Assembly (NCBI GenBank): GCA_017626095.1
Contig: JAGAJL010000012.1
Location: 296,932-360,931 of the forward strand
Reading direction: 5' to 3'
DNA: 64,000 nt
DNA from: Lachnospiraceae bacterium
Lineage (GTDB): Bacteria > Bacillota > Clostridia > Lachnospirales > Lachnospiraceae
The notes beneath the pieces are model-generated. The model had not been told where the DNA came from and did not search any database. It worked only from the letters and a program-made list of their open reading frames with translations. Made by a program: the position numbers and the translations under genes. Of the stretch, positions 1 to 64,000 are shown one piece after another. Each line of letters opens with the position of its first letter. The stretch's first letter is position 1.

Positions 1-1556
1 GATATCTTCATATTGGACATGCTAAGAGTATTATTTTAAATTACGGACTGGCACAAAAATATGGCGGAAAGTTTAATATGCGCTTTGACGATACCAATCC
101 TACCAAGGAAAAGACGGAGTTTGTCGAATCCATCAAAAAGGATATTGCATGGTTGGGGGCAGACTGGGAAGACCGCCTTTTCTTTGCATCCGATTATTTT
201 GATCAGATGTATGAAGGTGCAGTTAAATTAATCAAAAAGGGAAAAGCCTATGTGTCCGATTTATCTGCAGAAGAAATCAGGGAATATCGTGGTACTTTGA
301 CAGAGCCGGGCAAAAAAGATCCTTATTCCGATCGCTCAATAGAAGAAAATCTTGATTTATTTGAGCGGATGAAAAACGGTGAATTTGAAGACGGAAGCAA
401 AGTTTTGCGTGCTAAAATCGATATGGCATCGCCCAATATCAACATGCGTGATCCCATCATTTATCGTGTTGCCCATATGCATCATCATAATACCGGGGAC
501 AAATGGTGTATTTATCCCATGTATGACTTTGCACATCCGATTGAAGATGCGATTGAGGGAATTACACATTCCATCTGCACATTGGAATTCGAAGATCACA
601 GACCATTGTATGACTGGGTAGTCAGAGAATTAGAATACCCCCATCCTCCGAGACAGATTGAGTTTGCCAAAATGTATCTGACCAATGTTGTGACCGGAAA
701 GCGTTATATCAAAAAACTGGTTGAGGATGGCATTGTGGATGGATGGGATGATCCACGTCTTGTTTCCATTGCGGCACTCAGAAGAAGAGGCTTTACTCCC
801 GAATCCATTCGCAAATTTGTGGAATTGTGTGGTATTTCCAAGGCAAATGCATCAGCAGACTATGCGATGCTCGAATATTGCTTAAGAGATGATTTGAAAT
901 TAAAGAAAAGCCGTATGATGGCGGTCTTAGATCCGATCAAGTTAGTAATTGATAACTATCCGGAAGGACAGACAGAAATGTTACCCGCTGCTAACAATAT
1001 GGAAAATCCTGAGCTTGGTGAGCATGAAGTTCCTTTTGAGAGAGAGTTATATATTGAACGGGATGATTTTATGGAGGAACCGCCCAAGAAGTATTTCCGC
1101 CTTTTCCCCGGAAACGAAGTTCGCTTGATGCATGCATATTTTGTGAAATGCGTCGGGTTTGAGAAAGATGAAAACGGAAAAGTGACGGTTGTTCATTGTA
1201 CGTATGATCCGGCTACCAAAGCCGGAAGCGGATTTACTGAAAGAAAAGTTAAAGGAACCATTCACTGGGTTCCGGTTCACAGTGCAATCAAGGTTAAGAC
1301 AAGATTGTACGAAAATATTATTGATGAAGAAAAAGGCGTTTATAATGAAGACGGAAGTCTGAATTTAAATCCGAATTCATTGACAGAACTGGATAACTGT
1401 TATGTAGAGCCTGCGATTCGCGGAGCAAAAGCATACGATAGTTTCCAGTTTGTAAGAAACGGTTTCTTCTGTGTGGATTACAAGGATTCCACTGATGAAG
1501 AACTGGTATTTAACCGAATTGTATCATTAAAGAGTTCTTTTAAACTTCCGAAATAA
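1..1556 (+). CDS. glnS: Glutaminyl-tRNA synthetase, 5'-truncated by window edge
   Basis: Class I aminoacyl-tRNA synthetase that charges tRNA-Gln with glutamine in the cytosol. The reading frame is open from base 3, before any usable start, and the first codons give [10 protein letters not shown], the HIGH ATP-binding motif; only a short N-terminal stretch is therefore missing. [10 protein letters not shown] follows, as in GlnRS/Glu[22 protein letters not shown] and [16 protein letters not shown] are GlnRS-type and argue against GluRS. The KMSKS position reads VTGKRYIKK, a degenerate form. The C-terminal anticodon-binding beta-barrels are present. There is no YqeY-like tail, which some clostridial GlnRS carry. 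An imperfect hairpin follows the stop codon. Confidence 0.95.
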
Positions 1557-1557
1557 T

Positions 1558-1602
1558 ATCAATAGGATTGCGAGAGTGCAAAGTATGTAGCAATCCGTTG
1601 AT
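1558..1602 (+). repeat. R3-type hairpin repeat after glnS
   Basis: Imperfect inverted repeat directly behind glnS: ATCAATAGGATTGC pairs with GCAATCCGTTGAT. The right arm, GTAGCAATCCGTTGATGCT, resembles the cores at 8459-8480 (minus), 44021-44072 and 4664-4711. No T-run follows, so it is not a convincing intrinsic terminator; it may protect or process the 3' end. Confidence 0.5.
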
Positions 1603-1658
1603 GCTAATAGGGTCAAACGATATTATTTGGGGTTTGAAAAATAGGAGAAGGATTTTAC

Positions 1659-2534
1659 ATGGATCAAAACTTACTGTCCGGATTGAGTGATATGGGACTT
1701 GGAAAATTAGAAGGTCTTGATATCTATGACTCTTCGGACCAGGATGGAAAAAATAGCAAAAATGGAAGTGCAGACAAAGAGCCGGTTGTGAAAGAGGAAG
1801 ATTTTCTTTTTGACAAAACCTATGGCTGTCCGGTGTGTGACCGTGAGTTCAAAATCAAAGCGGTTCGAACCGGACGGGTGCGTGCCATGGAACCGGATAT
1901 GGATCTGCGGCCGCGCCATGAGCATATTGATACATTAAAGTACGATATGATCGCCTGTCCCTATTGCGGTTATGCCGGATATGGGAAAGGATTTCAATAT
2001 TTAACGCCAAGTCAACGGAAAGCAATCAAAGAAAATATCTGTGGTAGTTATAAACCGAAAAAAGAAGAATCACAGCTTCCGTATTATACTTATGACGAAG
2101 CGCTTGAGCGTCATAAACTTGCATTGGTTAATGCGATAGTAAAGCGTGGAAAAGCAAGTGAAAAAGCCTATATTTGCTTGAAGACCGGATGGCTTTTTCG
2201 AGGTATGAGAGAAGCTCTTTTGCCGGACGAACCGGATTATGATAATAAAAAACTCGAATATGAACAGACGGAAAATCAATTCTTAAGAAATGCATATGAT
2301 GGATTCATTCATGCAAGAGAAAGTGAATCATTTCCGATTGCTGGGATGGATCAGATGACTCTTGATTTTCTCTTGACGAATCTGGCAATCCGTTTTGAGG
2401 AATATGATACCGCTTCCAGACTGGTGGCATCTTTGTTATCTTCTAAAACAACACCGGCTCGTATTAAGGACAAAACAAGAGATTTAAAAATGATGATTTT
2501 AGAAAAATTGAGAGAGCAAAAGGCCAATGAATGA
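1659..2534 (+). CDS. DUF2225 family zinc-ribbon protein
   Basis: A 291-residue cytosolic protein. After an acidic, low-complexity N-terminus (about residues 1-50) it has YGCPVCDREF near residue 56 and ACPYCGYAGYGKGF near residue 100. These are two CxxC knuckles in the arrangement of DUF2225 proteins and probably bind one zinc. The C-terminal half is helical and TPR-like. GGAGAAGG precedes the ATG at good distance. The stop overlaps the next start (ATGAATGA), so it is translationally coupled to the MocR-type regulator. The family has no established biochemical role and I do not assign one. Confidence 0.8.
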   Translation: MDQNLLSGLSDMGLGKLEGLDIYDSSDQDGKNSKNGSADKEPVVKEEDFLFDKTYGCPVCDREFKIKAVRTGRVRAMEPDMDLRPRHEHIDTLKYDMIACPYCGYAGYGKGFQYLTPSQRKAIKENICGSYKPKKEESQLPYYTYDEALERHKLALVNAIVKRGKASEKAYICLKTGWLFRGMREALLPDEPDYDNKKLEYEQTENQFLRNAYDGFIHARESESFPIAGMDQMTLDFLLTNLAIRFEEYDTASRLVASLLSSKTTPARIKDKTRDLKMMILEKLREQKANE

Positions 2535-3978
2535 GCTGATGATCCCGTTACAAAAAGATTCGGATGATCACTTGTATCTTCAGATTTACAATTATATAAA
2601 GAATGAAATCCGGAAAGGAAGCATGCCTGCCGGGCAAAAGCTTCCTTCTACCCGTGCGCTTGCCATGCATTTACAGGTTGCAAGAAGCACGGTGGATTTT
2701 GCCTATGGACAGCTCTTATCAGAGGGATATATTGAATCAATCCCCTATAAGGGCCATTTTGTTTGTGAAATCAGTGGTATTTACCAACCGGCGGAAGTGA
2801 CTGTCGTCGATGCAGAACAGGAATTTGAAGAAGCGTATCTTTTTGATTTTTCACCAAACAGTATTGATATCAGTGCATTTCCTTTTGATACCTGGCGACG
2901 AATCTCCAAAACAGTTTTTTTGGATGAAGACAAAGATATATTTGCTTTGGGAGATGCGAGAGGAGATTTCAGATTGCGACAGGCCATCTGCCATTATCTG
3001 CATGGAAGTCGTGGGGTTCTTTGTACACCTGATCAGGTGATTGTCGGAGCAGGCAATGATTATCTGCTGATGCTTTTACAAAAAATACTGGGAAACAACC
3101 ATAGAGTTGCGGTCGAAAATCCGGCATATATGCGGGCTGCCCGTATTTTTGCATCCGGTGGAGACTATGTTTGTCCTGTTGAACTGGATGAAAACGGCAT
3201 GCGGGTGGACTTACTGCGTAAATCAGGTGCTGAAATTGCCTATGTAACGCCGTCTCGCCAGTTTCCGACCGGTATTGTCATGCCTGTAGGAAGAAGGAGT
3301 GAGATTCTCTCCTGGGCGGATGAAGAAGAAGGACGTTTCATTATTGAAGACGATTATGATAGTGAATTTCGATATAAAGGAGTACCTATTCCTTCTTTGC
3401 AGGCGCTTGATAGAAAGGGGAAGGTCATATATCTGGGCACCTTTTCCAAGTCCATAGCACCTGCCATACGTGTCAGCTATATGGTTCTTCCGGTGAAAAT
3501 GGTAAAATTATATGATGAAAAGCTCTGGTTTGTTTCATCAACGGTTTCAAGGATTGACCAGGCTATTTTATATCATTTTCTGGAAGAGGGGCATTTTGAA
3601 CGTTATCTGAATAAGATGAGAAAGCTTTACAAAGGAAAGCATGACTTGCTTTTAGAAAGGCTCAAGCCATTTAGAAAGTATTTTACTATATCCGGTGAGC
3701 AGGCGGGACTTCATGTGATTCTGACTGCCAAAGGCAGGAAGCTTACGGAAGAAGAGTTGTTAGAGAAAGCAAAAGAGCAGGGATGCCACGTATACTGCAT
3801 GAGTCATTATCGGTTGGATGACATGTACCGTGAGACCATATCGAAAACAACGGAATCCAAAATGGTGGAAAAGCCGACAGAAGGTTTAGCAATGCTGATC
3901 CTAGGCTATGCATCCATGTCAGAACGTGAAATTTGCGAGGGCATTGAGAGACTAAAAATGGCATGGGAGATAAAATAA
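2527..3978 (+). CDS. MocR/PdxR-type GntR regulator with aminotransferase domain
   Basis: A 483-residue fusion of an N-terminal GntR winged helix (about residues 10-80: LYLQIYNYIKNEIRKGSMPA, LPSTRALAMHLQVARSTV) to a fold-type I aminotransferase domain. PLP-site features are visible: the EDDYDSEFRYKG motif and YLGTFSKSIAPAIRVSYMV with the Schiff-base lysine. MocR proteins use the aminotransferase fold to sense PLP or an amino-acid ligand and control transcription, often of vitamin B6 or amino-acid genes. The start overlaps the upstream DUF2225 gene by 8 bases. A strong hairpin follows the stop. No PdxS/PdxT genes are nearby, so the target is unknown. Confidence 0.9.
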   Translation: MNELMIPLQKDSDDHLYLQIYNYIKNEIRKGSMPAGQKLPSTRALAMHLQVARSTVDFAYGQLLSEGYIESIPYKGHFVCEISGIYQPAEVTVVDAEQEFEEAYLFDFSPNSIDISAFPFDTWRRISKTVFLDEDKDIFALGDARGDFRLRQAICHYLHGSRGVLCTPDQVIVGAGNDYLLMLLQKILGNNHRVAVENPAYMRAARIFASGGDYVCPVELDENGMRVDLLRKSGAEIAYVTPSRQFPTGIVMPVGRRSEILSWADEEEGRFIIEDDYDSEFRYKGVPIPSLQALDRKGKVIYLGTFSKSIAPAIRVSYMVLPVKMVKLYDEKLWFVSSTVSRIDQAILYHFLEEGHFERYLNKMRKLYKGKHDLLLERLKPFRKYFTISGEQAGLHVILTAKGRKLTEEELLEKAKEQGCHVYCMSHYRLDDMYRETISKTTESKMVEKPTEGLAMLILGYASMSEREICEGIERLKMAWEIK

Positions 3979-4075
3979 AAAACCGACCTTTCTACAATTG
4001 CGTGTCTGATGAATAGGAATATTCCATCGCAGACGTGTTTTGCTTGGACGCACAGTTGTAGAAAGGTCGGTTTTT
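3978..4075. terminator. Long bidirectional terminator
   Basis: A 19-bp-plus stem (AAAAACCGACCTTTCTACAA with its complement ending GGTCGGTTTTT) encloses a ~50-nt loop. A5 on the left and T5 on the right let it work for both convergent genes: the MocR gene (+) and the small acidic protein (-). Confidence 0.85.
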
Positions 4076-4131
4076 AGTTTGAATGTAAAATGTTGAATAT
4101 AGAATTAATAAATTAAAAAAATGAAATGGAG

Positions 4132-4446
4132 CTAAGCTTCTTCATCTTCCAAAGAAGTAGTTTCTGCTTCGCTTTCATCCTCATCTTCTTCATCGAAGAA
4201 TTCTTCGACAACTTCTTCTTTGGATTCTGGTTTTTCTGCCTTTTCTTCCGTTTTTTCTGTACCGGGATTTAACTGAACATAATTGCGTTCGCGTTCACTT
4301 TCTTCTTCAAAGAAATCAAAATCATCGTCATTATCTTCATCATCAAAAAATGCTTCGTCCTGTTTCTTTAAATAGAAATATGCTCCTGCGGCTGCGGCAC
4401 CGATGGTTGCGCCTAAGATCAATAATGTGTTTAATTTTTTTGCCAT
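4132..4446 (-). CDS. Small acidic protein with N-terminal membrane anchor
   Basis: About 104 residues. I place the start at ATG 4446 because AAGGAGT lies 7-8 nt upstream on the minus strand; a longer reading to 4488 has no ribosome site. The N-terminus MAKKLNTLLILGATIGAAAA is a single hydrophobic segment with a preceding KK, consistent with a membrane anchor. It is followed by YFYLKKQ and a very acidic tail (FFDDEDNDDD, FFEEESERER, FFDEEDEDESEAE). The anchor resembles YtxH-like envelope proteins, but the tail is unlike that family. Function unknown. It is convergent with the MocR gene and shares its terminator. Confidence 0.75.
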   Translation of the reverse strand: MAKKLNTLLILGATIGAAAAGAYFYLKKQDEAFFDDEDNDDDFDFFEEESERERNYVQLNPGTEKTEEKAEKPESKEEVVEEFFDEEDEDESEAETTSLEDEEA

Positions 4447-4663
4447 GTATAACTCCTTTCCGGCATGTTGATGCCTGTCACAGAACATATTTTATATGAT
4501 ACCCCTATCTGTGAACTGATAGTTTTATTTTAATGGAAAACTCGGTATAAAACAAGATGCAGAACGTTATTTTTAGAATGTATTTATAAATGAATTTATA
4601 GAATGAGAAATGCTATATTTTATAGATTTTATATAGAAATTATTGTATGATGTAAGTGATGTT

Positions 4664-4711
4664 ATGATACCAACAGATTGAGAAAGTACGACTTTCTGAC
4701 ACTGGTATCAT
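4664..4711. repeat. R3-type hairpin (ATGATACCA / TGGTATCAT)
   Basis: Nested inverted repeat: outer arms ATGATACCA and TGGTATCAT, inner arms AGAAAGT and ACTTTCT around ACG. Read on the minus strand it contains CAATCTGTTGGTATCAT, as at 44021-44072. It lies just upstream of the broken LRR gene. The rest of 4447-4747 holds nothing else I can recognise. Confidence 0.55.
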
Positions 4712-4747
4712 ATTATAGCTACAAAATTTTTTTGGAAAGGTATATAT

Positions 4748-6832
4748 ATGAAAAAGCAGATTTTGAAAAAACACTTGGTTTTGCATGTGCGTTATTCTTT
4801 GGTGTTTCACTAAGTTCAGTTTGGACAAATGCTACCACTCTTAGTGAAAATCAGATCGGGCCGACTGAAAAAGAGGAAGTCACAGTTCCCACTCAGGAAA
4901 CATATAACAGTGCTGTTGAAGATGGAAATGAGACATCCGGTGAGAATTTAAATGTCGAATCCTGCTATGGAACTTTGGTGGAAAAAGGTAATTATGGAAG
5001 GGGTGTATATGATTATGAGCTACATGATTATGTCAAGGGTTCCAATGTGCAGTGGGCAGTTTATAATTCCGGTACTGCGGCAAATCCTGACTATACACTG
5101 GTAATTTCCGGAACGGGACAAGCTAGTGCGGCTGATATTATTTACAATCAGGACGATCCTGCTAATTCCACATTGGTTGCTCCATATGCAAAATATAGTC
5201 AATATATTACAAAAGGTGTTGTTGAAAACGGAGTAACGGATACCGGATATGGTACCTTTGCCTTTTTAAAGAATCTGAAAACAGTATCCCTTCCTTCATC
5301 GTTATCAGAAATAACATATGCTGCATTTGAGGGAAGCGGTATAGAAGAAATATATCTTCCGGACAGCATTACGACAATTCGAGATGGCGCTTTTACGTTT
5401 TGCAGTGATCTAAAGAAGATACGCTTTTCCAATAATCTGAATTTGATTGAAAATCATGCCTTTGGAAGGTGTACTGGTTTGGAAGAAATTGAACTCCCCG
5501 ATTCATTAAAGGAAATTCCGAGTGGTTGTTTTGATTTTTGCTCCAACCTAAAAAAAGTAAAGTTGCCGAGGTATTTAGAAACTATAGGCTCAAGTGCTTT
5601 CGGAATGAATGAAAAATTAAGCGAGATTGATATTCCGGATACAGTTCGAAAAAATTGGTGAATTTAGTTTTCAGGCAGCTGCCTTTTCCTATGTGAATTT
5701 GCCGGAAGGACTTCAGACCATTGAAGAAATGTCTTTTAACTATGTACAGACGGAATATATTGAGATTCCAAGTACGGTAACAACGATAGAGACACGGGCA
5801 TTTAGTCATAATCATGCATTGAAAACACTTGTGATACCGGAAAGTGTAACATCGATTGGTGAGCTTTTGTTTCGGGAGGATGGTTCGCTGACGGATTAAT
5901 ATCTGCCTCCGTCTATTACCTATATCCCGGATAATATTTTTGAATATTGTTCACAAAATATTACCATACATGGTGTGCCGGGAAGTGCAGCAGAGGCGTT
6001 TGCCAACAGGTATTCTAATCTCACATTTGTGGGCGATTATTATAATGCACCAAAGAATACTGTGAAATCGGTTCGTCAGTTTGTAGAAAGACTTTATGAG
6101 GTTTGTCTGGATCGTTCTTCTGATACTGCAGGTATGAATGATTGGGCAGGACACCTGGCTGATCGGTCCATTTCCGGTTCTGAGGCTGCGTATGGATTTG
6201 TATTCTCACCTGAGTTTAAAAGTCACAATTACTGTAATGAATGCTATGTTGAGCATTTGTATCGTGCATTTTTAGGAAGAGAATCGGATCCACCCGGAAA
6301 GGCTGACTGGATCAAACAATTGGAGAGTGGCAAAACAAGGGAAGAGGTATTTAATGGTTTTGCACTGAGTGTAGAATTTTCAAATCTGTGTAAATCCTAC
6401 GGAATTGAGTTGGGAAAAGGTATCTCCGTTCCTAAATATGGCACGATTCCAACCGGAAGATGCTCCGGCTGCAATGCGGAAGATGGAGTGACGGTATTTG
6501 TAAAAAGGCTTTATCGTGTATGTTTAGACAGAGAGGCCGATAACAGAGGTTTAAATGATTGGTGCAATCAGTTGTGGAGCCGTAAAAAAGGTGGAACGGA
6601 TGTTGCATATGGATTTGTATTTTCAGAGGAGTTCCAGAATAAAAACCTTTCCGATGAAGAATACGTAGAGTACTTATATAAAGTATTTTTTGATAGGGGT
6701 TCTGATCCGGAAGGGAAGCGGACCTGGTTAGGAAAGCTCCAATCCGGAAGCAGTAGAAAAGAAGTATTTGATGGCTTTACAGGAAGTAAGGAATTTGCTA
6801 ATCTTTGTAACAAATGCGGCATAAGAAGATAG
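4748..6832 (+). pseudogene. Broken BspA-type LRR / DUF4214 surface protein gene
   Basis: ATG 4748 with GGAAAGG upstream begins MKKQILKK, but the hydrophobic part of the signal peptide (TLGFACALFFGVSLSS) is in another frame; one extra A in the A6 run at 4766-4771 would join them. LRR_5 repeats (EIYLPDSITTIRDGAF, EIELPDSLKEIPSG) then run to about 5640. There the frame is lost again at the A6 run 5649-5654, where one A fewer restores VRKIGEF. A TAA at 5897-5899 interrupts LTD-YLPPS. The remainder (5975-6832) holds two DUF4214 modules (FVERLYEVCLDRSSD, FVKRLYRVCLDREAD). Intact relatives are secreted cell-surface proteins. The two indels cancel, but the stop remains. Confidence 0.8.
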
Positions 6833-6882
6833 TAAAAGAGAAAAAGATACTTTTGTAAAAATATACATAAGGGGATTTGCTT

Positions 6883-7494
6883 GTGAATGAAAAATTTTTT
6901 GATTTGAAAAAAGAAAAACAGGATCGCATGATTAATGCTGCATTGAAGGTATTTGCCATCAATGGATATCAGAAGGCGAGTACGGATGATATTGTCAAAG
7001 AAGCCGGTATATCCAAGGGGCTGCTGTTTCATTATTTTGGCTCCAAAGCAGGCACTTATACCTTTATGTATGAATATAGCTCCCGTTTTATGATGATGGA
7101 GCTTGAGAGAGCTGTCAGCCTTCGTGAAAAGGATTTGTTTCGCCTGTTAGAACAGATGGAAGAAGCAAAATCGGTCTTACTAAGTAATTATCCTTATATG
7201 CAAAAGTTTCTGCTAACTCATATGAGTTTAACGGATGAAAATATCAAAGAAGCCATTGCACCTTATGTAGATAAGGTGCCTCAGATTATGGGGGAAATCA
7301 TGGAGCGCGCGGACTATTCGCGTATCAAAGATGGTGTTGATACGGATCTGTTGGTACGTACCATGTATTATGTCACAAGAGGTCTTATGGAAATGGCTCT
7401 TGTGACAGGAATGGGACCGGATGTCGTTTTGAAGGAAGCCGTGGCTTACTATGAAATGATGCGTTCCCAGTTTACAAAAGAAGATTATTTGTAA
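6883..7494 (+). CDS. TetR family transcriptional regulator
   Basis: About 203 residues. GTG 6883 is chosen because AAGGGGA ends 7 nt upstream; the in-frame TTG at 6877 lies too close to it. The N-terminal HTH reads MINAALKVFAINGYQKAST and DIVKEAGISKGLLFHYFGSK, typical TetR helices 1-4. The C-terminal two thirds are helical and ligand-binding, with no clear subfamily. It is a single-gene unit ended by a strong terminator. No divergent target gene is adjacent; the nearest upstream gene is the broken surface-protein gene, in the same direction. Confidence 0.9.
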   Translation: MNEKFFDLKKEKQDRMINAALKVFAINGYQKASTDDIVKEAGISKGLLFHYFGSKAGTYTFMYEYSSRFMMMELERAVSLREKDLFRLLEQMEEAKSVLLSNYPYMQKFLLTHMSLTDENIKEAIAPYVDKVPQIMGEIMERADYSRIKDGVDTDLLVRTMYYVTRGLMEMALVTGMGPDVVLKEAVAYYEMMRSQFTKEDYL

Positions 7495-7497
7495 AAA

Positions 7498-7557
7498 ATG
7501 ACCGGTTTCGAACCTCAGATTTTGTTTTCTGACAGTTGAAACCGGTCATTTTTTTGT
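7498..7557 (+). terminator. R1-type terminator hairpin behind TetR gene
   Basis: AATGACCGGTTTC pairs with GAAACCGGTCATT, followed by a T7 run. The same hairpin, with its CTCAGA...TCTGACAGTTGAAACC interior, occurs at 18744-18797 and 23714-23760, each time joined to the R1 tail. Confidence 0.9.
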
Positions 7558-7618
7558 TCGCTCATGCCACTAAGAAAGACACGAAAACTCGTGATAATCG
7601 ACAAAAAGATATATAATA
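7555..7618 (+). repeat. R1 tail repeat, copy A
   Basis: TGTTCGCTCATGCCACTAAG, then AAAGACACGAAAACTCGTG, then a diverged stretch and AAAAAGATATATAAT. It matches copies B-F. The conserved ACGA/TCGT mini-hairpin is present; the closing GCGGACA arm has decayed to TCGACA. Confidence 0.7.
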
Positions 7619-7624
7619 AATACA

Positions 7625-8386
7625 TCATTTATTTTGCTGATAAAAAGGATCGGCCGGATAGCTTCCCCAGAGCTTTTGCATGCCGCGCTGGATGGAATCT
7701 TTGGAGTTTTTCCAGTCGGCATCTTTATTTCGGTAGTCAAATTTTTCAACAAGCCAGGCAATATCTTCCCCCACCCGTTTCATGTTTTCCTGCATCAGTT
7801 CAAATAGAAGAGGATAAAATACCTCTTTTTGTTTATCATTTAATTGTCTGTCTGCTTCTGCGCAGATATCTCCAAAATGATGGAGGCATAGCCCTTTACT
7901 TTTCTTTAACATTTCTGTCATTTCCTGATCTTTTTTATACATATAAAAGAAGGTGTCCAGATAACGTTGATAAGTTGTGGAAAATGAATTGCAGATATAG
8001 CAGGACTGTTCTCTTTCTTTAATCCAGCTTGCCATGGAATTGGTGGTATCTGCATTTTTTTTCATTTTGTTCATAAGTGAAACCTTGCCGGGAGAAAACA
8101 TTTTAACCTGTTTGTCCAGTTCCCGGTTGATTTGGACATAGTGGGTCTTTAAAATCCATGCATTTCCCAATGTATTTCCGTATTCAAACATTTTTTTGAA
8201 ATGGTTTCGGCAAAAGCCTGCCTGATCAGTCTGACTGCGCATATCGCTTTCCATATAGGATGAACCGGAACCAAGGACAAGGTCCAAAAGATCCTGCTCT
8301 ACATTTCTTTCAATGTAACAGAAAGGACATTCGTCATTTGCTAAAAAGGCATCGGTTAGTGGAATGGTATACAATGTTTCTTTCAT
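7625..8386 (-). CDS. DUF6062 family protein
   Basis: About 253 residues, start MKETLYTIPL at 8386 with AAAAGGAG on the minus strand 7 nt upstream; a longer reading to 8608 runs through R1/R3 repeat DNA and is rejected. There are two cysteine knuckles, DECPFCYIER (about residue 18) and QSCYICNSF (about 125), plus FCRNHF and LCLHHFGD. This regular CxxC/CxxH pattern suggests metal binding and is characteristic of DUF6062. The rest is helical. No function is established. It is monocistronic and convergent with the TetR gene. Confidence 0.75.
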   Translation of the reverse strand: MKETLYTIPLTDAFLANDECPFCYIERNVEQDLLDLVLGSGSSYMESDMRSQTDQAGFCRNHFKKMFEYGNTLGNAWILKTHYVQINRELDKQVKMFSPGKVSLMNKMKKNADTTNSMASWIKEREQSCYICNSFSTTYQRYLDTFFYMYKKDQEMTEMLKKSKGLCLHHFGDICAEADRQLNDKQKEVFYPLLFELMQENMKRVGEDIAWLVEKFDYRNKDADWKNSKDSIQRGMQKLWGSYPADPFYQQNK

Positions 8387-8458
8387 AGGGGTCTCCTTTT
8401 GGATATGGGTTGTTTGGCATTTGATTTGTTTGCAATCAAAAGATATTTTATTTCTTTG

Positions 8459-8480
8459 GTACCAACGGATTGCTGCGCAT
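8459..8480 (-). repeat. R3 core fragment
   Basis: On the minus strand ATGCGCAGCAATCCGTTGGT then ACC, close to the R3 core at 44050-44072 (GTGCGTAGCAATCTGTTGGT). It lies in the leader of the DUF6062 gene. Confidence 0.5.
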
Positions 8481-8529
8481 TTTATGTTTTCAGCATCTAA
8501 ACCATTTGAAACTCGCCCAAACCGGGCTG

Positions 8530-8609
8530 CTTTTCGGATTTGTGTTTCCAATAGATATCTTTGCTGCCTCATACTTTGTTTTCTAGACTTTCTAAGCGGT
8601 ATGCGCACA
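8530..8609 (-). repeat. R1 tail repeat, copy B (minus strand)
   Basis: Minus strand reads TGTGCGCATACCGCTTAGAA, then GCAGCAAAGATATCTATTGG and AAACACAAATCCGAAAAG. The order matches copies E and F over ~80 nt with scattered changes. This is the only copy without a gene directly upstream in its own orientation. Confidence 0.7.
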
Positions 8610-8725
8610 AAGTATTATAATATTTAGTTTGTATTATTTTGTAGAAAAAATCAACTTTATTTTTGTTTCGTAAGCAGGATGCATATTTAGTTATTTTTTG
8701 CTGGTAAAACACAAGATGATGTGTT

Positions 8726-8767
8726 ATTATGTCATTCAAGAGGGGTTAAAGCCTTGAATGACATAAT
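8726..8767. promoter_or_regulatory. Perfect 15-bp inverted repeat in the uracil permease leader
   Basis: ATTATGTCATTCAAG, a 12-nt loop, then CTTGAATGACATAAT, 30 nt before the uraA start. There is no T-run, so it is not a simple terminator. It does not fit the PyrR-binding consensus I know. It could be an operator or an mRNA hairpin controlling the permease. Confidence 0.55.
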
Positions 8768-8797
8768 TATTTTCATACATGATGGGAGGAAAAAATA

Positions 8798-10132
8798 GTG
8801 GAGACACAAAAAACAGCTATCCGAGATGCCAAACAGCTTGGAATTCCCAAGATGCTTTTGTTAGGCTTGCAGCATATGTTTGCAATGTTTGGCGCAACAA
8901 TTTTAGTTCCGATTTTAGTTAATGGTTATTTCGAAGGCGAAGGGTTATCGATTCAGGTTACTTTATTCTGTGCCGGCGTGGGAACATTATTTTTTCATGT
9001 TTGCTCCAAGTTAAAGGTACCTGCATTTCTCGGTTCATCCTTCGCATTTTTAGGCGGTTTTGCTTCTGTGGCAGCATTAAATACCGGAAAATATGCAGAC
9101 ATGACAATGGGTGAAAAGTTACCCTATGCATGCGGAGGTATTGTTGTTGCAGGACTTTTATATGTCGTACTGGCGCTGATTATCAAAGCAGTCGGTATCA
9201 AGCGGGTTATGCGTTTCTTACCGCCTGTTGTGACCGGTCCGATGATTGTCTGTATCGGATTAAGCCTTGCTCCTTCTGCTATTTCCAATGCTTCCACCAA
9301 CTGGATTTTAGCATTGATTGCATTGGCAGTTGTTGTAGTGTTCAATATCTGGGGCAAAGGGATGTTGAGAATCCTTCCCATTCTTTTGGGCGTTGTGATT
9401 TCCTATATTGTAGCAATCATTTTTCAGGCAGTCGGCTTTACAAATCCCGACGGAAGTGCAATTTTAAACTTTTCCGGAGTTGCCAGTGCAAGTATCATCG
9501 GATTGCCGCCTTTCCAGCTTTGCAAATTTGATCTTACGGCGATTTTGGTAATGGCTCCGATTGCCATTGCTACCATGATGGAACATATTGGTGATGTTTC
9601 AGCGATTTCTGCTACCGTTGGCGAAAACTTCATTGAAGAACCGGGACTTCACCGTACCTTAATCGGAGATGGTATCGCAACAGCATTTGCAGGTATCATC
9701 GGCGGTCCTGCCAATACAACATACGGAGAAAATACAGGCGTTCTGGAATTATCTCATGTTTATGATCCTTCGGTTGTTCGCTTGGCAGCCATATACGCTA
9801 TTGTATTAAGTGCTTTCCCCAAGGTTGCTGAAATAATCGGTTCTCTTCCAGCTTCCATTATCGGTGGCATCAGTTTTATTCTATATGGAATGATTTCCGC
9901 TATCGGTGTTCGCAATGTTGTTGAAAACCATGTTGATTTTAAAAAGTCACGCAATCTGATTATTGCAGCGGTTATCATGGTTTGCGGTTTGGGATTTACA
10001 AACGGTATCACATTTATGATTGGTTCTACCAGTGTTACCCTGACATCTCTTTCTATCGCAGCAATTGCCGGAATTATCTTGAATGCTGTTCTGCCCGGTA
10101 AGGATTATGAATTTAAAACAAGTGAAACATAA
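8798..10132 (+). CDS. uraA: Uracil permease (NCS2 family)
   Basis: A 444-residue integral membrane nucleobase:cation symporter. GTG start with GGGAGGA 8 nt upstream. The many hydrophobic segments fit the 14-TM UraA fold. Family motifs: QHMFAMFGATILVPILVNGY near residue 25, the substrate-site helix MMEHIGDVSAISATVG near 262, and GGPANTTYGENTGVLEL near 300. The last is typical of uracil rather than xanthine or urate carriers. It imports uracil for pyrimidine salvage. Preceded by the 15-bp hairpin and followed by an intrinsic terminator, so probably monocistronic. Confidence 0.9.
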   Translation: METQKTAIRDAKQLGIPKMLLLGLQHMFAMFGATILVPILVNGYFEGEGLSIQVTLFCAGVGTLFFHVCSKLKVPAFLGSSFAFLGGFASVAALNTGKYADMTMGEKLPYACGGIVVAGLLYVVLALIIKAVGIKRVMRFLPPVVTGPMIVCIGLSLAPSAISNASTNWILALIALAVVVVFNIWGKGMLRILPILLGVVISYIVAIIFQAVGFTNPDGSAILNFSGVASASIIGLPPFQLCKFDLTAILVMAPIAIATMMEHIGDVSAISATVGENFIEEPGLHRTLIGDGIATAFAGIIGGPANTTYGENTGVLELSHVYDPSVVRLAAIYAIVLSAFPKVAEIIGSLPASIIGGISFILYGMISAIGVRNVVENHVDFKKSRNLIIAAVIMVCGLGFTNGITFMIGSTSVTLTSLSIAAIAGIILNAVLPGKDYEFKTSET

Positions 10133-10218
10133 TCGAAAAATAGTCGTATCAAAGAACAGAAAATAGAATTGGCAAATCAAATAACAATGCCAAATGAAAA
10201 GCAAAATAAACATGTTTC

Positions 10219-10253
10219 AAAAACGTTCCGAAGATTTTAATCGGGACGTTTTT
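10219..10253 (+). terminator. Terminator of uraA
   Basis: AAAAACGTTCC pairs imperfectly with GGGACGTTTTT, followed by more T. It lies 87 nt beyond the uraA stop. The rest of 10254-10401 is AT-rich with no recognised site. Confidence 0.8.
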
Positions 10254-10401
10254 GTTTTTGACAAAATATGATAGACTGTAATAGAAAATAAGTTATACAT
10301 TTTAAGCCTGACATCATAATCATCAGGAAAACGAAAGATTAAATGATAAATACTGTAAGGAAATATAAGGGGATAAGATAGAATAAGAGAAAGGATCCTA
10401 T

Positions 10402-10842
10402 ATGAAAGACAATAAGGGAAAAACAAAAGGAAAAGCAAATGTAACAGGGAAATCGAAAGAGCAGACAAAGGTGCAAACACACAAAAAGAAACCGGATTTT
10501 CCACTCCATTGGTATTATATGGCGACATCTGAAATCACGGTAGAAGATTTGAAGACTGCTGTTTCTTCAGATGATTATGACATCGAAATCTGGAAAGAAG
10601 CCGGTGTTTTGGAAGTCGGAATCGAAGAGAAAGCTTCTATGGACTTTGAGGCGTGTGAGCCGGATTTGAGAGACGAATACAGCAATCAGTTTTTAAAAGA
10701 CCACGAGGTAAAGGCGTTATTCTTTGTTACGCTTCCGCCCATTGCGTTTGAAAAATGTGAAAAAGTCATGCGAAAAATCATTTCTGCCAACGAAGGATTT
10801 TTCTGCGCCGACACAGACGATTTTACTCCCGTCATCGACTAG
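10402..10842 (+). CDS. Uncharacterised 146-residue protein with basic N-terminus
   Basis: ATG start after AAAGGA. Residues 1-35 are lysine-rich and low-complexity (KGKTKGKANVTGKSKEQTK). A compact acidic domain follows (HWYYMATSEITVEDLKTAVS to FTPVID) with predicted alternating strands and helices. There is no membrane segment or signal peptide, and I recognise no family. It is followed directly by the first long palindromic element, whose minus-strand copy points back toward this gene. Confidence 0.7.
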   Translation: MKDNKGKTKGKANVTGKSKEQTKVQTHKKKPDFPLHWYYMATSEITVEDLKTAVSSDDYDIEIWKEAGVLEVGIEEKASMDFEACEPDLRDEYSNQFLKDHEVKALFFVTLPPIAFEKCEKVMRKIISANEGFFCADTDDFTPVID

Positions 10843-10869
10843 CAGGGAAAAGGACGTTTGGAGACGGAC

Positions 10870-11095
10870 GTTAGCCGGGACTTGTATTCTCTCGAGTTTT
10901 GATTACGATATATAAGTTTATCTAAATATTTCGTGATGGTTTTTGGGCATCGGACGCACCGGTGCACCCGGACATCCATGTCCGACGTGCACCTTTCGCG
11001 ACATCCATGTCGCGAATTGCTGAAATGAAACGAAATATTAAGATAAACTAATATATCTGCATAAAAAACTCTCAAGAATACAAGTCCCAGCCAAC
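10870..11095 (-). repeat. Long palindromic element, copy 1 (subtype alpha, minus strand)
   Basis: 226 bp. The ends GTTAGCCGGGACTTGTATTC and GAATACAAGTCCCAGCCAAC pair, and pairing continues inward through AAGTTTATCTAAATATTTCG and CGAAATATTAAGATAAACTA. Read on the minus strand, the core holds TTCGCGACATGGATGTCGCG (hairpin, loop ATGGAT) and a nested stem GGTGCAC / GTGCACC enclosing GGACATGGATGTCC. Core orientation defines the strand. No transposase or convincing protein is encoded. Confidence 0.85.
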
Positions 11096-11308
11096 TGTAT
11101 GTTCCAATCTCAATGGAGTGTTACGCGTTTTGAGCTCTTGCAATCCTAAAAACAGTTGAAATACGTGCTGATTGAACTGCTTTCGCCTGTTTTGCAGATT
11201 GCATGAAAAGTAGCATCTTTTAACTCTGAGATCATCTATATGTAATATTCTGCTTTATGGAAATGGAATTGATGGCAGCAGTAATAATGTATACTGCCGA
11301 TTCACTAA
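11096..11308. other. Spacer between palindromic elements 1 and 2
   Basis: 213 bp between two outward-pointing elements. No gene, terminator or clear promoter is recognised, and it shares no obvious similarity with the equivalent spacer at 49896-50225. If the elements are transcribed, both would start from here. Confidence 0.5.
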
Positions 11309-11536
11309 GTTGCGGGAAGATATTGTATTTTACCACTATTTGGCGGAAGTTCATTAGTTTATCTTAATATTCCGACAAAGTATCAGCACTTCGTGACATG
11401 GATGTCACGAAAGGCGCATCTAAGGCAGGATGCCGCATATGCGCCGTGTGCGTCCGGTTATTAAGACATTGCTCGGAATATTTAGATAAACTTATGAACG
11501 AACGCATAGTGGAAAAATACAATATCTTCCCGCAAC
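11309..11536 (+). repeat. Long palindromic element, copy 2 (subtype beta, plus strand)
   Basis: 228 bp. End arms GTTGCGGGAAGATATTGTAT and ATACAATATCTTCCCGCAAC pair. Inner arms are TTAGTTTATCTTAATATTCC and GGAATATTTAGATAAACTTA. The core has TTCGTGACATGGATGTCACG (same hairpin as copy 1 with C-G swapped to T-A) and GGCGCAT / ATGCGCC around GGCAGGATGCC. It ends 82 nt before addB. It also contains a 52-codon open frame (ATG 11398 to TGA 11556) that copy 4 does not keep. Confidence 0.85.
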
Positions 11537-11578
11537 GACAGCAATGGCAGCGATGACAGCAATGGCAGCGATGACAGC
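11537..11578 (+). repeat. 18-bp tandem repeat before addB
   Basis: GACAGCAATGGCAGCGAT occurs twice exactly (11537-11554 and 11555-11572) and is followed by a partial third unit GACAGC. It sits between element copy 2 and the addB ribosome site. Confidence 0.85.
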
Positions 11579-11618
11579 GGTGGACAAAAACAGGAAAGAC
11601 AGTAAAAGGAAAGTTGAT

Positions 11619-14600
11619 ATGTCACTTCAGTTTTATATTGGTGCCTCCGGCACCGGAAAAAGTACAACTGTATATAAAGAAGTGTTAAAGCGTGCGAAAC
11701 AAGAGCCTTTCAGACGCTTTTTTGTCATTGTTCCGGACCAGTTTACCATGCAGACCCAGAAGGTGCTCTGCCATCTGTCCGAGCATGGCGGAATCTTAAA
11801 TGTGGAAGTATTGAGCTTCGGCCGACTGGCACATCGAATCTTTGAAGAACTTGGATTTGAGAGCCTGCCGAAACTGGATGATACCGGCAAAAATCTGATT
11901 CTTCGCAAAGTGGCTGCAGATTGTGACAAGCAGTTGTCGGTGGTTGGTGCCAATATGAAGAAAGTCGGATATATTGCACAGGTGAAATCCATGATTTCGG
12001 AATTTGCACAGTATGGAATATCACCGGATGATCTGACAAAATTTTGTGAGCAGACAAAAGAAAAAGGAAATCTTAGCGCCAAGCTGTCGGATTTGCAGAT
12101 TTTATACAGAGGGTACAAAAAATATATTGCGGATAAATTTATCACAACCGAGGAAAGCATGGATGTGTTGGTGAAAAATTTGCATCGGTCAGCTTTGGTT
12201 CGGGACAGTGTTGTTGTGTTTGACGGTTTTACCGGTTTTACGCCCATACAGGAGCGTTTGCTGCAGGAAATGATGCTTCTTTGCAGTCAGGTGATTGTGA
12301 CGCTGTTGGGTGATACAAAAGAGGACCTGGCTGACGGTGATATCACGCAGAGCATGTATTATCTGACGGCGAAAGCCTATCGGAGATTGTGTAAGCTTGC
12401 CGCCGATCAAAATACGGAACGAGACGAGGATGTCGTTTTGACAAAAAGACCGGCTGTGCGGTTTGAAAATCGGCCTGGACTTGCTCATTTAGAGCAAAAT
12501 CTGTTTCGTCAGCATCTTAATCCAAAGGTTTCCTGCAAAGAACAGATTTCACTGATTCGCTGTACAAATCCCAAGACTGAGATTGACTGGGTGTGTCTGA
12601 ACATCCGGCGCTTAATACGGGAGAGGGGGTATTGTTATCGTGATTTTGCCGTTATAACGGGTGATTTAGAAGCCTATGGTCAAATACTTAGGGAAAGCTT
12701 TGCAGAGCAGAAAATTCCCCTCTTTCTGGATCAGAATAAAAGTCTGTTATTCCATCCGTTGATGGTATTTTTGTTGGGCATTATAAAAGTTCTGACAACG
12801 GATTTTTCTTATGATGCCGTTATGGAGCTTTTGCGTGTCGGATATTTTAATCTGCAAGAAGAGCAGATTGACTTATTTGAGACTTTTATCTCAAGCCGTG
12901 GAATACGAGGAAAAAGAAAATACCAGACTTCTTTTTGCGAGATGAGAAACAGAGAAAACGAAAAAAATGGGTTAGAAAATCCTGAAGAAGCGGCGGAAGC
13001 GGTTCGTAAAGAACTGATATCCTGTCTGCAGCCGTTTTTAAATATGACAGATAAAAACGCCAGAAACTATACCCGGTTGCTGTATGACATTTGTGTCAGA
13101 TTGAATTTAGAAGAAAAACTGCAGAAGCAGGCAGATGATTTTTTGACAAAAAACATGCCGGCACGTGCAAAAGAGTACGAACAGGTATATGGTGCCGTAA
13201 TGACTTTGTTTGATCAGATTTATGCCTTATTGGATGAGGAAATGGCACTGGATGAATACGGAGAGATTTTAAAGGCCGGATTTGCGGAGCTGAAAGTCGG
13301 AAGTATTCCGCAGAGTGTGGATCAGGTGATTGCCGGCGATTTGGAGCGTACGCGTTTAAAACCAATCAAGGTGTTATTTGTTGTTGGGGTAAATGACGGG
13401 ATTATTCCCGGACATGGTTCGAGCGGAGGCATTTTGTCGGATTTAGAGAGAACCCTTCTGACAGATCTGGGTGCGGAGCTTGCACCGACACCACGTCAGA
13501 AAAGCTTTGAGGAAAGACTGTATCTTTATATGAATATGACGCAACCGTCAGAAAACCTGATCCTTTCTTTTTCGGAGGTTGATGAAGGCGGTAATCAATT
13601 ACGGCCATCTTATTTGATACATACCGTTTCCAAATTGTTTTCCGATTTGGAGGTTATGACCGTTACCGATGCGGATATGCTCGGGGCGGTGGAGAGTGAG
13701 GAAAGCGGATTAAAGCTTTTGTCGCGCCTGATGCGGGAGTATGTTTCCGGCATTGTTTTTCGTGATTCCAAAGAATGGGAAAAGCTTCTTTGCCTTGCCA
13801 AAATTTATAAAGATCAGGAGATTTTTGAAAAGCTTTTAGACTCTGCTTTTTTTCAATACCGGGGTGGAAAGCTTTCGCAAGGTGTTGCAAAAGCACTGTT
13901 TGGAGAAAAGCTGTATACCAGTGTCAGCCGGCTGGAAACATTCAGTGCCTGTGCATATGAGCACTTTTTGAAATATGGTCTGAAGCTCAAAGAGGAGGAG
14001 ACGTTTGATTTTTCACTGACGGATTTGGGTAATTTATATCATGATACACTTTATCAGTTTGGTAATTATCTTAGCGTAAAGGGATATGACTGGAATTCGT
14101 ATAAAAAAGAAGAGGCAGATGCCTTTGTTGATGATGCGGTGGAACGATTTGCAAAGGAATACCGAAATACGGTTTTGCTGGATACGGCACGTAATGAGGC
14201 ATTGAAAGAGAGAACCAAGGATATTTTAAAGACAACGTTAGACAGTCTTTCTTATCAATTAGGAAAGGGTGATTTTGTTCCGGCAGATTATGAGCTAAAG
14301 TTTCAATATATGGAGAATCCCAGGCTTTACGGAAGCATCGATCGTCTGGATATTGCGCAGGATAAGAATGGAATTTATGTGAAGATTTTGGATTATAAAT
14401 CGGGAAAACACAGCTTTGATATTGCGCGTTTGTATCATGGGCTGGATTTACAGCTGTCAGTTTATATGAATGGCGCTGTTGCCGCATGGCAAAAAAAGAA
14501 TCCGGATAAAAAGGTCATTCCTTGTGCCTGCTTTTTTTATGAAATTGCAGACCCCATGCCGGTTGGAGATACGACAGAAAATCCACTGGAACGAAGGGAA

Positions 14601-15047
14601 AGAATTCACAAAGAACTTCGGGTGCAGGGCTTGATCCTGGAGAATGACGAAGTACTGAAACATCTGGATTCAACACAGGAAACCGAATCATCGGTGATTC
14701 CGGTAAAATATAAGAAAAACGGAGAACTGGCAAGTGCTTCGCAAACAGCAACTGCAGAACAGTTTGAATTGATTCGCCAATTTACGGATGCGAAGGTGAG
14801 AAAAATCGGACAGGATATCCTGAATGGAAAAATCGATATCAATCCGGTCATGGAGCAGTCTGCGCAGAGCAGTTGTCAGTATTGTGCTTATAAAGGTATA
14901 TGCGGATTTGATAAAAAACTCCCCGGTTATAAAGAGCGCGAGATGCTTCTTAAGGGTGATCAGGTATATGAAGAAATAAAAAAGGAGCTGACTGAGGATG
15001 GAATTTACGACAGATCAGAAAAAGGTCATAACGATTCGAAATCATAA
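11619..15047 (+). CDS. addB: AddB subunit of the AddAB helicase-nuclease
   Basis: 1142 residues. ATG 11619 is chosen over an upstream in-frame ATG (11544) because AAAGGAAAG lies 5 nt ahead and the protein then begins MSLQFYIGASGTGKSTT, with the Walker A motif at residues 8-15 as in AddB. The C-terminal RecB-type nuclease domain shows GSIDRLD and VKILDYKSGK. Cysteines in FSACAYEHF (about 776) and SSCQYCAYKGICGFD (about 1085-1094) are the four-Cys iron-sulfur staple of AddB. With AddA it processes double-strand breaks for RecA loading. addA starts 50 bases before its stop, so the two are coupled. Confidence 0.95.
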   Translation: MSLQFYIGASGTGKSTTVYKEVLKRAKQEPFRRFFVIVPDQFTMQTQKVLCHLSEHGGILNVEVLSFGRLAHRIFEELGFESLPKLDDTGKNLILRKVAADCDKQLSVVGANMKKVGYIAQVKSMISEFAQYGISPDDLTKFCEQTKEKGNLSAKLSDLQILYRGYKKYIADKFITTEESMDVLVKNLHRSALVRDSVVVFDGFTGFTPIQERLLQEMMLLCSQVIVTLLGDTKEDLADGDITQSMYYLTAKAYRRLCKLAADQNTERDEDVVLTKRPAVRFENRPGLAHLEQNLFRQHLNPKVSCKEQISLIRCTNPKTEIDWVCLNIRRLIRERGYCYRDFAVITGDLEAYGQILRESFAEQKIPLFLDQNKSLLFHPLMVFLLGIIKVLTTDFSYDAVMELLRVGYFNLQEEQIDLFETFISSRGIRGKRKYQTSFCEMRNRENEKNGLENPEEAAEAVRKELISCLQPFLNMTDKNARNYTRLLYDICVRLNLEEKLQKQADDFLTKNMPARAKEYEQVYGAVMTLFDQIYALLDEEMALDEYGEILKAGFAELKVGSIPQSVDQVIAGDLERTRLKPIKVLFVVGVNDGIIPGHGSSGGILSDLERTLLTDLGAELAPTPRQKSFEERLYLYMNMTQPSENLILSFSEVDEGGNQLRPSYLIHTVSKLFSDLEVMTVTDADMLGAVESEESGLKLLSRLMREYVSGIVFRDSKEWEKLLCLAKIYKDQEIFEKLLDSAFFQYRGGKLSQGVAKALFGEKLYTSVSRLETFSACAYEHFLKYGLKLKEEETFDFSLTDLGNLYHDTLYQFGNYLSVKGYDWNSYKKEEADAFVDDAVERFAKEYRNTVLLDTARNEALKERTKDILKTTLDSLSYQLGKGDFVPADYELKFQYMENPRLYGSIDRLDIAQDKNGIYVKILDYKSGKHSFDIARLYHGLDLQLSVYMNGAVAAWQKKNPDKKVIPCACFFYEIADPMPVGDTTENPLERRERIHKELRVQGLILENDEVLKHLDSTQETESSVIPVKYKKNGELASASQTATAEQFELIRQFTDAKVRKIGQDILNGKIDINPVMEQSAQSSCQYCAYKGICGFDKKLPGYKEREMLLKGDQVYEEIKKELTEDGIYDRSEKGHNDSKS

Positions 15048-18000
15048 TGTATTGGTTTCCGCAGCAGCCGGTTCCGGAAAAACGGCTGTTTTAGTCGAGC
15101 GCATTTTGGGACTTGTGACCGATAAAGAACATCCGGTGGATATAGACCGGCTATTAGTGGTAACTTTTACCAACGCTGCGGCTGCAGAGATGCGTGAACG
15201 TATTCACCGGGCTATTTTAGAACGTTTAGAAAAGGACCCGGAGGATATTTTTTTGCAGCGCCAGTCCATCTTGATTAACCATGCCATGATTACCACCATC
15301 GACAGCTTCTGTCGTTATATTTTGATGAATCATTTTCAGGAAATTGATTTGGATCCGGGCTTTTCCATCGGTGATCCCGGCAGGATGAAGTGGATGCAGA
15401 AAAAGGCTTTGGAAAAGACCATAGAAGATGCATATGCAAAAAAGGAACCGGATTTTCTGAATTTAGCGAATGCATTTTCTGTCAAAGGACGGGATTCGCA
15501 GCTTGAGGAAATGGTCAATCAGATTTATGCATTTGTCATGAGTCAGCCATATCCGGAAAAATGGCTAAATCAGACCCTTTTTGATTATGAATGCAAGGAT
15601 TATGGTGAGTTTTTAAACAGTGCTTTTTTTCGGGCCATGTTAAAAGAAGTGCGTTTTGAAATCAAAGGACTGCTTGATTATTATGACCGTATGCTTTCTT
15701 TATGCGAAAGCGGTGGCGGACCGGAGTCTTATCTTCCGGTTTTGACCAAAGAATCGAAAATGCTTGAAAAATTAGCTGATGCTAAGGATTATGAAAGCCT
15801 GTGTCAGGAAATTCATGAAATGGAATTTTTCAGACTTCCTGCCGCAAAAAAAGACAGTTGTGACGATGCAATCAAAAATCAGGTGCAGGCGCTACGTACA
15901 ACGGTAAAGGAGCGAATCAAAAAACTGCAGGAAAATTTCTTTTATGAATCCGGACCGGATCTTTTCGAGGATATGCAAAAGGCGGGAGGATTGTTAAAAC
16001 CGTTAATCAGACTGACCTTATCTTTTATAGAGCAGTTTGCAATGGATAAACGAAAAGAAAATATCATTGACTTTTCGGACATGGAGCATTATGCACTTCA
16101 GATTTTGGTAGATGAAGACAATCAACCGACAAAGACAGCGCTCTGGTATCAAAACTATTTTGAGGCTGTTATGATTGATGAATATCAGGATAGCAATGAT
16201 GTACAGGAATTGCTTCTTTCCGTAGTTTCCCGCGAACGGGATGAAATGCCCAACCGTTTTATGGTTGGGGACATGAAACAGAGTATTTACCGTTTCCGTA
16301 TGGCAAGACCGGAGATTTTTATGGAAAAGTACAGCCGATACGCCGAAAATGAGGCGCCGGGCTGTGCCCGAATCGATTTAAAACAAAATTTCAGAAGCAG
16401 ACAGACGGTACTTGCGCTGGTAAATGATGTCTTTTATCCTCTCATGCATCAGGATGTGGGCGGCGTGGAATATGATGAAGCTGCTGCTTTGTATCCGGGA
16501 GCGGTTTATCCAGAGGACGAGGAAAAAACAGATGCTTATCGTGCGGAACTTTTGTTATTTGAACAAAACGGTGAAAACGGAGAAAAGGCTGAGATGAAGG
16601 CAGCTGAGGGTGAGGCTGTCATGATTGCGCAGAGAATTAAACATCTGATGAAAGAGACGCAGGTAACGGATAAAGAAACCGGAAAACTGCGCCTGGTGAA
16701 ATATGACGATATTGTCATATTGACCCGTTCCATTGGGACTTTGGAAAATAAGCTTCAGGAAGTCTTGAAACGCGAAGGAATTCCGACGGTTGTCCCGAGT
16801 AAGACCGGTTATTTTTCCGCAGTGGAAATCCGGGTTTTGTTGCAATATCTGGAAATTTGTGTTAATCCTTACCGGGATATCCCTCTGGCAGCAGTTTTAA
16901 AATCTCCTCTGTATGGATTTAGTGACGAAGAGATGGCAGAAATTGCACTGATTCAGTCGGAAGATGAAAAAGAACTGTCCTTTTATGAGAAATTGAAACG
17001 CTGTGACAATGGAAAGGCAAAGGCGTTTCTTGATGAACTTACAGGGATGCGTATGCTTGCAAAAACAGAAACGGTGCATGATTTTTTATACACATTTATC
17101 AGAAAGCACCGCTATCTCGATTACGTTTCTGCCCTTCCGGCAGGTGGTAGCCGGCGCGAGACCGTTGAAATGCTTCTTACTCAGGCAAAGACCTATGAAC
17201 AGAGTCGGATGCATGGCTTATTTGGGTTTCTGCAATATATGAAACAGTTGGAAAAATATGAAATCGACTATGGGAATGGTGGAGAGGATCATGCAAATGC
17301 GGTTCGTATCATGACTATCCATAAGTCGAAAGGGCTGGAATTTCCGGTGTGTTTTGTATCGGGACTGGCAAAACGCTTTAACCGTAGAGACATCAACGGT
17401 TCCCTATTGTTGCATACAGATCTGGGTATCGGAATAGAATACCGTAATTATCAGGACAAATTCCGAAGAAATACCATTAAGCAAAAGTGGATTGCCAGAC
17501 AGCAATTGGTTGACAGTATGGGAGAGGAACTTCGAGTCCTTTATGTTGCTCTGACCAGGGCAAAGGAAAAATGCATTTTAACAGGTACGGTTTCCGATTA
17601 TGAAAAGACCTTAGAAGCGTGTGCTCAGATGGTTGGAGATGAAAGTCATAAAGCAGTATCGGTCCGCAAACTGGATGGACAGCTGATTTTGGAATGCAAT
17701 CATTATTTGAAATTGATTTTTTATGTGATGGCTTTGTACCGGGATCAGCCGGAGAAACTGTTTGAGGTTACCCTTTTTCATGAAGATGATTTACAGCTAA
17801 ATCAGGCCCGACAGTTTTTGGAAGACAGAATGAAAAAAGATGTTTTCTTAAAAACTCTGAAAGCAGCAGATGAGACAAAGAGCCGGGAACTTTCCCGGGT
17901 AATTCATGCTGCCTATCCGCATCCGGAACTGGAAGGTTTATATAATAAGACCAGTGTCTCGGAATTAAAGCATGCTGCTTTGCATGAAGATGAACAGACT

Positions 18001-18723
18001 ATGGTGGTGTTTGATACAGAGAAAAAAACACAGATTATTCCGGAATTTATGAAAGAAGAGGTGAAGGTTTTAGGTGCCGCCAGAGGAACCGCCTATCATA
18101 GATTGATGGAGCTTTTAGATTTTCAATCCTTTGCACAGAGTTTGCGTGAAGAAGATGCAGAAAATGTTGTAAGTGATAAAATACTTCAGGAAAAATTTGT
18201 GAAAAAGGCGGAGAATGAAGCAGAAAGAACAATAGCAGAAGAAAAGATAGCAACAGAAACAGCAATAAAAAAATTAAAAGAGAATTTAACAAATGAGAAG
18301 AAGCGCATAATTGAGGCGAAATTGATGTCTGAAAGAGATATGGATTTGGTGGATGATAGAAAAATTGTGGCTTTTCTTTGCAGCGATTTAGCTAAAAAAA
18401 TGATGGCGGCAAATGAAAAACAATTGTTATTCAAAGAGCAGCCGTTCGTTATGGAAATTCCGGCAAAACGCGTAGATGAGATATTTCCCCAGGATGAGAC
18501 CATGTTGATACAGGGTATTATCGATGCTTTTTATGAAGAAGATGGAAAAATCTACTTGGTTGATTACAAGACAGACCGGGTAGAAAAAAGAGAAGATCTG
18601 ATTAACCGATACCGGGTTCAGATGGATTACTATAAAGAGGCATTGGAGCGGATTACGCAAAAAACAGTGGAAGGTGTGAAAATTTATTCCTTTTTCTTTT
18701 CTGATGTTTTAAACCTTTCTTAG
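14998..18723 (+). CDS. addA: AddA subunit of the AddAB helicase-nuclease
   Basis: 1241 residues. UvrD-type SF1A helicase: SAAAGSGKTAVLVERI (Walker A), VMIDEYQDSND (Walker B), QNFRSRQTV, VRIMTIHKSKGLEFPVCFV, and VLYVALTRAKEK (motif VI). The C-terminal nuclease is GIIDAFYEEDGKIYLVDYKT. Start ATG with AAGGAG upstream, overlapping addB by 50 nt. A polar K/E-rich stretch (about residues 1050-1120, including RTIAEEKIATETAIKKLK) sits between helicase and nuclease parts and looks like an expanded linker. The last codons (CTTTCTTAG) overlap R1 copy C on the other strand. Confidence 0.95.
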   Translation: MEFTTDQKKVITIRNHNVLVSAAAGSGKTAVLVERILGLVTDKEHPVDIDRLLVVTFTNAAAAEMRERIHRAILERLEKDPEDIFLQRQSILINHAMITTIDSFCRYILMNHFQEIDLDPGFSIGDPGRMKWMQKKALEKTIEDAYAKKEPDFLNLANAFSVKGRDSQLEEMVNQIYAFVMSQPYPEKWLNQTLFDYECKDYGEFLNSAFFRAMLKEVRFEIKGLLDYYDRMLSLCESGGGPESYLPVLTKESKMLEKLADAKDYESLCQEIHEMEFFRLPAAKKDSCDDAIKNQVQALRTTVKERIKKLQENFFYESGPDLFEDMQKAGGLLKPLIRLTLSFIEQFAMDKRKENIIDFSDMEHYALQILVDEDNQPTKTALWYQNYFEAVMIDEYQDSNDVQELLLSVVSRERDEMPNRFMVGDMKQSIYRFRMARPEIFMEKYSRYAENEAPGCARIDLKQNFRSRQTVLALVNDVFYPLMHQDVGGVEYDEAAALYPGAVYPEDEEKTDAYRAELLLFEQNGENGEKAEMKAAEGEAVMIAQRIKHLMKETQVTDKETGKLRLVKYDDIVILTRSIGTLENKLQEVLKREGIPTVVPSKTGYFSAVEIRVLLQYLEICVNPYRDIPLAAVLKSPLYGFSDEEMAEIALIQSEDEKELSFYEKLKRCDNGKAKAFLDELTGMRMLAKTETVHDFLYTFIRKHRYLDYVSALPAGGSRRETVEMLLTQAKTYEQSRMHGLFGFLQYMKQLEKYEIDYGNGGEDHANAVRIMTIHKSKGLEFPVCFVSGLAKRFNRRDINGSLLLHTDLGIGIEYRNYQDKFRRNTIKQKWIARQQLVDSMGEELRVLYVALTRAKEKCILTGTVSDYEKTLEACAQMVGDESHKAVSVRKLDGQLILECNHYLKLIFYVMALYRDQPEKLFEVTLFHEDDLQLNQARQFLEDRMKKDVFLKTLKAADETKSRELSRVIHAAYPHPELEGLYNKTSVSELKHAALHEDEQTMVVFDTEKKTQIIPEFMKEEVKVLGAARGTAYHRLMELLDFQSFAQSLREEDAENVVSDKILQEKFVKKAENEAERTIAEEKIATETAIKKLKENLTNEKKRIIEAKLMSERDMDLVDDRKIVAFLCSDLAKKMMAANEKQLLFKEQPFVMEIPAKRVDEIFPQDETMLIQGIIDAFYEEDGKIYLVDYKTDRVEKREDLINRYRVQMDYYKEALERITQKTVEGVKIYSFFFSDVLNLS

Positions 18724-18797
18724 CGGCATAGCGAACAAAAAGGAATGCCCGGTTTCAACTGTCTGAAGACGAAGTCTGAGTTTTGAAACCGGGCATT
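18716..18797 (-). terminator. R1 unit, copy C: terminator of the glycosyltransferase gene plus partial tail
   Basis: On the minus strand AATGCCCGGTTTC pairs with GAAACCGGGCATT (18744-18797), then CCTTTTTGTTCGCTATGCCG and CTAAGAAA. The T5 run lies on the minus side, so it ends the 18833-19843 gene. The tail stops short because it runs into the end of addA. Confidence 0.85.
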
Positions 18798-18832
18798 TAA
18801 TAACTACTTTGTGAATATGCCGCTTCATTTCA

Positions 18833-19843
18833 TTATTCGGAAGCTAACATCTGCCGATAGTGTTCGGCCTCTTCCAAATTACCGTTTTCGGTGCAAATGT
18901 CAATCAAGGCATTTAATGGAATGGTGGTATGACATTTCAAATCTAAAATACTTTCGGTTTCAAATGCTGCATTGTAATACCAAAGTGCGGCTTCTGAAGT
19001 GTTTTGCTCAATGTTTTTATAATATTCTGCCAGACAACAGCAGATTTCGCTGCAGCCACCGATTGCCATGGCTTTAGTTGTATATTTAAAAAATTCCAGA
19101 AAGTTTTTGGAAATCAGACTGGCCTTGGTACAGATGCAACACGCTTCCAAAATCTCATCCGGTGTCCGATCCGGGTCAACAATGGATTTTTCAAACGCAG
19201 GATAGGCAGAACGAAAATCTTCCGGTTCGCCGGCAATCATCAATTCTTTTGCATACAGGTTATGCAGTCTCTTGTTTAATCTGACATCGTCTTTGCAAAG
19301 TCTTTCAAACGCAGCCAGATCACGGCCTTTATGATTGCAGGTAGGACGGTGGGTAATCACGATGTCACTATCATAAATTAAAGGATCTAAGCGGACTGCT
19401 TCGTGAATCGCACTTTCCCAGACGAAATGTCGAATCCTCCGATACAATTTGGGACGAAGCTCTTTGTCATAATTATAAATGGTATTATAAGAAAGCTGAT
19501 TATCATAATACATCTGGACGATATCGATTTCCGGAAGTAATCCTTTTTTTAACATAAGAAATTTCTGATGGTTTTCTTCGTCAAGCACTTCATCAGCATC
19601 GGCACAGTATATGTAATCCTTGGTGGCTTTTGAAAAAGAAAAATTACGCGCATCGCTAAAACTTCCATTCCAGGGGAAATCATAGATGCGATCGGTATAA
19701 CGTGCTGCAATTTCTTTGGTACGGTCTGTGGAGCCGGTATCCACAATGATGATTTCATCCATTAAATCAGCAATGGAATTCAAACAACGAGATAAAACTT
19801 GTTCCTCATTTTTAACAATCATACATAAACTGACAGAAATCAT
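18833..19843 (-). CDS. Family 2 glycosyltransferase with helical C-terminal repeats
   Basis: 336 residues. MISVSLCMIVKNEEQVLSRC and IIIVDTGSTDRTKEIA are the GT-A nucleotide-sugar fold of GT2 enzymes, and the metal-binding DxD appears as CADADEVLDEE near residue 94. It resembles the WaaE/SunS-like branch that often carries TPR helices; the last 130 residues here are helical. AAGGGGG precedes the ATG on the minus strand. Acceptor and sugar are unknown. It stands alone, with no polysaccharide cluster nearby, and ends in R1 terminator copy C. Confidence 0.85.
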   Translation of the reverse strand: MISVSLCMIVKNEEQVLSRCLNSIADLMDEIIIVDTGSTDRTKEIAARYTDRIYDFPWNGSFSDARNFSFSKATKDYIYCADADEVLDEENHQKFLMLKKGLLPEIDIVQMYYDNQLSYNTIYNYDKELRPKLYRRIRHFVWESAIHEAVRLDPLIYDSDIVITHRPTCNHKGRDLAAFERLCKDDVRLNKRLHNLYAKELMIAGEPEDFRSAYPAFEKSIVDPDRTPDEILEACCICTKASLISKNFLEFFKYTTKAMAIGGCSEICCCLAEYYKNIEQNTSEAALWYYNAAFETESILDLKCHTTIPLNALIDICTENGNLEEAEHYRQMLASE

Positions 19844-19893
19844 AGAAAAACCCCCTTATTACGCTTTTTTCTATTTTATCATATTAAAAAGCG

Positions 19894-19917
19894 AGTGGCA
19901 AAAATACTTTTACCACT
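19894..19917 (-). terminator. Weak terminator-like hairpin after thiT
   Basis: AGTGG pairs with CCACT around an AT-rich loop; on the minus strand TTTTT follows shortly after. The stem is short, so confidence is low. Confidence 0.35.
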
Positions 19918-19995
19918 TGGAGATATCGCTTAATAAATTATAAAAATGCAAAATAAACGCATTACATTGTGTTTTAATTGATCAGCATGTCAACC

Positions 19996-20562
19996 TTATT
20001 CTTCTGCCCAGAAAATTTTGGGAACGGTATAAGCAAGAATTGCAACGACAACAGCTAAAATAATGGTATCGGGAAGCATATATGCTCCGTTATAAACAAG
20101 GCTGTAGTATGCTGCATGCATTCCTTCGGGTGCGTAGCTGCCCCAAAGAAGCCATCCTGACAGGAAACTGCATAAAAATCTTAAGATACATACACAAACA
20201 GAACCTACAATAAAACCGATTTTTTTATTGTTTTTCAAAAGTGATGCAAAAAGCGGTGCCAGTCCCAATACTGAAAATGCTAACAAATAATCCAATAAAA
20301 TACAGCCGATTTGAGAAATCAGAGTTGCACAGTACATGACATTGGAAAAACCGATGATCATCTGTAAAAGACCATGAACAAAACCTGTCAGACACCCCCA
20401 TTTAGGACCTCTTCGAAGTCCCATGATGACTAGGGGAAGCATCTCTAAGGTGATGGACCCGCCAAATGGCATTTCAAAGATTTTCAGATAGGAAAGAACG
20501 GTTGCGAGAGCAATCAGCATAGCTCCTTCCACAAGAATACGTGTTTTTGAGTTTCTGGACAT
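19996..20562 (-). CDS. thiT: Thiamine ECF transporter S-component ThiT
   Basis: 188 residues with about six membrane segments; AAGGAGG lies upstream on the minus strand. The sequence matches the ThiT/YuaJ family: ILVEGAMLIALATVLSYLKI, the GGSITLEMLPLVIMGLRRG loop, GFVHGLLQMI, and a tryptophan-rich WLLWGSYAPEG segment of the kind that lines the thiamine site. It binds thiamine in the membrane and needs a separately encoded ECF energising module. The TPP riboswitch in its leader gives independent support. Confidence 0.95.
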   Translation of the reverse strand: MSRNSKTRILVEGAMLIALATVLSYLKIFEMPFGGSITLEMLPLVIMGLRRGPKWGCLTGFVHGLLQMIIGFSNVMYCATLISQIGCILLDYLLAFSVLGLAPLFASLLKNNKKIGFIVGSVCVCILRFLCSFLSGWLLWGSYAPEGMHAAYYSLVYNGAYMLPDTIILAVVVAILAYTVPKIFWAEE

Positions 20563-20710
20563 AAAAAAACCTCCTTGATAAATTGCTTAGGAGGGGAGTG
20601 ATGGCGTTTTAAGCTATCGGCAGAAAACAACCACAAAAATGTATGATATCTGTTTGTAATTCTTTCGTATCACTATTTGATATGGTTATTTATCAGTATT
20701 TTACTTAAAA

Positions 20711-20795
20711 CTGCTTCCTTACGCCGGTATTATCCGGTTCAAGTAGTGAGGGTTAGTGATCATATCACAATCTCAGCCGGTGGGCTCCCCTAGCA
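20711..20795 (-). promoter_or_regulatory. TPP riboswitch (THI element) controlling thiT
   Basis: On the minus strand: GGGGAGCCCACCGGCTGAGA, then ACCCTCACTACTTGAACCGG, then ATAATACCGGCGTAAGGAAG. These are the conserved CUGAGA and ACCC...GAACC...GGAUAAURCC...GCGUARGGAA segments that bind thiamine pyrophosphate. It sits between the thiT promoter and gene, where TPP binding is expected to lower expression. Confidence 0.95.
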
Positions 20796-20816
20796 AATAT
20801 TTATTTGTACGTTCAA

Positions 20817-20845
20817 ACTATAACGGTTTTGGCAATGTTTGTCAA
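20817..20845 (-). promoter_or_regulatory. Promoter of the TPP riboswitch-thiT transcript
   Basis: Minus strand: TTGACA, 17-nt spacer, TATAGT, then about 20 nt to the start of the riboswitch. A near-consensus sigma-A site. Confidence 0.8.
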
Positions 20846-20899
20846 TGGTTAAATAAATCAGCTTATATGAACAAAGTTTTTCTTATCGTTATGTATGTC

Positions 20900-20928
20900 T
20901 CGAAAACCAAACGTATGTTTGGTATAAT
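20900..20928 (+). promoter_or_regulatory. Promoter with LexA-like dyad for the toxin mRNA
   Basis: TCGAAA, 17 nt, TATAAT. The spacer carries the exact dyad ACCAAACGTATGTTTGGT (20906-20923), ending inside the -10 box. CAAACGTATGTTTG resembles the Firmicute SOS box CGAACATATGTTCG with symmetrical G-to-A changes, so a repressor, possibly LexA, may control the toxin. Confidence 0.55.
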
Positions 20929-21035
20929 AATTAAGTGCTACTATATACGGTAGGCGGTTAGCCTTCTCCAGAGAGTCATAGCTCTGTTTACATAGAAATC
21001 CACTTGTGGAAATCTTGTGAGGAGGTTTTGTGCGT

Positions 21036-21128
21036 ATGCTTACAACGGAACTTTTTATAGCCATTATCAGCTTGTGTTTAACTTGCTTTGCTCTTGGTTA
21101 TACCGTGGGTTCTAAGAGCAAGAAATAA
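21036..21128 (+). CDS. Small hydrophobic peptide, probable type I toxin
   Basis: 30 residues: MLTTELFIAIISLCLTCFAL then GYTVGSKSKK. One membrane helix followed by a short basic tail is the pattern of holin-like type I toxins (TxpA/Hol_Tox class). GAGGAGG lies 10 nt upstream; an in-frame GTG at 21030 would add two residues but sits only 4 nt from it. Context is typical: a long leader, a terminator straight after the stop, and a strong opposing promoter giving an antisense RNA over the mRNA 3' end. Membrane depolarisation is the expected effect, by analogy only. Confidence 0.65.
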   Translation: MLTTELFIAIISLCLTCFALGYTVGSKSKK

Positions 21129-21132
21129 ACAC

Positions 21133-21174
21133 AAAAATAACCGCCCACAGTCTGCAAACTTGGCGGTCATTTTT
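21133..21174. terminator. Shared terminator of toxin mRNA and antisense RNA
   Basis: AAAATAACCGCC pairs with GGCGGTCATTTTT. Runs of A on the left and T on the right let it end both convergent transcripts. Confidence 0.8.
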
Positions 21175-21215
21175 GAACCTCAATATCAGGCTAACCGTCT
21201 ATCGGTAGCACCTTT
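21133..21215 (-). ncRNA. Putative antisense RNA (antitoxin) to the toxin mRNA
   Basis: Inferred from a strong minus-strand promoter at 21223-21251 and the shared terminator, giving about 80 nt complementary to the toxin mRNA 3' end. Its 5' part (GGTGCTACCGATAGACGGTT then AGCCT) closely repeats the toxin mRNA leader (GTGCTACTATATACGGTAGG then CGGTTAGCCT), so the two transcription starts are inverted copies. Confidence 0.55.
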
Positions 21216-21222
21216 TGCAATT

Positions 21223-21251
21223 ATACTACCATTTCACCGATTATATGTCAA
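21223..21251 (-). promoter_or_regulatory. Promoter of the antisense RNA
   Basis: Minus strand: TTGACA, 17 nt, TAGTATAAT. A perfect -35 box, stronger by sequence than the toxin promoter, as expected for an antitoxin RNA kept in excess. Confidence 0.7.
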
Positions 21252-21284
21252 ACGCATATTTATTTTCAAAGAACTTCACTAATT

Positions 21285-21992
21285 TTATTCCACTTTACTG
21301 ATTTTATTAAAAGGATAATAGCGGAACATGGCCTTACCTAATATCTGCTCACTTTTTACAAAGGTATGGGTCCAGTAACGGGAATCGTAGGAGTTGTTTC
21401 GATTGTCGCCCATGACAAAGTAGCAGTTTGATGGAACATAATATGGTCCGAAACTGGTTGAAGCAGGGATTTCTTTGGTAAAAGAATCATCCAACGGAGT
21501 CGTACTGTCGTTGATGTATACTTTTCCGCCGGTAATGGTTACGGTTTCACCGGGGAGACCGATAATTCGTTTGATGTATAACTCTGATTCGTTGTCCGGA
21601 AATTTGAAGATAATGACATCAAAACGTTGTGGAATATCATTTTTATAAGCAAGACGATTGCCGATCAGACGGTCGCCGGTCATGACGGTATCTTCCATGG
21701 ATGCGGATGGGATACGGGCATTGATAATGATATATTTGTTTAATAATAGCATGACTACCAGTGCAATCAGAAAAATCAAAACATATTCTACAATTTCTTT
21801 TATCAATTCTTTGGATATTTTTTTGTTTTTAATTCTCTTTTTAATTTTTCTTTTCCGGGATTTGTCAGCGTTTTTATCTGATTCTGATTCAATGTTATCC
21901 TTATTCTCGTTCTTTTTTTCTTCGCCGTTTTCTATGATAATATATTCAATGGAAGAATCTTCTTTTTTTTCTTCGGTCATAAACTCTTTCAT
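21285..21992 (-). CDS. lepB: Type I signal peptidase
   Basis: 235 residues. It removes signal peptides on the outer face of the membrane. A long charged cytosolic N-terminus (about 1-65) precedes one membrane helix (VLIFLIALVVMLLL, about 71-84). The catalytic serine is Ser98 in RIPSASMEDT, and the general-base lysine is Lys141 in LYIKRIIGLPGE. The MGDNRNNSYDSR box is present near the end. The start is uncertain: Met1 has GGAG 13 nt upstream, and Met5 (21980) is an alternative. It stands upstream of the antisense promoter in the same direction. Confidence 0.95.
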   Translation of the reverse strand: MKEFMTEEKKEDSSIEYIIIENGEEKKNENKDNIESESDKNADKSRKRKIKKRIKNKKISKELIKEIVEYVLIFLIALVVMLLLNKYIIINARIPSASMEDTVMTGDRLIGNRLAYKNDIPQRFDVIIFKFPDNESELYIKRIIGLPGETVTITGGKVYINDSTTPLDDSFTKEIPASTSFGPYYVPSNCYFVMGDNRNNSYDSRYWTHTFVKSEQILGKAMFRYYPFNKISKVE

Positions 21993-22199
21993 GTTTTCAA
22001 TTATGCTCCATTTATGTTATTCTTGTGTATGCAACGCATTGCTTTGTTGCCAAGCAACGTTCAACCGATTGTCAAAAGTGAATTTTGTTACTCATTGATG
22101 TATTTGGATGGCTGGATTGCTACGCAATTCACGAACACATCATACAATGATTATACATTCAATTAGTAAGATATACAACTTTTAGAAATGAGGAAAAAG

Positions 22200-23753
22200 A
22201 TGTATCAATATGTCTTGTTTGACCTTGACGGAACTTTGACGGATCCGAAAGAGGGGATTTGTAAATCGGTGCAGTATGCACTGCATGAAATGAAAATAGA
22301 TGAACCGGATTTAGATAAGCTGGAATGTTTTATCGGACCGCCGCTTCGAAACAGTTTTCGCGATTTTTATCATTTGAGTGATGAACAGTGCGAACTCGGG
22401 ATCAAAAAATACAGAGAGCGTTACGCTTCGATTGGTATTTTTGAAAATGAACTTTATCCCGGTATGAAAGAGCTTTTAAAAACTCTGCATGATAGGGGCG
22501 TTCACATGGCTGTTGCTTCAAGTAAGCCAAAGCTTTTCGTAGAACGGATTCTGAAACATTTTGAGATTGAGCAGTATTTTGAAGTAGTTGCCGGAAGTGA
22601 TATGAGTGAAAAGAAAGTGGAAAAAATTGATATCATGCGGGAAGCACTTTCTTTGCTGTTTCATGTTCCGGAAGAAAAAATCTTGCGAAACAAGGACAAA
22701 AGGATTATTCCGATTGATCAGATTCTGATGGTTGGTGACCGCAAATTTGATATTGAGGGCGCAAAGCATTTCTTTTTGGACAGCATTGGTGTCAGTTATG
22801 GATATGCGGCGGAAGGAGAACTAAAAGAAGCGGGAGCAACCTATATTACGGATAATCTGGATGATGTGTATGAAATTATCTTGGGAGAAAAACCCGCTTT
22901 GCAGACTGGAACATCCAATACATTTAAAAAGAGTTTTCATGTGCTGATGCCTCTTGTATATAATTTTGCCCTGACCTATGCGGTTTTATTTATTTTACAG
23001 ATTTTGCTTGACACTGCTTTAAACGGTGCATTCCGTTCTTATGCAGGATGGTTTTCGACGCATTCTTCAAGGGTGGCGGTTTACTTTGATGCATTTGCGA
23101 CTTTGGTGTGTGCTATTGTCTTTTTGGTGTTGTATCAAAAGGAGAAGAAAAAGCCGATTTCCCTTGTTGTAAAAAGACGGAGGGACAAGCGTTTGCTTCG
23201 TGACGTTGCATGGATTGCGGGGCTTGGAGTTACATTGGCGTTGTTTTTAAATCTGCTTTTCTCCTATTTTCAGATTATGACTTCGTCACAGGCTTATAAA
23301 GAAGTGGCAGGGGTTCAGTATTCGGTTGCAATCGGATGGGGACTTTTGATTTATGGTCTGATTAAGCCGGTCGGAGAAGAGCTGATATTTCGAGGCCTGA
23401 TTTATGGAAGAATGAGGCTCTATTATCCCGTGATGTTCTGCATTCCGATTTCAGCTTTGATTTTCGGTGCGTATCATGGAAATTTCGTTCAGCTTTTATA
23501 CGGATTTATTATGGGCTGTCTGTTGGCATGGATGTTTGAAAAATATCGGAGCTTGAAAGCAAATATCCTTTTCCACAGTGCTGCTAACATTGCTGTTTAT
23601 CTGGTCAGTGTTATACCGGCACTTAATCAGGCGATGTTTCATGTGGCTAGTGTTGTTGGTTGCGGTGTTTTAGCAGCGGTGCTTGGACTTGTGCTTATAA
23701 AAAAAGATAAAGCAGCCGGTTTCAAAACTCAGACTTCGTCTTCAGACAGTTGA
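22200..23753 (+). CDS. HAD phosphatase fused to a CPBP intramembrane protease
   Basis: 517 residues from ATG 22200 (GAGGA upstream; the ATG at 22188 has no ribosome site). Residues 1-230 are a Gph/PGP-like HAD hydrolase: FDLDGTLTDP (nucleophile Asp), VASSKP, and VGDRKFDIEGAK. About residues 245-505 are a membrane domain with the CPBP/Abi motifs EELIFRGLIYGRMR, LIFGAYHGNFVQLLYG and NILFHSAANIA, i.e. the EExxxR, FxxxH and HxxxN-type residues of glutamic-type intramembrane proteases. The frame is continuous. The last ~14 residues (AAGFKTQTSSSDS) are encoded by the R1 hairpin. Confidence 0.85.
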   Translation: MYQYVLFDLDGTLTDPKEGICKSVQYALHEMKIDEPDLDKLECFIGPPLRNSFRDFYHLSDEQCELGIKKYRERYASIGIFENELYPGMKELLKTLHDRGVHMAVASSKPKLFVERILKHFEIEQYFEVVAGSDMSEKKVEKIDIMREALSLLFHVPEEKILRNKDKRIIPIDQILMVGDRKFDIEGAKHFFLDSIGVSYGYAAEGELKEAGATYITDNLDDVYEIILGEKPALQTGTSNTFKKSFHVLMPLVYNFALTYAVLFILQILLDTALNGAFRSYAGWFSTHSSRVAVYFDAFATLVCAIVFLVLYQKEKKKPISLVVKRRRDKRLLRDVAWIAGLGVTLALFLNLLFSYFQIMTSSQAYKEVAGVQYSVAIGWGLLIYGLIKPVGEELIFRGLIYGRMRLYYPVMFCIPISALIFGAYHGNFVQLLYGFIMGCLLAWMFEKYRSLKANILFHSAANIAVYLVSVIPALNQAMFHVASVVGCGVLAAVLGLVLIKKDKAAGFKTQTSSSDS

Positions 23754-23841
23754 AACCAGGCATTAATTTTGTTCGCCATGCCGCTAAGAAAGACACAAAA
23801 CTTCGTAAAAGTCGGCGGACAAAGATATATCATTTCTGCAA
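23714..23841 (+). repeat. R1 unit, copy D (terminator hairpin plus full tail)
   Basis: Hairpin GCCGGTTTC...GAAACCAGGC (23714-23760) followed by the tail TGTTCGCCATGCCGCTAAGA, AAACTTCGTAAAAGTCGGCG and GACAAAGATATATC. TGTTCGCC and GGCGGACA form an 8-bp stem in this copy. It begins inside the preceding coding sequence. Confidence 0.85.
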
Positions 23842-23954
23842 GGGCGCCTTCCTGGGTCTCCAAAGCTATAAATAATTAAAAGTAAGAAATGTCGTGAAGA
23901 TGCCTAAAAAGACAGAAAATTCAATAAAAAATCAAAAAACAATAAAATGAAATG

Positions 23955-23983
23955 TTGAATTGTCTAATTATCTGACAATTCAA
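23955..23983. promoter_or_regulatory. 10-bp dyad upstream of the gltB promoter
   Basis: TTGAATTGTC, 9 nt, GACAATTCAA: a perfect inverted repeat ending 24 nt before the -35 box of gltB. It could be an operator for nitrogen or glutamate control; a short T-run follows, so a terminator is the alternative. Confidence 0.5.
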
Positions 23984-24006
23984 ATAAAATTTTTTGCTGA
24001 CAACTC

Positions 24007-24035
24007 TTTACAAGTAAAAAAAATGGGTGTATATT
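24007..24035 (+). promoter_or_regulatory. Promoter of gltBD
   Basis: TTTACA, 17 nt, TATATT, about 50 nt before the gltB start. Good sigma-A spacing. Confidence 0.7.
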
Positions 24036-24086
24036 CATTTCAAACAAAAATTAATCATAAGAAAAAACTAAGGAAGGAGATTCCAC

Positions 24087-27000
24087 ATGTTTGACGCAAA
24101 GTTAAGCGTGCCAAAGTCTCCCTTATACAGGGAAGAATTTGAGCATGACAACTGCGGTATCGGTGCATGTGTAAACATTAACGGAAAGAAAAGCCGAGAA
24201 ACAGTTGAGAACGCATTAAAAATTGTAGAAAACTTAGAACACAGAGCAGGCAAAGACGCCGAGGGTAAGACCGGAGATGGAGTAGGTATCTTAACACAGA
24301 TCCCACACAAATTCTTCACAAAGGTCACGAAAACCCTCGGCATTTTTATTGGTGAGGAAAGAGAATACGGTGTCGGTATGTTCTTTTTTCCGCAGGATGA
24401 ACTTCAGAGAAATCAGGCCAAAAAGATGTTTGAAATCATTGTAGAAAAAGAAGGCCTTTCATTTCTTGGCTGGAGAGAGGTCCCGACCAAACCGGAAGTT
24501 TTGGGTCACAAAGCAGTAGAATGTATGCCTTGTATTATGCAGGCGTTTATCAAAAAGCCTTCGGAACTGGAAAAAGGTCTGGAGTTTGACCGCAAATTAT
24601 ATATCGTCCGTAGGATTTTTGAACAGTCCAACGATGTAACGTATGTAGTTTCCTTAAGCAGTCGTACTATTGTTTATAAAGGTATGTTCTTAGTCGGACA
24701 GCTTCGTACATTCTTTCAGGATTTGCAGGATCCGGACTATTTATCCGCAATTGCATTGGTACACTCCCGTTTTTCAACCAATACCAATCCGAGCTGGGAG
24801 AGAGCACATCCGAACCGTTTCATCGTGCATAACGGAGAAATCAATACGATTAAAGGTAATGCCGATAAAATGTTGGCGCGTGAAGAAAATATGGAATCTG
24901 AGCATTTAAAAGGGGAATTATATAAAATTCTTCCGGTTATTGATGCGTCCGGTTCCGATTCGGCAATGCTTGATAATACACTGGAATTTTTAGTTATGAG
25001 TGGCATGCCGTTGCCGCTTGCTGTCATGATTACGATTCCGGAGCCCTGGTCAAACAACAAGACCATGTCACAGAAAAAGAAAGATTTTTACCAGTATTAT
25101 GCAACGATGATGGAGCCGTGGGACGGACCGGCTTCTATTCTCTTTTCCGACGGTGATATCATGGGGGCGGTACTTGACCGTAACGGCTTAAGACCTTCCC
25201 GCTATTATATTACCGATGACGGAGAGGTTATTCTTTCTTCCGAAGTCGGCGTGTTACCGATTGATCCGGCTAAAATTGTGAAAAAAGAGAGACTTCATCC
25301 CGGAAAGATGCTTTTGATTGACACTGTCAAAGGTGAAGTGATTGATGATGAAGAATTAAAAGATTCTTATGCAGGCAGACAGCCATATGGTGAATGGCTC
25401 GATTCAAATCTGGTTAAATTGAGAGAATTGAAAATTCCGAATGTGCGTGTTCCTGAATTTACCTATGAAGAAAGACAAAGAATGCAGAAAGTGTTCGGAT
25501 ATACCTATGATGAGTTGAAACAGGTCATTCTTCCGATGGCCAAAAACGGAAGTGAAGCAATTGCTGCCATGGGTGTTGATACACCAATTCCGGTTTTGAA
25601 TAAAACATACCATCCGTTATTTGACTATTTTAAGCAGTTGTTTGCGCAGGTTACCAATCCGCCGATTGATGCCATTCGTGAGGAAGTGGTTACTTCCACA
25701 ACTGTATATATCGGAACAGGCGGAAACCTTTTGGAAGAAAAGCCGGAAAACTGTGATATTTTAAAAGTGGAAAATCCGATTTTAACCAATACCGATATTT
25801 TGAAAATCAAAAACATGAAAGCTAAGGGCTTTAAGGTAGAGGTTGTGCCGATTACTTATTACAAAAATACGAGTCTGGAAAAGGCAATCAATCGTCTCTT
25901 TGTTGAAGTAGACCGTATTTTCCGCGAGGGTGTCAATATCATTATTTTGTCCGACCGTGGTGTGGATGAAAATCATGTGGCAATTCCTTCTTTACTGGCG
26001 GTATCTGCATTACAGCAGCATCTGGTTCAGACCAAGAAACGGACTTCTGTTTCTGTCATCTTAGAGACAGCAGAACCCAGAAATGTACATCATTTTGCAA
26101 CCCTGTTAGGTTTTGGCGCAACTGCAATCAACCCATATCTGGCACAGGAATCAATCAAAGAGTTGATTGATAATCATATGTTAGATAAAGATTATTATGC
26201 GGCAGTGGATGATTACAACCATGCGATTATCAGCGGTATCGTAAAAATTGCTTCGAAAATGGGTATTTCAACCATTCAGTCATATCAGGGTTCCAAGATT
26301 TTTGAAGCAATCGGTCTGGATTATGCGTTGGTGGATAAATATTTTGCCGGTACGGTTTGCCGGGTAGGCGGTATCAGCATTGCGGATATCGAAAAAGAAG
26401 TCAATGATCTTCATTCTCTTGCGTTTGATCCGTTAGGACTGGAAAGTGATCTTACACTGGATAGTCCCGGTCATCACAAAGCACGCAGCGGTGGTGATGA
26501 ACATTTATACAATCCGCAGACCATTCACTTGCTGCAGGAATCAACACGTCGCGGTGACTATGACTTATTCAAACAGTATACAGCCTGTGTCAATGATGAG
26601 AACAGTCCCAAGACTTTACGCGGCCTGATGGATTTCAATTATCCGGCAAAAGGAATACCGATTGACCAGGTTGAAAGCGTTGATTCTATCGTAAAGAGAT
26701 TTAAAACCGGTGCCATGTCCTATGGTTCCATCAGTAAGGAAGCACATGAGTGTCTGGCGATTGCCATGAACAATCTGGGCGGCAAATCCAATACCGGTGA
26801 AGGTGGCGAGGATTTGGAAAGGCTTTCCATCGGACCGGACGGATTAAATAAATGCTCTGCTATCAAACAGGTTGCATCCGGACGATTTGGTGTTACCAGT
26901 AAATATCTGACAAGTGCGCAGGAAATCCAGATCAAAATGGCACAGGGTGCAAAGCCCGGCGAAGGTGGTCATCTTCCGGGTGGAAAGGTTTATCCATGGA

Positions 27001-28634
27001 TTGCCAAAACGAGACATTCAACCCCCGGTGTTGGTCTGATATCACCGCCGCCTCATCATGATATTTATTCGATCGAAGATTTGGCGCAATTAATTTATGA
27101 TTTAAAAAATGCCAATAAAGATGCCAGAATTTCCGTAAAACTGGTTTCTGAAGCAGGTGTCGGAACCGTCGCAGCCGGTGTTGCAAAAGCCGGTGCACAG
27201 GTTATTCTGGTATCCGGATATGATGGAGGTACCGGTGCGGCACCCAGAAATTCCATTCACAATGCAGGACTTCCGTGGGAGCTTGGTCTTGCGGAAACAC
27301 ACCAGACCCTGATCCAGAATGGCTTGAGAAATAAAGTTCGTATCGAGACAGACGGAAAACTTATGAGCGGACGTGATGTTGTGATTGCGGCTTTGCTTGG
27401 TGCGGAAGAATATGGTTTTGCAACGGCTCCGCTTGTAACCATGGGTTGCGTCATGATGCGTGTATGTAATCTGGATACTTGTCCGGTCGGCGTGGCAACA
27501 CAAAATCCGGAGCTTCGCAAACGTTTTCGTGGAAAACCGGAATATGTAGAAAACTTTATGCGTTTTATCGCACAGGAGATGCGTGAAATTATGGCAGATC
27601 TTGGTGTGAAGACGATTGATGAACTGGTTGGTCATACCGAGTTTTTGAAGGTAAGAGATACTCTGGATGAGCGCTATGCAAAAGTGGATCTTTCCAATAT
27701 TTTAAATAATCCGTATGTCGGAAGCAAAGAAAAAGTAATCTTTGATCCCAAACAGGTTTATGACTTCGGACTGGAAAAAACACAGGATGAAAAGGTTTTG
27801 TTAAAACAGCTCTCTAAAGCATTGGAAACCGGTGCAAAGAGAAGTATTGAAGTGGATGTTACCAACACAGACCGTTCTTTCGGTACAATTTTAGGCTCTG
27901 AAATTACAAAGAAATTTTACAATACCTTACCCGAGGATACGTATCGTGTGTTATGTAACGGCGCCGGCGGTCAGAGCTTTGGAGCATTTATTCCGAAGGG
28001 CCTGACTTTAGAGCTTGTCGGTGATTCCAATGACTACTTTGGCAAAGGCTTATCCGGCGGAAAGCTGATTGTTTATCCGCCGAAGGGATCTACCTTTAAA
28101 CAGGATGAAAACATTATCATCGGAAATGTGGCTCTCTACGGTGCGACAAGCGGAAAAGCGTTTATCAACGGTGTTGCCGGAGAACGTTTCTGTGTTAGAA
28201 ATTCCGGTGCCATTGCAGTAGTCGAAGGCTGCGGCGACCACGGATGTGAATATATGACGGGAGGCCGTGCGGTCATCTTAGGAAGTATTGGCAAGAACTT
28301 TGCAGCCGGTATGAGCGGTGGTATTGCTTACGTTCTGGATGAAAACAATGATTTGTATACAAAGACCAATAAGGATATGGTTTCTTCTTATGAAATTACT
28401 TCTAAATATGATGTTTTGGAATTAAAGGAACTGATTAAAGAGCATGTAGCATACACCAATTCCGAAAAAGGTAAGCAGATTTTGGATAATTTCGGAGAAT
28501 ATCTGCCGAAATTTAAAAAGATTATTCCTCATGACTACGAAGAAATGCAGAAGGCCATTGTCCAGATGGAAGAAAAAGGTCTGAGCGCAGAGCAGGCACA
28601 GATTGAAGCGTTCTATGCCAACAAGAATAAATAG
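24087..28634 (+). CDS. gltB: Glutamate synthase, large subunit
   Basis: 1515 residues, full family length. It transfers the glutamine amide to 2-oxoglutarate, giving glutamate. The N-terminal glutamine amidotransferase has its nucleophile at Cys23 (HDNCGIGACV), so 22 residues are expected to be cleaved off. The FMN-binding synthase domain follows (SGYDGGTGAAPRNS), with the 3Fe-4S cysteines in CVMMRVCNLDTCPVG near residue 1120. The C-terminal GXGXG beta-helix region has GAGGQSFGAF. AAGGAGA precedes the ATG. gltD follows after 11 bases. Confidence 0.97.
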   Translation: MFDAKLSVPKSPLYREEFEHDNCGIGACVNINGKKSRETVENALKIVENLEHRAGKDAEGKTGDGVGILTQIPHKFFTKVTKTLGIFIGEEREYGVGMFFFPQDELQRNQAKKMFEIIVEKEGLSFLGWREVPTKPEVLGHKAVECMPCIMQAFIKKPSELEKGLEFDRKLYIVRRIFEQSNDVTYVVSLSSRTIVYKGMFLVGQLRTFFQDLQDPDYLSAIALVHSRFSTNTNPSWERAHPNRFIVHNGEINTIKGNADKMLAREENMESEHLKGELYKILPVIDASGSDSAMLDNTLEFLVMSGMPLPLAVMITIPEPWSNNKTMSQKKKDFYQYYATMMEPWDGPASILFSDGDIMGAVLDRNGLRPSRYYITDDGEVILSSEVGVLPIDPAKIVKKERLHPGKMLLIDTVKGEVIDDEELKDSYAGRQPYGEWLDSNLVKLRELKIPNVRVPEFTYEERQRMQKVFGYTYDELKQVILPMAKNGSEAIAAMGVDTPIPVLNKTYHPLFDYFKQLFAQVTNPPIDAIREEVVTSTTVYIGTGGNLLEEKPENCDILKVENPILTNTDILKIKNMKAKGFKVEVVPITYYKNTSLEKAINRLFVEVDRIFREGVNIIILSDRGVDENHVAIPSLLAVSALQQHLVQTKKRTSVSVILETAEPRNVHHFATLLGFGATAINPYLAQESIKELIDNHMLDKDYYAAVDDYNHAIISGIVKIASKMGISTIQSYQGSKIFEAIGLDYALVDKYFAGTVCRVGGISIADIEKEVNDLHSLAFDPLGLESDLTLDSPGHHKARSGGDEHLYNPQTIHLLQESTRRGDYDLFKQYTACVNDENSPKTLRGLMDFNYPAKGIPIDQVESVDSIVKRFKTGAMSYGSISKEAHECLAIAMNNLGGKSNTGEGGEDLERLSIGPDGLNKCSAIKQVASGRFGVTSKYLTSAQEIQIKMAQGAKPGEGGHLPGGKVYPWIAKTRHSTPGVGLISPPPHHDIYSIEDLAQLIYDLKNANKDARISVKLVSEAGVGTVAAGVAKAGAQVILVSGYDGGTGAAPRNSIHNAGLPWELGLAETHQTLIQNGLRNKVRIETDGKLMSGRDVVIAALLGAEEYGFATAPLVTMGCVMMRVCNLDTCPVGVATQNPELRKRFRGKPEYVENFMRFIAQEMREIMADLGVKTIDELVGHTEFLKVRDTLDERYAKVDLSNILNNPYVGSKEKVIFDPKQVYDFGLEKTQDEKVLLKQLSKALETGAKRSIEVDVTNTDRSFGTILGSEITKKFYNTLPEDTYRVLCNGAGGQSFGAFIPKGLTLELVGDSNDYFGKGLSGGKLIVYPPKGSTFKQDENIIIGNVALYGATSGKAFINGVAGERFCVRNSGAIAVVEGCGDHGCEYMTGGRAVILGSIGKNFAAGMSGGIAYVLDENNDLYTKTNKDMVSSYEITSKYDVLELKELIKEHVAYTNSEKGKQILDNFGEYLPKFKKIIPHDYEEMQKAIVQMEEKGLSAEQAQIEAFYANKNK

Positions 28635-28645
28635 GAGGTGCAAAA

Positions 28646-30139
28646 ATGGGAAAACCTACAGGATTTTTAGATTATGAACGTGTGAATGCAAAAGCAGAAG
28701 CACCGAAAAGCAGAATAAAACATTTTAATGAGTTCCATGAGTATCTCCCGGAAGAAAAACAGAGATTACAGGGCGCACGTTGTATGGAGTGCGGCGTGCC
28801 TTTCTGTCAGGCAGGAGCCATGCTTATGGGAATGGCAAGCGGTTGTCCGTTACACAATCTGGTTCCCGAATGGAATGATCTGGTATACAACGGAAACTGG
28901 GAACAGGCATATAAGCGTCTGAAAAAAACAAATAACTTTCCGGAGTTTACTTCCCGTGTATGCCCCGCATTGTGCGAAAATGCATGTACCTGCGGATTAT
29001 ATGATGAACCGGTTGCATCAAAAGCAAATGAGCATGCAATTATAGAACATGCCTATGCGAACGGATATGCAGCTGCAAAACCGCCGAAAGTACGGACCGG
29101 TAAAAAGATTGCGGTCATCGGAAGCGGCCCTTCGGGACTTGCCTGCGCCGACCAGCTCAATAAAAGAGGACATTCGGTAACCGTTTACGAGCGCAATGAC
29201 CGTATCGGCGGCCTGCTGATGTATGGAATTCCGAATATGAAGTTGGAAAAACATATTATTGACCGTAAAATCAATATCATGAAAGAAGAAGGCATTGAAT
29301 TTGTGACAAATGCCAATATCGGTCAGGATATCAAAGCATCCAAAATTCTGGCACAGTATGACAAAGTCGTGTTGTGTTGCGGTGCTTCCAATCCGAGAGA
29401 TATCAATGCACCGGGAAGAGATGCAAAAGGAATTTATTTTGCTGTAGACTTCCTTACCAGAAACACAAAGTCGTTGTTGGATTCTGATTTCAAAGACAAA
29501 AAATACATTGATACAAAAGACAAAAATGTCATTATTATCGGTGGTGGTGATACCGGAAACGACTGCGTGGGAACCAGTATCAGACATGGCGCCAAATCCG
29601 TTACACAGATTGAGATGATGCCAAAAGCACCCGACTGCAGAGCAGAGAATAATCCATGGCCCGAATGGCCGAAAATCTGCAAGACCGATTATGGTCAGGA
29701 AGAAGCCATTGCCGTTTACGGACATGATCCCCGTATCTATGAGACAACCGTAAAAGAGTTCATCAAAGACAAGAACGGCAATTTAAAAGCAGTGAAGCTT
29801 GTAAAACTGCAGTTTGTCAAAGATGAAGCAACCGGAAGAAATAAAATGGTTGAAGTGGAAGGCAGTGAAACGGTTATGGATGCGGATATCGTTTTGATTG
29901 CAGCCGGCTTTTTGGGAAGTCAGAAATATCTCACGGATGCTTTTAAAGTGGAAGTAAACGAAAGAACAAACATCAAAACCGAGCCCGGAAAATATCAGAC
30001 CAGCGTTCCCAATGTGTTTGCGGCAGGAGACGTACACAGAGGACAGTCTCTGGTGGTATGGGCAATCCGCGAAGGACGGGAAGCGGCAAAGGCCGTTGAT
30101 GAAAGCTTGATGGGTTACTCTAACCTGAATGTTCAGTAG
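28646..30139 (+). CDS. gltD: Glutamate synthase, small subunit
   Basis: 497 residues. It feeds NAD(P)H electrons to GltB through FAD and 4Fe-4S clusters. N-terminal cysteines (RCMECGVPFC, SGCPLHNLV, RVCPALCENACTCG) form the clusters. GKKIAVIGSGPSGLACADQL is the FAD Rossmann motif near residue 150, and IIGGGDTGNDCVG the NAD(P)H motif near residue 297. AATVFAAGD-type ending: NVFAAGDVHRGQSLVVWAI. AGGAGG upstream. No terminator is recognised in the 118 bases before the next gene. Confidence 0.97.
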   Translation: MGKPTGFLDYERVNAKAEAPKSRIKHFNEFHEYLPEEKQRLQGARCMECGVPFCQAGAMLMGMASGCPLHNLVPEWNDLVYNGNWEQAYKRLKKTNNFPEFTSRVCPALCENACTCGLYDEPVASKANEHAIIEHAYANGYAAAKPPKVRTGKKIAVIGSGPSGLACADQLNKRGHSVTVYERNDRIGGLLMYGIPNMKLEKHIIDRKINIMKEEGIEFVTNANIGQDIKASKILAQYDKVVLCCGASNPRDINAPGRDAKGIYFAVDFLTRNTKSLLDSDFKDKKYIDTKDKNVIIIGGGDTGNDCVGTSIRHGAKSVTQIEMMPKAPDCRAENNPWPEWPKICKTDYGQEEAIAVYGHDPRIYETTVKEFIKDKNGNLKAVKLVKLQFVKDEATGRNKMVEVEGSETVMDADIVLIAAGFLGSQKYLTDAFKVEVNERTNIKTEPGKYQTSVPNVFAAGDVHRGQSLVVWAIREGREAAKAVDESLMGYSNLNVQ

Positions 30140-30257
30140 TATATTAAATTACCGGATTCTGATTTTTGAACATGTATTCAATCATGATTGATCGTTAATT
30201 TTGTAATTGGCCGTAATGAATGGTAAATAATTGTATTAATCTTGATCGTGATTGATA

Positions 30258-30491
30258 TCATTGTTCGTTATTGACATTTTTAATATGATATTCTTTTTGC
30301 AGCGCTGTTTTATAATCATCATTGGACAGCGCTGCTTTTATATCGGATAAACGTCCGTCTTTGCGAAGCTTATCGGCAAGCTCACGCATTTGTTCTCTAT
30401 CGGTCTGGGAACTCAGATTTGCTTCTTCCATACCACGTTCTAATGCAGCATTCTGTAAATTTAATGCAATATATTGATTCATCTTCTCCAT
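30258..30491 (-). CDS. Small helical protein of unknown function
   Basis: 77 residues, highly charged and predicted all-helical (MEKMNQYIALNLQNAALERG, LADKLRKDGRLSDIKAALSN). AAAGGAG sits 9-10 nt before the ATG on the minus strand, which supports a real gene. No signal, membrane segment or known family. Convergent with gltBD. The 388-base gap to the next gene (30492-30879) shows no RNA, repeat or firm promoter. Confidence 0.6.
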   Translation of the reverse strand: MEKMNQYIALNLQNAALERGMEEANLSSQTDREQMRELADKLRKDGRLSDIKAALSNDDYKTALQKEYHIKNVNNEQ

Positions 30492-30879
30492 TTGTTAAAT
30501 TCTCCTTTAATAATTTTAAGAAATGTCTATTTAATGCTATTTATAGCAGATTTGTGATAGGCTTATATGGATATTAGTATTTCCGTTTTTGAGAATCTTA
30601 TTAATATTAGAAAAGTTATATTTAGAATTTATTTCTCGAATTTTGACAAAAAATGTATATGTGCAATCTTTGGTAAATTTCGGAAAACCAAATTAAATGA
30701 CTAAACAGATGTTGATGTAATAGAAAACTTTTGATACGCTTAAAATAATAAAAGCGCAAGCAGGCTGTCTGATAAAATCGACGATCATAGTTGTCAAAAA
30801 ACGGATGAAACGGACTGAGTATGAAAAGGATACATGTGACAAACAACGAATGATATAAAATCTGACTGCAGGAGAGAAA

Positions 30880-32211
30880 ATGGGACTTGAAGTTATAAGA
30901 CGAAAAATTAAATATGGGGTAATGCCTTTTTTCATTCTATTGGGAATACTTTGTTGTCCGGTTACACTGAATGCAACAGAAATCGCAGAGAAAAGCGTTT
31001 CTGAAAATGCCATTGTTGTTGTCATTGATCCCGGACATGGGGGAAAAAATGCGGGAGCGATTTATGGTGGTTATATTGAAAAGACCCTAACGTTCAATAC
31101 TGCAAAGGCTATGAAAGAAGAACTGGAAAAGTATGATGGCATAAAGGTGTATCTGACACGGGATAGTGATGTGGATATGGAACTGGGAGAACGGGCTGCG
31201 TTTGCAAAAGAAGTAGATGCGGATCTTTTGTTAAGTCTGCATTATAATATGTCAGAACTCCACAAACTGTTTGGAACAGAGTGTTGGATTTCAGCTTTCG
31301 GAAGATGTTATGCTGTTGGAAGGGATTTTTCATTAATTGAGTTGGAAATGCTGACAAAAGAAGGATTGTATGACCGTGGCATCAAGACGAGGTTAAATTC
31401 GAGAGGAACAGATTATTATGGTATTATTCGTTCGAGTACGGCGAATGACATTCCGGCAGTGATTATTGAACATTGCCATTTGGATCAGGTAAATGATAAA
31501 TCTTATATCGATCATAATACCTGGCCACAAAAATACGGCGTTCTGGATGCGACGGCTGTAGCCAGATATTTTGGATTAAAGTCGGAACAATTGGGTGTGG
31601 ACTATAGTAATGAAGTGCATGAGGCAACGCCGGTTCCAAATGAGAGAATGTCTCCGGATGATACGCCGCCGGAGTGGTGTGAGGCAGAAGTGATGGAGGT
31701 GGATGAACAAACCGGCATGATCCGGGGAAAATTGTCTGCTTATGATCCGGATAGTAGAATTCTATATTATACAGTCAGTTTTAACGATGGAAAAACGTTT
31801 GGTGAATATTATCGATACGAGCCGGACGAAAACGGAGATGTCTATTTTGAAGTTCAGGCTCCGAATAAGAAAAGAACCCGCCTGGTTGTTGCTGCGTTAA
31901 ATATGTATGGCGGACTGGCTCAAAGTGAACTGTTATATGTAGGGCGTCTTACTTACCTGTTGGATGAAGAAGCTGTGGAGGAAACGATTGTAACAACGAG
32001 GCAGACAGCAGACTTGGTCGAAGAAAGCGAAAATCCGGATGTGGATGATGTGCCTGATGAAGATACAGAGCCTTCGAAAAGGATGAAGTCGGCGTCTTAT
32101 TTTGTGTTATGGGTGCTGGTTTTTGGACTTCCAATTTTGGCGATTGGAGCTGTATGGAAATGTTTTATCGACAAGAAAAGGCGTAAAACCAAAGAAAATT
32201 GCAAAAATTAA
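30880..32211 (+). CDS. N-acetylmuramoyl-L-alanine amidase (Amidase_3), membrane anchored
   Basis: 443 residues. It cleaves the bond between MurNAc and the stem peptide. N-terminal signal or anchor (VMPFFILLGILCCPVTLNA), then the zinc amidase domain: VVIDPGHGGKNAGA (His53), YIEKTL (Glu67), SLHYN (His121) and the catalytic AVIIEHCH (Glu197). A second, beta-rich domain of about 100 residues follows (EWCEAEVMEVDEQTG onward). A C-terminal membrane helix (FVLWVLVFGLPILAIGAVW) ends in a basic tail. GGAGAG precedes the ATG. With anchors at both ends it probably acts at the membrane-wall interface; a role in sporulation or division cannot be told from context. Confidence 0.9.
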   Translation: MGLEVIRRKIKYGVMPFFILLGILCCPVTLNATEIAEKSVSENAIVVVIDPGHGGKNAGAIYGGYIEKTLTFNTAKAMKEELEKYDGIKVYLTRDSDVDMELGERAAFAKEVDADLLLSLHYNMSELHKLFGTECWISAFGRCYAVGRDFSLIELEMLTKEGLYDRGIKTRLNSRGTDYYGIIRSSTANDIPAVIIEHCHLDQVNDKSYIDHNTWPQKYGVLDATAVARYFGLKSEQLGVDYSNEVHEATPVPNERMSPDDTPPEWCEAEVMEVDEQTGMIRGKLSAYDPDSRILYYTVSFNDGKTFGEYYRYEPDENGDVYFEVQAPNKKRTRLVVAALNMYGGLAQSELLYVGRLTYLLDEEAVEETIVTTRQTADLVEESENPDVDDVPDEDTEPSKRMKSASYFVLWVLVFGLPILAIGAVWKCFIDKKRRKTKENCKN

Positions 32212-32284
32212 AAATAAATTTAATAAAATCAAACGGAAAAATTTAACACGTTGTAGCGAAAAAGGATTGCACGAAAAAAAGTGC

Positions 32285-32312
32285 TTTACATTATTCCTTA
32301 TTTCGCTATAAT
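32285..32312 (+). promoter_or_regulatory. Promoter of the HPr-like gene
   Basis: TTTACA, 16 nt, TATAAT, with a ~120-nt leader before the start codon. Confidence 0.7.
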
Positions 32313-32433
32313 TCTTTCATAAAGGGTGCAATGTAGTGGGAATTGACAGCTGGAAACAATGAACCTTGCACAAAGTATATGCGGTTTGCATATGATAAAG
32401 TGCATGGAAAGTTAATGAAAGGTGGCTTTTATC

Positions 32434-32664
32434 ATGATGGTAGTACGTAAGATTTCATTAGGACCCGTTGAAGCAAGAGAATTGGTTAAGATTGCATCAA
32501 AATGCGATTTTGATATCGATATCTCTTACAATCGTTACACAGTAGATGCAAAGTCTATTCTAGGTGTACTTGCTCTTGATTTTTCCCAGGTTCTGACTGT
32601 TTCATATAATGGAACCGATGAAAAATTAGAAGCATTTCTTTCCAATTATGCGATTGCCAGTTAA
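32434..32664 (+). CDS. HPr-like protein lacking the phosphocarrier histidine
   Basis: 76 residues; ATG 32434 with GAAAGGTGG 8 nt upstream. The HPr fold is recognisable (VDAKSILGVLALDFSQVLTV matches KSIMGVMSL around the regulatory Ser46), but the active-site loop reads GPVEAREL where HPr has GxHARP. The phosphorylated histidine is replaced by glutamate. It therefore cannot act as a normal PTS phosphocarrier; by analogy with Crh, regulation through Ser46 by HPr kinase is possible. Monocistronic, with its own promoter and terminator. Confidence 0.8.
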   Translation: MMVVRKISLGPVEARELVKIASKCDFDIDISYNRYTVDAKSILGVLALDFSQVLTVSYNGTDEKLEAFLSNYAIAS

Positions 32665-32752
32665 AGAGTGATATGTCGGTTGGCAGTTGTGATTTTGGAT
32701 GAAAGATGCATTAAATCAGAAAGAATGTCAAAGTAATTGAATAATTTAGCGG

Positions 32753-32786
32753 AAATGGCGGGAATGACAGATTCTCGCCATTTTTT
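32753..32786 (+). terminator. Terminator of the HPr-like gene
   Basis: AATGGCGGGAAT, GACAG, ATTCTCGCCATT, then T-run. The remaining 32787-32996 contains nothing recognised apart from the next ribosome site. Confidence 0.85.
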
Positions 32787-32996
32787 GCGTTATGATTTAC
32801 GAGGTTAAGGCAATTATACATGCATAATTTCATTGGACGTACATGAAACAGATGATAAAACTCTCGTAGTGTGTTTTATTGCTAACAATGGATTGTTGGT
32901 TGTGCTAAAGGCAGGTAAGTGGTACACTTCATATATGGGCAAACAATTGTTCTGATTTGTGATATTTAGCAGTTAAATTTGAAAGGACCAATCGTT

Positions 32997-35588
32997 TTGG
33001 AAATACAGATTTCAGTCCGTGCGTTTGTTGAATTTTTGATGCGCAGCGGTGATATTGACAATCGAAGAAGTGTCGGAAGTGAAGATGCGATGGCTGAAGG
33101 CGCACGTATTCATCGTATGATCCAGCGCAGGATGGGAGGAGAGTATCATGCAGAAGTGTCACTTTCCCATACTGTGCAGCTTGCTGATTATGCCATTTTA
33201 ATTGAGGGGCGTGCAGATGGAATAATAGATCGCCAAAACGGGGATATGGTTGTAGTTGATGAAATAAAATCTACATATCGGGAATTGAAAAGGATTAAAG
33301 GACCGGAGCCGGTTCATCTTGCCCAGGCACAGTGTTATGCCTATATTTATGCACTACAGAATAAATTGACGCAGATTGGCGTCCGTATGACCTACTGCAA
33401 CATTGAGACTGAGGAAATCAAGTATTTTCATGAAAATTATTCGTTTGTCCAGCTGGAAAAGTGGTTTCTTCATATGATTGATTTGTATCGGAAATGGTCT
33501 GATTTTGAATATGAATGGAAATTAAAATGCCGGGAAAGCATCCGTGAGCTGTCATTCCCGTTTGAATATCGCACAGGACAAAAGCAACTGGTCGGTTATG
33601 TGTATCAGACCATCAATGAGCACAAAAAACTGTTTATAGAAGCACCGACGGGAGTTGGTAAGACGATTTCTACGATTTATCCTTCTGTGAAAGCGGTGGG
33701 AGAAGGGAAAGCGGAAAAAATATTTTATCTGACGGCAAAAACCATTACAGGAAGTGTAGCCAGAGAAACGTTTGCGCTGTTGCGAGAACAGGGCTTTTGT
33801 TTTAAAACAGTCACCATTACGGCAAAAGAAAAAATGTGTCCGCTTGAGGAATGTGTATGCAATCCATTAGCCTGCCCTTATGCAAAGGGGCATTATGACC
33901 GCATCAATGATGCTGTTTATGATCTGCTGACAAAAGAAGATGAATTTGACAGAGAGACCATCTTGGAATATGCGTTGCTGCATGAAGTCTGTCCCTTTGA
34001 GATGTGTCTTGATATGAGTTTATTTTCGGATGGTATTATTTGCGATTACAACTATTTATTTGATCCGTATGCCTATTTAAGGCGCTTTTTTGCAGAAGGA
34101 CTGGGCGGTTTGTATCTGTTTTTGATTGATGAAGCACATAATCTCGTGGAACGGGGCAGAAATATGTATTCTGCAGTTTTGGTAAAAGAGGATTTTCTGC
34201 GTTTTTGCGCAGATGTTAAAGAAATATCGCCGTATATTGCCAGGTTATCCGAAAAGTGTAATAAGGAAATGCTGGCTTTGAAAAAAGAGTGTGAGCATTA
34301 CAAGGTTCTGTCCGGATGCGCGAAGTTTATCAATGCGTGTAATAAACTGCATGGTGCCATTAATCAATATTTAGAAGATCATGATGAAAGTCCGATCAGG
34401 CAGATTTTATTAGATTTCTATTTTGAAATCGGCCGTTTTTTAGATACTTATGATCGAATGAATGCGGAACACTATGTGACCTATACCGGTTATGATGAAG
34501 AAGATCGTTTCTTTATTAAAGAGTTTTGTGTGGATCCGTCTGAAGAGTTGAAAAAATGTATGGATAAAGGTGTAGCTTCTGTGTTATTTTCGGCTACCTT
34601 TTTGCCAATTCAATATTACAAAAGCCTGTTAGGTGGTAAAGACGGCGATTATGAGGTGTATGCAAAGAGTACGTTTTCGCCGGATCGACAGATACAACTG
34701 ATTGGACGGGAAGTGACCAGCAAATACACTAGACGGAATGAAACGGAATATGAAAATATTGCAAGATATATTCATGCGGTGATTGATGCAAAAGATGGTA
34801 ATTATATGGTGTTTTTTCCGTCCCATGCTTTTTTGGAGCATGTCTATGATGCTTTTATGAATTTATACGGACAAGAAGAGCATGTGAGAATCTTACGGCA
34901 GAAGTCCCGGATGAGTGAAGTGGAGAGAGAGGATTTCCTGAAATTTTTTTCTTATAGCGAGCCGCCTGACTTTGAGGGGAAAATCGATATGGAAATCGCT
35001 TTTGAAGAAGAGGCTGAAAAAAGCGCCGAAAATGCCGGAAATTCAAGTTTTTTTGAGCAGATTTCTATGCAAATTGAAAATGAAAATGACAATATGGGAG
35101 ACGAAAAGGTACAAATCATTGAAAAAACTCTCTCATATGAGCATACAGAGATAAATTTTTCCGGTAATAAAACCGATTGTGAACCGTTTTTGGAAGACAC
35201 GTCAAAAGTGCTTTTAGGGTTTTGCGTCCAGGGAGGTATTTTTTCAGAGGGAATTGATTTGAAACACGATTCGTTGATTGGGGCGATTGTCGTTGGAACC
35301 GGATTGCCGCAGGTGGGACCGGAACGGGAGATTTTAAAGCAACATTTTGACAGCATGGGACAGGATGGTTTTGATTATGCTTACAAATATCCCGGTATGA
35401 ACAAGGTGCTACAGGCTGCCGGTCGTGTCATCCGAACCAAAGACGATGCCGGGATTATTGCACTCTTGGATGAACGTTTTTTACAGGCAGGTTATAAAAA
35501 AATGTTTCCGGCAGAATGGAAACATGTGAAATCGGTTGGAATTTCCGAGATGTATCTCTATGCAAAGTCCTTTTGGGAAGAACTGTAG
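32997..35588 (+). CDS. PD-(D/E)XK nuclease-DinG/XPD-like helicase fusion
   Basis: 863 residues from TTG 32997, chosen because AAAGGA lies 9 nt upstream and the protein then begins with EIQISVRAFVEFLMRSGDID. Residues 1-180: a Cas4/RecB-like nuclease core (EGRADGIID...VVVDEIKST). Then an SF2 iron-sulfur helicase: APTGVGKTISTIYP (Walker A), four cysteines in MCPLEECVCNPLACPYAKG and CPFEMC, LIDEAHNLVERG (DEAH), and C-terminal QAAGRVIRTKDD (motif VI). An acidic insertion of about 80 residues (654-735) interrupts the second RecA domain before GGIFSEGIDL. Probable role: DNA repair. Single-gene unit with its own terminator. Confidence 0.85.
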   Translation: MEIQISVRAFVEFLMRSGDIDNRRSVGSEDAMAEGARIHRMIQRRMGGEYHAEVSLSHTVQLADYAILIEGRADGIIDRQNGDMVVVDEIKSTYRELKRIKGPEPVHLAQAQCYAYIYALQNKLTQIGVRMTYCNIETEEIKYFHENYSFVQLEKWFLHMIDLYRKWSDFEYEWKLKCRESIRELSFPFEYRTGQKQLVGYVYQTINEHKKLFIEAPTGVGKTISTIYPSVKAVGEGKAEKIFYLTAKTITGSVARETFALLREQGFCFKTVTITAKEKMCPLEECVCNPLACPYAKGHYDRINDAVYDLLTKEDEFDRETILEYALLHEVCPFEMCLDMSLFSDGIICDYNYLFDPYAYLRRFFAEGLGGLYLFLIDEAHNLVERGRNMYSAVLVKEDFLRFCADVKEISPYIARLSEKCNKEMLALKKECEHYKVLSGCAKFINACNKLHGAINQYLEDHDESPIRQILLDFYFEIGRFLDTYDRMNAEHYVTYTGYDEEDRFFIKEFCVDPSEELKKCMDKGVASVLFSATFLPIQYYKSLLGGKDGDYEVYAKSTFSPDRQIQLIGREVTSKYTRRNETEYENIARYIHAVIDAKDGNYMVFFPSHAFLEHVYDAFMNLYGQEEHVRILRQKSRMSEVEREDFLKFFSYSEPPDFEGKIDMEIAFEEEAEKSAENAGNSSFFEQISMQIENENDNMGDEKVQIIEKTLSYEHTEINFSGNKTDCEPFLEDTSKVLLGFCVQGGIFSEGIDLKHDSLIGAIVVGTGLPQVGPEREILKQHFDSMGQDGFDYAYKYPGMNKVLQAAGRVIRTKDDAGIIALLDERFLQAGYKKMFPAEWKHVKSVGISEMYLYAKSFWEEL

Positions 35589-35614
35589 TTTGAGTTATAT
35601 ATATTGTGCAGATA

Positions 35615-35642
35615 AAATAACGGCCATACGGTCGTTATTTTT
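35615..35642 (+). terminator. Terminator of the nuclease-helicase gene
   Basis: AAATAACGGCC, ATAC, GGTCGTTATTTTT. Confidence 0.85.
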
Positions 35643-36134
35643 ATGCTTTCTTTTTGGATTTGTGTTGGCGGTATTTACCAATAAAAAGATGCAAATCGGT
35701 CATCTTTACAAAAAAAGGGGTGTTATGATAAACAAAATTATCCACAAATAATACAAAAAACGATATATAACACGCGATATGGTTTACATAAAGTACGACA
35801 CAGAAAAATGACGATAAAGAATAAAAAAGGAATTAATAAGGCGAAAAATGAATGAATATGACAAAAAACTTGCAAGATTAATACGAAAATGTGTCTGAAA
35901 AAAACTAAAATTGAAATGTGCATAAGTATGTGTAAAATGTGGATTTATGGAAAAATAAATAATGTTATGCAATATTTTTGCAAGTTTTCTCCCAGATTGA
36001 TTTGCAAGTTTTTATTCTCATAGTTCAAAATAAATAACATGATGTAATTGATTTATGTAAATCTAATGAGTGATTGAGAAAAATACACGTGTTTTTACAA
36101 ATGTTTTCACAACTAGTGTTTTTCAAATGCTTAA
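35643..36134. other. AT-rich intergenic stretch with DnaA-box-like sites
   Basis: About 490 bases without a credible gene. It contains one perfect DnaA box TTATCCACA (35738-35746), TGTGCATAA (35917-35925, minus-strand TTATGCACA) and a weaker TGTGGATTT (35938-35946). A fragment like the R1 3' end (TTTTTGGATTTGTGTT) lies near 35652. Nothing else is recognised. Confidence 0.4.
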
Positions 36135-36214
36135 GCATGCCGCTGAGAAAGACACGAAACCTCGTAAAAGCCGGCGGACAAAGATATATAATGGGAACAC
36201 AAATCCGAAAAGGG
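36135..36214 (+). repeat. R1 tail repeat, copy E
   Basis: GCATGCCGCTGAGAAAGACA, CGAAACCTCGTAAAAGCCGG, CGGACAAAGATATATAATGG, GAACACAAATCCGAAAAGGG: the most complete tail, with no terminator hairpin before it. It stands 200 bases upstream of the GH13 gene. Confidence 0.85.
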
Positions 36215-36414
36215 AAAAATAATTTAAAGAATCATGATAGTTGTCAGAAATGAGCGTTTAAGTGCGAATAAACTTATAGATATTGTAATGTTGATTTTTT
36301 CGGGATTTGACCCCCGCAGATTTTTTGAGGATTTGCCCCATATCATATTTCTTATCTTGTATGTATGTGGTACAATTAACACAAAATATTGTGATGACAG
36401 CAGGAGGATGCGTT

Positions 36415-37728
36415 ATGTGGGCATATGAAAGTGTATTTTATCAAATTTATCCTTTGGGATTTTGTGGGGCTCCCTTTGAAAATGACGGGGTGGAAACTTC
36501 CAGAATATTGAAAGTGATTGAGTGGATTCCGCATATCAAAAAGGTTGGAGCAAATGCTATTTATTTTTCGCCTGTGTTTGAATCGGATACACATGGATAC
36601 AATACAAGAGATTATACGAAAATCGATTGTCGTCTGGGCAATAATGCGGATTTTAAAAAAGTTTGTGATGCATTGCACAAAGAGGGGATTAAAGTTGTTT
36701 TGGACGGCGTTTTCAACCATGTCGGTCGTGGCTTCTGGGCTTTTCAGGATGTGCTGAAAAATAGGGAGAATTCTCCCTATAAAGATTGGTTTTACCGAAT
36801 TGATTTTGGCGGCAATTCCAATTATAACGATGGGTTATGGTATGAAGGCTGGGAAGGAAACTATGATCTGGTAAAGTTAAATCTTCGGAATGATGCTGTA
36901 AAAAATCATATTACGGAGTGTGTGAAAGGCTGGATTGATGAATTTGACATTGATGGTCTGCGCCTGGATGTGGCATATTGTCTGGACCATGATTTTGTCA
37001 GACATCTGCGTTGGTTTTGTGACCAGCAAAAACCGGAGTTCTTTCTTTTAGGTGAAATGCTTCATGGAGATTACAATCAGATGGTCAACGATTCCATGCT
37101 GCACTCTGCAACTAATTATGAATGTTATAAAGGGCTGTTTTCCAGTTTCAACAGCATGAATATGTTTGAAATCAATCATTCTCTGCTTCGACAGTTTGGT
37201 CCGGAAGATTGGACGTTATACAAAGGAAAGCATTTGTTATCTTTTGTGGACAATCATGATGTGACAAGAATTGCAAGTAATTTGACAAACGAGGCACATC
37301 TTCCGTTGATTTATGCTCTGATGTTTGGAATGCCGGGAATTCCCTGCGTATATTATGGAAGTGAATGGGGAGCTAAAGCGCACAAAAACGAAGGGGATCC
37401 TGCTTTGCGTGCATGCTTTGAAAAACCGGAATACAATGAATTGACAGATTGGATTCATAAACTGAGTGAGGCAAAAAAGGCTAGCAAGGCTTTGAATTAC
37501 GGTGATTTCAGATCCGTTGTTCTGACCAATAAACAGTGTATTTTTGAAAGAAAATGTGAAGATGAACGTGTGTTGGTTGCAATTAATGCAGATGGAGAAA
37601 GTTACACCGCCCATTTTGATGCCGGATGCGGAACCGCAGTTGATCTGATAACAGGAAATGCCCATGATTTTGGAGGAGGAAGCGAACTTCCGGCATATAG
37701 TGCGGCATTTTGGAAAATGGAAAAGTAA
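36415..37728 (+). CDS. GH13 alpha-amylase family glycosidase
   Basis: 437 residues from ATG 36415 (CAGGAGG 7 nt upstream). There is no signal peptide, so it is cytosolic. Conserved regions of the (beta/alpha)8 barrel: DGVFNHVG (region I), GLRLDVAYCL (nucleophile Asp185), FLLGEMLHG (acid Glu214), SFVDNHDVTRI (Asp282). The barrel begins SVFYQIYPLGFCGAP and a short beta domain closes the protein. It probably hydrolyses malto-oligosaccharides taken up from starch; exact specificity cannot be read. It is not linked to transporter genes for sugars. Confidence 0.9.
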   Translation: MWAYESVFYQIYPLGFCGAPFENDGVETSRILKVIEWIPHIKKVGANAIYFSPVFESDTHGYNTRDYTKIDCRLGNNADFKKVCDALHKEGIKVVLDGVFNHVGRGFWAFQDVLKNRENSPYKDWFYRIDFGGNSNYNDGLWYEGWEGNYDLVKLNLRNDAVKNHITECVKGWIDEFDIDGLRLDVAYCLDHDFVRHLRWFCDQQKPEFFLLGEMLHGDYNQMVNDSMLHSATNYECYKGLFSSFNSMNMFEINHSLLRQFGPEDWTLYKGKHLLSFVDNHDVTRIASNLTNEAHLPLIYALMFGMPGIPCVYYGSEWGAKAHKNEGDPALRACFEKPEYNELTDWIHKLSEAKKASKALNYGDFRSVVLTNKQCIFERKCEDERVLVAINADGESYTAHFDAGCGTAVDLITGNAHDFGGGSELPAYSAAFWKMEK

Positions 37729-37763
37729 TTTTAAACAAATATTAAGAAAGTGTTTACATTGTG

Positions 37764-37792
37764 TTGACACATCTTAGCTGTGAATGTACCAT
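37764..37792 (+). promoter_or_regulatory. Promoter of the ABC exporter operon
   Basis: TTGACA, 17 nt, TACCAT, about 140 nt before the first gene. Confidence 0.6.
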
Positions 37793-37934
37793 CATATATT
37801 ATGATATGAAATTATTTTCTTTTTATTATTGTGTTTCAGAAAAATTCTAATGTTTTATCGCTGATGCCAAATAGTAGGATTTTTTGGAAACACAATTGAA
37901 AAAAGGAAAGAAAAACAGAGGGAAAAGAAAATCT

Positions 37935-38654
37935 ATGGCGGAGAAAAAGCCTGTAATCAGGGTAAAAGATTTATATAAGGTATATAAAGTGGGCGACACA
38001 AAAGTCAGGGCGTTAAACGGTGTGAGTTTTGATATTTACCGTGGAGAGTTCTGTGCGATTGTGGGTGCATCCGGATCCGGTAAGTCTACATTATTAAATA
38101 TGCTGGCAGGACTGGAAAAGCCGACGAAGGGTGAGATTGTGATTGCCGGTGAACATATGGAAACAAAGAGCGAAAATGCTTTGGTTGCATTCAGACGTAA
38201 TCATATCGGTTTTATTTTCCAGTCGTTTAACCTTTTGCCTACCATGACGGCCGTGGAAAATATCGCCTTACCTCTGACCTTTCAGGGAATGGATAAGGAA
38301 AAGAGGACAAAGCTTGCGAAGCAGGCGATAAAAATGGTGGGACTTCAAAAGTATAGCCGTCACAAACCGACACAGATGTCAGGAGGACAGCAGCAACGAA
38401 TCGGTGTTGCCCGCGCGCTTGTTGTAAATCCGGAAATTATTTTTGCGGATGAGCCGACCGGAAATCTGGATTCGAAGACATCGGAGGAAATCATGGGGCT
38501 GATGCGAAAGGTTGTTGTGGAAAATAACCAGACATTGATTATGGTTACGCATGATAATCATCTGGCAGAATATGCAGACCGGATTTTTCATATTAAAGAT
38601 GGTAAGATTTTAAAAATTGAAGATAAAAGACTGAAGAGGCAAACCGGTACATAG
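37935..38654 (+). CDS. ABC transporter ATP-binding protein (MacB/LolD type)
   Basis: 239 residues from ATG 37935; in-frame TTG codons at 37884 and 37896 could add a basic extension, but the family begins near VIRVKDLYKVYKVGD. GASGSGKST (Walker A), MSGGQQQRIGVARAL (signature), EIIFADEPTGNLDS (Walker B) and MVTHD (H-loop) are all present. It belongs to the MacB/LolD group that powers mechanotransmission rather than classical transport. First gene of an operon with an extracellular partner and a MacB-like permease. Confidence 0.92.
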   Translation: MAEKKPVIRVKDLYKVYKVGDTKVRALNGVSFDIYRGEFCAIVGASGSGKSTLLNMLAGLEKPTKGEIVIAGEHMETKSENALVAFRRNHIGFIFQSFNLLPTMTAVENIALPLTFQGMDKEKRTKLAKQAIKMVGLQKYSRHKPTQMSGGQQQRIGVARALVVNPEIIFADEPTGNLDSKTSEEIMGLMRKVVVENNQTLIMVTHDNHLAEYADRIFHIKDGKILKIEDKRLKRQTGT

Positions 38655-38748
38655 AGATTTATATAGAAAAATGTCTTGAAAAAAGTATTGTAAAAGCAGA
38701 GATGTGTATATGAAATTATCGGATTATAAAGTAGAGGATAAAAGAAAC

Positions 38749-40371
38749 ATGAAAAAAGTTAAAAGAAGCTTGAATAAAATTAGAAAAAGCGTTACTATGC
38801 TGGCAATTACACTTTTTGTGATATGCGGAGCCTTCATAATACAGGGCGGGCAGACGGACGTGTTTGCAACTACGCTGAGTGATAATGACATGGAAGATGA
38901 TATTGATACAACTCCTATCAGCACCAGTGATTTTATCATGGTCGGTGGCGACTGGGTAACCCCTACTGCAGTTCATGGCAGAACGGTTAATGTTGTGCTT
39001 CCGGTTGTCAATATGTCGGTTACCAATCTGACCAATGTAATTGTGACACCGGTTATTGCTTCCGATACGAAAGAGTGGCCTTTTGAAATTCAGACAAGCG
39101 GTTATACGCAGACCATTCCGGATTTGCCCGGTAAAGGAAACGGACAAAATGATATGGATCGCCGCAGGGAGTTAACCTGGACATTCCAGACGAGAGAGGA
39201 TGTGTTAAACGGCTATTATAAAATTCCTTTTAATGTCATTTATTATAGTGGAACATCTTATGAAACCGTGACCATCACAACGTGGGTTAAGGCCATTGGT
39301 GCCCCGGGCAGTGGGCAGCTTTCCAACGGTGGTTCTGCTTTATCTACGCCTCGTGTAATAATCACGGGATTTGATACCGTGCCGAGTAAAGTTTATGCGG
39401 GAGATACCTTTACCCTGACCTTGCATTTAAAGAACACGTCAAAAAGAACGGCTGTTTCTAATATGCAGGTGGATTTATCGGCACCTTCAGCCGGAACAGA
39501 TACCGCGTCCACTTATGAAGCGTTTTTACCTACCAGCGGTTCCAATACTTTGTATGTCGAGCGGATTGGTGCGGATGCGACAGCAGATGTTTCGATTGAA
39601 ATGACGGCAAAAGCGGATTTGTCTCAAAAGCCGTATGCTATTGCAGTGAATATGGCCTATGAAGATTCGGATTATGCTGCATTTACAGCAAAAGCGGATG
39701 TGTCGATTCCGGTAAATCAGGATGCGCGTTTTGATATCAGTTCTATGGAAATCATGCCGACAGATATCCCGGTGGGCGGACAGAGCAATGTGATGTTCAG
39801 TATTTATAATACAGGGAAAACGACGCTTTATAACGTTCAGGTAAAATTTGAAGGAGATTCGATTTCCGGTGGCAGTTGCTTTATCGGAAAAATTGATCCG
39901 GGCGGAACAGGTAATGTGGACGCCATGGTAGAGGGTGTTGCGGCAACTGCGGATGATGGTATGGTAAAAGCCGTTATTACATATGAAGATGAATCCGGAA
40001 ATGCTTTTACGCATGAAGAAATGTTTACATTATATGTATACGAAGAAAGCGTTGATGAGGAAATGATGTATGATGATTCATATTATATGGAAGAAGAAGG
40101 CGGAAAGTCACATACGGGGCTGGTTGTCGGTATCGTTATAATCCTTATCATTGCTGCAATGATAACAACCGTTATCTTGATAAAGAGGCGAAAAAGAAAA
40201 AAAGAGCAGCAGGAATTAGAAGAGGAACTTCTGGATGATGACAGTGCATTGAAGGATGCGACAGATAATGCTGCAGATATTACAGATGAGAGCACTCTGC
40301 CTCAGGAGCAAAAAGTAGATTCTAAAATACAAGAGGTTGAGACAAAAACGGATTCAGAGTCGGAAGAATAA
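38749..40371 (+). CDS. Secreted, membrane-anchored partner of the ABC exporter (COG1361-like)
   Basis: 540 residues from ATG 38749 (AGAGGA 10 nt upstream; start codons at 38704 and 38710 lack a good site). Signal peptide KSVTMLAITLFVICGAFII, then about 420 extracellular residues in repeated Ig/CARDB-like beta domains (VNVVLPVVNMSVTNLTNVIV, DTFTLTLHLKNTSKRTAVSN, GQSNVMFSIYNTGKTTLYNV). It ends with a membrane helix (LVVGIVIILIIAAMITTVIL), a basic stop and an acidic cytosolic tail. The layout fits S-layer-domain proteins found with MacB-type ABC genes. Role in export or envelope sensing is inferred. Confidence 0.8.
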   Translation: MKKVKRSLNKIRKSVTMLAITLFVICGAFIIQGGQTDVFATTLSDNDMEDDIDTTPISTSDFIMVGGDWVTPTAVHGRTVNVVLPVVNMSVTNLTNVIVTPVIASDTKEWPFEIQTSGYTQTIPDLPGKGNGQNDMDRRRELTWTFQTREDVLNGYYKIPFNVIYYSGTSYETVTITTWVKAIGAPGSGQLSNGGSALSTPRVIITGFDTVPSKVYAGDTFTLTLHLKNTSKRTAVSNMQVDLSAPSAGTDTASTYEAFLPTSGSNTLYVERIGADATADVSIEMTAKADLSQKPYAIAVNMAYEDSDYAAFTAKADVSIPVNQDARFDISSMEIMPTDIPVGGQSNVMFSIYNTGKTTLYNVQVKFEGDSISGGSCFIGKIDPGGTGNVDAMVEGVAATADDGMVKAVITYEDESGNAFTHEEMFTLYVYEESVDEEMMYDDSYYMEEEGGKSHTGLVVGIVIILIIAAMITTVILIKRRKRKKEQQELEEELLDDDSALKDATDNAADITDESTLPQEQKVDSKIQEVETKTDSESEE

Positions 40372-40394
40372 GAGCCGGTTATAGGAGAAGCAGT

Positions 40395-41777
40395 ATGAAG
40401 TTTCGAGATTTATTACGGCTTAGTACAAGCAATTTGTTTAAAAGAAAATTAAGAACCGTTCTAACGGTACTGGGTGTTACCATCGGTGTGGCTTCGATTG
40501 TAGTCATGGTTTCTCTGGGGCTGGGGCTGAGCCGGTCGGTAACAGAAGAAATGTCGAATTACGGAAGTCTGACCAGTGTGGACGTTAGGGACGCGTCAAG
40601 TGGCTATTATTATATGGGAGAAGATTCTCAGGATGTTGATGAAAATAAGCACCTGGATGATGACGCCATTGAAGAATTGAAGGCGTTACCCAACGTTGTT
40701 GATGTGATTCCCATGCTTTCTATAGATGTTATGATTAAGAGCGGTGCGTATGAAGGAAATTATATCACTTTGTATGGCGTACCTGACGGATATCTGGAAA
40801 GCCAGAATGTGGAGCTTGCATCCGGAACCTACCCGTCTGAAAATGGCGGCGTGCCAAGTATTTTGTATGGCAATATGATTCTTTCCCAGATGTATAACGA
40901 AAAGACTCAGAGCGGATACTGGTATGACGGAGTGCTGGCTGATGTGGATCTTATGAATGATCCGATTACTTTTATTTTGGACCAGGATGCCTATTGGCAG
41001 TATCAGTCAGGCGTAACCGGAGAGGATGGAACGGTACCGCAAATGCCGAAAAAGCATTTATTTGAAACCAGTGGTGTTATTGCAGGTGGTCCGGATGAGT
41101 ATAGTTCCTATAGTTACTATATGTATTGCAATATTGATGATTTGAAAGCCGTTTTAAAGAGGGATTTTAAAAATAAAGTTATCCCCGGACAGCCTACTAC
41201 AAAAAGCGGTAAACCTTATAAACAGCTGTATTATAGTCAGTTAAAAGTTATGACGGATACCATGGATCATGTATCGGACCTGCAGAAAGAAATCAGCAGT
41301 ATGGGCTACAATGCTTCCAGTGATGCGGAGTGGATTTCGCAGCAGCAAAAAACCATGGGCTATATCCAGCTTGTGCTCGGAGGCATTGGTGCGGTTTCTT
41401 TGTTAGTTGCGGCTATCGGCATTGCCAATACCATGATGATGTCCATTTATGAGAGAACGAAAGAAATCGGTATCATGAAAGTGCTTGGATGCGATATGCG
41501 TAATATTCAGGGAATGTTTCTGATAGAAGCCGGTTTTATCGGTTTGATTGGCGGAATTACCGGACTTGCCATCAGTTATGGGTTATCAGTGACTGTTAAT
41601 TTTCTGGTTGCCAATATGGCCGGTGATATGGGAATTAGCGGCGGTATTTCTTATATTCCTTTGTGGCTGGCGCTTATGTCTTTGGTTTTTGCGGTTTTTG
41701 TGGGAATGTTAGCAGGTTTCTTCCCTTCTCTTCGCGCAATGAAACTCAGCCCTCTTGCGGCAATTCGAAATGAATAA
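40395..41777 (+). CDS. ABC transporter permease (MacB/FtsX type)
   Basis: 460 residues. It begins MKFRDLLRLSTSNLFKRKLR with a first membrane helix (VLTVLGVTIGVASIVVMVSL). A large extracellular domain (about 50-320) and three C-terminal helices follow (LVLGGIGAVSLLVAAIGIAN; MFLIEAGFIGLIGGITGL; LWLALMSLVFAVFVGMLAGF). The coupling segment YERTKEIGIMKVLGC is the FtsX/MacB hallmark. GGAGAAG upstream. Last gene of the three-gene exporter operon; substrate unknown. Confidence 0.92.
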   Translation: MKFRDLLRLSTSNLFKRKLRTVLTVLGVTIGVASIVVMVSLGLGLSRSVTEEMSNYGSLTSVDVRDASSGYYYMGEDSQDVDENKHLDDDAIEELKALPNVVDVIPMLSIDVMIKSGAYEGNYITLYGVPDGYLESQNVELASGTYPSENGGVPSILYGNMILSQMYNEKTQSGYWYDGVLADVDLMNDPITFILDQDAYWQYQSGVTGEDGTVPQMPKKHLFETSGVIAGGPDEYSSYSYYMYCNIDDLKAVLKRDFKNKVIPGQPTTKSGKPYKQLYYSQLKVMTDTMDHVSDLQKEISSMGYNASSDAEWISQQQKTMGYIQLVLGGIGAVSLLVAAIGIANTMMMSIYERTKEIGIMKVLGCDMRNIQGMFLIEAGFIGLIGGITGLAISYGLSVTVNFLVANMAGDMGISGGISYIPLWLALMSLVFAVFVGMLAGFFPSLRAMKLSPLAAIRNE

Positions 41778-41808
41778 ACTAATCCGGCAGTTTGACTATT
41801 TGCCTTTT

Positions 41809-41895
41809 TGTTCGCTTATGCCGCTAAGATAGGTGCAAAACCTCGTAAAATCCGGCGGGTAAAGATATATATTGGGAACACTAATCAGAAAAGTG
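41809..41895 (+). repeat. R1 tail repeat, copy F
   Basis: TGTTCGCTTATGCCGCTAAG, AAAACCTCGTAAAATCCGGC, GGGTAAAGATATATATTGGG, AACACTAATCAGAAAAG. It follows the ABC permease after a short GGCA...TGCC stem and T5 (41786-41809), which may be the terminator. Confidence 0.8.
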
Positions 41896-42040
41896 ATAAA
41901 ATAATTTGCAAATTTGTAGTTTTTTTATAGAACATTTTCAGTCTTTATGGTATACTTTATTTAGTATTTCGGTATTGTTTTTCGTTACAAAAATCAGAGA
42001 TACCGGGGGATACAAATATTGGATATAGGGGCGAAGAAAA

Positions 42041-43708
42041 ATGCAGGATAACGGAATGGACGCAGCAAGAAAGGCTGCAGAGGAAGCAGCAAGAAAGGCA
42101 GCAGCGGCAGCAGCTATGAAAGCAGCAGCAGAAGCCGGAGGAGATGAAGCTGCACAAAGACAGGCAAAGCAGGCAAGAGAAGCACTTGCAAAAGCAAAAC
42201 AGGAACAGCATCAGGCACAGCAACAGGTTCAAAATGCTGCTGATAGTGGAAATAGAGCCGGATCTGCAGAAGAAGCAAAGCGTCAGTCAACAGAAATGGC
42301 CGCAAAGAAGAGAGCTGTTGATTTGTCGCAAAAGGTCGCAGAAGAAGTTGCAAGACAGGCAGCTCACGAGGCTGTTGAGAAAGGCTCGAGTGAAAAAGAT
42401 GCAGCACGCAAGGTGATGGAAGAAGAAACCATTCGTAAGGCTATTACCGATTCGACGAAGCAACTGGCAGAGGAAGTTGCAAAGCGTGTGGCAGATGAAA
42501 ATAACGCAAAGGTTGCGGAAACGGTTAAAAAGTGTGATGAGATAGTACAGAAGGCAAAAGCTGATGCAAAAGAAAAGGCAGAAGCTGAAGCTAAGACACA
42601 GCTTGCCGATATGCTGATTAAGGCACAGGATGCGTCTGAAAAGGCCCTCCAGGAGCTTATGGCAAAAACCGAAGAGGCTGCCAATAAGAAATGTGAAGAA
42701 AGTAAAGCAAATGCAAAGAAAGCTTTAGAGACATCTGAGGCTGATGCAAAGAAGAAATTAGAAGAAACCCAGACTACAGCCAAGAAAAAATACGAAGAAA
42801 TTTTGGCAGAGGCTAAAAAGAATTATGAAGAAACACTCGCTTCTTCTCAAAAGGAATGCGAAAATACCATTGCTGAAAGTCGTGAGAAATGTGCAGAGGC
42901 TTTGAAAAATGCTGATGACACAGCAAAATCAACCATTGATGCAACAAGGGCAAAAGCAGAAGCAGAAGGAAAAGCAAAAGTTCTTGCTTTAAAGACAAAG
43001 GCTGAAGGCGAATCCAATGCGGCTATTGCAGATAAGGTAAAAGCAGCAGAGGAAGTTGCAAAGGTAAAGGCATCTGAAGAAATTCGTAAGGTTGAAATGG
43101 AAGCTGCCAACCGTGTTGAAGAAGTTGTGAAAAGCGAGATTGTCAAAAAAGCAATTGCTGATGCTGTTGACGCAATGGAACAGATTGAAGCTGATAAAGC
43201 CAGAAAGGCAGAAGAAGAGAGACTTCGTCAGGAAGCAGAAGCTGAGCGCTTAAGAAAAGAAGCAGAAGCAAAAGCAAAAGCAGAGGCAGAAGAAGAAGCT
43301 CGTCGTGTGGAAGCAGAACGTTTAAGAAAAGAAGCAGAAGCAAAGGCAAAGGCAGAAGCAGCGGAAAAACAGCGCAAAGCTGCAGAAGCTCTCGCATTCA
43401 GACAGATTCAGGAAGAAGAAAGAAGAAAAGCGGAAAAGGCCGGAGCTACATATACCCAGCCGGGATTTACATCAACTCAGCCAGGACCGACATCAACACA
43501 ACCAGGACCGACATCAACTCAGCCCGGTGCAATGTCAACCCAGTCCGGCAAACCTACTATTACGATGCCTGGCGGTGGCGGAAAACTCTCCTTTGCTGAG
43601 TTTGAACAGGCTGCTAAAAAGCTTAAGATTTTGTTAGATAATGGTATTATTTCTCAGGAAGAATTTGCTGCAGAGAAACAAAAGCTGGTTGCCAATATGG
43701 AGATTTAG
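42041..43708 (+). CDS. TolA-like alanine/lysine/glutamate-rich coiled-coil protein with SHOCT domain
   Basis: 555 residues. Residues 1-465 are an almost uninterrupted Ala/Lys/Glu helix (AARKAAEEAARKAAAAAAMK, RLRKEAEAKAKAEAEEEARR) with no membrane segment or signal peptide. A Pro/Thr/Gly linker with TSTQPGP repeats (about 470-500) follows. The C-terminus FEQAAKKLKILLDNGIISQE is a SHOCT module, often found at protein ends for oligomerisation. The composition recalls TolA and IgA-binding helices, but that is bias, not homology. Monocistronic, with a terminator behind it. Function unknown, possibly structural. Confidence 0.75.
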   Translation: MQDNGMDAARKAAEEAARKAAAAAAMKAAAEAGGDEAAQRQAKQAREALAKAKQEQHQAQQQVQNAADSGNRAGSAEEAKRQSTEMAAKKRAVDLSQKVAEEVARQAAHEAVEKGSSEKDAARKVMEEETIRKAITDSTKQLAEEVAKRVADENNAKVAETVKKCDEIVQKAKADAKEKAEAEAKTQLADMLIKAQDASEKALQELMAKTEEAANKKCEESKANAKKALETSEADAKKKLEETQTTAKKKYEEILAEAKKNYEETLASSQKECENTIAESREKCAEALKNADDTAKSTIDATRAKAEAEGKAKVLALKTKAEGESNAAIADKVKAAEEVAKVKASEEIRKVEMEAANRVEEVVKSEIVKKAIADAVDAMEQIEADKARKAEEERLRQEAEAERLRKEAEAKAKAEAEEEARRVEAERLRKEAEAKAKAEAAEKQRKAAEALAFRQIQEEERRKAEKAGATYTQPGFTSTQPGPTSTQPGPTSTQPGAMSTQSGKPTITMPGGGGKLSFAEFEQAAKKLKILLDNGIISQEEFAAEKQKLVANMEI

Positions 43709-43754
43709 GTTTCAATTTTCACTATTCATCAAAAGTATTTTATTTTAAACTATT

Positions 43755-43787
43755 AACAAGGAATCTTATGAGGTTCCTTGTTTTTTT
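43755..43787 (+). terminator. Terminator of the SHOCT protein gene
   Basis: AACAAGGAATC, TTAT, GAGGTTCCTTGTT, T-run. Confidence 0.9.
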
Positions 43788-43849
43788 GCGAATTTTTTAA
43801 AATTGGGTCTTTTCAAGTGAGAAACTTTATGTTATAGTATGTCTTGTGC

Positions 43850-43923
43850 CGTGGTGTGGCTCAGCTTGGTAGAGCGCTACATTAGGGATGTAGAGGTCGC
43901 AGGTTCAAATCCTGTCACCGCGA
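43850..43923 (+). tRNA. tRNA-Pro (anticodon AGG)
   Basis: 74 nt. Acceptor CGTGGTG / CACCGCG with one G-T pair, D arm GCTC-AGCTTGGTA-GAGC, anticodon stem CTACA / TGTAG, loop TTAGGGA (AGG at 34-36), T arm GCAGG-TTCAAAT-CCTGT, discriminator A. CCA is not encoded. The body matches Firmicute tRNA-Pro. A promoter-like TTTTCA-17-TATAGT ends at about 43839, and a terminator follows 2 nt after the gene. Confidence 0.92.
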
Positions 43924-43925
43924 TT

Positions 43926-43957
43926 AATCGGAGTTCTTTTTGAATTCCGATTTTTTT
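43926..43957 (+). terminator. Terminator of tRNA-Pro
   Basis: AATCGGAGTTC, TTTTT, GAATTCCGATT, T-run. Confidence 0.9.
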
Positions 43958-44020
43958 GTTGTTCATATTAATCGGAAATGATAGATTTTTTCCTACTATA
44001 TAAGGTATAATGAAAATAAT

Positions 44021-44072
44021 ATGATACAAGGGTCAAAAGGTCATACAGTGCGTAGCAATCTGTTGGTATCAT
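44021..44072 (+). repeat. R3 repeat, reference copy
   Basis: ATGATACAAGGGTCAAAAGG, TCATACAGTGCGTAGCAATC, TGTTGGTATCAT. The ends ATGATAC and GTATCAT pair. Related cores occur at 1558-1602, 4664-4711 and 8459-8480. It lies in the leader of the following exonuclease gene. Confidence 0.6.
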
Positions 44073-44117
44073 GGGGAGAGAAAACCATTGTACTAGTCAA
44101 AAGATAAAGGGGAAAAC

Positions 44118-44786
44118 ATGAAATACTATGTTGTGATTGATTTGGAAATGTGTAAGGTTCCAAAAGGGGCGGTAAAATCTTATGGAAAATCCAATGAGGT
44201 AATACAAATTGGTGCGGTTGCATTGGATGAACAGTATCAAATTTTAGAAGACCGCTTTATGACTTATGTTAAACCACAGTATGGGAGTCTTGATACGTTT
44301 ATTAATCACCTGACCGGAATTACACAAAAGGATTTGAAAAATGCCCCCTGTTTTGAGGAGGCTCTCAGACAATTTAAGTTATGGCTTCCTGACGGTGAAG
44401 TTGAAATGGTTTCCTGGAGCCGGACAGATTTAAAACAATTACAAAATGAAATGCAGGCGAAAAGCATTGTTTCAGAATGGTTTGAGAAGATTTTTGAAAC
44501 ATGGAATGACTGTCAGAAAACATTTTCCAATAAAATGGAAAAGAAGCGGGCTTATTCATTGGAAGAAGCATTGATTGCAGCCAATATCATACAGGAAGGG
44601 CAGGCGCATGACGGTTTGTCTGATGCTTACAATACGGCTTTGCTGTTTGCTAAAATGGCGAAAGAACCGCATTTAAAGCTGAATCCCATTTATGAAGAGG
44701 CGCGTTCGGAAAAGGTAAATCATTTAACCGTGTCCATGGGAGAGTTCTTTGGTAAAATTGACTTGAGTTCATTGCCGGAGTCTTAA
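44118..44786 (+). CDS. DEDDh-type 3'-5' exonuclease
   Basis: 222 residues. YYVVIDLEMCKVP gives the first Asp-Glu pair (motif ExoI), FINHLTGITQKDL the region before ExoII, MVSWSRTDLKQL the ExoII Asp, and AHDGLSDAYNTA the ExoIII His and Asp. This is the KapD/ERI-1-like branch of the RNase T/DnaQ superfamily, acting on DNA or RNA ends; substrate unknown. AAAGGGG precedes the ATG. It lies behind an R3 repeat. Confidence 0.9.
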   Translation: MKYYVVIDLEMCKVPKGAVKSYGKSNEVIQIGAVALDEQYQILEDRFMTYVKPQYGSLDTFINHLTGITQKDLKNAPCFEEALRQFKLWLPDGEVEMVSWSRTDLKQLQNEMQAKSIVSEWFEKIFETWNDCQKTFSNKMEKKRAYSLEEALIAANIIQEGQAHDGLSDAYNTALLFAKMAKEPHLKLNPIYEEARSEKVNHLTVSMGEFFGKIDLSSLPES

Positions 44787-44893
44787 AATTAAGAAGCTAT
44801 TAAGGAAAAATGAGTTTATATTTGATTGCGGTGTCGCAATGTATGGAGAAAAATATATAATATGAAAAGAAAACGAAAGGATCGTGGAATATC

Positions 44894-45064
44894 ATGGAAA
44901 CCTGGTATTATGAAGTAGAAAGCATAGATGGAGATTATGCAAATTTAAAAAGAACAGATATAGAAACAGATGATTTAAAGCTGGTTGCAAGAGCCTTGCT
45001 TCCTGCAGAAATTGTAGTCGGAAGTAAATTGAAATATGAGTTTATGCAATATGCAATGATGTAA
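44894..45064 (+). CDS. Small conserved-looking protein, 56 residues
   Basis: METWYYEVESIDGDYANLKR begins a compact beta-strand-rich protein ending EIVVGSKLKYEFMQYAMM. The alternation of EVESIDGDYANLKR and an IVVGSKL-type strand recalls small SH3-like DUF3006-type proteins, but I cannot confirm the family. GAAAGGA lies 12 nt upstream, further than usual. Codon use is like its neighbours. Function unknown. Confidence 0.55.
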   Translation: METWYYEVESIDGDYANLKRTDIETDDLKLVARALLPAEIVVGSKLKYEFMQYAMM

Positions 45065-45185
45065 AATGATTTTTCATTTATTATTTGGTATGCTACCACG
45101 TTTTGTTGCATGTTGTACAAATTGTATTTTAGTATTTGGTATAATTGTTACAGTTTGTCATAATGCACACCGGTTATGATATTAG

Positions 45186-45345
45186 CATAAAGTGTAGGAG
45201 CGACAGTTGGTTTACAACATAAAATGCAGGAACAACAGTTGGTTAATAACATAAAATGCAGGAACGAGAGTTGGTTTATAACATAAAGTGTAGAAGCAAT
45301 AGCTCATTTATAACATAAAATGTAGAAACAACATTTAGTTTATGG
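45186..45345 (+). repeat. Five 32-bp tandem repeats upstream of valS
   Basis: Five head-to-tail units of exactly 32 bp at 45186, 45218, 45250, 45282 and 45314; consensus starts CATAAAATGYAGGAACRACA and ends GTTGGTTTATAA. Units 1-3 are most alike, 4-5 drift. The end of the array abuts TATAAT (45346-45351), so it may overlap the valS promoter. The rest of 45065-45459 has no gene; no T-box is seen. Confidence 0.9.
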
Positions 45346-45459
45346 TATAATAACATGATATTAATGGGAAAATTTGATCTGTTATCTGTTTGGGAAATAA
45401 AGAAATAATCGCCATAAGACGATTGTTCCTAAGGATAAATTAAGGAGTGTCAATCAAAC

Positions 45460-48120
45460 ATGAGCAAAGAATTAGCAAAGACATATGATCCTCACGGACT
45501 TGAGGACCGCATTTATGAAAAGTGGCTGCAGAAAAAGTATTTTCATGCAGAAGTAGATCACAGTAAGAAGCCTTTTACAATCGTGATTCCACCGCCGAAT
45601 ATTACCGGTCAGCTGCATATGGGACATGCTTTAGATAATACCATGCAGGATATTCTGATCCGTTTTAAAAGAATGCAGGGTTACAATGCGTTATGGCAGC
45701 CGGGTACAGACCATGCAAGTATTGCTACCGAAGTCAAAATTATTGAAACCTTAAAAGCACAGGGAATTGATAAGCACGACCTTGGACGTGAAGGATTTTT
45801 GGAGCGTGCATGGGAGTGGAAAAAAGAATACGGCGGACGTATTATCAGTCAGTTAAAAAAACTTGGTTCCTCCTGTGACTGGGACAGAGAACGTTTCACC
45901 ATGGATGAGGGATGCAATAAAGCCGTTACCGAAGTTTTCTGTAAGATGCATGAAAAAGGATGGATTTATAAGGGTGCCCGCATTATCAACTGGTGTCCTG
46001 TTTGTAATACATCCATTTCCGATGCAGAGGTAGAATATGAAGATCAGGCCGGACATTTCTGGCATATCAAATATCCGCTGGTTGATGAAAATGGACAGCC
46101 CAGCAAAACAGAGTTTTTGGAGTTTGCAACCACAAGACCGGAAACCATGCTCGGAGATACTGCAGTTGCCGTTCATCCTGATGATGAAAGATATACCTAT
46201 CTGCACGGAAGAAAGGTTTGGCTTCCGATTGTAAACAAAGCAATCCCGGTTGTAGAGGATACCTATGTTGATATGGAATTTGGTACCGGTGTTGTAAAGA
46301 TAACACCGGCTCATGATCCGAATGACTTTGAAGTTGGAAAAAGACACAATCTTCCTATTATTAATATCATGAATGACGATGCCACCATCAATGAAAATGG
46401 CGGGGCATATGCAGGTATGGATCGCTATGAAGCAAGGGAAGCTATTGTAAAGGAACTGGATGCACAGGGACTTTTGGTTAAGATTGAAGATTACAGTCAC
46501 AATGTCGGCACACATGACAGATGTAAAACAACCGTAGAACCTCTTGTAAAAGAGCAGTGGTTTGTCAAGATGGATGAGTTGATCAAACCTGCCGCAGAGG
46601 CTGTTAAAAACGGTGAAATTAAATTGGTTCCCGAGCGGATGCAGAAGACCTATTTTAACTGGACGGACAATATCAAGGACTGGTGTATCAGCCGCCAGTT
46701 GTGGTGGGGACACCGTATTCCGGCATACTATTGTGATGACTGTGGTGAAACCGTTGTTGCAAAAGAGGCGCCGACCGTTTGCCCCAAATGCGGTAAAAAT
46801 CATTTCACACAGGATCCGGACACTTTGGATACCTGGTTTTCATCTGCATTATGGCCGTTCTCAACATTGGGCTGGCCGAAAATGACAGAGGATTTGAAAT
46901 ATTTTTATCCGACCGACGTACTGGTTACCGGATATGATATTATCTTCTTCTGGGTAATCCGTATGATTTTCTCCGGCTACGAACAGATGGGTGAAAAGCC
47001 GTTTAAGACGGTATTATTCCATGGTCTTGTCAGAGATTCGCAGGGACGAAAGATGAGTAAATCTTTAGGAAACGGTATTGATCCGTTAGAGATTATTGAT
47101 CAGTACGGTGCCGATGCACTCAGACTGACACTCATAACCGGCAATGCGCCCGGAAATGATATGCGTTTCTACTTTGAAAGAGTAGAGGCGGCACGTAATT
47201 TTGCAAACAAAGTATGGAATGCTTCCCGTTTCATCATGATGAATATGGAGGATAAAGTCATCCCCGCAAATGCAAAGGATTCTTTAGAACCGGTTGATAA
47301 ATGGATTATCAGCAAGCTCAACAATCTCGTGAAAGAAGTTACCGACAATATGGAGAAATATGAGCTTGGTATCGCTGTTCAAAAGGTTTATGATTTTATT
47401 TGGGATGAGTTCTGCGACTGGTATATTGAGATGGTAAAACCCCGTCTTTACAACAGTGATAATGCAGCCAGCCAGAATGCGGCATTGTACACATTAAAGA
47501 CTGTATTAATTGACGCATTAAAATTACTGCATCCTTATATGCCCTTTATTACAGAAGAAATTTTCTGTACATTACAGGATGAAGAGGAATCCATTATGAT
47601 TTCCAACTGGCCTGTATATGATGAAGCAAAGGCATATGAAAAAGAAGAAACTGAAATTGAGGTGTTAAAAGAAGCTATTCGCGGCATTCGAAACGCTCGT
47701 ACCGGAATGAATGTACCTCCGAGTCGAAAAGCACAGGTATATGTTGTTACACAAAAAGACGAGGTGGCAGCTATTTTTAATGAAGGTAAATTGTTCTTTG
47801 CTCCGTTAGCATATGCTTCTGAAGTAGTGGTACAAAAAGATAAAACAGGCATTGCAGACGATGCAGTCAGTGTTGTGATTGAAAATGCAACCGTTTATAT
47901 GCCGTTTGCCGAACTGGTGGATATCAGTCAGGAGATTGAGCGTTTACAAAAAGAAGAAAAGCGATTACAGGATGAAATCGCACGTTCCAACGGTATGCTC
48001 AACAATGAAAAATTTGTGAGCAAAGCGCCTGCCGCAAAGGTAGAAGAAGAGAAAGCAAAGCTTGCAAAATATACGCAGATGCTTGAACAGGTTCAGATGC
48101 GTCTGGCAACATTAAAATAA
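45460..48120 (+). CDS. valS: Valyl-tRNA synthetase
   Basis: 886 residues, full length. Class I synthetase that charges tRNA-Val and edits threonine. [15 protein letters not shown] contains HIGH (as HMGH). The CP1 editing domain includes [31 protein letters not shown] is the KMSKS loop. [18 protein letters not shown] precedes a zinc knuckle (CPKCGKNH). A C-terminal coiled coil ([20 protein letters not shown]) is typical of ValRS. AAGGAG upstream. Many Firmicute valS leaders carry a T-box; none is recognisable here, only the tandem repeats. Confidence 0.97.
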
Positions 48121-48185
48121 GCGTTTGTTACTTATATAAACACTGACAACGGATTTGATAATTGAATGAATAAGGAGGGAGTCTT

Positions 48186-49646
48186 ATGACAGATGAGAAA
48201 AGCATGGGAAAAGAAATGCAGGAATTAAATGTCAGGGGCTTCCTCGTTGACATTTATGACAAAACACAGTCTTATGTGCGGGTGACGGAGGATGATCAAG
48301 AGGCATGGCTGTATCTGGTTGAAAAAGAAGATGAATCATTTTATTCCAAGGAAGAACTACTGGACTTTTTGGAAAATAACGGGGTTCGATATGGCATCAA
48401 TGAGGATAATCTGATTGCAATGGCGCGTAAGAAGGTATATGAACGGGAAATCAAAGTCGCTGTTGCAACAGAGGCAATTGCAGGTCAGGATGGATATTAT
48501 GAATACTATGTGGACGTGACCGGTGATGTGAAGAAACCCAAAATTCGCGAGGATGGCTCTGTTGACTATCAGAGCATGAATATGGTCAACAGTGTACAGG
48601 CAGGTACACCACTGGCATTATATCATCCTGCAAAAGAAGGAATTCCGGGTATTGGTGTAACCGGAACCTCGATACCGGTGAATTCGGTAAAAAATCTGTT
48701 ACCACTGCAGGGACGCAACATCATTCATTCTGAGGAGGATCCCAATTTATATATTGCGCAAAAAGAAGGAAAAGTGGAATATAAAGACGGCAAGCTGGAT
48801 ATCAATTCGGTTTATGAATTGCGTGGAGACGTCGATCAGCTGATTGGAAAGGTAGAATTTTACGGAGACGTGGTGATCTCCGGAAATGTGGAATCAGGAG
48901 TTGTTATACGAGCCGGAAAAAGTCTGACTATTGAGGGTACGGTTGAAGCGGCAACGATTGTGGCCGGCGGTGATATTATCCTTAAGAGAGGAATACAGGG
49001 AAATCAAAAGGCGAGTATTGTATGTCGCGGAGATCTTTATGCTGACTTTATTGAACACACACAGGTCAAAACAAACGGCAATGTGGAAGCCAATATTATT
49101 TTGAGTTCTCAGATCGAGGCGGAAGGTAAGGTGACGCTTACCGGCAAAAAAGGTGCTATTATCGGTGGATATGTCCATGGAACAAAGGGAATTGACTGTA
49201 AAAATCTGGGAAACGACGCAGAGGTCAAAACAGAAGTGCATGCCGGATGTCAGCCTGAGATATATCAGGAAAATCTGGAATTGAATAAACGACTTGAAAA
49301 ATTGAAAAATTCCCAAAAACGGCTTGTGAATGATTTAAAAGAAATAGAAATGCATGTTAAAAAGACAGGTGCAATTACTCCCACATTTGAAAAGAGAGTT
49401 GCTGAGATTAAGGAAGAAATGAAAGGGCTTACGGAAGATATGCAGTCCTGCAACGGTAAACTGGCTTCCATTATGGTATATATGCAGAAAGCAAAGGATG
49501 CATTGATACGCATTGACGGTAATCTGCATAAAGGAAGTATTATCTGTATCGGACAGGGAAGACTGCCGATTGAAAACAGCACAGTCTATATGGAATATCG
49601 GAATATATCCGGAATGATTGCCGGAAAGGTTATTGTAAAGAATTAG
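48186..49646 (+). CDS. FapA-like DUF342 polymer-forming protein
   Basis: 486 residues. N-terminal mixed domain to about residue 170, then a parallel beta-helix-type repeat core (VEFYGDVVISGNVESGVVIR, SLTIEGTVEAATIVAGGDII, GNVEANIILSSQIEAEGKVT). A coiled coil (NLELNKRLEKLKNSQKRLVN, about 355-430) and a short tail follow. This is the DUF342/FapA family. The cytosolic location and a role in assembly or surface organisation are family inference. AAGGAGGGA upstream. Directly followed by palindromic element copy 3. Confidence 0.85.
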   Translation: MTDEKSMGKEMQELNVRGFLVDIYDKTQSYVRVTEDDQEAWLYLVEKEDESFYSKEELLDFLENNGVRYGINEDNLIAMARKKVYEREIKVAVATEAIAGQDGYYEYYVDVTGDVKKPKIREDGSVDYQSMNMVNSVQAGTPLALYHPAKEGIPGIGVTGTSIPVNSVKNLLPLQGRNIIHSEEDPNLYIAQKEGKVEYKDGKLDINSVYELRGDVDQLIGKVEFYGDVVISGNVESGVVIRAGKSLTIEGTVEAATIVAGGDIILKRGIQGNQKASIVCRGDLYADFIEHTQVKTNGNVEANIILSSQIEAEGKVTLTGKKGAIIGGYVHGTKGIDCKNLGNDAEVKTEVHAGCQPEIYQENLELNKRLEKLKNSQKRLVNDLKEIEMHVKKTGAITPTFEKRVAEIKEEMKGLTEDMQSCNGKLASIMVYMQKAKDALIRIDGNLHKGSIICIGQGRLPIENSTVYMEYRNISGMIAGKVIVKN

Positions 49647-49669
49647 ATGGGGGAGTGTTTTTTCCGGAC

Positions 49670-49895
49670 GTTTTATGAGTATATTATTTACTTGGTGTTA
49701 GGTTACGATGTATAAGATATTCTAATTATTCCGTTGAGATGTGTTGATGGCAGACGCACCGGTGCACCCGGACATCCATGTCCGTCGTGCACCTTTCGCA
49801 GCATCCATGCTGCGAATTGCTGAAATAGAACGGAATAATAAGAACATCTAATACATCTTCACAATAACACCGCATAAACAATATACTCATAAAAC
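49670..49895 (-). repeat. Long palindromic element, copy 3 (subtype alpha, minus strand)
   Basis: 226 bp, the same length as copy 1. Ends GTTTTATGAGTATATTATTT and its partner ATATACTCATAAAAC pair. On the minus strand the core has TTCGCAGCATGGATGCTGCG (a two-pair swap relative to copy 1, still paired) and GGTGCAC / GTGCACC around GGACATGGATGTCC. It begins 24 nt after the FapA-like gene stop. Confidence 0.85.
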
Positions 49896-50225
49896 TGCGT
49901 AACAAATTCCTCTTATATTATTCTTTGTACATCATACTTTCTGATAGCTTCAAATCGGATGGCTATAATTCTGGATAAAATGCCTTGTTCCCCTGTTTGC
50001 ATGTTTTTTAATATATTGGGATATACGGCCTATGTGCTAAGTGGAGAAGTATAATGATGAATGATATGGAATTCAAAATAAATTGCATGAAATCGAAAAT
50101 AAAAAGAAATTCGAGATTTCATGAACATGTTTCAATAATGATAAAATTGATTTTGAAGGTATAGAATAATATAATATCTTCAAATGCGTGAACGACTTGA
50201 ATAAATGAGTAAATTGATATGCTCA
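49896..50225. other. Spacer between palindromic elements 3 and 4
   Basis: 330 bp, AT-rich. No gene or terminator recognised. It contains an imperfect pair AATTGCATGAAATCG / CGAGATTTCATG near 50082-50121. If the flanking elements are transcripts, their promoters should be here. Confidence 0.5.
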
Positions 50226-50453
50226 GTTGAGGAAGGATTGTTTGTTTTTGTGAGATTTGAGGGAGTTGATTAGTTTATCTTAATATTCCGACTAGATAAT
50301 CAGCACTTCGTGACATGGAAGTCACGAAAGGCGCATTTTAGGCAGGATGCCGTATATGCGCCGTGTGCGTCAGGGAATTAGATATTTTTTCGGAATATTT
50401 AGATAAACTTATCAACGGACGTATCCCACAAAAATAAACAATCCTTCCTCAAC
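50226..50453 (+). repeat. Long palindromic element, copy 4 (subtype beta, plus strand)
   Basis: 228 bp, the same length as copy 2. Ends GTTGAGGAAGGATTGTTTGT and AATAAACAATCCTTCCTCAA pair. Core: TTCGTGACATGGAAGTCACG (loop change only) and GGCGCAT / ATGCGCC around GGCAGGATGCC. It ends 39 nt before the folC start. Confidence 0.85.
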
Positions 50454-50492
50454 GACCCTCAACGACTGAAATGACAAAACGGGAAATATAAC

Positions 50493-51812
50493 ATGAATTT
50501 GACCAATTATGCTGATATTGAAAACTACATAAATGCGCTTCCGAAGTTTGCAGTGGGTAACGGTCTTTTGCGGACGAAGGAGATGCTTAAGAGGCTAGAA
50601 AAATGGGATTGCGACATTCCACGGATTCATGTGGCAGGTACGAATGGAAAAGGAAGTACGTGTGCTTATCTGCAAAGGCTTTTTTGCGAATACGGTTATA
50701 GAGTGGGGGGATTTGTATCTCCCCACTTAGTGAGTATGCATGAAAGATTTCTGATTAACTGTCAACCTGTTGAGAATGAATTGTTTTTGCGCGCGTTCCA
50801 TACTGTCTATTTGTCTGCGGAGCAGATGCGAAAGGAAACGGGACAATTTCCGACTTTTTTTGAATTCTTGTTTTTAATGGCTGTCATCATCTTTGGCGAC
50901 AGCCATGTGGATGTAATGATTTTGGAAACCGGACTTGGAGGAAGGATGGATGCGACCAACGTTTTTGATAAAACGGATGTGTGTGTGTTGACGTCCATTG
51001 GTCTCGATCATTGCCATATTTTAGGGGATACCAGAGAAAAAATTGCCATGGAAAAGGCTGGTATTATTAAAAATGAATCGGATGTCATTTTTATTGATTA
51101 TGAGGATTCTGTTTCAGATGTGTTTTACGAGAAGGCCAAAAGTTGTTCGGCTGTTGTCAATTCAATTAGTAAAAACCAGTATTCTGTAGAAAAAATAAAA
51201 CATAAAAGCATTGATTTTTCTTATAAATCTAGCTATTATAATTATATTAGTCTTACTCTGTCAACATATGCGCTTTATCAGGTTGATAACGCATCCTTGG
51301 CATTGCGCGCATTTGAGGTGTTTTTATTACGCAATCATTTGACACCAATGTCAAAAGAAAGAATGCAGAAAGCTTTATGGGAAACCTTTTGGGAAGGGCG
51401 TATGGAAGAAGTGGGCAAGGATGTTTTTTTTGACGGAGCCCACAATGAAGATGGAATAAGGGCGTTTTTGAAAACTGTTTCATCGATACCCTGTGATGGA
51501 AAACGTATTCTGTGTTTTTCCGCTGTCGATGATAAAGATTATGAACAGATGATAACGTTACTTTGTGAGAGCGGTTTGTTCTCCAAAGCAGTTGTGATAG
51601 ATATGGAGACCCAAAGAGGTCTCAGTATAGAACAGTTACAGTGTTATTTTTCCCGCTTTAGCCTGATAGATGTTTATTATGAGAGGGGAGCGGAAGACGG
51701 CATCAACAGATGTCTCCGTATGAAAAAAGACAATGATCAGGTTTATATTGTGGGTTCCTTATATTTGGTTGGCCTTATTAAGGCTGTGTTTAGGAGGAAA
51801 TACAATGATTAA
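50493..51812 (+). CDS. folC: Dihydrofolate/folylpolyglutamate synthase
   Basis: 439 residues. Mur-ligase-like enzyme that adds glutamate to dihydropteroate or folates. It begins NLTNYADIENYINAL. HVAGTNGKGSTCAYLQRLF is the ATP P-loop near residue 47; GFVSPHLVSMHERFLIN and ILETGLGGRMDATNVFD follow. The C-terminal domain has FFDGAHNEDGI. There is no strong SD before the ATG (ACGGGAAATATAAC). It starts 39 nt beyond element copy 4, so its leader probably contains or overlaps that element. The small downstream gene overlaps its last 8 bases. Confidence 0.95.
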   Translation: MNLTNYADIENYINALPKFAVGNGLLRTKEMLKRLEKWDCDIPRIHVAGTNGKGSTCAYLQRLFCEYGYRVGGFVSPHLVSMHERFLINCQPVENELFLRAFHTVYLSAEQMRKETGQFPTFFEFLFLMAVIIFGDSHVDVMILETGLGGRMDATNVFDKTDVCVLTSIGLDHCHILGDTREKIAMEKAGIIKNESDVIFIDYEDSVSDVFYEKAKSCSAVVNSISKNQYSVEKIKHKSIDFSYKSSYYNYISLTLSTYALYQVDNASLALRAFEVFLLRNHLTPMSKERMQKALWETFWEGRMEEVGKDVFFDGAHNEDGIRAFLKTVSSIPCDGKRILCFSAVDDKDYEQMITLLCESGLFSKAVVIDMETQRGLSIEQLQCYFSRFSLIDVYYERGAEDGINRCLRMKKDNDQVYIVGSLYLVGLIKAVFRRKYND

Positions 51813-51951
51813 CTTTGAAGAAGAATTGAAGAAGTTTCACCCCAGTCTGGAGATTGATCAGGCTGAGGAAGCGATATACAATCAGGACCTTACCGATATG
51901 GCAGATTTATTGGTGAATCTAATCAGAGAGAGTCAGGAAGAACAGCAATAA
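51805..51951 (+). CDS. Small acidic protein, 48 residues, coupled to folC
   Basis: MINFEEELKKFHPSLEIDQA onward to LIRESQEEQQ; acidic and helical, no membrane segment. TAGGAGG lies 6-8 nt before ATG 51805, which overlaps the folC end by 8 bases, implying translational coupling. No family recognised. It is followed after 24 bases by the zinc-ribbon/TPR gene, so the three may form one operon. Confidence 0.7.
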   Translation: MINFEEELKKFHPSLEIDQAEEAIYNQDLTDMADLLVNLIRESQEEQQ

Positions 51952-51975
51952 TACAGGATCGATAGGAGTAAAGTC

Positions 51976-53460
51976 ATGAGATGTTATCAATGTGGCGCCG
52001 AACTGTCTGAAAAAGATTTCTGTACAAATTGCGGTGCTGATGTAGTTTTGTATAAAAAAATCATGCATATGTCCAACCGTTTTTATAACGAAGGGTTAGC
52101 AAAAGCTACTGTGCGTGACTTAAGTGGTGCTGTTGTCAATTTAAGAGAGGCACTAAAATTTAATAAAAATCATATTGATGCCAGAAATCTGTTGGGATTG
52201 GTTTATTTTGAAATGGGGGAAACGGTTGCCGCGTTAAGCGAGTGGGTTATCAGTAAAAATATCCGTCCCCAGAAAAATATAGCAGATGATTTTATCAATG
52301 ATATTCAGTCTAATCCTGCACAGCAGGAGATGTTAGATCAGGCTACCCGTAAATATAATCAGGCGTTAGCATATTGCAACCAGGATAGCAATGATCTGGC
52401 AATTATACAGCTTAAAAAGGTAGTATCCACATATCCCAGATTCTTGAAAGCGCAGCAGTTACTTGCACTTTTATATATTGAAGCTGAAGAGTGGGAAAAG
52501 GCACGCCGGGTTTTAAACCGGTGTCTCAGGGTTGATGTTAACAATACGACAACGCTGCGTTATATCAAAGAAGTCGAAATGATGTTAGACGGCGATGAGA
52601 CGGCAGCAGTGAAAAAGAAAAAAGCATCAAACCCCAATGCATACACATACCAAAGCGGAAATGAGACGATTATCCAGCCAAGACCGACGAAAGAGCCTTT
52701 AATCGGTCCCAATACGGTTTTAAATATTATTATCGGTATTGCAATCGGTATTGCAGTCTGTATGTTTTTGATTGTTCCTGCGCGTGTCCAGTCGGCCAAA
52801 AACAGTCTCAACGATGAATTAAAGCAGATTAGTGAAAATTCAGATAAAAAAACAGCTCAGATTTCAGATTTGGAGCAGAGAGTTTCTGCTTTGACAGACG
52901 AAAATGAAAAGATGAGTGAGCAGCTGAATTCTTACTATGGTGAAGGCGGAGCTTTGCAGACGGTTGACTCGCTTTTGACGACCGTTGCCCTATATATTCA
53001 GGATCGTGAGAATCTGACAGCTGTTTCGGATGGTTTATATGGTATTGATAAAAACTTCGTAGAAAATGAAGCTTCGGAATCATACCGTGAATTATACAAT
53101 GCAATCATGACGCGTGTGGGTCCGGATATTGCTACCCAATGCTTTGAGACAGGCTTATCATTAAAAAATCAGGGTGATTATACAAGCGCCATTGATAAGT
53201 TGGAAAAAGCATGGTATTTTAACAATACCAATCCTGAAATATTATATAATCTGGCTGCAACCTATCAGGCTTCCGGCAATATGGATAAAGCCAATGAGTT
53301 GTATAATGAGCTGGTTGGTTCATTCCCCGAATCAGAATTTGCAGGTATGGCTGAACGCAATATCGCCAATGCAAATACCGTTCCTCAATCAAACACCGGT
53401 GAGGTTCCGGACGGTGACGGCGGAACGATTTCGACGGAGGATAACGTCATCGACGAATAA
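51976..53460 (+). CDS. Zinc-ribbon and TPR membrane protein
   Basis: 494 residues. N-terminal zinc ribbon (MRCYQCGAELSEKDFCTNCG). Cytosolic TPR-like repeats (about 35-205: LSGAVVNLREALKFNKNHID, DLAIIQLKKVVSTYPRFLKA). One membrane helix (VLNIIIGIAIGIAVCMFLIV, about 255-275). An extracellular coiled coil (about 280-320) and further TPR units near the end (YTSAIDKLEKAWYFNNTNPE). A type II-like scaffold with repeats on both sides of the membrane; partners unknown. GATAGGAG upstream; terminator at 53551. Confidence 0.85.
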   Translation: MRCYQCGAELSEKDFCTNCGADVVLYKKIMHMSNRFYNEGLAKATVRDLSGAVVNLREALKFNKNHIDARNLLGLVYFEMGETVAALSEWVISKNIRPQKNIADDFINDIQSNPAQQEMLDQATRKYNQALAYCNQDSNDLAIIQLKKVVSTYPRFLKAQQLLALLYIEAEEWEKARRVLNRCLRVDVNNTTTLRYIKEVEMMLDGDETAAVKKKKASNPNAYTYQSGNETIIQPRPTKEPLIGPNTVLNIIIGIAIGIAVCMFLIVPARVQSAKNSLNDELKQISENSDKKTAQISDLEQRVSALTDENEKMSEQLNSYYGEGGALQTVDSLLTTVALYIQDRENLTAVSDGLYGIDKNFVENEASESYRELYNAIMTRVGPDIATQCFETGLSLKNQGDYTSAIDKLEKAWYFNNTNPEILYNLAATYQASGNMDKANELYNELVGSFPESEFAGMAERNIANANTVPQSNTGEVPDGDGGTISTEDNVIDE

Positions 53461-53550
53461 TAAAATGCAATTTTGACAAATCACATTAGAAGTAAATATA
53501 GAATAAAAATATAAAATGCTCCATTAAGAAAAATTTATAAAGCTATTTAC

Positions 53551-53582
53551 AAAAGAGAACATACCCATGTTCTCTTTTTTTG
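53551..53582 (+). terminator. Terminator of the folC-TPR operon
   Basis: AAAAGAGAACAT, ACCC, ATGTTCTCTTTTTT. Confidence 0.92.
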
Positions 53583-53597
53583 TTATGGCGACGAGGA

Positions 53598-53646
53598 AAA
53601 TGCAATGTGCTTGCACAATTGCATTTGACGACCGCTAATCAGCGGT
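53598..53646. promoter_or_regulatory. Two dyads in the spoIIA leader
   Basis: AAATGCAATGTGC / GCACAATTGCATTT (53598-53626) is a 12-13-bp inverted repeat with a 2-nt centre. ACCGCT-AATC-AGCGGT (53631-53646) is a second hairpin. Both precede spoIIAA and could be regulator sites. I do not see an unambiguous Spo0A box or sigma-H promoter. Confidence 0.45.
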
Positions 53647-53680
53647 GAAACAATATAATAATTCAAAAGGAGGATAGATT

Positions 53681-53986
53681 ATGGAAGAAATGTATGCGGT
53701 AAAAGATAACTGTCTGTTTGTGATGATGCCAAAAGAAATGGATCATCATAAAGTAGATGCAATACGAATGAAAATAGATGAATATCTGCTGGATCATAGA
53801 GCGCAAAATGTTATTTTTGATTTTGAGAATACGAGGTTTATGGATAGCTCGGGAATCGGTCTGATTGTAGGACGTTATAAGAAAGTATCCTGTTTTGGTG
53901 GAAAAATTGTGGCTATGCATGTCAATGCACGAATTCAGAAAATATTACTGATGTCCGGTTTAAAAGATATGATCGAAATAGTCTGA
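53681..53986 (+). CDS. spoIIAA: Anti-sigma F factor antagonist SpoIIAA
   Basis: 101 residues, a single STAS domain. When unphosphorylated it binds SpoIIAB and frees sigma F in the forespore. The phosphorylation site is Ser57 in [21 protein letters not shown] upstream. First gene of the classic spoIIAA-spoIIAB-sigF operon, with a 14-base gap to spoIIAB. Confidence 0.93.
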
Positions 53987-54000
53987 GTGGAGGAGTAATA

Positions 54001-54645
54001 ATGGTTAAAAAATGTGAGAAAAACTGTGAAACAGTCTGGAAAGAAAAGAAGTTAGCTTCGGATAACTATGTGGAACTTGAGTTTGATGCGATTCCGGAAA
54101 ATGAGGGATTTGCAAGAGTGGTAGTTGCTGCATTCATGGCTCAGCTGGATCCTTTGTTGGAAGAGGTGGACGATGTGAAAACTGCGGTTTCTGAGGCGGT
54201 AACGAACTGTATTATTCATGGTTATGGTGATTACAATAGGGAAAACAAAGAGAAAAAATATGGTCTACTGAAGGAAAATGATAGCAGGAAAAATGACGAC
54301 AGGGAAAATTGCAAAAGAGAAAATGCCACCGGAGAAAATCACAACACAGATAACAATAGCAGAGAAAAAGGCGAAAGAGATAATCATAAAGAAAACGCAA
54401 ACCGAATGGTACATATGGAATGCTTCCGGTGTCAGAATGAATTGTATGTTTTGATTGAAGATACAGGGATTGGAATCGAGGATGTGAAGCAGGCGATGGA
54501 ACCCTTGTTTACGACCAAACCGGATATGGAACGCTCCGGTATGGGCTTTGCATTTATGGAAGCATTTATGGATGAGTTGTGTGTGGAGTCCCAAAAGAAT
54601 ATGGGAACGAAAGTCTATATGAGTAAAAGGATTGGTGAAAAATAA
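54001..54645 (+). CDS. spoIIAB: Anti-sigma F factor SpoIIAB with a large polar insertion
   Basis: 214 residues, against about 145 for the usual protein. A GHKL serine kinase that holds sigma F inactive and phosphorylates SpoIIAA. N box [12 protein letters not shown] (about 62-73), G1 box [11 protein letters not shown], and the lid/G2 region [17 protein letters not shown] are intact. Between the N box and the strand before G1, residues ~79-134 are an N/K/E/R-rich low-complexity stretch ([28 protein letters not shown]). The encoding DNA is a degenerate GGGAAAAT-type repeat. GGAGGAG upstream. Confidence 0.92.
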
Positions 54646-54648
54646 AAT

Positions 54649-55404
54649 ATGATGGACCCGACGACGCAGTTGTTGTTACAGGCGAAGACGGGCGATAAAT
54701 CAGCCAGAGATACATTGATTGAAGAAAATCTTGGTTTGGTCCATTATATTGTAAAACGTTTTTTAAACAGGGGTTATGATGCGGAGGACTTATTTCAAAT
54801 CGGTTGTATCGGATTGATGAAATCCATTGATCAGTTTGATGTCTCGTATCAAGTGAAGTTTTCGACTTATGCGGTTCCGTTAATTGCGGGAGAAATCAAA
54901 CGCTTTTTAAGAGATGACGGACTGATTAAGGTTTCCAGGAGTTTAAAGGAAAACAGCTACCATATTATGAAGGCCACGGAAAAGTTTGTACAGGAATATA
55001 ACCGTCAGCCGACCATGCATGAAATAGCGGAAATCACCGGATTGTCAGATGAAGAGATTGTTATGGCAATGGAAGTGAATACACCGGTCGAATCAATTTA
55101 TCAGACGGTGTATCAGTCGGATGGCAATGAGATTTTTTTAGTGGATCAGATTTCACAAAACGGGCATATGGGTGGAAGTACAAATGATAAAAATGATTTG
55201 GAAAAGGACAAGCTTCTAAACCATATTCTGATCAAAGAGCTTTTGGAAAGATTGGATGATGATGAGCGCAAATTAATACAGTGGCGTTTTTATGAAGAAA
55301 AAACGCAGACAGAAATTGCTCAGATGCTGCACATTAATCAGGTTCAGGTCTGCAGAATGGAAAAAAGGATAGTGAGGAAGATGAGAGAAATGGCAATGGA
55401 GTAA
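54649..55404 (+). CDS. sigF: RNA polymerase sigma-F factor
   Basis: 251 residues. Early forespore-specific sigma factor. Region 2: LGLVHYIVKRFLNRGYDAED, LFQIGCIGLMKSIDQFD and KFSTYAVPLIAGEIKRFLRD. Region 3: KENSYHIMKATEKF. Region 4: RKLIQWRFYEEKTQTEIAQM and the recognition helix INQVQVCRMEKRIVRKM. It starts ATGATGGAC only 3 bases after the spoIIAB stop, so either Met may be used. Its place in the spoIIA operon identifies it as sigma F rather than sigma G. Confidence 0.94.
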   Translation: MMDPTTQLLLQAKTGDKSARDTLIEENLGLVHYIVKRFLNRGYDAEDLFQIGCIGLMKSIDQFDVSYQVKFSTYAVPLIAGEIKRFLRDDGLIKVSRSLKENSYHIMKATEKFVQEYNRQPTMHEIAEITGLSDEEIVMAMEVNTPVESIYQTVYQSDGNEIFLVDQISQNGHMGGSTNDKNDLEKDKLLNHILIKELLERLDDDERKLIQWRFYEEKTQTEIAQMLHINQVQVCRMEKRIVRKMREMAME

Positions 55405-55423
55405 GCTGCTGGTAAATAACATT

Positions 55424-55471
55424 TTAGTAAGCATTTGCTAACTTGACAAAATGAAAGATTTTCAGTATTGT
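55424..55471 (+). promoter_or_regulatory. Promoter and possible metal-regulator operator for the exporter gene
   Basis: TTGACA (55443-55448), 17 nt, TATTGT. Overlapping its upstream edge is the imperfect dyad TTAGTAA-GCA-TTTGCTAA (55424-55441). A DtxR/MntR-like site would fit the downstream metal exporter, but the match is loose. Confidence 0.5.
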
Positions 55472-55494
55472 GAAAGTCACTGGAGGATTACATT

Positions 55495-56385
55495 ATGATA
55501 AACATGATATGGGATTGTTTTCTGGATGCAGCAATTGACAGCTTGAAAATATTACCCTTTCTTTTTGTGACATATATTGTTATGGAATACGTAGAGCATC
55601 GGATGGAAGAAACATCAAAGGATGCGATTCGCAAATCGGGGAAAATGGGGCCTTTATTTGGTGCACTCTGCGGTGTTGTGCCACAATGTGGGTTTTCTGC
55701 CGCCGCATCCAATCTTTATGCCGGACGGGTCATTACAATTGGTACGCTGATTGCGGTTTATCTGTCAACATCAGATGAGATGCTTCCTATTCTCATTTCC
55801 GAGCATGTTCCGGTTGTTACGATGATAAAAATTCTGGGATTGAAATTTCTCATCGCCCTCATTATGGGATTTTGTGTAGATCTGATTTTTGCACGCAGTA
55901 TGCATATGCGTGCTTATGCCGAGCGGGTGCCGGAGGATGAAGCCTTTTTTATTAAAAAGATATGTGAGAGTGAACAGTGTAAGTGCAATGACGGTATTTT
56001 GAAATCGGCAGTTAAGCATACTCTGCATATTATTTTATTCCTTCTGCTTATTTCCTTTACTTTAAATGTGGTATTGACAGCAGTTGGAGAAGAAAGTCTC
56101 TACAATTTCATTTTAAATAAGCCTGTCATAGGTGTATTCTTATCAGGCATTATCGGATTGATACCAAACTGTGCTGCATCGGTTATTATCACGGATTTAT
56201 ATTTAAAAGGCTTGATGAGTTTAGGCGCCATGATGAGCGGATTGCTGGTTGGTGCCGGTGTCGGACTGGTCGTATTATGGCGTGTTAATAGTTCTTTCAA
56301 GGATACTTTGAAAGTTATCGGTATTTTGTATGTATGTGGAATTAGCGCAGGCTTACTTTTGGAACTGACTCATATTGTATTATAA
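55495..56385 (+). CDS. Putative heavy-metal/manganese exporter (ArsP_2, DUF2899-like)
   Basis: 296 residues with about eight to ten hydrophobic segments. Two related halves are visible: LCGVVPQCGFSAAASNLYAG and IIGLIPNCAASVIITDLYLK, both with a Pro-x-Cys motif inside a membrane helix, an inverted-repeat transporter design. This fits the ArsP_2/putative manganese transporter family. Cys-rich SEQCKCND in the central loop may bind metal. GGAGGA upstream, own promoter. Substrate is inferred from family only. Confidence 0.75.
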   Translation: MINMIWDCFLDAAIDSLKILPFLFVTYIVMEYVEHRMEETSKDAIRKSGKMGPLFGALCGVVPQCGFSAAASNLYAGRVITIGTLIAVYLSTSDEMLPILISEHVPVVTMIKILGLKFLIALIMGFCVDLIFARSMHMRAYAERVPEDEAFFIKKICESEQCKCNDGILKSAVKHTLHIILFLLLISFTLNVVLTAVGEESLYNFILNKPVIGVFLSGIIGLIPNCAASVIITDLYLKGLMSLGAMMSGLLVGAGVGLVVLWRVNSSFKDTLKVIGILYVCGISAGLLLELTHIVL

Positions 56386-56400
56386 AAAGGAGTTGTACGG

Positions 56401-58218
56401 ATGATAAAATGGATGAATGAAAAATGCAGGTGTGCGGTGTCAGTATTTTTAATGATTGCACTTGTCATGACAGGATGCAGTTGGGATTCTGCTTCTTCAA
56501 ACAATGGGACAGATAATTCCGGTCAAATATCGGAGTATTATCCTGATGATACAGAATTAAGCGCTTCAGAGAGGTTTGATGAATTCTCAAAAAATATGTT
56601 TGTGGGTGAGATCGTAGAAAATACCATTGATTTGCATTATACCGTTGCGTATCCCCAAAATTATGGAATAGAAGATTATGAAGTAGAGCTTGGTTCTTAT
56701 GAAGCTTCTGATGCTGCGGATGCAAAGAATGAGTTGGAAGAATTGCAGAAGACGTTGCAAAAGTTTTCCAGAGATGATCTGACAAAGGAACAGCAGATTG
56801 CATATGATATTCTGGATGATTATGTGGAGCTTGAGCTGGCTTCGGAAGATTTATATTATTACGGAGAAATTTTTTCGCCGCTTACCGGGATGCATACACA
56901 GCTTCCTGTTTTACTGGCTGAATATACATTTCGCTGTGAACAGGATGTGACGGATTATCTTGCATTGCTTTCTCAGGTTGATGAAACATTTTCCTCTTAT
57001 TTCGTGTATGAACAGGAAAAGGCAGATGCCGGATTGGGTGTGCCGGATTTTGCTCTGGAAGATACGATTGAAGCCTGTGAAGAATTCACCAAAAATCCAA
57101 AGGACTGTTATCTGATCGATACATTTAGTATTCGTATCGCTCCTTTAGATGATATTTCTGATGAAAAAAAGGAAGAATACAAAAAGCAAAATAGAGAGCT
57201 GGTTCTTGGCGATGTCATGGATGGATATCGTAATCTTGCCAAAAATCTTGAGACTTTAAAAGGAAAGGGAAAAAACGAGGCTGGCCTTTGCAATTTTGAA
57301 AAGGGTAAGGAATATTATGAATATCTGGTTCGGTCCAATGTCGGCAGTGATATGAGTATTGCCGAAATAAAAAAGACCACGGAAGAGTTTATAGATACTC
57401 GCATGAGTGCCATATTTGATACACTGTATGATGATATGGAGTTATACTATATGTTTTTGAATGATGAACCGTTATCAACCAAGGAACCGGATGAGATTAT
57501 GGAGGATCTGATTGAGAAGTGTCAAAAAGACTTTGGAAATATTCCGGATGTCAATTATGAAATAAAAAATGTTCCCATAGCGATGGAAGAGCATCTCAAT
57601 CCGGCTTTTTATCTGACACCTCCGATTGATGATCCGAATGATAATGTAATCTATATCAATCAGAAATATGAAGATCAGGAGGATTTGTATCCGCTGTTAG
57701 CGCACGAGGGGTATCCCGGACACTTATATCAGATTGTTTCGTCTGCTTCTTATGATCGTCCTTTAGTCCGCAATTTGTTTTCTTTTCCGGGATATACAGA
57801 AGGATTTGCCACTTATGCTGAATTGTATTCTTATACACTTGCGGATGTCGATGCTGATTATGCAAAGATGAAACAATATGATAATTCAGTTACATTGGCA
57901 CTTTCCGCATATATTGATATTTGTGTTAATTATTATGGTTGGAGCGAAGAAGATGTATTTGAGTACCTGGAGGAAACGGGAATGGGCGATGAGGAAACCG
58001 CCAAAGAAGTATTTCAAATGGTTGTCGAAGAGCCTTCCGAATATTTAGAGTATTATGTGGGATTTTTAGAATTCATGAATCTTCGAAACGAGGCAAAGGA
58101 AAAACTGGGAAGCCGGTTTAATCTGCGCGATTTCCATGAATTTTTAATCAGTGTGGGTCCGGCACCTTTTTATCTGATTGAGGATTATATGCAGGAGTGG
58201 ATCGAGGAACAAAACTAA
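56401..58218 (+). CDS. DUF885 family lipoprotein, probable metallopeptidase
   Basis: 605 residues. Signal peptide with lipobox (IALVMTGCSWDS; Cys at residue 22) anchors it on the outer membrane face. The C-terminal half has LLAHEGYPGHLYQI, the histidine-glutamate motif of DUF885 proteins, and FPGYTEGFATYAELYSY. These resemble zinc-peptidase active sites (HExxH-type variants). AAAAGGAG precedes the ATG. It follows the exporter gene by 15 bases, so the two are probably co-transcribed. Terminator at 58242. Confidence 0.85.
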   Translation: MIKWMNEKCRCAVSVFLMIALVMTGCSWDSASSNNGTDNSGQISEYYPDDTELSASERFDEFSKNMFVGEIVENTIDLHYTVAYPQNYGIEDYEVELGSYEASDAADAKNELEELQKTLQKFSRDDLTKEQQIAYDILDDYVELELASEDLYYYGEIFSPLTGMHTQLPVLLAEYTFRCEQDVTDYLALLSQVDETFSSYFVYEQEKADAGLGVPDFALEDTIEACEEFTKNPKDCYLIDTFSIRIAPLDDISDEKKEEYKKQNRELVLGDVMDGYRNLAKNLETLKGKGKNEAGLCNFEKGKEYYEYLVRSNVGSDMSIAEIKKTTEEFIDTRMSAIFDTLYDDMELYYMFLNDEPLSTKEPDEIMEDLIEKCQKDFGNIPDVNYEIKNVPIAMEEHLNPAFYLTPPIDDPNDNVIYINQKYEDQEDLYPLLAHEGYPGHLYQIVSSASYDRPLVRNLFSFPGYTEGFATYAELYSYTLADVDADYAKMKQYDNSVTLALSAYIDICVNYYGWSEEDVFEYLEETGMGDEETAKEVFQMVVEEPSEYLEYYVGFLEFMNLRNEAKEKLGSRFNLRDFHEFLISVGPAPFYLIEDYMQEWIEEQN

Positions 58219-58241
58219 TATCATATATCTTTTCATAACAG

Positions 58242-58292
58242 AAGCGATATCGTCAGTTACATTTTATATGTGCCTGATGATATCGCTTTTTT
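58242..58292 (+). terminator. Terminator of the exporter-lipoprotein unit
   Basis: AAGCGATATCGTCAG pairs with CTGATGATATCGCTT (one bulge), then T6. Confidence 0.85.
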
Positions 58293-58302
58293 AATAAAAA
58301 TC

Positions 58303-58336
58303 ACCCTTTTTGGATTTGTGTTTCCGAAAAGGGGTT
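58303..58336 (-). repeat. R1 3'-end fragment
   Basis: Minus strand GGAAACACAAATCCAAAAAG matches the R1 3' end (GGGAACACAAATCCGAAAAG) in copy E. CCCTTTT and GAAAAGGGG flank it as a hairpin. Confidence 0.55.
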
Positions 58337-58403
58337 AAAAAATCTAAGAATAAAACGGGAAACATCTGGCAATACTGATAAAAAAGTCCGGAGATGATAT
58401 TAG

Positions 58404-59021
58404 ATGGATGTTGTTTACTTGAAATTCGAAGCAAAGATTCAGACGGATCAGGAAAAGATATATGTTTCTGATGTAGCTGAGATTGTCTGCAGGAATGATC
58501 AAAAGAAAGAACAGATAAGAAATATTGCCATTTATTCTTTTGGTATTCCTGACAGGGATGTGGTAACAGCTTTATATATTGTCAATGAAATCGAAAAGCA
58601 GGTGCGCGATGTTGTTGTGGTTCCGTTGGGAACTGAAAATATAATTCTAGAACGAATCAAAAACAAACAGCCATCCCGTTTGCTTGAAATTGTAAAAGTT
58701 GTTTTTGTATCCATGGTGTGTTTTTTCGGAACCGGATTTACCATTATGGCATTTCACAATGATATTGGAATTCGCGGAGTATTTGAGCAGATTTCATCTT
58801 TAATTACCGGTACCGAAGGATTAGGAGTCATGATTTTGGAAATCTCATATGCATTCGGTCTGACAGCCGGAATTTTACTCTTTTTTAATCATATTGGAAA
58901 AAGAAGAATTACAAAAGACCCTACTCCCATAGAGGTATCGATGCGCAATTATGAGGATGATGTGAATAAGACATTGTCGGAAACCTGGGATCGGGAGGGT
59001 AAGATTATTGAAGCTCATTAG
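58404..59021 (+). CDS. spoVAA: Stage V sporulation protein AA
   Basis: 205 residues. N-terminal soluble domain (YLKFEAKIQTDQEKIYVSDV, about 1-90) and two C-terminal membrane helices (VVFVSMVCFFGTGFTIMAFH; EISYAFGLTAGILLFFNHIG). Matches SpoVAA of the SpoVA complex, which moves calcium-dipicolinate into the forespore. GGAG is about 10 nt upstream. It overlaps spoVAB by 14 bases. SpoVA operons are expected to be under sigma G. Confidence 0.88.
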   Translation: MDVVYLKFEAKIQTDQEKIYVSDVAEIVCRNDQKKEQIRNIAIYSFGIPDRDVVTALYIVNEIEKQVRDVVVVPLGTENIILERIKNKQPSRLLEIVKVVFVSMVCFFGTGFTIMAFHNDIGIRGVFEQISSLITGTEGLGVMILEISYAFGLTAGILLFFNHIGKRRITKDPTPIEVSMRNYEDDVNKTLSETWDREGKIIEAH

Positions 59022-59463
59022 GTTTTCCTTATTGGGATTTGCCGGGATGTCATTTGGCGTACTGGCAGCGGCAGGAGTGTTTACGGTTTTGGTGGCGGTC
59101 GGGCTCGTGCCGCGATTTGCGGGAAAAACACATACGGCAAGCTATATTCTTGTGTATGAGGAATTTGTCATCTGGGGAACAATCTGCGGCATGCTGTTTA
59201 GTATTTTTGAAGCATTACATCAAATTAGTAAGCTGCTGCTAATTCATGTGGCTGTCGCGGCGGAAATGGTGTTTGGATTTTTTACCGGATGTTTTGTCGG
59301 TTGCCTTGCTTTGTCGATTGCGGAAATGCTGGATTCGATTCCGATTTTTACAAGAAGAATCAGGATGAAGTGGGGGATTGGTATCTGTATTTTATTCGTG
59401 GCACTGGGAAAGCTTGTAGGAGCAGTGATTTATTTTACCTATGGGATGGGAAATGGCAGTTGA
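59008..59463 (+). CDS. spoVAB: Stage V sporulation protein AB
   Basis: 151 residues from a TTG start (GGGAGGG 9 nt upstream), overlapping spoVAA. Four hydrophobic helices (GFAGMSFGVLAAAGVFTVLV; VAAEMVFGFFTGCFVGCLAL; WGIGICILFVALGKLVGAVI) and the SIPIFTRRIRM segment are typical of SpoVAB. Inner-membrane component of the SpoVA channel. spoVAC follows after 17 bases. Confidence 0.88.
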   Translation: MKLIRFSLLGFAGMSFGVLAAAGVFTVLVAVGLVPRFAGKTHTASYILVYEEFVIWGTICGMLFSIFEALHQISKLLLIHVAVAAEMVFGFFTGCFVGCLALSIAEMLDSIPIFTRRIRMKWGIGICILFVALGKLVGAVIYFTYGMGNGS

Positions 59464-59480
59464 GAAAAGGAGGCGTCATT

Positions 59481-60002
59481 ATGAATTCAAACAATGAAAA
59501 TAAAAACATGAATGAGAAATTTCAACAGGAGGCAGATGAGAAAGAAAAACAGAAACAGAAAGCAAAAGATTATGGTGAATATGTAAAACAAATTACACCG
59601 ACCAGAAATCTGCCGCTACAGATGTTGAAGGCTTTTTTGGTGGGTGGAATCTTTTGTACACTTGGACAGTTTATCCTCAATACACTGACAAGTTTAGGAC
59701 TTGATAAAGAAACGGCGGGTATCTGGTGTTCTGTACTGTTGGTGTTACTCAGCGTCATTTTAACCGGCTTCAGTTTATATCAGAAGATAGCTGATTTTGG
59801 TGGTGCCGGTGCATTGGTACCGATTACCGGCTTTGCAAACAGTGTCTGCGCGACTGCGATTGAATATCAGCCGGAGGGACAGGTATATGGAGTCGGTGTA
59901 AAGATTTTTACCATTGCCGGACCGGTAATATTATATGGCATTTTCTCAAGTTGGGTATTTGGCTTGTTATATTGGTGCGGTAAAATCCTTGGAATTGCAT
60001 AA
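59481..60002 (+). CDS. spoVAC: Stage V sporulation protein AC
   Basis: 173 residues from ATG 59481 (AAAAGGAGG upstream). A polar N-terminus precedes the family core YVKQITPTRNLPLQMLKAFL, GGIFCTLGQFILNTLTSLGL, and GGAGALVPITGFANSVCATA. SpoVAC forms the mechanosensitive channel part of the dipicolinate transporter. Its usual neighbours spoVAD and spoVAE do not follow; the next gene is an XRE regulator in lower-GC DNA. Confidence 0.93.
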   Translation: MNSNNENKNMNEKFQQEADEKEKQKQKAKDYGEYVKQITPTRNLPLQMLKAFLVGGIFCTLGQFILNTLTSLGLDKETAGIWCSVLLVLLSVILTGFSLYQKIADFGGAGALVPITGFANSVCATAIEYQPEGQVYGVGVKIFTIAGPVILYGIFSSWVFGLLYWCGKILGIA

Positions 60003-60035
60003 AACTCACAGTTCAGAAAAGCCACTTTTCGTATA

Positions 60036-60064
60036 TTCAATAAAACGTCACGAGAAACTATACT
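60036..60064 (+). promoter_or_regulatory. Promoter module 1 of the signalling block
   Basis: GTATATTCAATAAAACGTCA...: TTCAAT, 17 nt, TATACT, followed by AAATGTATCAAATAAAACAA. The same module recurs at 61398-61426 with the flanking bases conserved, implying shared regulation or duplication. Confidence 0.65.
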
Positions 60065-60196
60065 AAATGTATCAAATAAAACAAAATGTAAAAAATGACA
60101 CATTTGTTTATGGCGATTTCCTTGTCGGCTTAGCTGAAAATTGCTTAACAGATAAAATGTTTTACAACAAAGTGTGTAAATTCAAGGAGAATGATT

Positions 60197-60526
60197 ATGG
60201 ATTTCTCGGAAATGGGAAACAGAATACGGAAACATAGGCAATTAAAATCTATGACACAAGATGCATTAGCTGAGAAAGTTGGCGTTTCACCTGCGTATAT
60301 TGGAATGATAGAGAGAGGAGAACGGGCTCCGAGTTTGGATGTATTTGTTTTGATTGCAAACGAACTGAAGGTAACTGCAGATGAGCTGCTGACCGGATTG
60401 GTTTCGGAATGCTATAATGCCAGACTTGCAAAGTATGGTGAACAAATTTCAAAATTAAATCATGCGGATGCTGAAAGAATTTTTTCAATGATTGAGATTG
60501 CTCTTCGCATGGGAAAGGACGAATAG
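60197..60526 (+). CDS. XRE family transcriptional regulator
   Basis: 109 residues from ATG 60197, 7 nt after AAGGAG; the ATG at 60191 is too close to it. N-terminal HTH_3: IRKHRQLKSMTQDALAEKVG, VSPAYIGMIERGERAPSLDV. The C-terminal 40 residues are helical and may dimerise. Single-gene unit between promoter module 1 and a terminator at 60531. It may regulate the adjacent sensory genes. Confidence 0.9.
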   Translation: MDFSEMGNRIRKHRQLKSMTQDALAEKVGVSPAYIGMIERGERAPSLDVFVLIANELKVTADELLTGLVSECYNARLAKYGEQISKLNHADAERIFSMIEIALRMGKDE

Positions 60527-60530
60527 AATG

Positions 60531-60561
60531 CCGTGAACAGATAAGCTGTTCGCGGTTTTTT
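60531..60561 (+). terminator. Terminator of the XRE gene
   Basis: CCGTGAACAG, ATAAG, CTGTTCGCGG, T6. Confidence 0.92.
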
Positions 60562-60677
60562 AATTCTTTGTTTTTCTTCATAAATATTTCGTGTTTTTGG
60601 CAAAAAATGTGTTAGCAATAGTTTACTCTTTTAAACTTGATTTATACGTAAAGACACGATTTATTAGGAGAAGAAAA

Positions 60678-61355
60678 ATGAGAATAGCAATATGTGCGTA
60701 TGATCAGGAGATGATATATCGTATATCAAAGCTGTTAGTTTCTATTGCAAATCATATGATGCTTACAGTAAATATTGATTATTATGACAATGCAGATGCT
60801 TTAGAATTAGAAATAGAGAATAAACGATATGAACTTATATATTTTGATTTACAGACAATTGGAGGCGATTATTTAAAAATAGGCGAAAAATTAAGGGAAA
60901 AAGATAAACTGGTATTTATCATATATATTTCAAGAGGAAGAAGATATATAGAAGAAATCGTTGAACAAAATTATGTTGCCTTTATCAATTATCCTGTCAG
61001 GGAGAAAATGTTCGAACAATCTTTTCGAAAAGTATGTAAAAATCTGCAAAGAAATAATAAGGTTTTTGAGTATAAGTCATTTCGGAAAACGATAGGTGAG
61101 AAAATTCAGGATATTATGTTTTTTGAAAGTGAGGGGCGCATTATTCATATTCATTTGAAAGGCGGACGGATTAGTATGTTTTATGATAAACTGGATCATG
61201 TTGAGGAAGACATAGCAAATGAATTGGGATGTGACTGCTTTTTAAGAAAACATAAGTCTTATCTGGTAAATTATAATTATATATATCGAAGTACTAAGAA
61301 AGATATGACTTTACTTGACGGACAAAAACTGCCGATTAGCCGAACTTATCAATAA
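60678..61355 (+). CDS. LytTR regulator with degenerate receiver domain
   Basis: 225 residues from ATG 60678 (TAGGAG upstream). Residues 1-120 have the receiver fold: Asp57 in LIYFDLQT fits the phosphate acceptor, but the first acidic pair is reduced (ICAYDQ) and the conserved Lys before Pro is Tyr105 (FINYPVREK). Residues 130-225 are LytTR: IQDIMFFESEGRIIHIHLKG and FLRKHKSYLVNYNYIYRS. It may bind DNA independently of phosphorylation. No kinase is adjacent to it; the complete kinase pair is further on. Confidence 0.88.
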   Translation: MRIAICAYDQEMIYRISKLLVSIANHMMLTVNIDYYDNADALELEIENKRYELIYFDLQTIGGDYLKIGEKLREKDKLVFIIYISRGRRYIEEIVEQNYVAFINYPVREKMFEQSFRKVCKNLQRNNKVFEYKSFRKTIGEKIQDIMFFESEGRIIHIHLKGGRISMFYDKLDHVEEDIANELGCDCFLRKHKSYLVNYNYIYRSTKKDMTLLDGQKLPISRTYQ

Positions 61356-61397
61356 TATGATTAAAACAGCTTGTGTATTTTTGACACTATTTGTATA

Positions 61398-61552
61398 TTC
61401 AACAAAATAGAAACAGCAACTATACTAAAAGTGTCAAATGATACAAACGGGTGATGGTAAGGGAAATGGCAATGTCAAGTAAATCAATCAAAGATGCCGA
61501 ATAACAAAAGTACTGATAATAAGCCGGGACAGCTATGCTGTTTACGGCTTTT
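61398..61552 (+). other. Promoter module 2 with a short transcript and terminator
   Basis: TTCAAC, 17 nt, TATACT (61398-61426) copies promoter module 1. About 95 nt later comes a terminator (AAGCCG ... CGGCTT with inner ACAGC/GCTGT, 61521-61552). The ~125-nt transcript contains only MAMSSKSIKDAE as an open frame (61466-61504, weak SD), so it may be a small RNA or a remnant of a duplicated XRE unit. The rest of 61553-61673 holds nothing recognised. Confidence 0.5.
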
Positions 61553-61673
61553 CCTTTGCAAAGAAATATAAATGTTGTCAGGAACGAAAGATTGTTTGAA
61601 ATTGCAATTTAAACGAATTGTAAGCGTTCAGTGTCATTCTGTTTAATCAATATAAACTATCGGAGTACAAAAG

Positions 61674-62399
61674 ATGAAAAGAGTATTAATTTTAGAGGAT
61701 AATAAAAAAGCTACACTTTTGGTAGCTAAAATTTTAAAAGAATTAGAAGGTGACCTGGAAATTGTTACTGCAACAAATTGCGCCGAGGCAAAGCAACAGT
61801 TGCTTGGTGATGATTTTCGGTTATTCGTTGTAGATATTTTGTTGGATGGAAATAATCCGAATGATGCTACAGGACTGGATTTTGTCCAGTTTCTGAGAAG
61901 TTTTAAAAAATATGAGTATACACCTGTGGTCATAACAACATCGGTTGCTGAAATGAAAGATCATGCTTATGATAATCTGGATTGTTATAAATATCTGGAA
62001 AAGCCGTATGATTGTGATCGTGCAAAAAGCGTTTTGAAAAAAGCACTGGACATGCCTTTGCAATATGATGATAATCAGTTTTTTCATATGAAATGTGACG
62101 GGATTGTAAGAGCAGTTAGATATCATGATATTGTTACCGTTCATTACAGAGACCGGAAAATCACTGTTCAGATGACAAATGGGATATTGACGGCATATTA
62201 TAAATCTTTGACAGAAGTTTATCGGGATTTGCCAAAAACCATTTTCGTAAGATGCAGCAAGGATGTAATTGTGAATAAGAAATTTGTTGAATATGCAAAT
62301 GGACGGGAAGGAAAGGTGTATTTGGTTAAGCCATATCAACCGGTTGCTATCGGTAGTACATACAAAAGAAGAGTGATTGAGGAGCTTGGAAATGGTTGA
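61674..62399 (+). CDS. LytTR family response regulator (AgrA-like)
   Basis: 241 residues. Intact receiver: VLILEDN (acidic pocket), Asp54 in FVVDILLDG, and Lys110 in YLEKPYD. The LytTR DNA-binding domain is about residues 140-240 (IVRAVRYHDIVTVHYRDRKI, FVRCSKDVIVNKKFVEYANG). Partner of the GHKL kinase that overlaps its 3' end by 8 bases. AgrA-type regulators answer to peptide-sensing AgrC kinases. GGAG lies about 10 nt upstream of the ATG. Confidence 0.93.
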   Translation: MKRVLILEDNKKATLLVAKILKELEGDLEIVTATNCAEAKQQLLGDDFRLFVVDILLDGNNPNDATGLDFVQFLRSFKKYEYTPVVITTSVAEMKDHAYDNLDCYKYLEKPYDCDRAKSVLKKALDMPLQYDDNQFFHMKCDGIVRAVRYHDIVTVHYRDRKITVQMTNGILTAYYKSLTEVYRDLPKTIFVRCSKDVIVNKKFVEYANGREGKVYLVKPYQPVAIGSTYKRRVIEELGNG

Positions 62400-63675
62400 G
62401 AGAATTTATTTGGTATTTGAGATTGTATCAGCTTTACTTATTTTGTGGATGTTGCATGGAAGTAAAAAGAGACCGGGAATATGTACAATTGCATATGTAT
62501 GTTTGGAATTGATTATAACTTCTATGATTGCAGAGGGATGGATATCTGTAAAATATATAGTTTTTGCATACCTAGGAATTGTAGTTGTAGATATATATGA
62601 ATTTAACGATAGAGTAAAAAACGGAATAATATATACAATTGCAGATTGTTTAATTATGTACATAATACAGGTTTTAGGTGCGTTGATATATTCAATTTTA
62701 TACCATAGTGATGATATAAGCACATTAGAAGTGACTTTAGTTAGTCTGTTTTTACTATTTATTCTATATTTCATTTTTAGAAAATGTAATATAGAAAAAT
62801 TTTTTAGATCGTTTTTGGAATTAAATTTTTATGGAGAAGCTGTAATTGTTATTTTTGGTATTATTCTGTATATTATGCTAAAGCATGAAAGCATTAAGGT
62901 GATAGTCAACTGGGATTTGTTAGTATTCCTTTTGCTGTTTTTGCTTATCATAATTTTGATTATTGTAAAATTGGAGAAAGAACGAATACAGAAAAATAAA
63001 TTCATAGAATATTTGCAACAATATGAACAATATAATGAAGTATATAAAGATTTAATTTCTGATATTAGACATCGTCAACACGATTTTGATAATCACATAC
63101 AGGCACTTTATAGTATGAGTATATCATGTGAGAATATTGAAGAGTTGAGAAATGAACAAAAGAAATATTTAGATGAATTATTGGAAGATAAGCATTCATA
63201 CAATTTGCTTAAAGAAAGCGTTTCATCTGTTTTGACGGCCTTCCTTTATTTTAAATTAAGGGAAGTTGAAGAAAAGGGAATGAACATTTACTATAATATC
63301 CATATTGATAGGTTGGAAAAGATTATACCTTTTCCTGATATTGTGGAGTTAGTTGGGAATTTATTAGATAATGCAGTAGAAGCAACAATGAAAAACTCTA
63401 ATAAAAATATATATTTTGAAATAATGGAAAAAAAGAAAGATGTAAGTTTTATCCTCATGAATCCTTATGAATGGATTGAAGGTGAAAATTTTAATAAATT
63501 TATGGTTGATGGAAAATCTACCAAAAAAGAAACCGGTCACGGATTTGGCTTAACAAATATTAGCAAGATGGTTGAAAGATATCATGGAGTTATACAAGTT
63601 CAATTTGAATATGATCAGGGTGTGAAAGTAATTCGATTTGAGATTGTTTTGCCAATTACCTGCGAGGGGCATTAA
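62392..63675 (+). CDS. GHKL sensor histidine kinase (AgrC-like)
   Basis: 427 residues from ATG 62392 (GGAG 8 nt upstream). Six or so membrane helices occupy residues 5-192 (IYLVFEIVSALLILWMLHGS; LLVFLLLFLLIIILIIVKLE), the layout of AgrC-type peptide receptors. His230 in RHRQHDFDNHIQ is the phospho-acceptor. The ATPase has the N box ELVGNLLDNAVEA and the G2 box GHGFGLTNI; the G1 box is absent, as usual in HPK10. Its stop lies in a 20-bp palindrome shared with the convergent agrD-like gene. Confidence 0.93.
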   Translation: MVERIYLVFEIVSALLILWMLHGSKKRPGICTIAYVCLELIITSMIAEGWISVKYIVFAYLGIVVVDIYEFNDRVKNGIIYTIADCLIMYIIQVLGALIYSILYHSDDISTLEVTLVSLFLLFILYFIFRKCNIEKFFRSFLELNFYGEAVIVIFGIILYIMLKHESIKVIVNWDLLVFLLLFLLIIILIIVKLEKERIQKNKFIEYLQQYEQYNEVYKDLISDIRHRQHDFDNHIQALYSMSISCENIEELRNEQKKYLDELLEDKHSYNLLKESVSSVLTAFLYFKLREVEEKGMNIYYNIHIDRLEKIIPFPDIVELVGNLLDNAVEATMKNSNKNIYFEIMEKKKDVSFILMNPYEWIEGENFNKFMVDGKSTKKETGHGFGLTNISKMVERYHGVIQVQFEYDQGVKVIRFEIVLPITCEGH

Positions 63676-63683
63676 TGCCCCTC
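63664..63683. terminator. Bidirectional terminator between kinase and agrD-like gene
   Basis: GAGGGGCATTAATGCCCCTC, a perfect 20-bp palindrome followed by TTT on the plus strand. It includes the kinase stop codon. Confidence 0.75.
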
Positions 63684-63695
63684 TTTAGATAACGT

Positions 63696-63827
63696 TTACT
63701 CTTCAGGAATATCAATGTCAGGTTCACCAAAGAAGAAAAGACAAAATGGACCAGTGTGTAGACATGATATACGCATAAGTTTTTCAAAAATTGTAGATAC
63801 AGAAAAAATGTGTAAATTTTTATTCAT
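63696..63827 (-). CDS. AgrD-like cyclic peptide precursor
   Basis: 43 residues, too short for standard gene callers: an amphipathic leader (MNKNLHIFSVSTIFEKLMRI), then SCLHTGPFCLFFF, then the acidic tail GEPDIDIPEE. Cys29 followed by four residues and a GEP...PEE tail is the pattern of AgrD precursors, in which AgrB cuts after the ring residues and the cysteine forms a thiolactone. AGGAG lies 8 nt upstream on the minus strand. Predicted ring: CLFFF. No agrB is seen in the 173 bases to its 5' side within the window. Confidence 0.75.
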   Translation of the reverse strand: MNKNLHIFSVSTIFEKLMRISCLHTGPFCLFFFGEPDIDIPEE

Positions 63828-63882
63828 TTGATATTCTCCTTTCTTTTTTTATTATCACTTAGGCGTTTGCGAAACGCCGCAA

Positions 63883-63906
63883 GCCGCATAATTACGGCAT
63901 TTTTTT
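63883..63906 (+). terminator. Terminator-like hairpin
   Basis: GCCG, 8 nt, CGGC, T7, preceded by a second hairpin GGCGTTT-GCG-AAACGCC (63862-63878). They separate the agrD-like gene from the next plus-strand gene. Confidence 0.6.
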
Positions 63907-63993
63907 GTTACTAAAATCAAAAATCTCCTCACGGTTTGTGGTATAATGGAGTTGCTAGAAACCATAAATCACGCCCCGAAAGGAGATATATCT

Positions 63994-64000
63994 ATGATAC
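63994..64000 (+). CDS. Start of a gene cut by the right window edge
   Basis: ATGATAC after GAAAGGAGATATATCT, a good ribosome site, and a TATAAT box at about 63942-63947. Only two codons are inside the window, so the product cannot be named. Confidence 0.5.

What the first reader, a model, noticed from the sequence alone, without database searches (positions are those of the whole stretch)
10870..11536. Novel family of 226/228-bp long-hairpin elements with compensatory stem changes
Copies at 10870-11095, 11309-11536, 49670-49895 and 50226-50453 share one design: an outer stem of ~60 bp (GTTG...CAAC-type ends), a conserved inner stem (TTAGTTTATCTTAATATTCC), then two core hairpins. The first hairpin is CGCGACATGGATGTCGCG, CGTGACATGGATGTCACG, CGCAGCATGGATGCTGCG or CGTGACATGGAAGTCACG: stems co-vary and the loop ATGGA(T/A) is kept. 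The second changes from GGTGCAC/GTGCACC to GGCGCAT/ATGCGCC. Outer arms differ between copies but pair within each copy. That is evidence of selected structure, most simply an RNA. I know no named RNA or MITE that matches.
Basis: partly seen in the sequence, partly recalled or inferred. Interest (0 to 1): 0.9.

Follow-up and report, generated by a model that had tools for sequence, protein, structure and literature searches.

The report
TwoAYGGAY RNA hairpins in inverted pairs
The four hairpins are copies of a catalogued but unexplained bacterial RNA family (TwoAYGGAY); here they form a genome-wide set of head-to-head pairs whose tips look like docking sites for the regulator protein CsrA, which makes an old guess about their function easy to test.

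Summary
All four copies match Rfam RF01731 (TwoAYGGAY) at 105-115 bits. The genome holds 29 copies. Ten intergenic sites carry two copies head to head, always one of subtype A and one of subtype B, around spacers without common homology. Covariation is strong. GGA stays in a hairpin loop in 137 of 141 copies (antisense 9) on 79 different stems, which fits CsrA-binding hairpins, proposed in 2014 and untested as far as I saw. CsrA is in 34/35 and 49/51 carrier genomes, but flagellar FlhA is in 35/35 and 50/51.

Against a simple RNA story: copies lie antisense to neighbouring genes as often as sense, no promoter signal was found, and stem pairs show only a weak G-U over A-C excess (1.6:1; tRNAs 25:0). 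The arms may also be homogenised as a DNA palindrome. Sites differ between sister species.

Most likely: dispersed palindromic elements whose RNA presents CsrA sites. Transcription, CsrA binding and transposition are not shown.

The parts
10870..11095 (-). TwoAYGGAY copy 1, subtype A, with outer arms; Rfam core 10900-11064
   Evidence: RF01731 108 bits; fold -115.6 kcal/mol; subtype
10997..11014 (-). copy 1 first hairpin CGCGACATGGATGTCGCG, candidate CsrA site
   Evidence: sequence; forms in the predicted fold
10970..10983 (-). copy 1 second hairpin GGACATGGATGTCC, candidate CsrA site
   Evidence: sequence; forms in the predicted fold
11096..11308 (.). spacer between copies 1 and 2; not homologous to the spacers of the other pairs
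11309..11536 (+). TwoAYGGAY copy 2, subtype B, with outer arms; Rfam core 11342-11506
   Evidence: RF01731 110.5 bits; fold -117.7 kcal/mol; subtype
11392..11409 (+). copy 2 first hairpin CGTGACATGGATGTCACG, candidate CsrA site
   Evidence: sequence; does not form in the predicted best fold of this copy
11424..11434 (+). copy 2 second hairpin GGCAGGATGCC (CAGGATG), candidate CsrA site
   Evidence: sequence; forms in the predicted fold
49670..49895 (-). TwoAYGGAY copy 3, subtype A, with outer arms; Rfam core 49700-49864
   Evidence: RF01731 104.9 bits; orthologue in G086
49797..49814 (-). copy 3 first hairpin CGCAGCATGGATGCTGCG
   Evidence: sequence; forms in the predicted fold
49770..49783 (-). 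copy 3 second hairpin GGACATGGATGTCC
   Evidence: sequence; forms in the predicted fold
49896..50225 (.). spacer between copies 3 and 4
   Evidence: diverged between sister species
50226..50453 (+). TwoAYGGAY copy 4, subtype B, with outer arms; Rfam core 50258-50423
   Evidence: RF01731 114.5 bits
50309..50326 (+). copy 4 first hairpin CGTGACATGGAAGTCACG
   Evidence: sequence; forms in the predicted fold
50341..50351 (+). copy 4 second hairpin GGCAGGATGCC
   Evidence: sequence; forms in the predicted fold

Best explanation
The four copies are TwoAYGGAY (RF01731) elements: chromosomal, dispersed, long palindromic elements whose RNA, read from the Rfam strand, folds into one long stem that holds up two hairpins with GGA in the loop. 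The most likely working is that these loops bind the host CsrA, so that the many copies together act as a distributed CsrA sink or as portable CsrA sites in whatever transcript runs through them. The outer stem only has to pair; its sequence is free and changes fast, helped by copying between the two arms at the DNA level (template switching at a hairpin). In this genus most elements sit as head-to-head doublets of two subtypes; how doublets form is unknown. Shown: family identity, copy number, doublets, covariation, GGA conservation on one strand, co-occurrence with CsrA (confounded with flagella), differences between species at the same sites. Inferred: transcription, CsrA binding, titration, transposition, arm-to-arm copying.
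For: Identity: four RF01731 hits, 29 in the genome. Covariation: 18 of 21 pairs with changes on both sides (3/500 shuffles reach 18), covariation score 0.613 against 0.192 (0/500); 17 Watson-Crick to Watson-Crick double changes in 1149 stem pairs of 18 orthologous elements, where about 3 double changes of any kind are expected from independent change. GGA in a hairpin loop in 137 of 141 copies sense, 9 antisense, 26 shuffled; in some copy of 28 of 29 genomes; 79 distinct 6-nt stems under 259 loops (same counts when the arms are included). C-G pair closing the first loop invariant in 36/36. CsrA in 34/35 carriers against 74/165 non-carriers in the family (p 1.8e-9) and 49/51 against 229/337 in the phylum (p 4e-6). 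Among flagellated phylum genomes 48/269 with CsrA and 2/49 without carry the element (p 0.017; recounted). The genome's CsrA has Arg at position 44 counted from MLALS (that this residue matters is recalled) and matches solved CsrA chains. Weak G-U excess on the Rfam strand, 241 against 152 A-C.
Against: No promoter enrichment upstream (mean best score 7.80 sense, 7.88 antisense, 7.73 shuffled, n=104, run with six strands assigned wrongly, see Tried and rejected). Orientation to flanking genes is neutral (sense-sense 28, antisense-antisense 32, mixed 35 of 95; the 44 G042 copies not included), so many copies may not be transcribed in the right direction. FlhA is in 35/35 and 50/51 carriers, so the CsrA link could be a motility link; species are related, so the p values are too small. 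Two phylum carriers (G381, G434) and one family carrier (G168) have no CsrA hit. Of 141 copies 19 have one GGA loop and 4 none; window copy 2 forms only one in its predicted best fold. No expression data were available.
Confidence: 0.5

Rival explanations
1. A DNA element only: a non-autonomous palindromic repeat of the MITE or REP-doublet kind, moved by a transposase acting in trans that reads the hairpin or its tips; any RNA is a by-product.
For: Dispersed intergenic copies: 29, 31, 47, 20, 7 and 15 in the six genomes scored with the fuller filters; other carriers often list only 1-4. Orientation-neutral to genes; no promoter signal; A-C cells not far below G-U in the arms (95 and 134; 39 and 40 in G000 plus G086). 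Sister-species differences at the same site: B in G000 but A in G086 (C18:267643), an A only in G086 (C31), a B of G000 (C7) with a 149-aa ORF in its place in G086. Terminal inverted ends and apex-deleted remnants in G042; 47 and 15 copies in two species of one genus; divergent doublets resemble REP doublets (recalled).
Against: GGA loops are kept on one strand through 79 stem sequences, with a weak but significant G-U excess on that strand; no target-site duplication or clean empty site was shown; no autonomous partner was found, but none was searched for systematically; CsrA co-occurrence is unexplained.
Confidence: 0.3
2. A cis-acting leader that controls the downstream gene, as Rfam's type 'Cis-reg' says; the window B copies lie just upstream of an addB gene and a folC-like gene.
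For: Both window B copies lie sense, upstream of genes with AddB (PF21445) and Mur-ligase (PF08245, PF02875) domains; Rfam type Cis-reg.
Against: Orientation neutral over 95 copies; the A partner in the window lies antisense behind the upstream gene, and flanking-gene arrangements differ from site to site. Weinberg 2010 marked it 'n' (probably not) for cis-regulatory (table row).
Confidence: 0.07
3. A two-way transcript end or mRNA-stabilising hairpin between genes, with the GGA loops incidental.
For: Very stable hairpins between genes in co-directional, divergent and convergent arrangements.
Against: By eye no T-run follows the stems of the four window copies; does not explain the conserved GGA loops or two subtypes.
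Confidence: 0.1

Closest known systems
Rfam RF01731 TwoAYGGAY (Weinberg 2010, PMC2864571; human gut, gamma-Proteobacteria, Clostridiales)
   Same: Core structure, two AYGGAY-type loops, Clostridia; full-length hits over the gathering score. That an external stem is poorly conserved is already noted in a figure legend of PMC4333381.
   Different: Not mentioned in the passages I read: arms that differ between copies yet pair within each, A/B subtypes, head-to-head doublets, antisense placement, differences between sister species at one site.
CsrB/RsmZ-type CsrA-sequestering sRNAs (recalled; proposed for TwoAYGGAY in PMC4333381, passages read)
   Same: GGA in hairpin loops; the B second hairpin holds CAGGATG (match to the CsrB repeat is recalled).
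   Different: Many dispersed copies with one or two sites instead of one locus with many; no promoter found; binding untested.
REP/BIME doublets, REPINs and ERIC/RUP-type MITEs (recalled; PMC3733652 seen as a search listing with the start of its abstract)
   Same: Palindromic, intergenic, multi-copy; inverted doublets of two subtypes with a spacer.
   Different: Unit is about 226 bp here and longer in G042, not 20-40; unrelated spacers between doublets; arms differ between copies; no partner transposase known.

Membership tests
Rfam RF01731 TwoAYGGAY | covariance-model match over the gathering score (43 bits), full length | tested here: met
   104.9-114.5 bits, model 1-168, four of four copies
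Rfam RF01731 TwoAYGGAY | two AYGGAY hairpin loops | tested here: met
   A copies: both loops ATGGAT; B copies: ATGGA(T/A) and CAGGAT, so the second loop of B is a variant; the best predicted fold of copy 2 forms only the second
CsrA-sequestering RNA | GGA held in hairpin loops under selection | tested here: met
   137/141 sense, 9/141 antisense, 26/141 shuffled
CsrA-sequestering RNA | host has CsrA | tested here: met
   one PF02599 hit, E 8.3e-26
CsrA-sequestering RNA | expressed as an RNA from its own promoter | tested here: inconclusive
   no sequence sign of a promoter; no RNA data
CsrA-sequestering RNA | binds CsrA | not testable with these tools
   needs a binding assay
MITE | terminal inverted repeats shared between copies | tested here: inconclusive
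   seen in G042 (GTCAAAACAKGC at 49 sites, reversed control 1); in G000 the arms pair within a copy but differ between copies
MITE | target-site duplication or empty site | tested here: inconclusive
   sites differ between sister species but insertion and deletion cannot be told apart
MITE | autonomous partner transposon with the same ends | not tested
   10 end sites of G042 were viewed; no systematic search was made
REPIN (REP doublet) | inverted doublet | tested here: met
   25 of 27 neighbour pairs under 800 bp in the hit listings are divergent, 1 (-,-), 1 (+,+), 0 convergent; listings are capped for rich genomes, and G000 and G086 share about six of these sites
REPIN (REP doublet) | palindromes of 20-40 bp | tested here: not met
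   units are about 226 bp
REPIN (REP doublet) | GTAG-type foot and RAYT transposase gene (recalled) | not tested
   not searched for
cis-regulatory leader | constant sense orientation to the controlled gene | tested here: not met
   SS 28, SA 19, AS 16, AA 32 of 95 copies (2 skipped, 44 of G042 not included)

The most novel reading that the evidence does not exclude
TwoAYGGAY is a mobile palindromic element that carries RNA docking sites for a global regulator: it multiplies in flagellated Clostridia, in some genera as inverted doublets, and copy by copy builds a dispersed CsrA sponge, with the long stem kept near perfect by DNA-level copying between its arms while selection on the RNA keeps above all the GGA loops.
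Probability: 0.25. Interest if true: 0.8.

Novelty: new variant of a known kind. Interest (0 to 1): 0.5.

Why it matters
TwoAYGGAY was found in 2010 and I saw no function established since. The 2014 paper says that CsrA-sequestering sRNAs had been identified only in Gammaproteobacteria (passage). If the loops bind CsrA, regulation by CsrA in gut Lachnospiraceae would run through up to tens of dispersed repeats per genome, a case of repetitive DNA acting as a regulator sink. The weak G-U excess also warns that covariation in long palindromes need not mean RNA selection alone.

Tried and rejected
Composite transposon with common cargo: spacers of the ten doublets share no homology beyond one 15-bp word. 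Dedicated promoter: no enrichment. Pure RNA selection on the outer arms: not supported in this genus (G-U 40, A-C 39), weakly supported overall (134, 95) and in G042 (48, 25). Integron attC analogy: considered from memory only and dropped, because the terminal bases run the other way and no cassettes were noticed; not tested. Carriage by phages or plasmids: no match (two exact patterns against viral contigs and one 165-base query against plasmids and against phages, so distant relatives could be missed). Ancient fixed doublets: partly right (20 orthologous elements in the sister species) but sites also differ. G042 against G586 flanks: the one query used (L124) hit only the repeats, so no empty site was obtained. 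The apex-deletion series in G042 rests on 4 of 10 end sites viewed by eye; others of the ten are one-ended or not elements.

Errors corrected on the way: the strand of 6 of 46 copies from other genomes (four of G008, one each of G060 and G115) was guessed wrongly; one search gave the strands and one search repeated the stem, loop and orientation counts. The promoter scan was not repeated. Subtype calls used a crude rule and were replaced. The minus-strand copies were aligned unturned; one search replaced it. One search failed on a print error. The tRNA control failed and worked. Genome tallies were first made by eye and recounted from typed handle lists, which gave the same numbers. Rows left out: four copies of 141 with no usable long stem in the stem count, two degenerate orthologues of 20, four of 44 G042 copies, two copies without two flanking ORFs.

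Full report
Identity. A scan of the window against Rfam 15 gives four RF01731 (TwoAYGGAY) hits of 104.9-114.5 bits over the full model, two on each strand. The family is known but unexplained. Weinberg 2010 lists it as probably RNA and probably not cis-regulatory (table row). [quoted passage not shown] CaCoFold extends its helix (passage), Rfam 15 reports 2 more covarying pairs (table), and a 2024-25 preprint notes two hairpins of different stability (passages). A search for 'TwoAYGGAY' found 7 papers, 5 listed, and for 'RF01731' 4 (PMC7682815 seen only in the listing), in an open-licence library; the passages I read mention no mobility, doublets or subtypes. Wider searches were seen as listings only.

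Genome-wide picture. The genome has 29 copies. Aligned on the RNA strand they fall into subtype A (12), subtype B (14) and a third type C (3). Ten sites hold a head-to-head doublet, 5' ends facing, and all ten pair one A with one B; one of them has an extra tandem A. In the sister species G086 nine doublets are all head-to-head, six A+B and three A+A (30 of its 31 hits were used). In the hit listings of all genomes, 25 of 27 neighbour pairs under 800 bp are divergent, one (-,-), one (+,+), none convergent; the listings are capped for rich genomes, and G000 and G086 share about six sites. Spacers of 54-470 bp (the 380-bp one includes the extra A) are unrelated. In G042 (47 hits) and G004 (20 hits) most copies stand alone.

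Outer arms. Beyond the Rfam core 28 of 29 G000 copies have about 25-30 further mostly paired bases, different in sequence from copy to copy; C34:3777 has no matching arm. In another genus (G042) the arms are alike in many copies and, by eye, the element runs to about 85-95 nt beyond the core, ending in paired terminal repeats such as GTCAAAACATGC/GCATGTTTTGAC that also change together. There the terminal motif occurs 49 times against 1 for the reversed control, and 4 of 10 end sites viewed are remnants of 23-171 bp with the apex gone.

Orthologues. G086 carries 20 reciprocal-best orthologous elements in matching gene neighbourhoods. In 18 of them (two degenerate ones left out) 1149 stem pairs were compared: 1056 unchanged, 69 changed on one side, 24 on both, of which 17 are Watson-Crick to Watson-Crick; about 3 double changes are expected from independent change. 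One-sided changes between Watson-Crick and G-U number 24, between Watson-Crick and A-C 11. Sites also differ: at C18:267643 G000 has B where G086 has A; an A at G086 C31 and one at C15 are absent from G000; at C7 of G000 the B has a 149-aa ORF in its place in G086; a B in G086 C7 has lost its apex. In a third relative (L211, RGIG406, dairy cattle colon, FolC-like protein 94% identical) the same site has a different A, a PIN-domain ORF (PF18475) and only the last arm of B.

RNA or DNA. Over 141 copies of 29 genomes (4 dropped from the stem count) the outer arms have 3839 Watson-Crick, 134 G-U, 95 A-C and 293 other cells; the inner stem 3715, 107, 57 and 718; 17 tRNAs of the fetched loci have 347 Watson-Crick, 25 G-U and 0 A-C (the tRNA pairs are those ARAGORN drew, which favours standard pairs). 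A strand-blind process would give G-U equal to A-C, so there is RNA-strand selection (p 0.012 and 0.0001), but it is weak; shared ancestry makes these p values too small. In G000 and G086 arms the numbers are 40 and 39, in G042 arms 48 and 25. My inference is that arm-to-arm copying at the DNA level adds to RNA selection; weak selection on single pairs could also give a low ratio. GGA is in a hairpin loop in 137 of 141 copies sense (118 with two or more), 9 antisense and 26 shuffled, with 79 distinct stems under 259 loops; folding with the arms gives the same counts. The C-G pair closing the first loop is invariant in 36 of 36. In G042 the eight-pair first hairpin shows 95 double-changed Watson-Crick cells of 320 and no one-sided G-U or A-C cell.

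CsrA. In 200 genomes of the family (199 genera) 35 carry TwoAYGGAY; 34 of them and 74 of 165 non-carriers have CsrA over the cut-off. In 388 genomes of the phylum 51 carry it at E 0.001 or better (34 over the gathering score); 49 of them and 229 of 337 non-carriers have CsrA at E 0.001 or better. FlhA is in 35 of 35 and 50 of 51 carriers, and in 268 of 337 phylum non-carriers. Among 318 flagellated phylum genomes, 48 of 269 with CsrA and 2 of 49 without carry the element (p 0.017; recount). The link is to the flagella-CsrA module, with a slight lean to CsrA itself; related species are not independent.

Verdict. The elements are real, structured and already catalogued. What I did not find described is the A/B head-to-head doublet organisation, the differences between sister species, the weak G-U excess and the co-occurrence with CsrA. 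Function remains inferred.

Noticed in passing
window 20699-20801 (-): TPP riboswitch, 72 bits.
   Followed up: no
G042:C54:10614-10763 (L132): A divergent extra CsrA gene lies about 1.2 kb from a TwoAYGGAY copy. Several carrier genomes (G042, G060, G037, G008, G157) have extra divergent CsrA copies, but so do non-carriers (such as G057, G171, G074, G016, G196, G001).
   Followed up: no
L211:3460-3990: PIN-domain ORF (PF18475) sits where the B copy stands in the sister species, leaving only the last B arm before the FolC-like gene.
   Followed up: partly
window 11537-11585 and the same place behind other copies: Short imperfect tandem repeats (ACAGCAATGGCAGCGATG-like) or C-rich tracts follow the 3' arm of many copies, by eye, and differ between species.
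   Followed up: no
L030:1127-1802 (G000:C49): csrA lies directly behind a 152-aa ORF that looks like FliW (recalled, not scanned).
   Followed up: no
G000:C14:18362-18754: A tandem duplication of an A copy in G000; G086 has one A at this site.
   Followed up: partly
window 48186-49646: The gene before pair 2 is a FapA-family protein (PF03961, PF20250).
   Followed up: no
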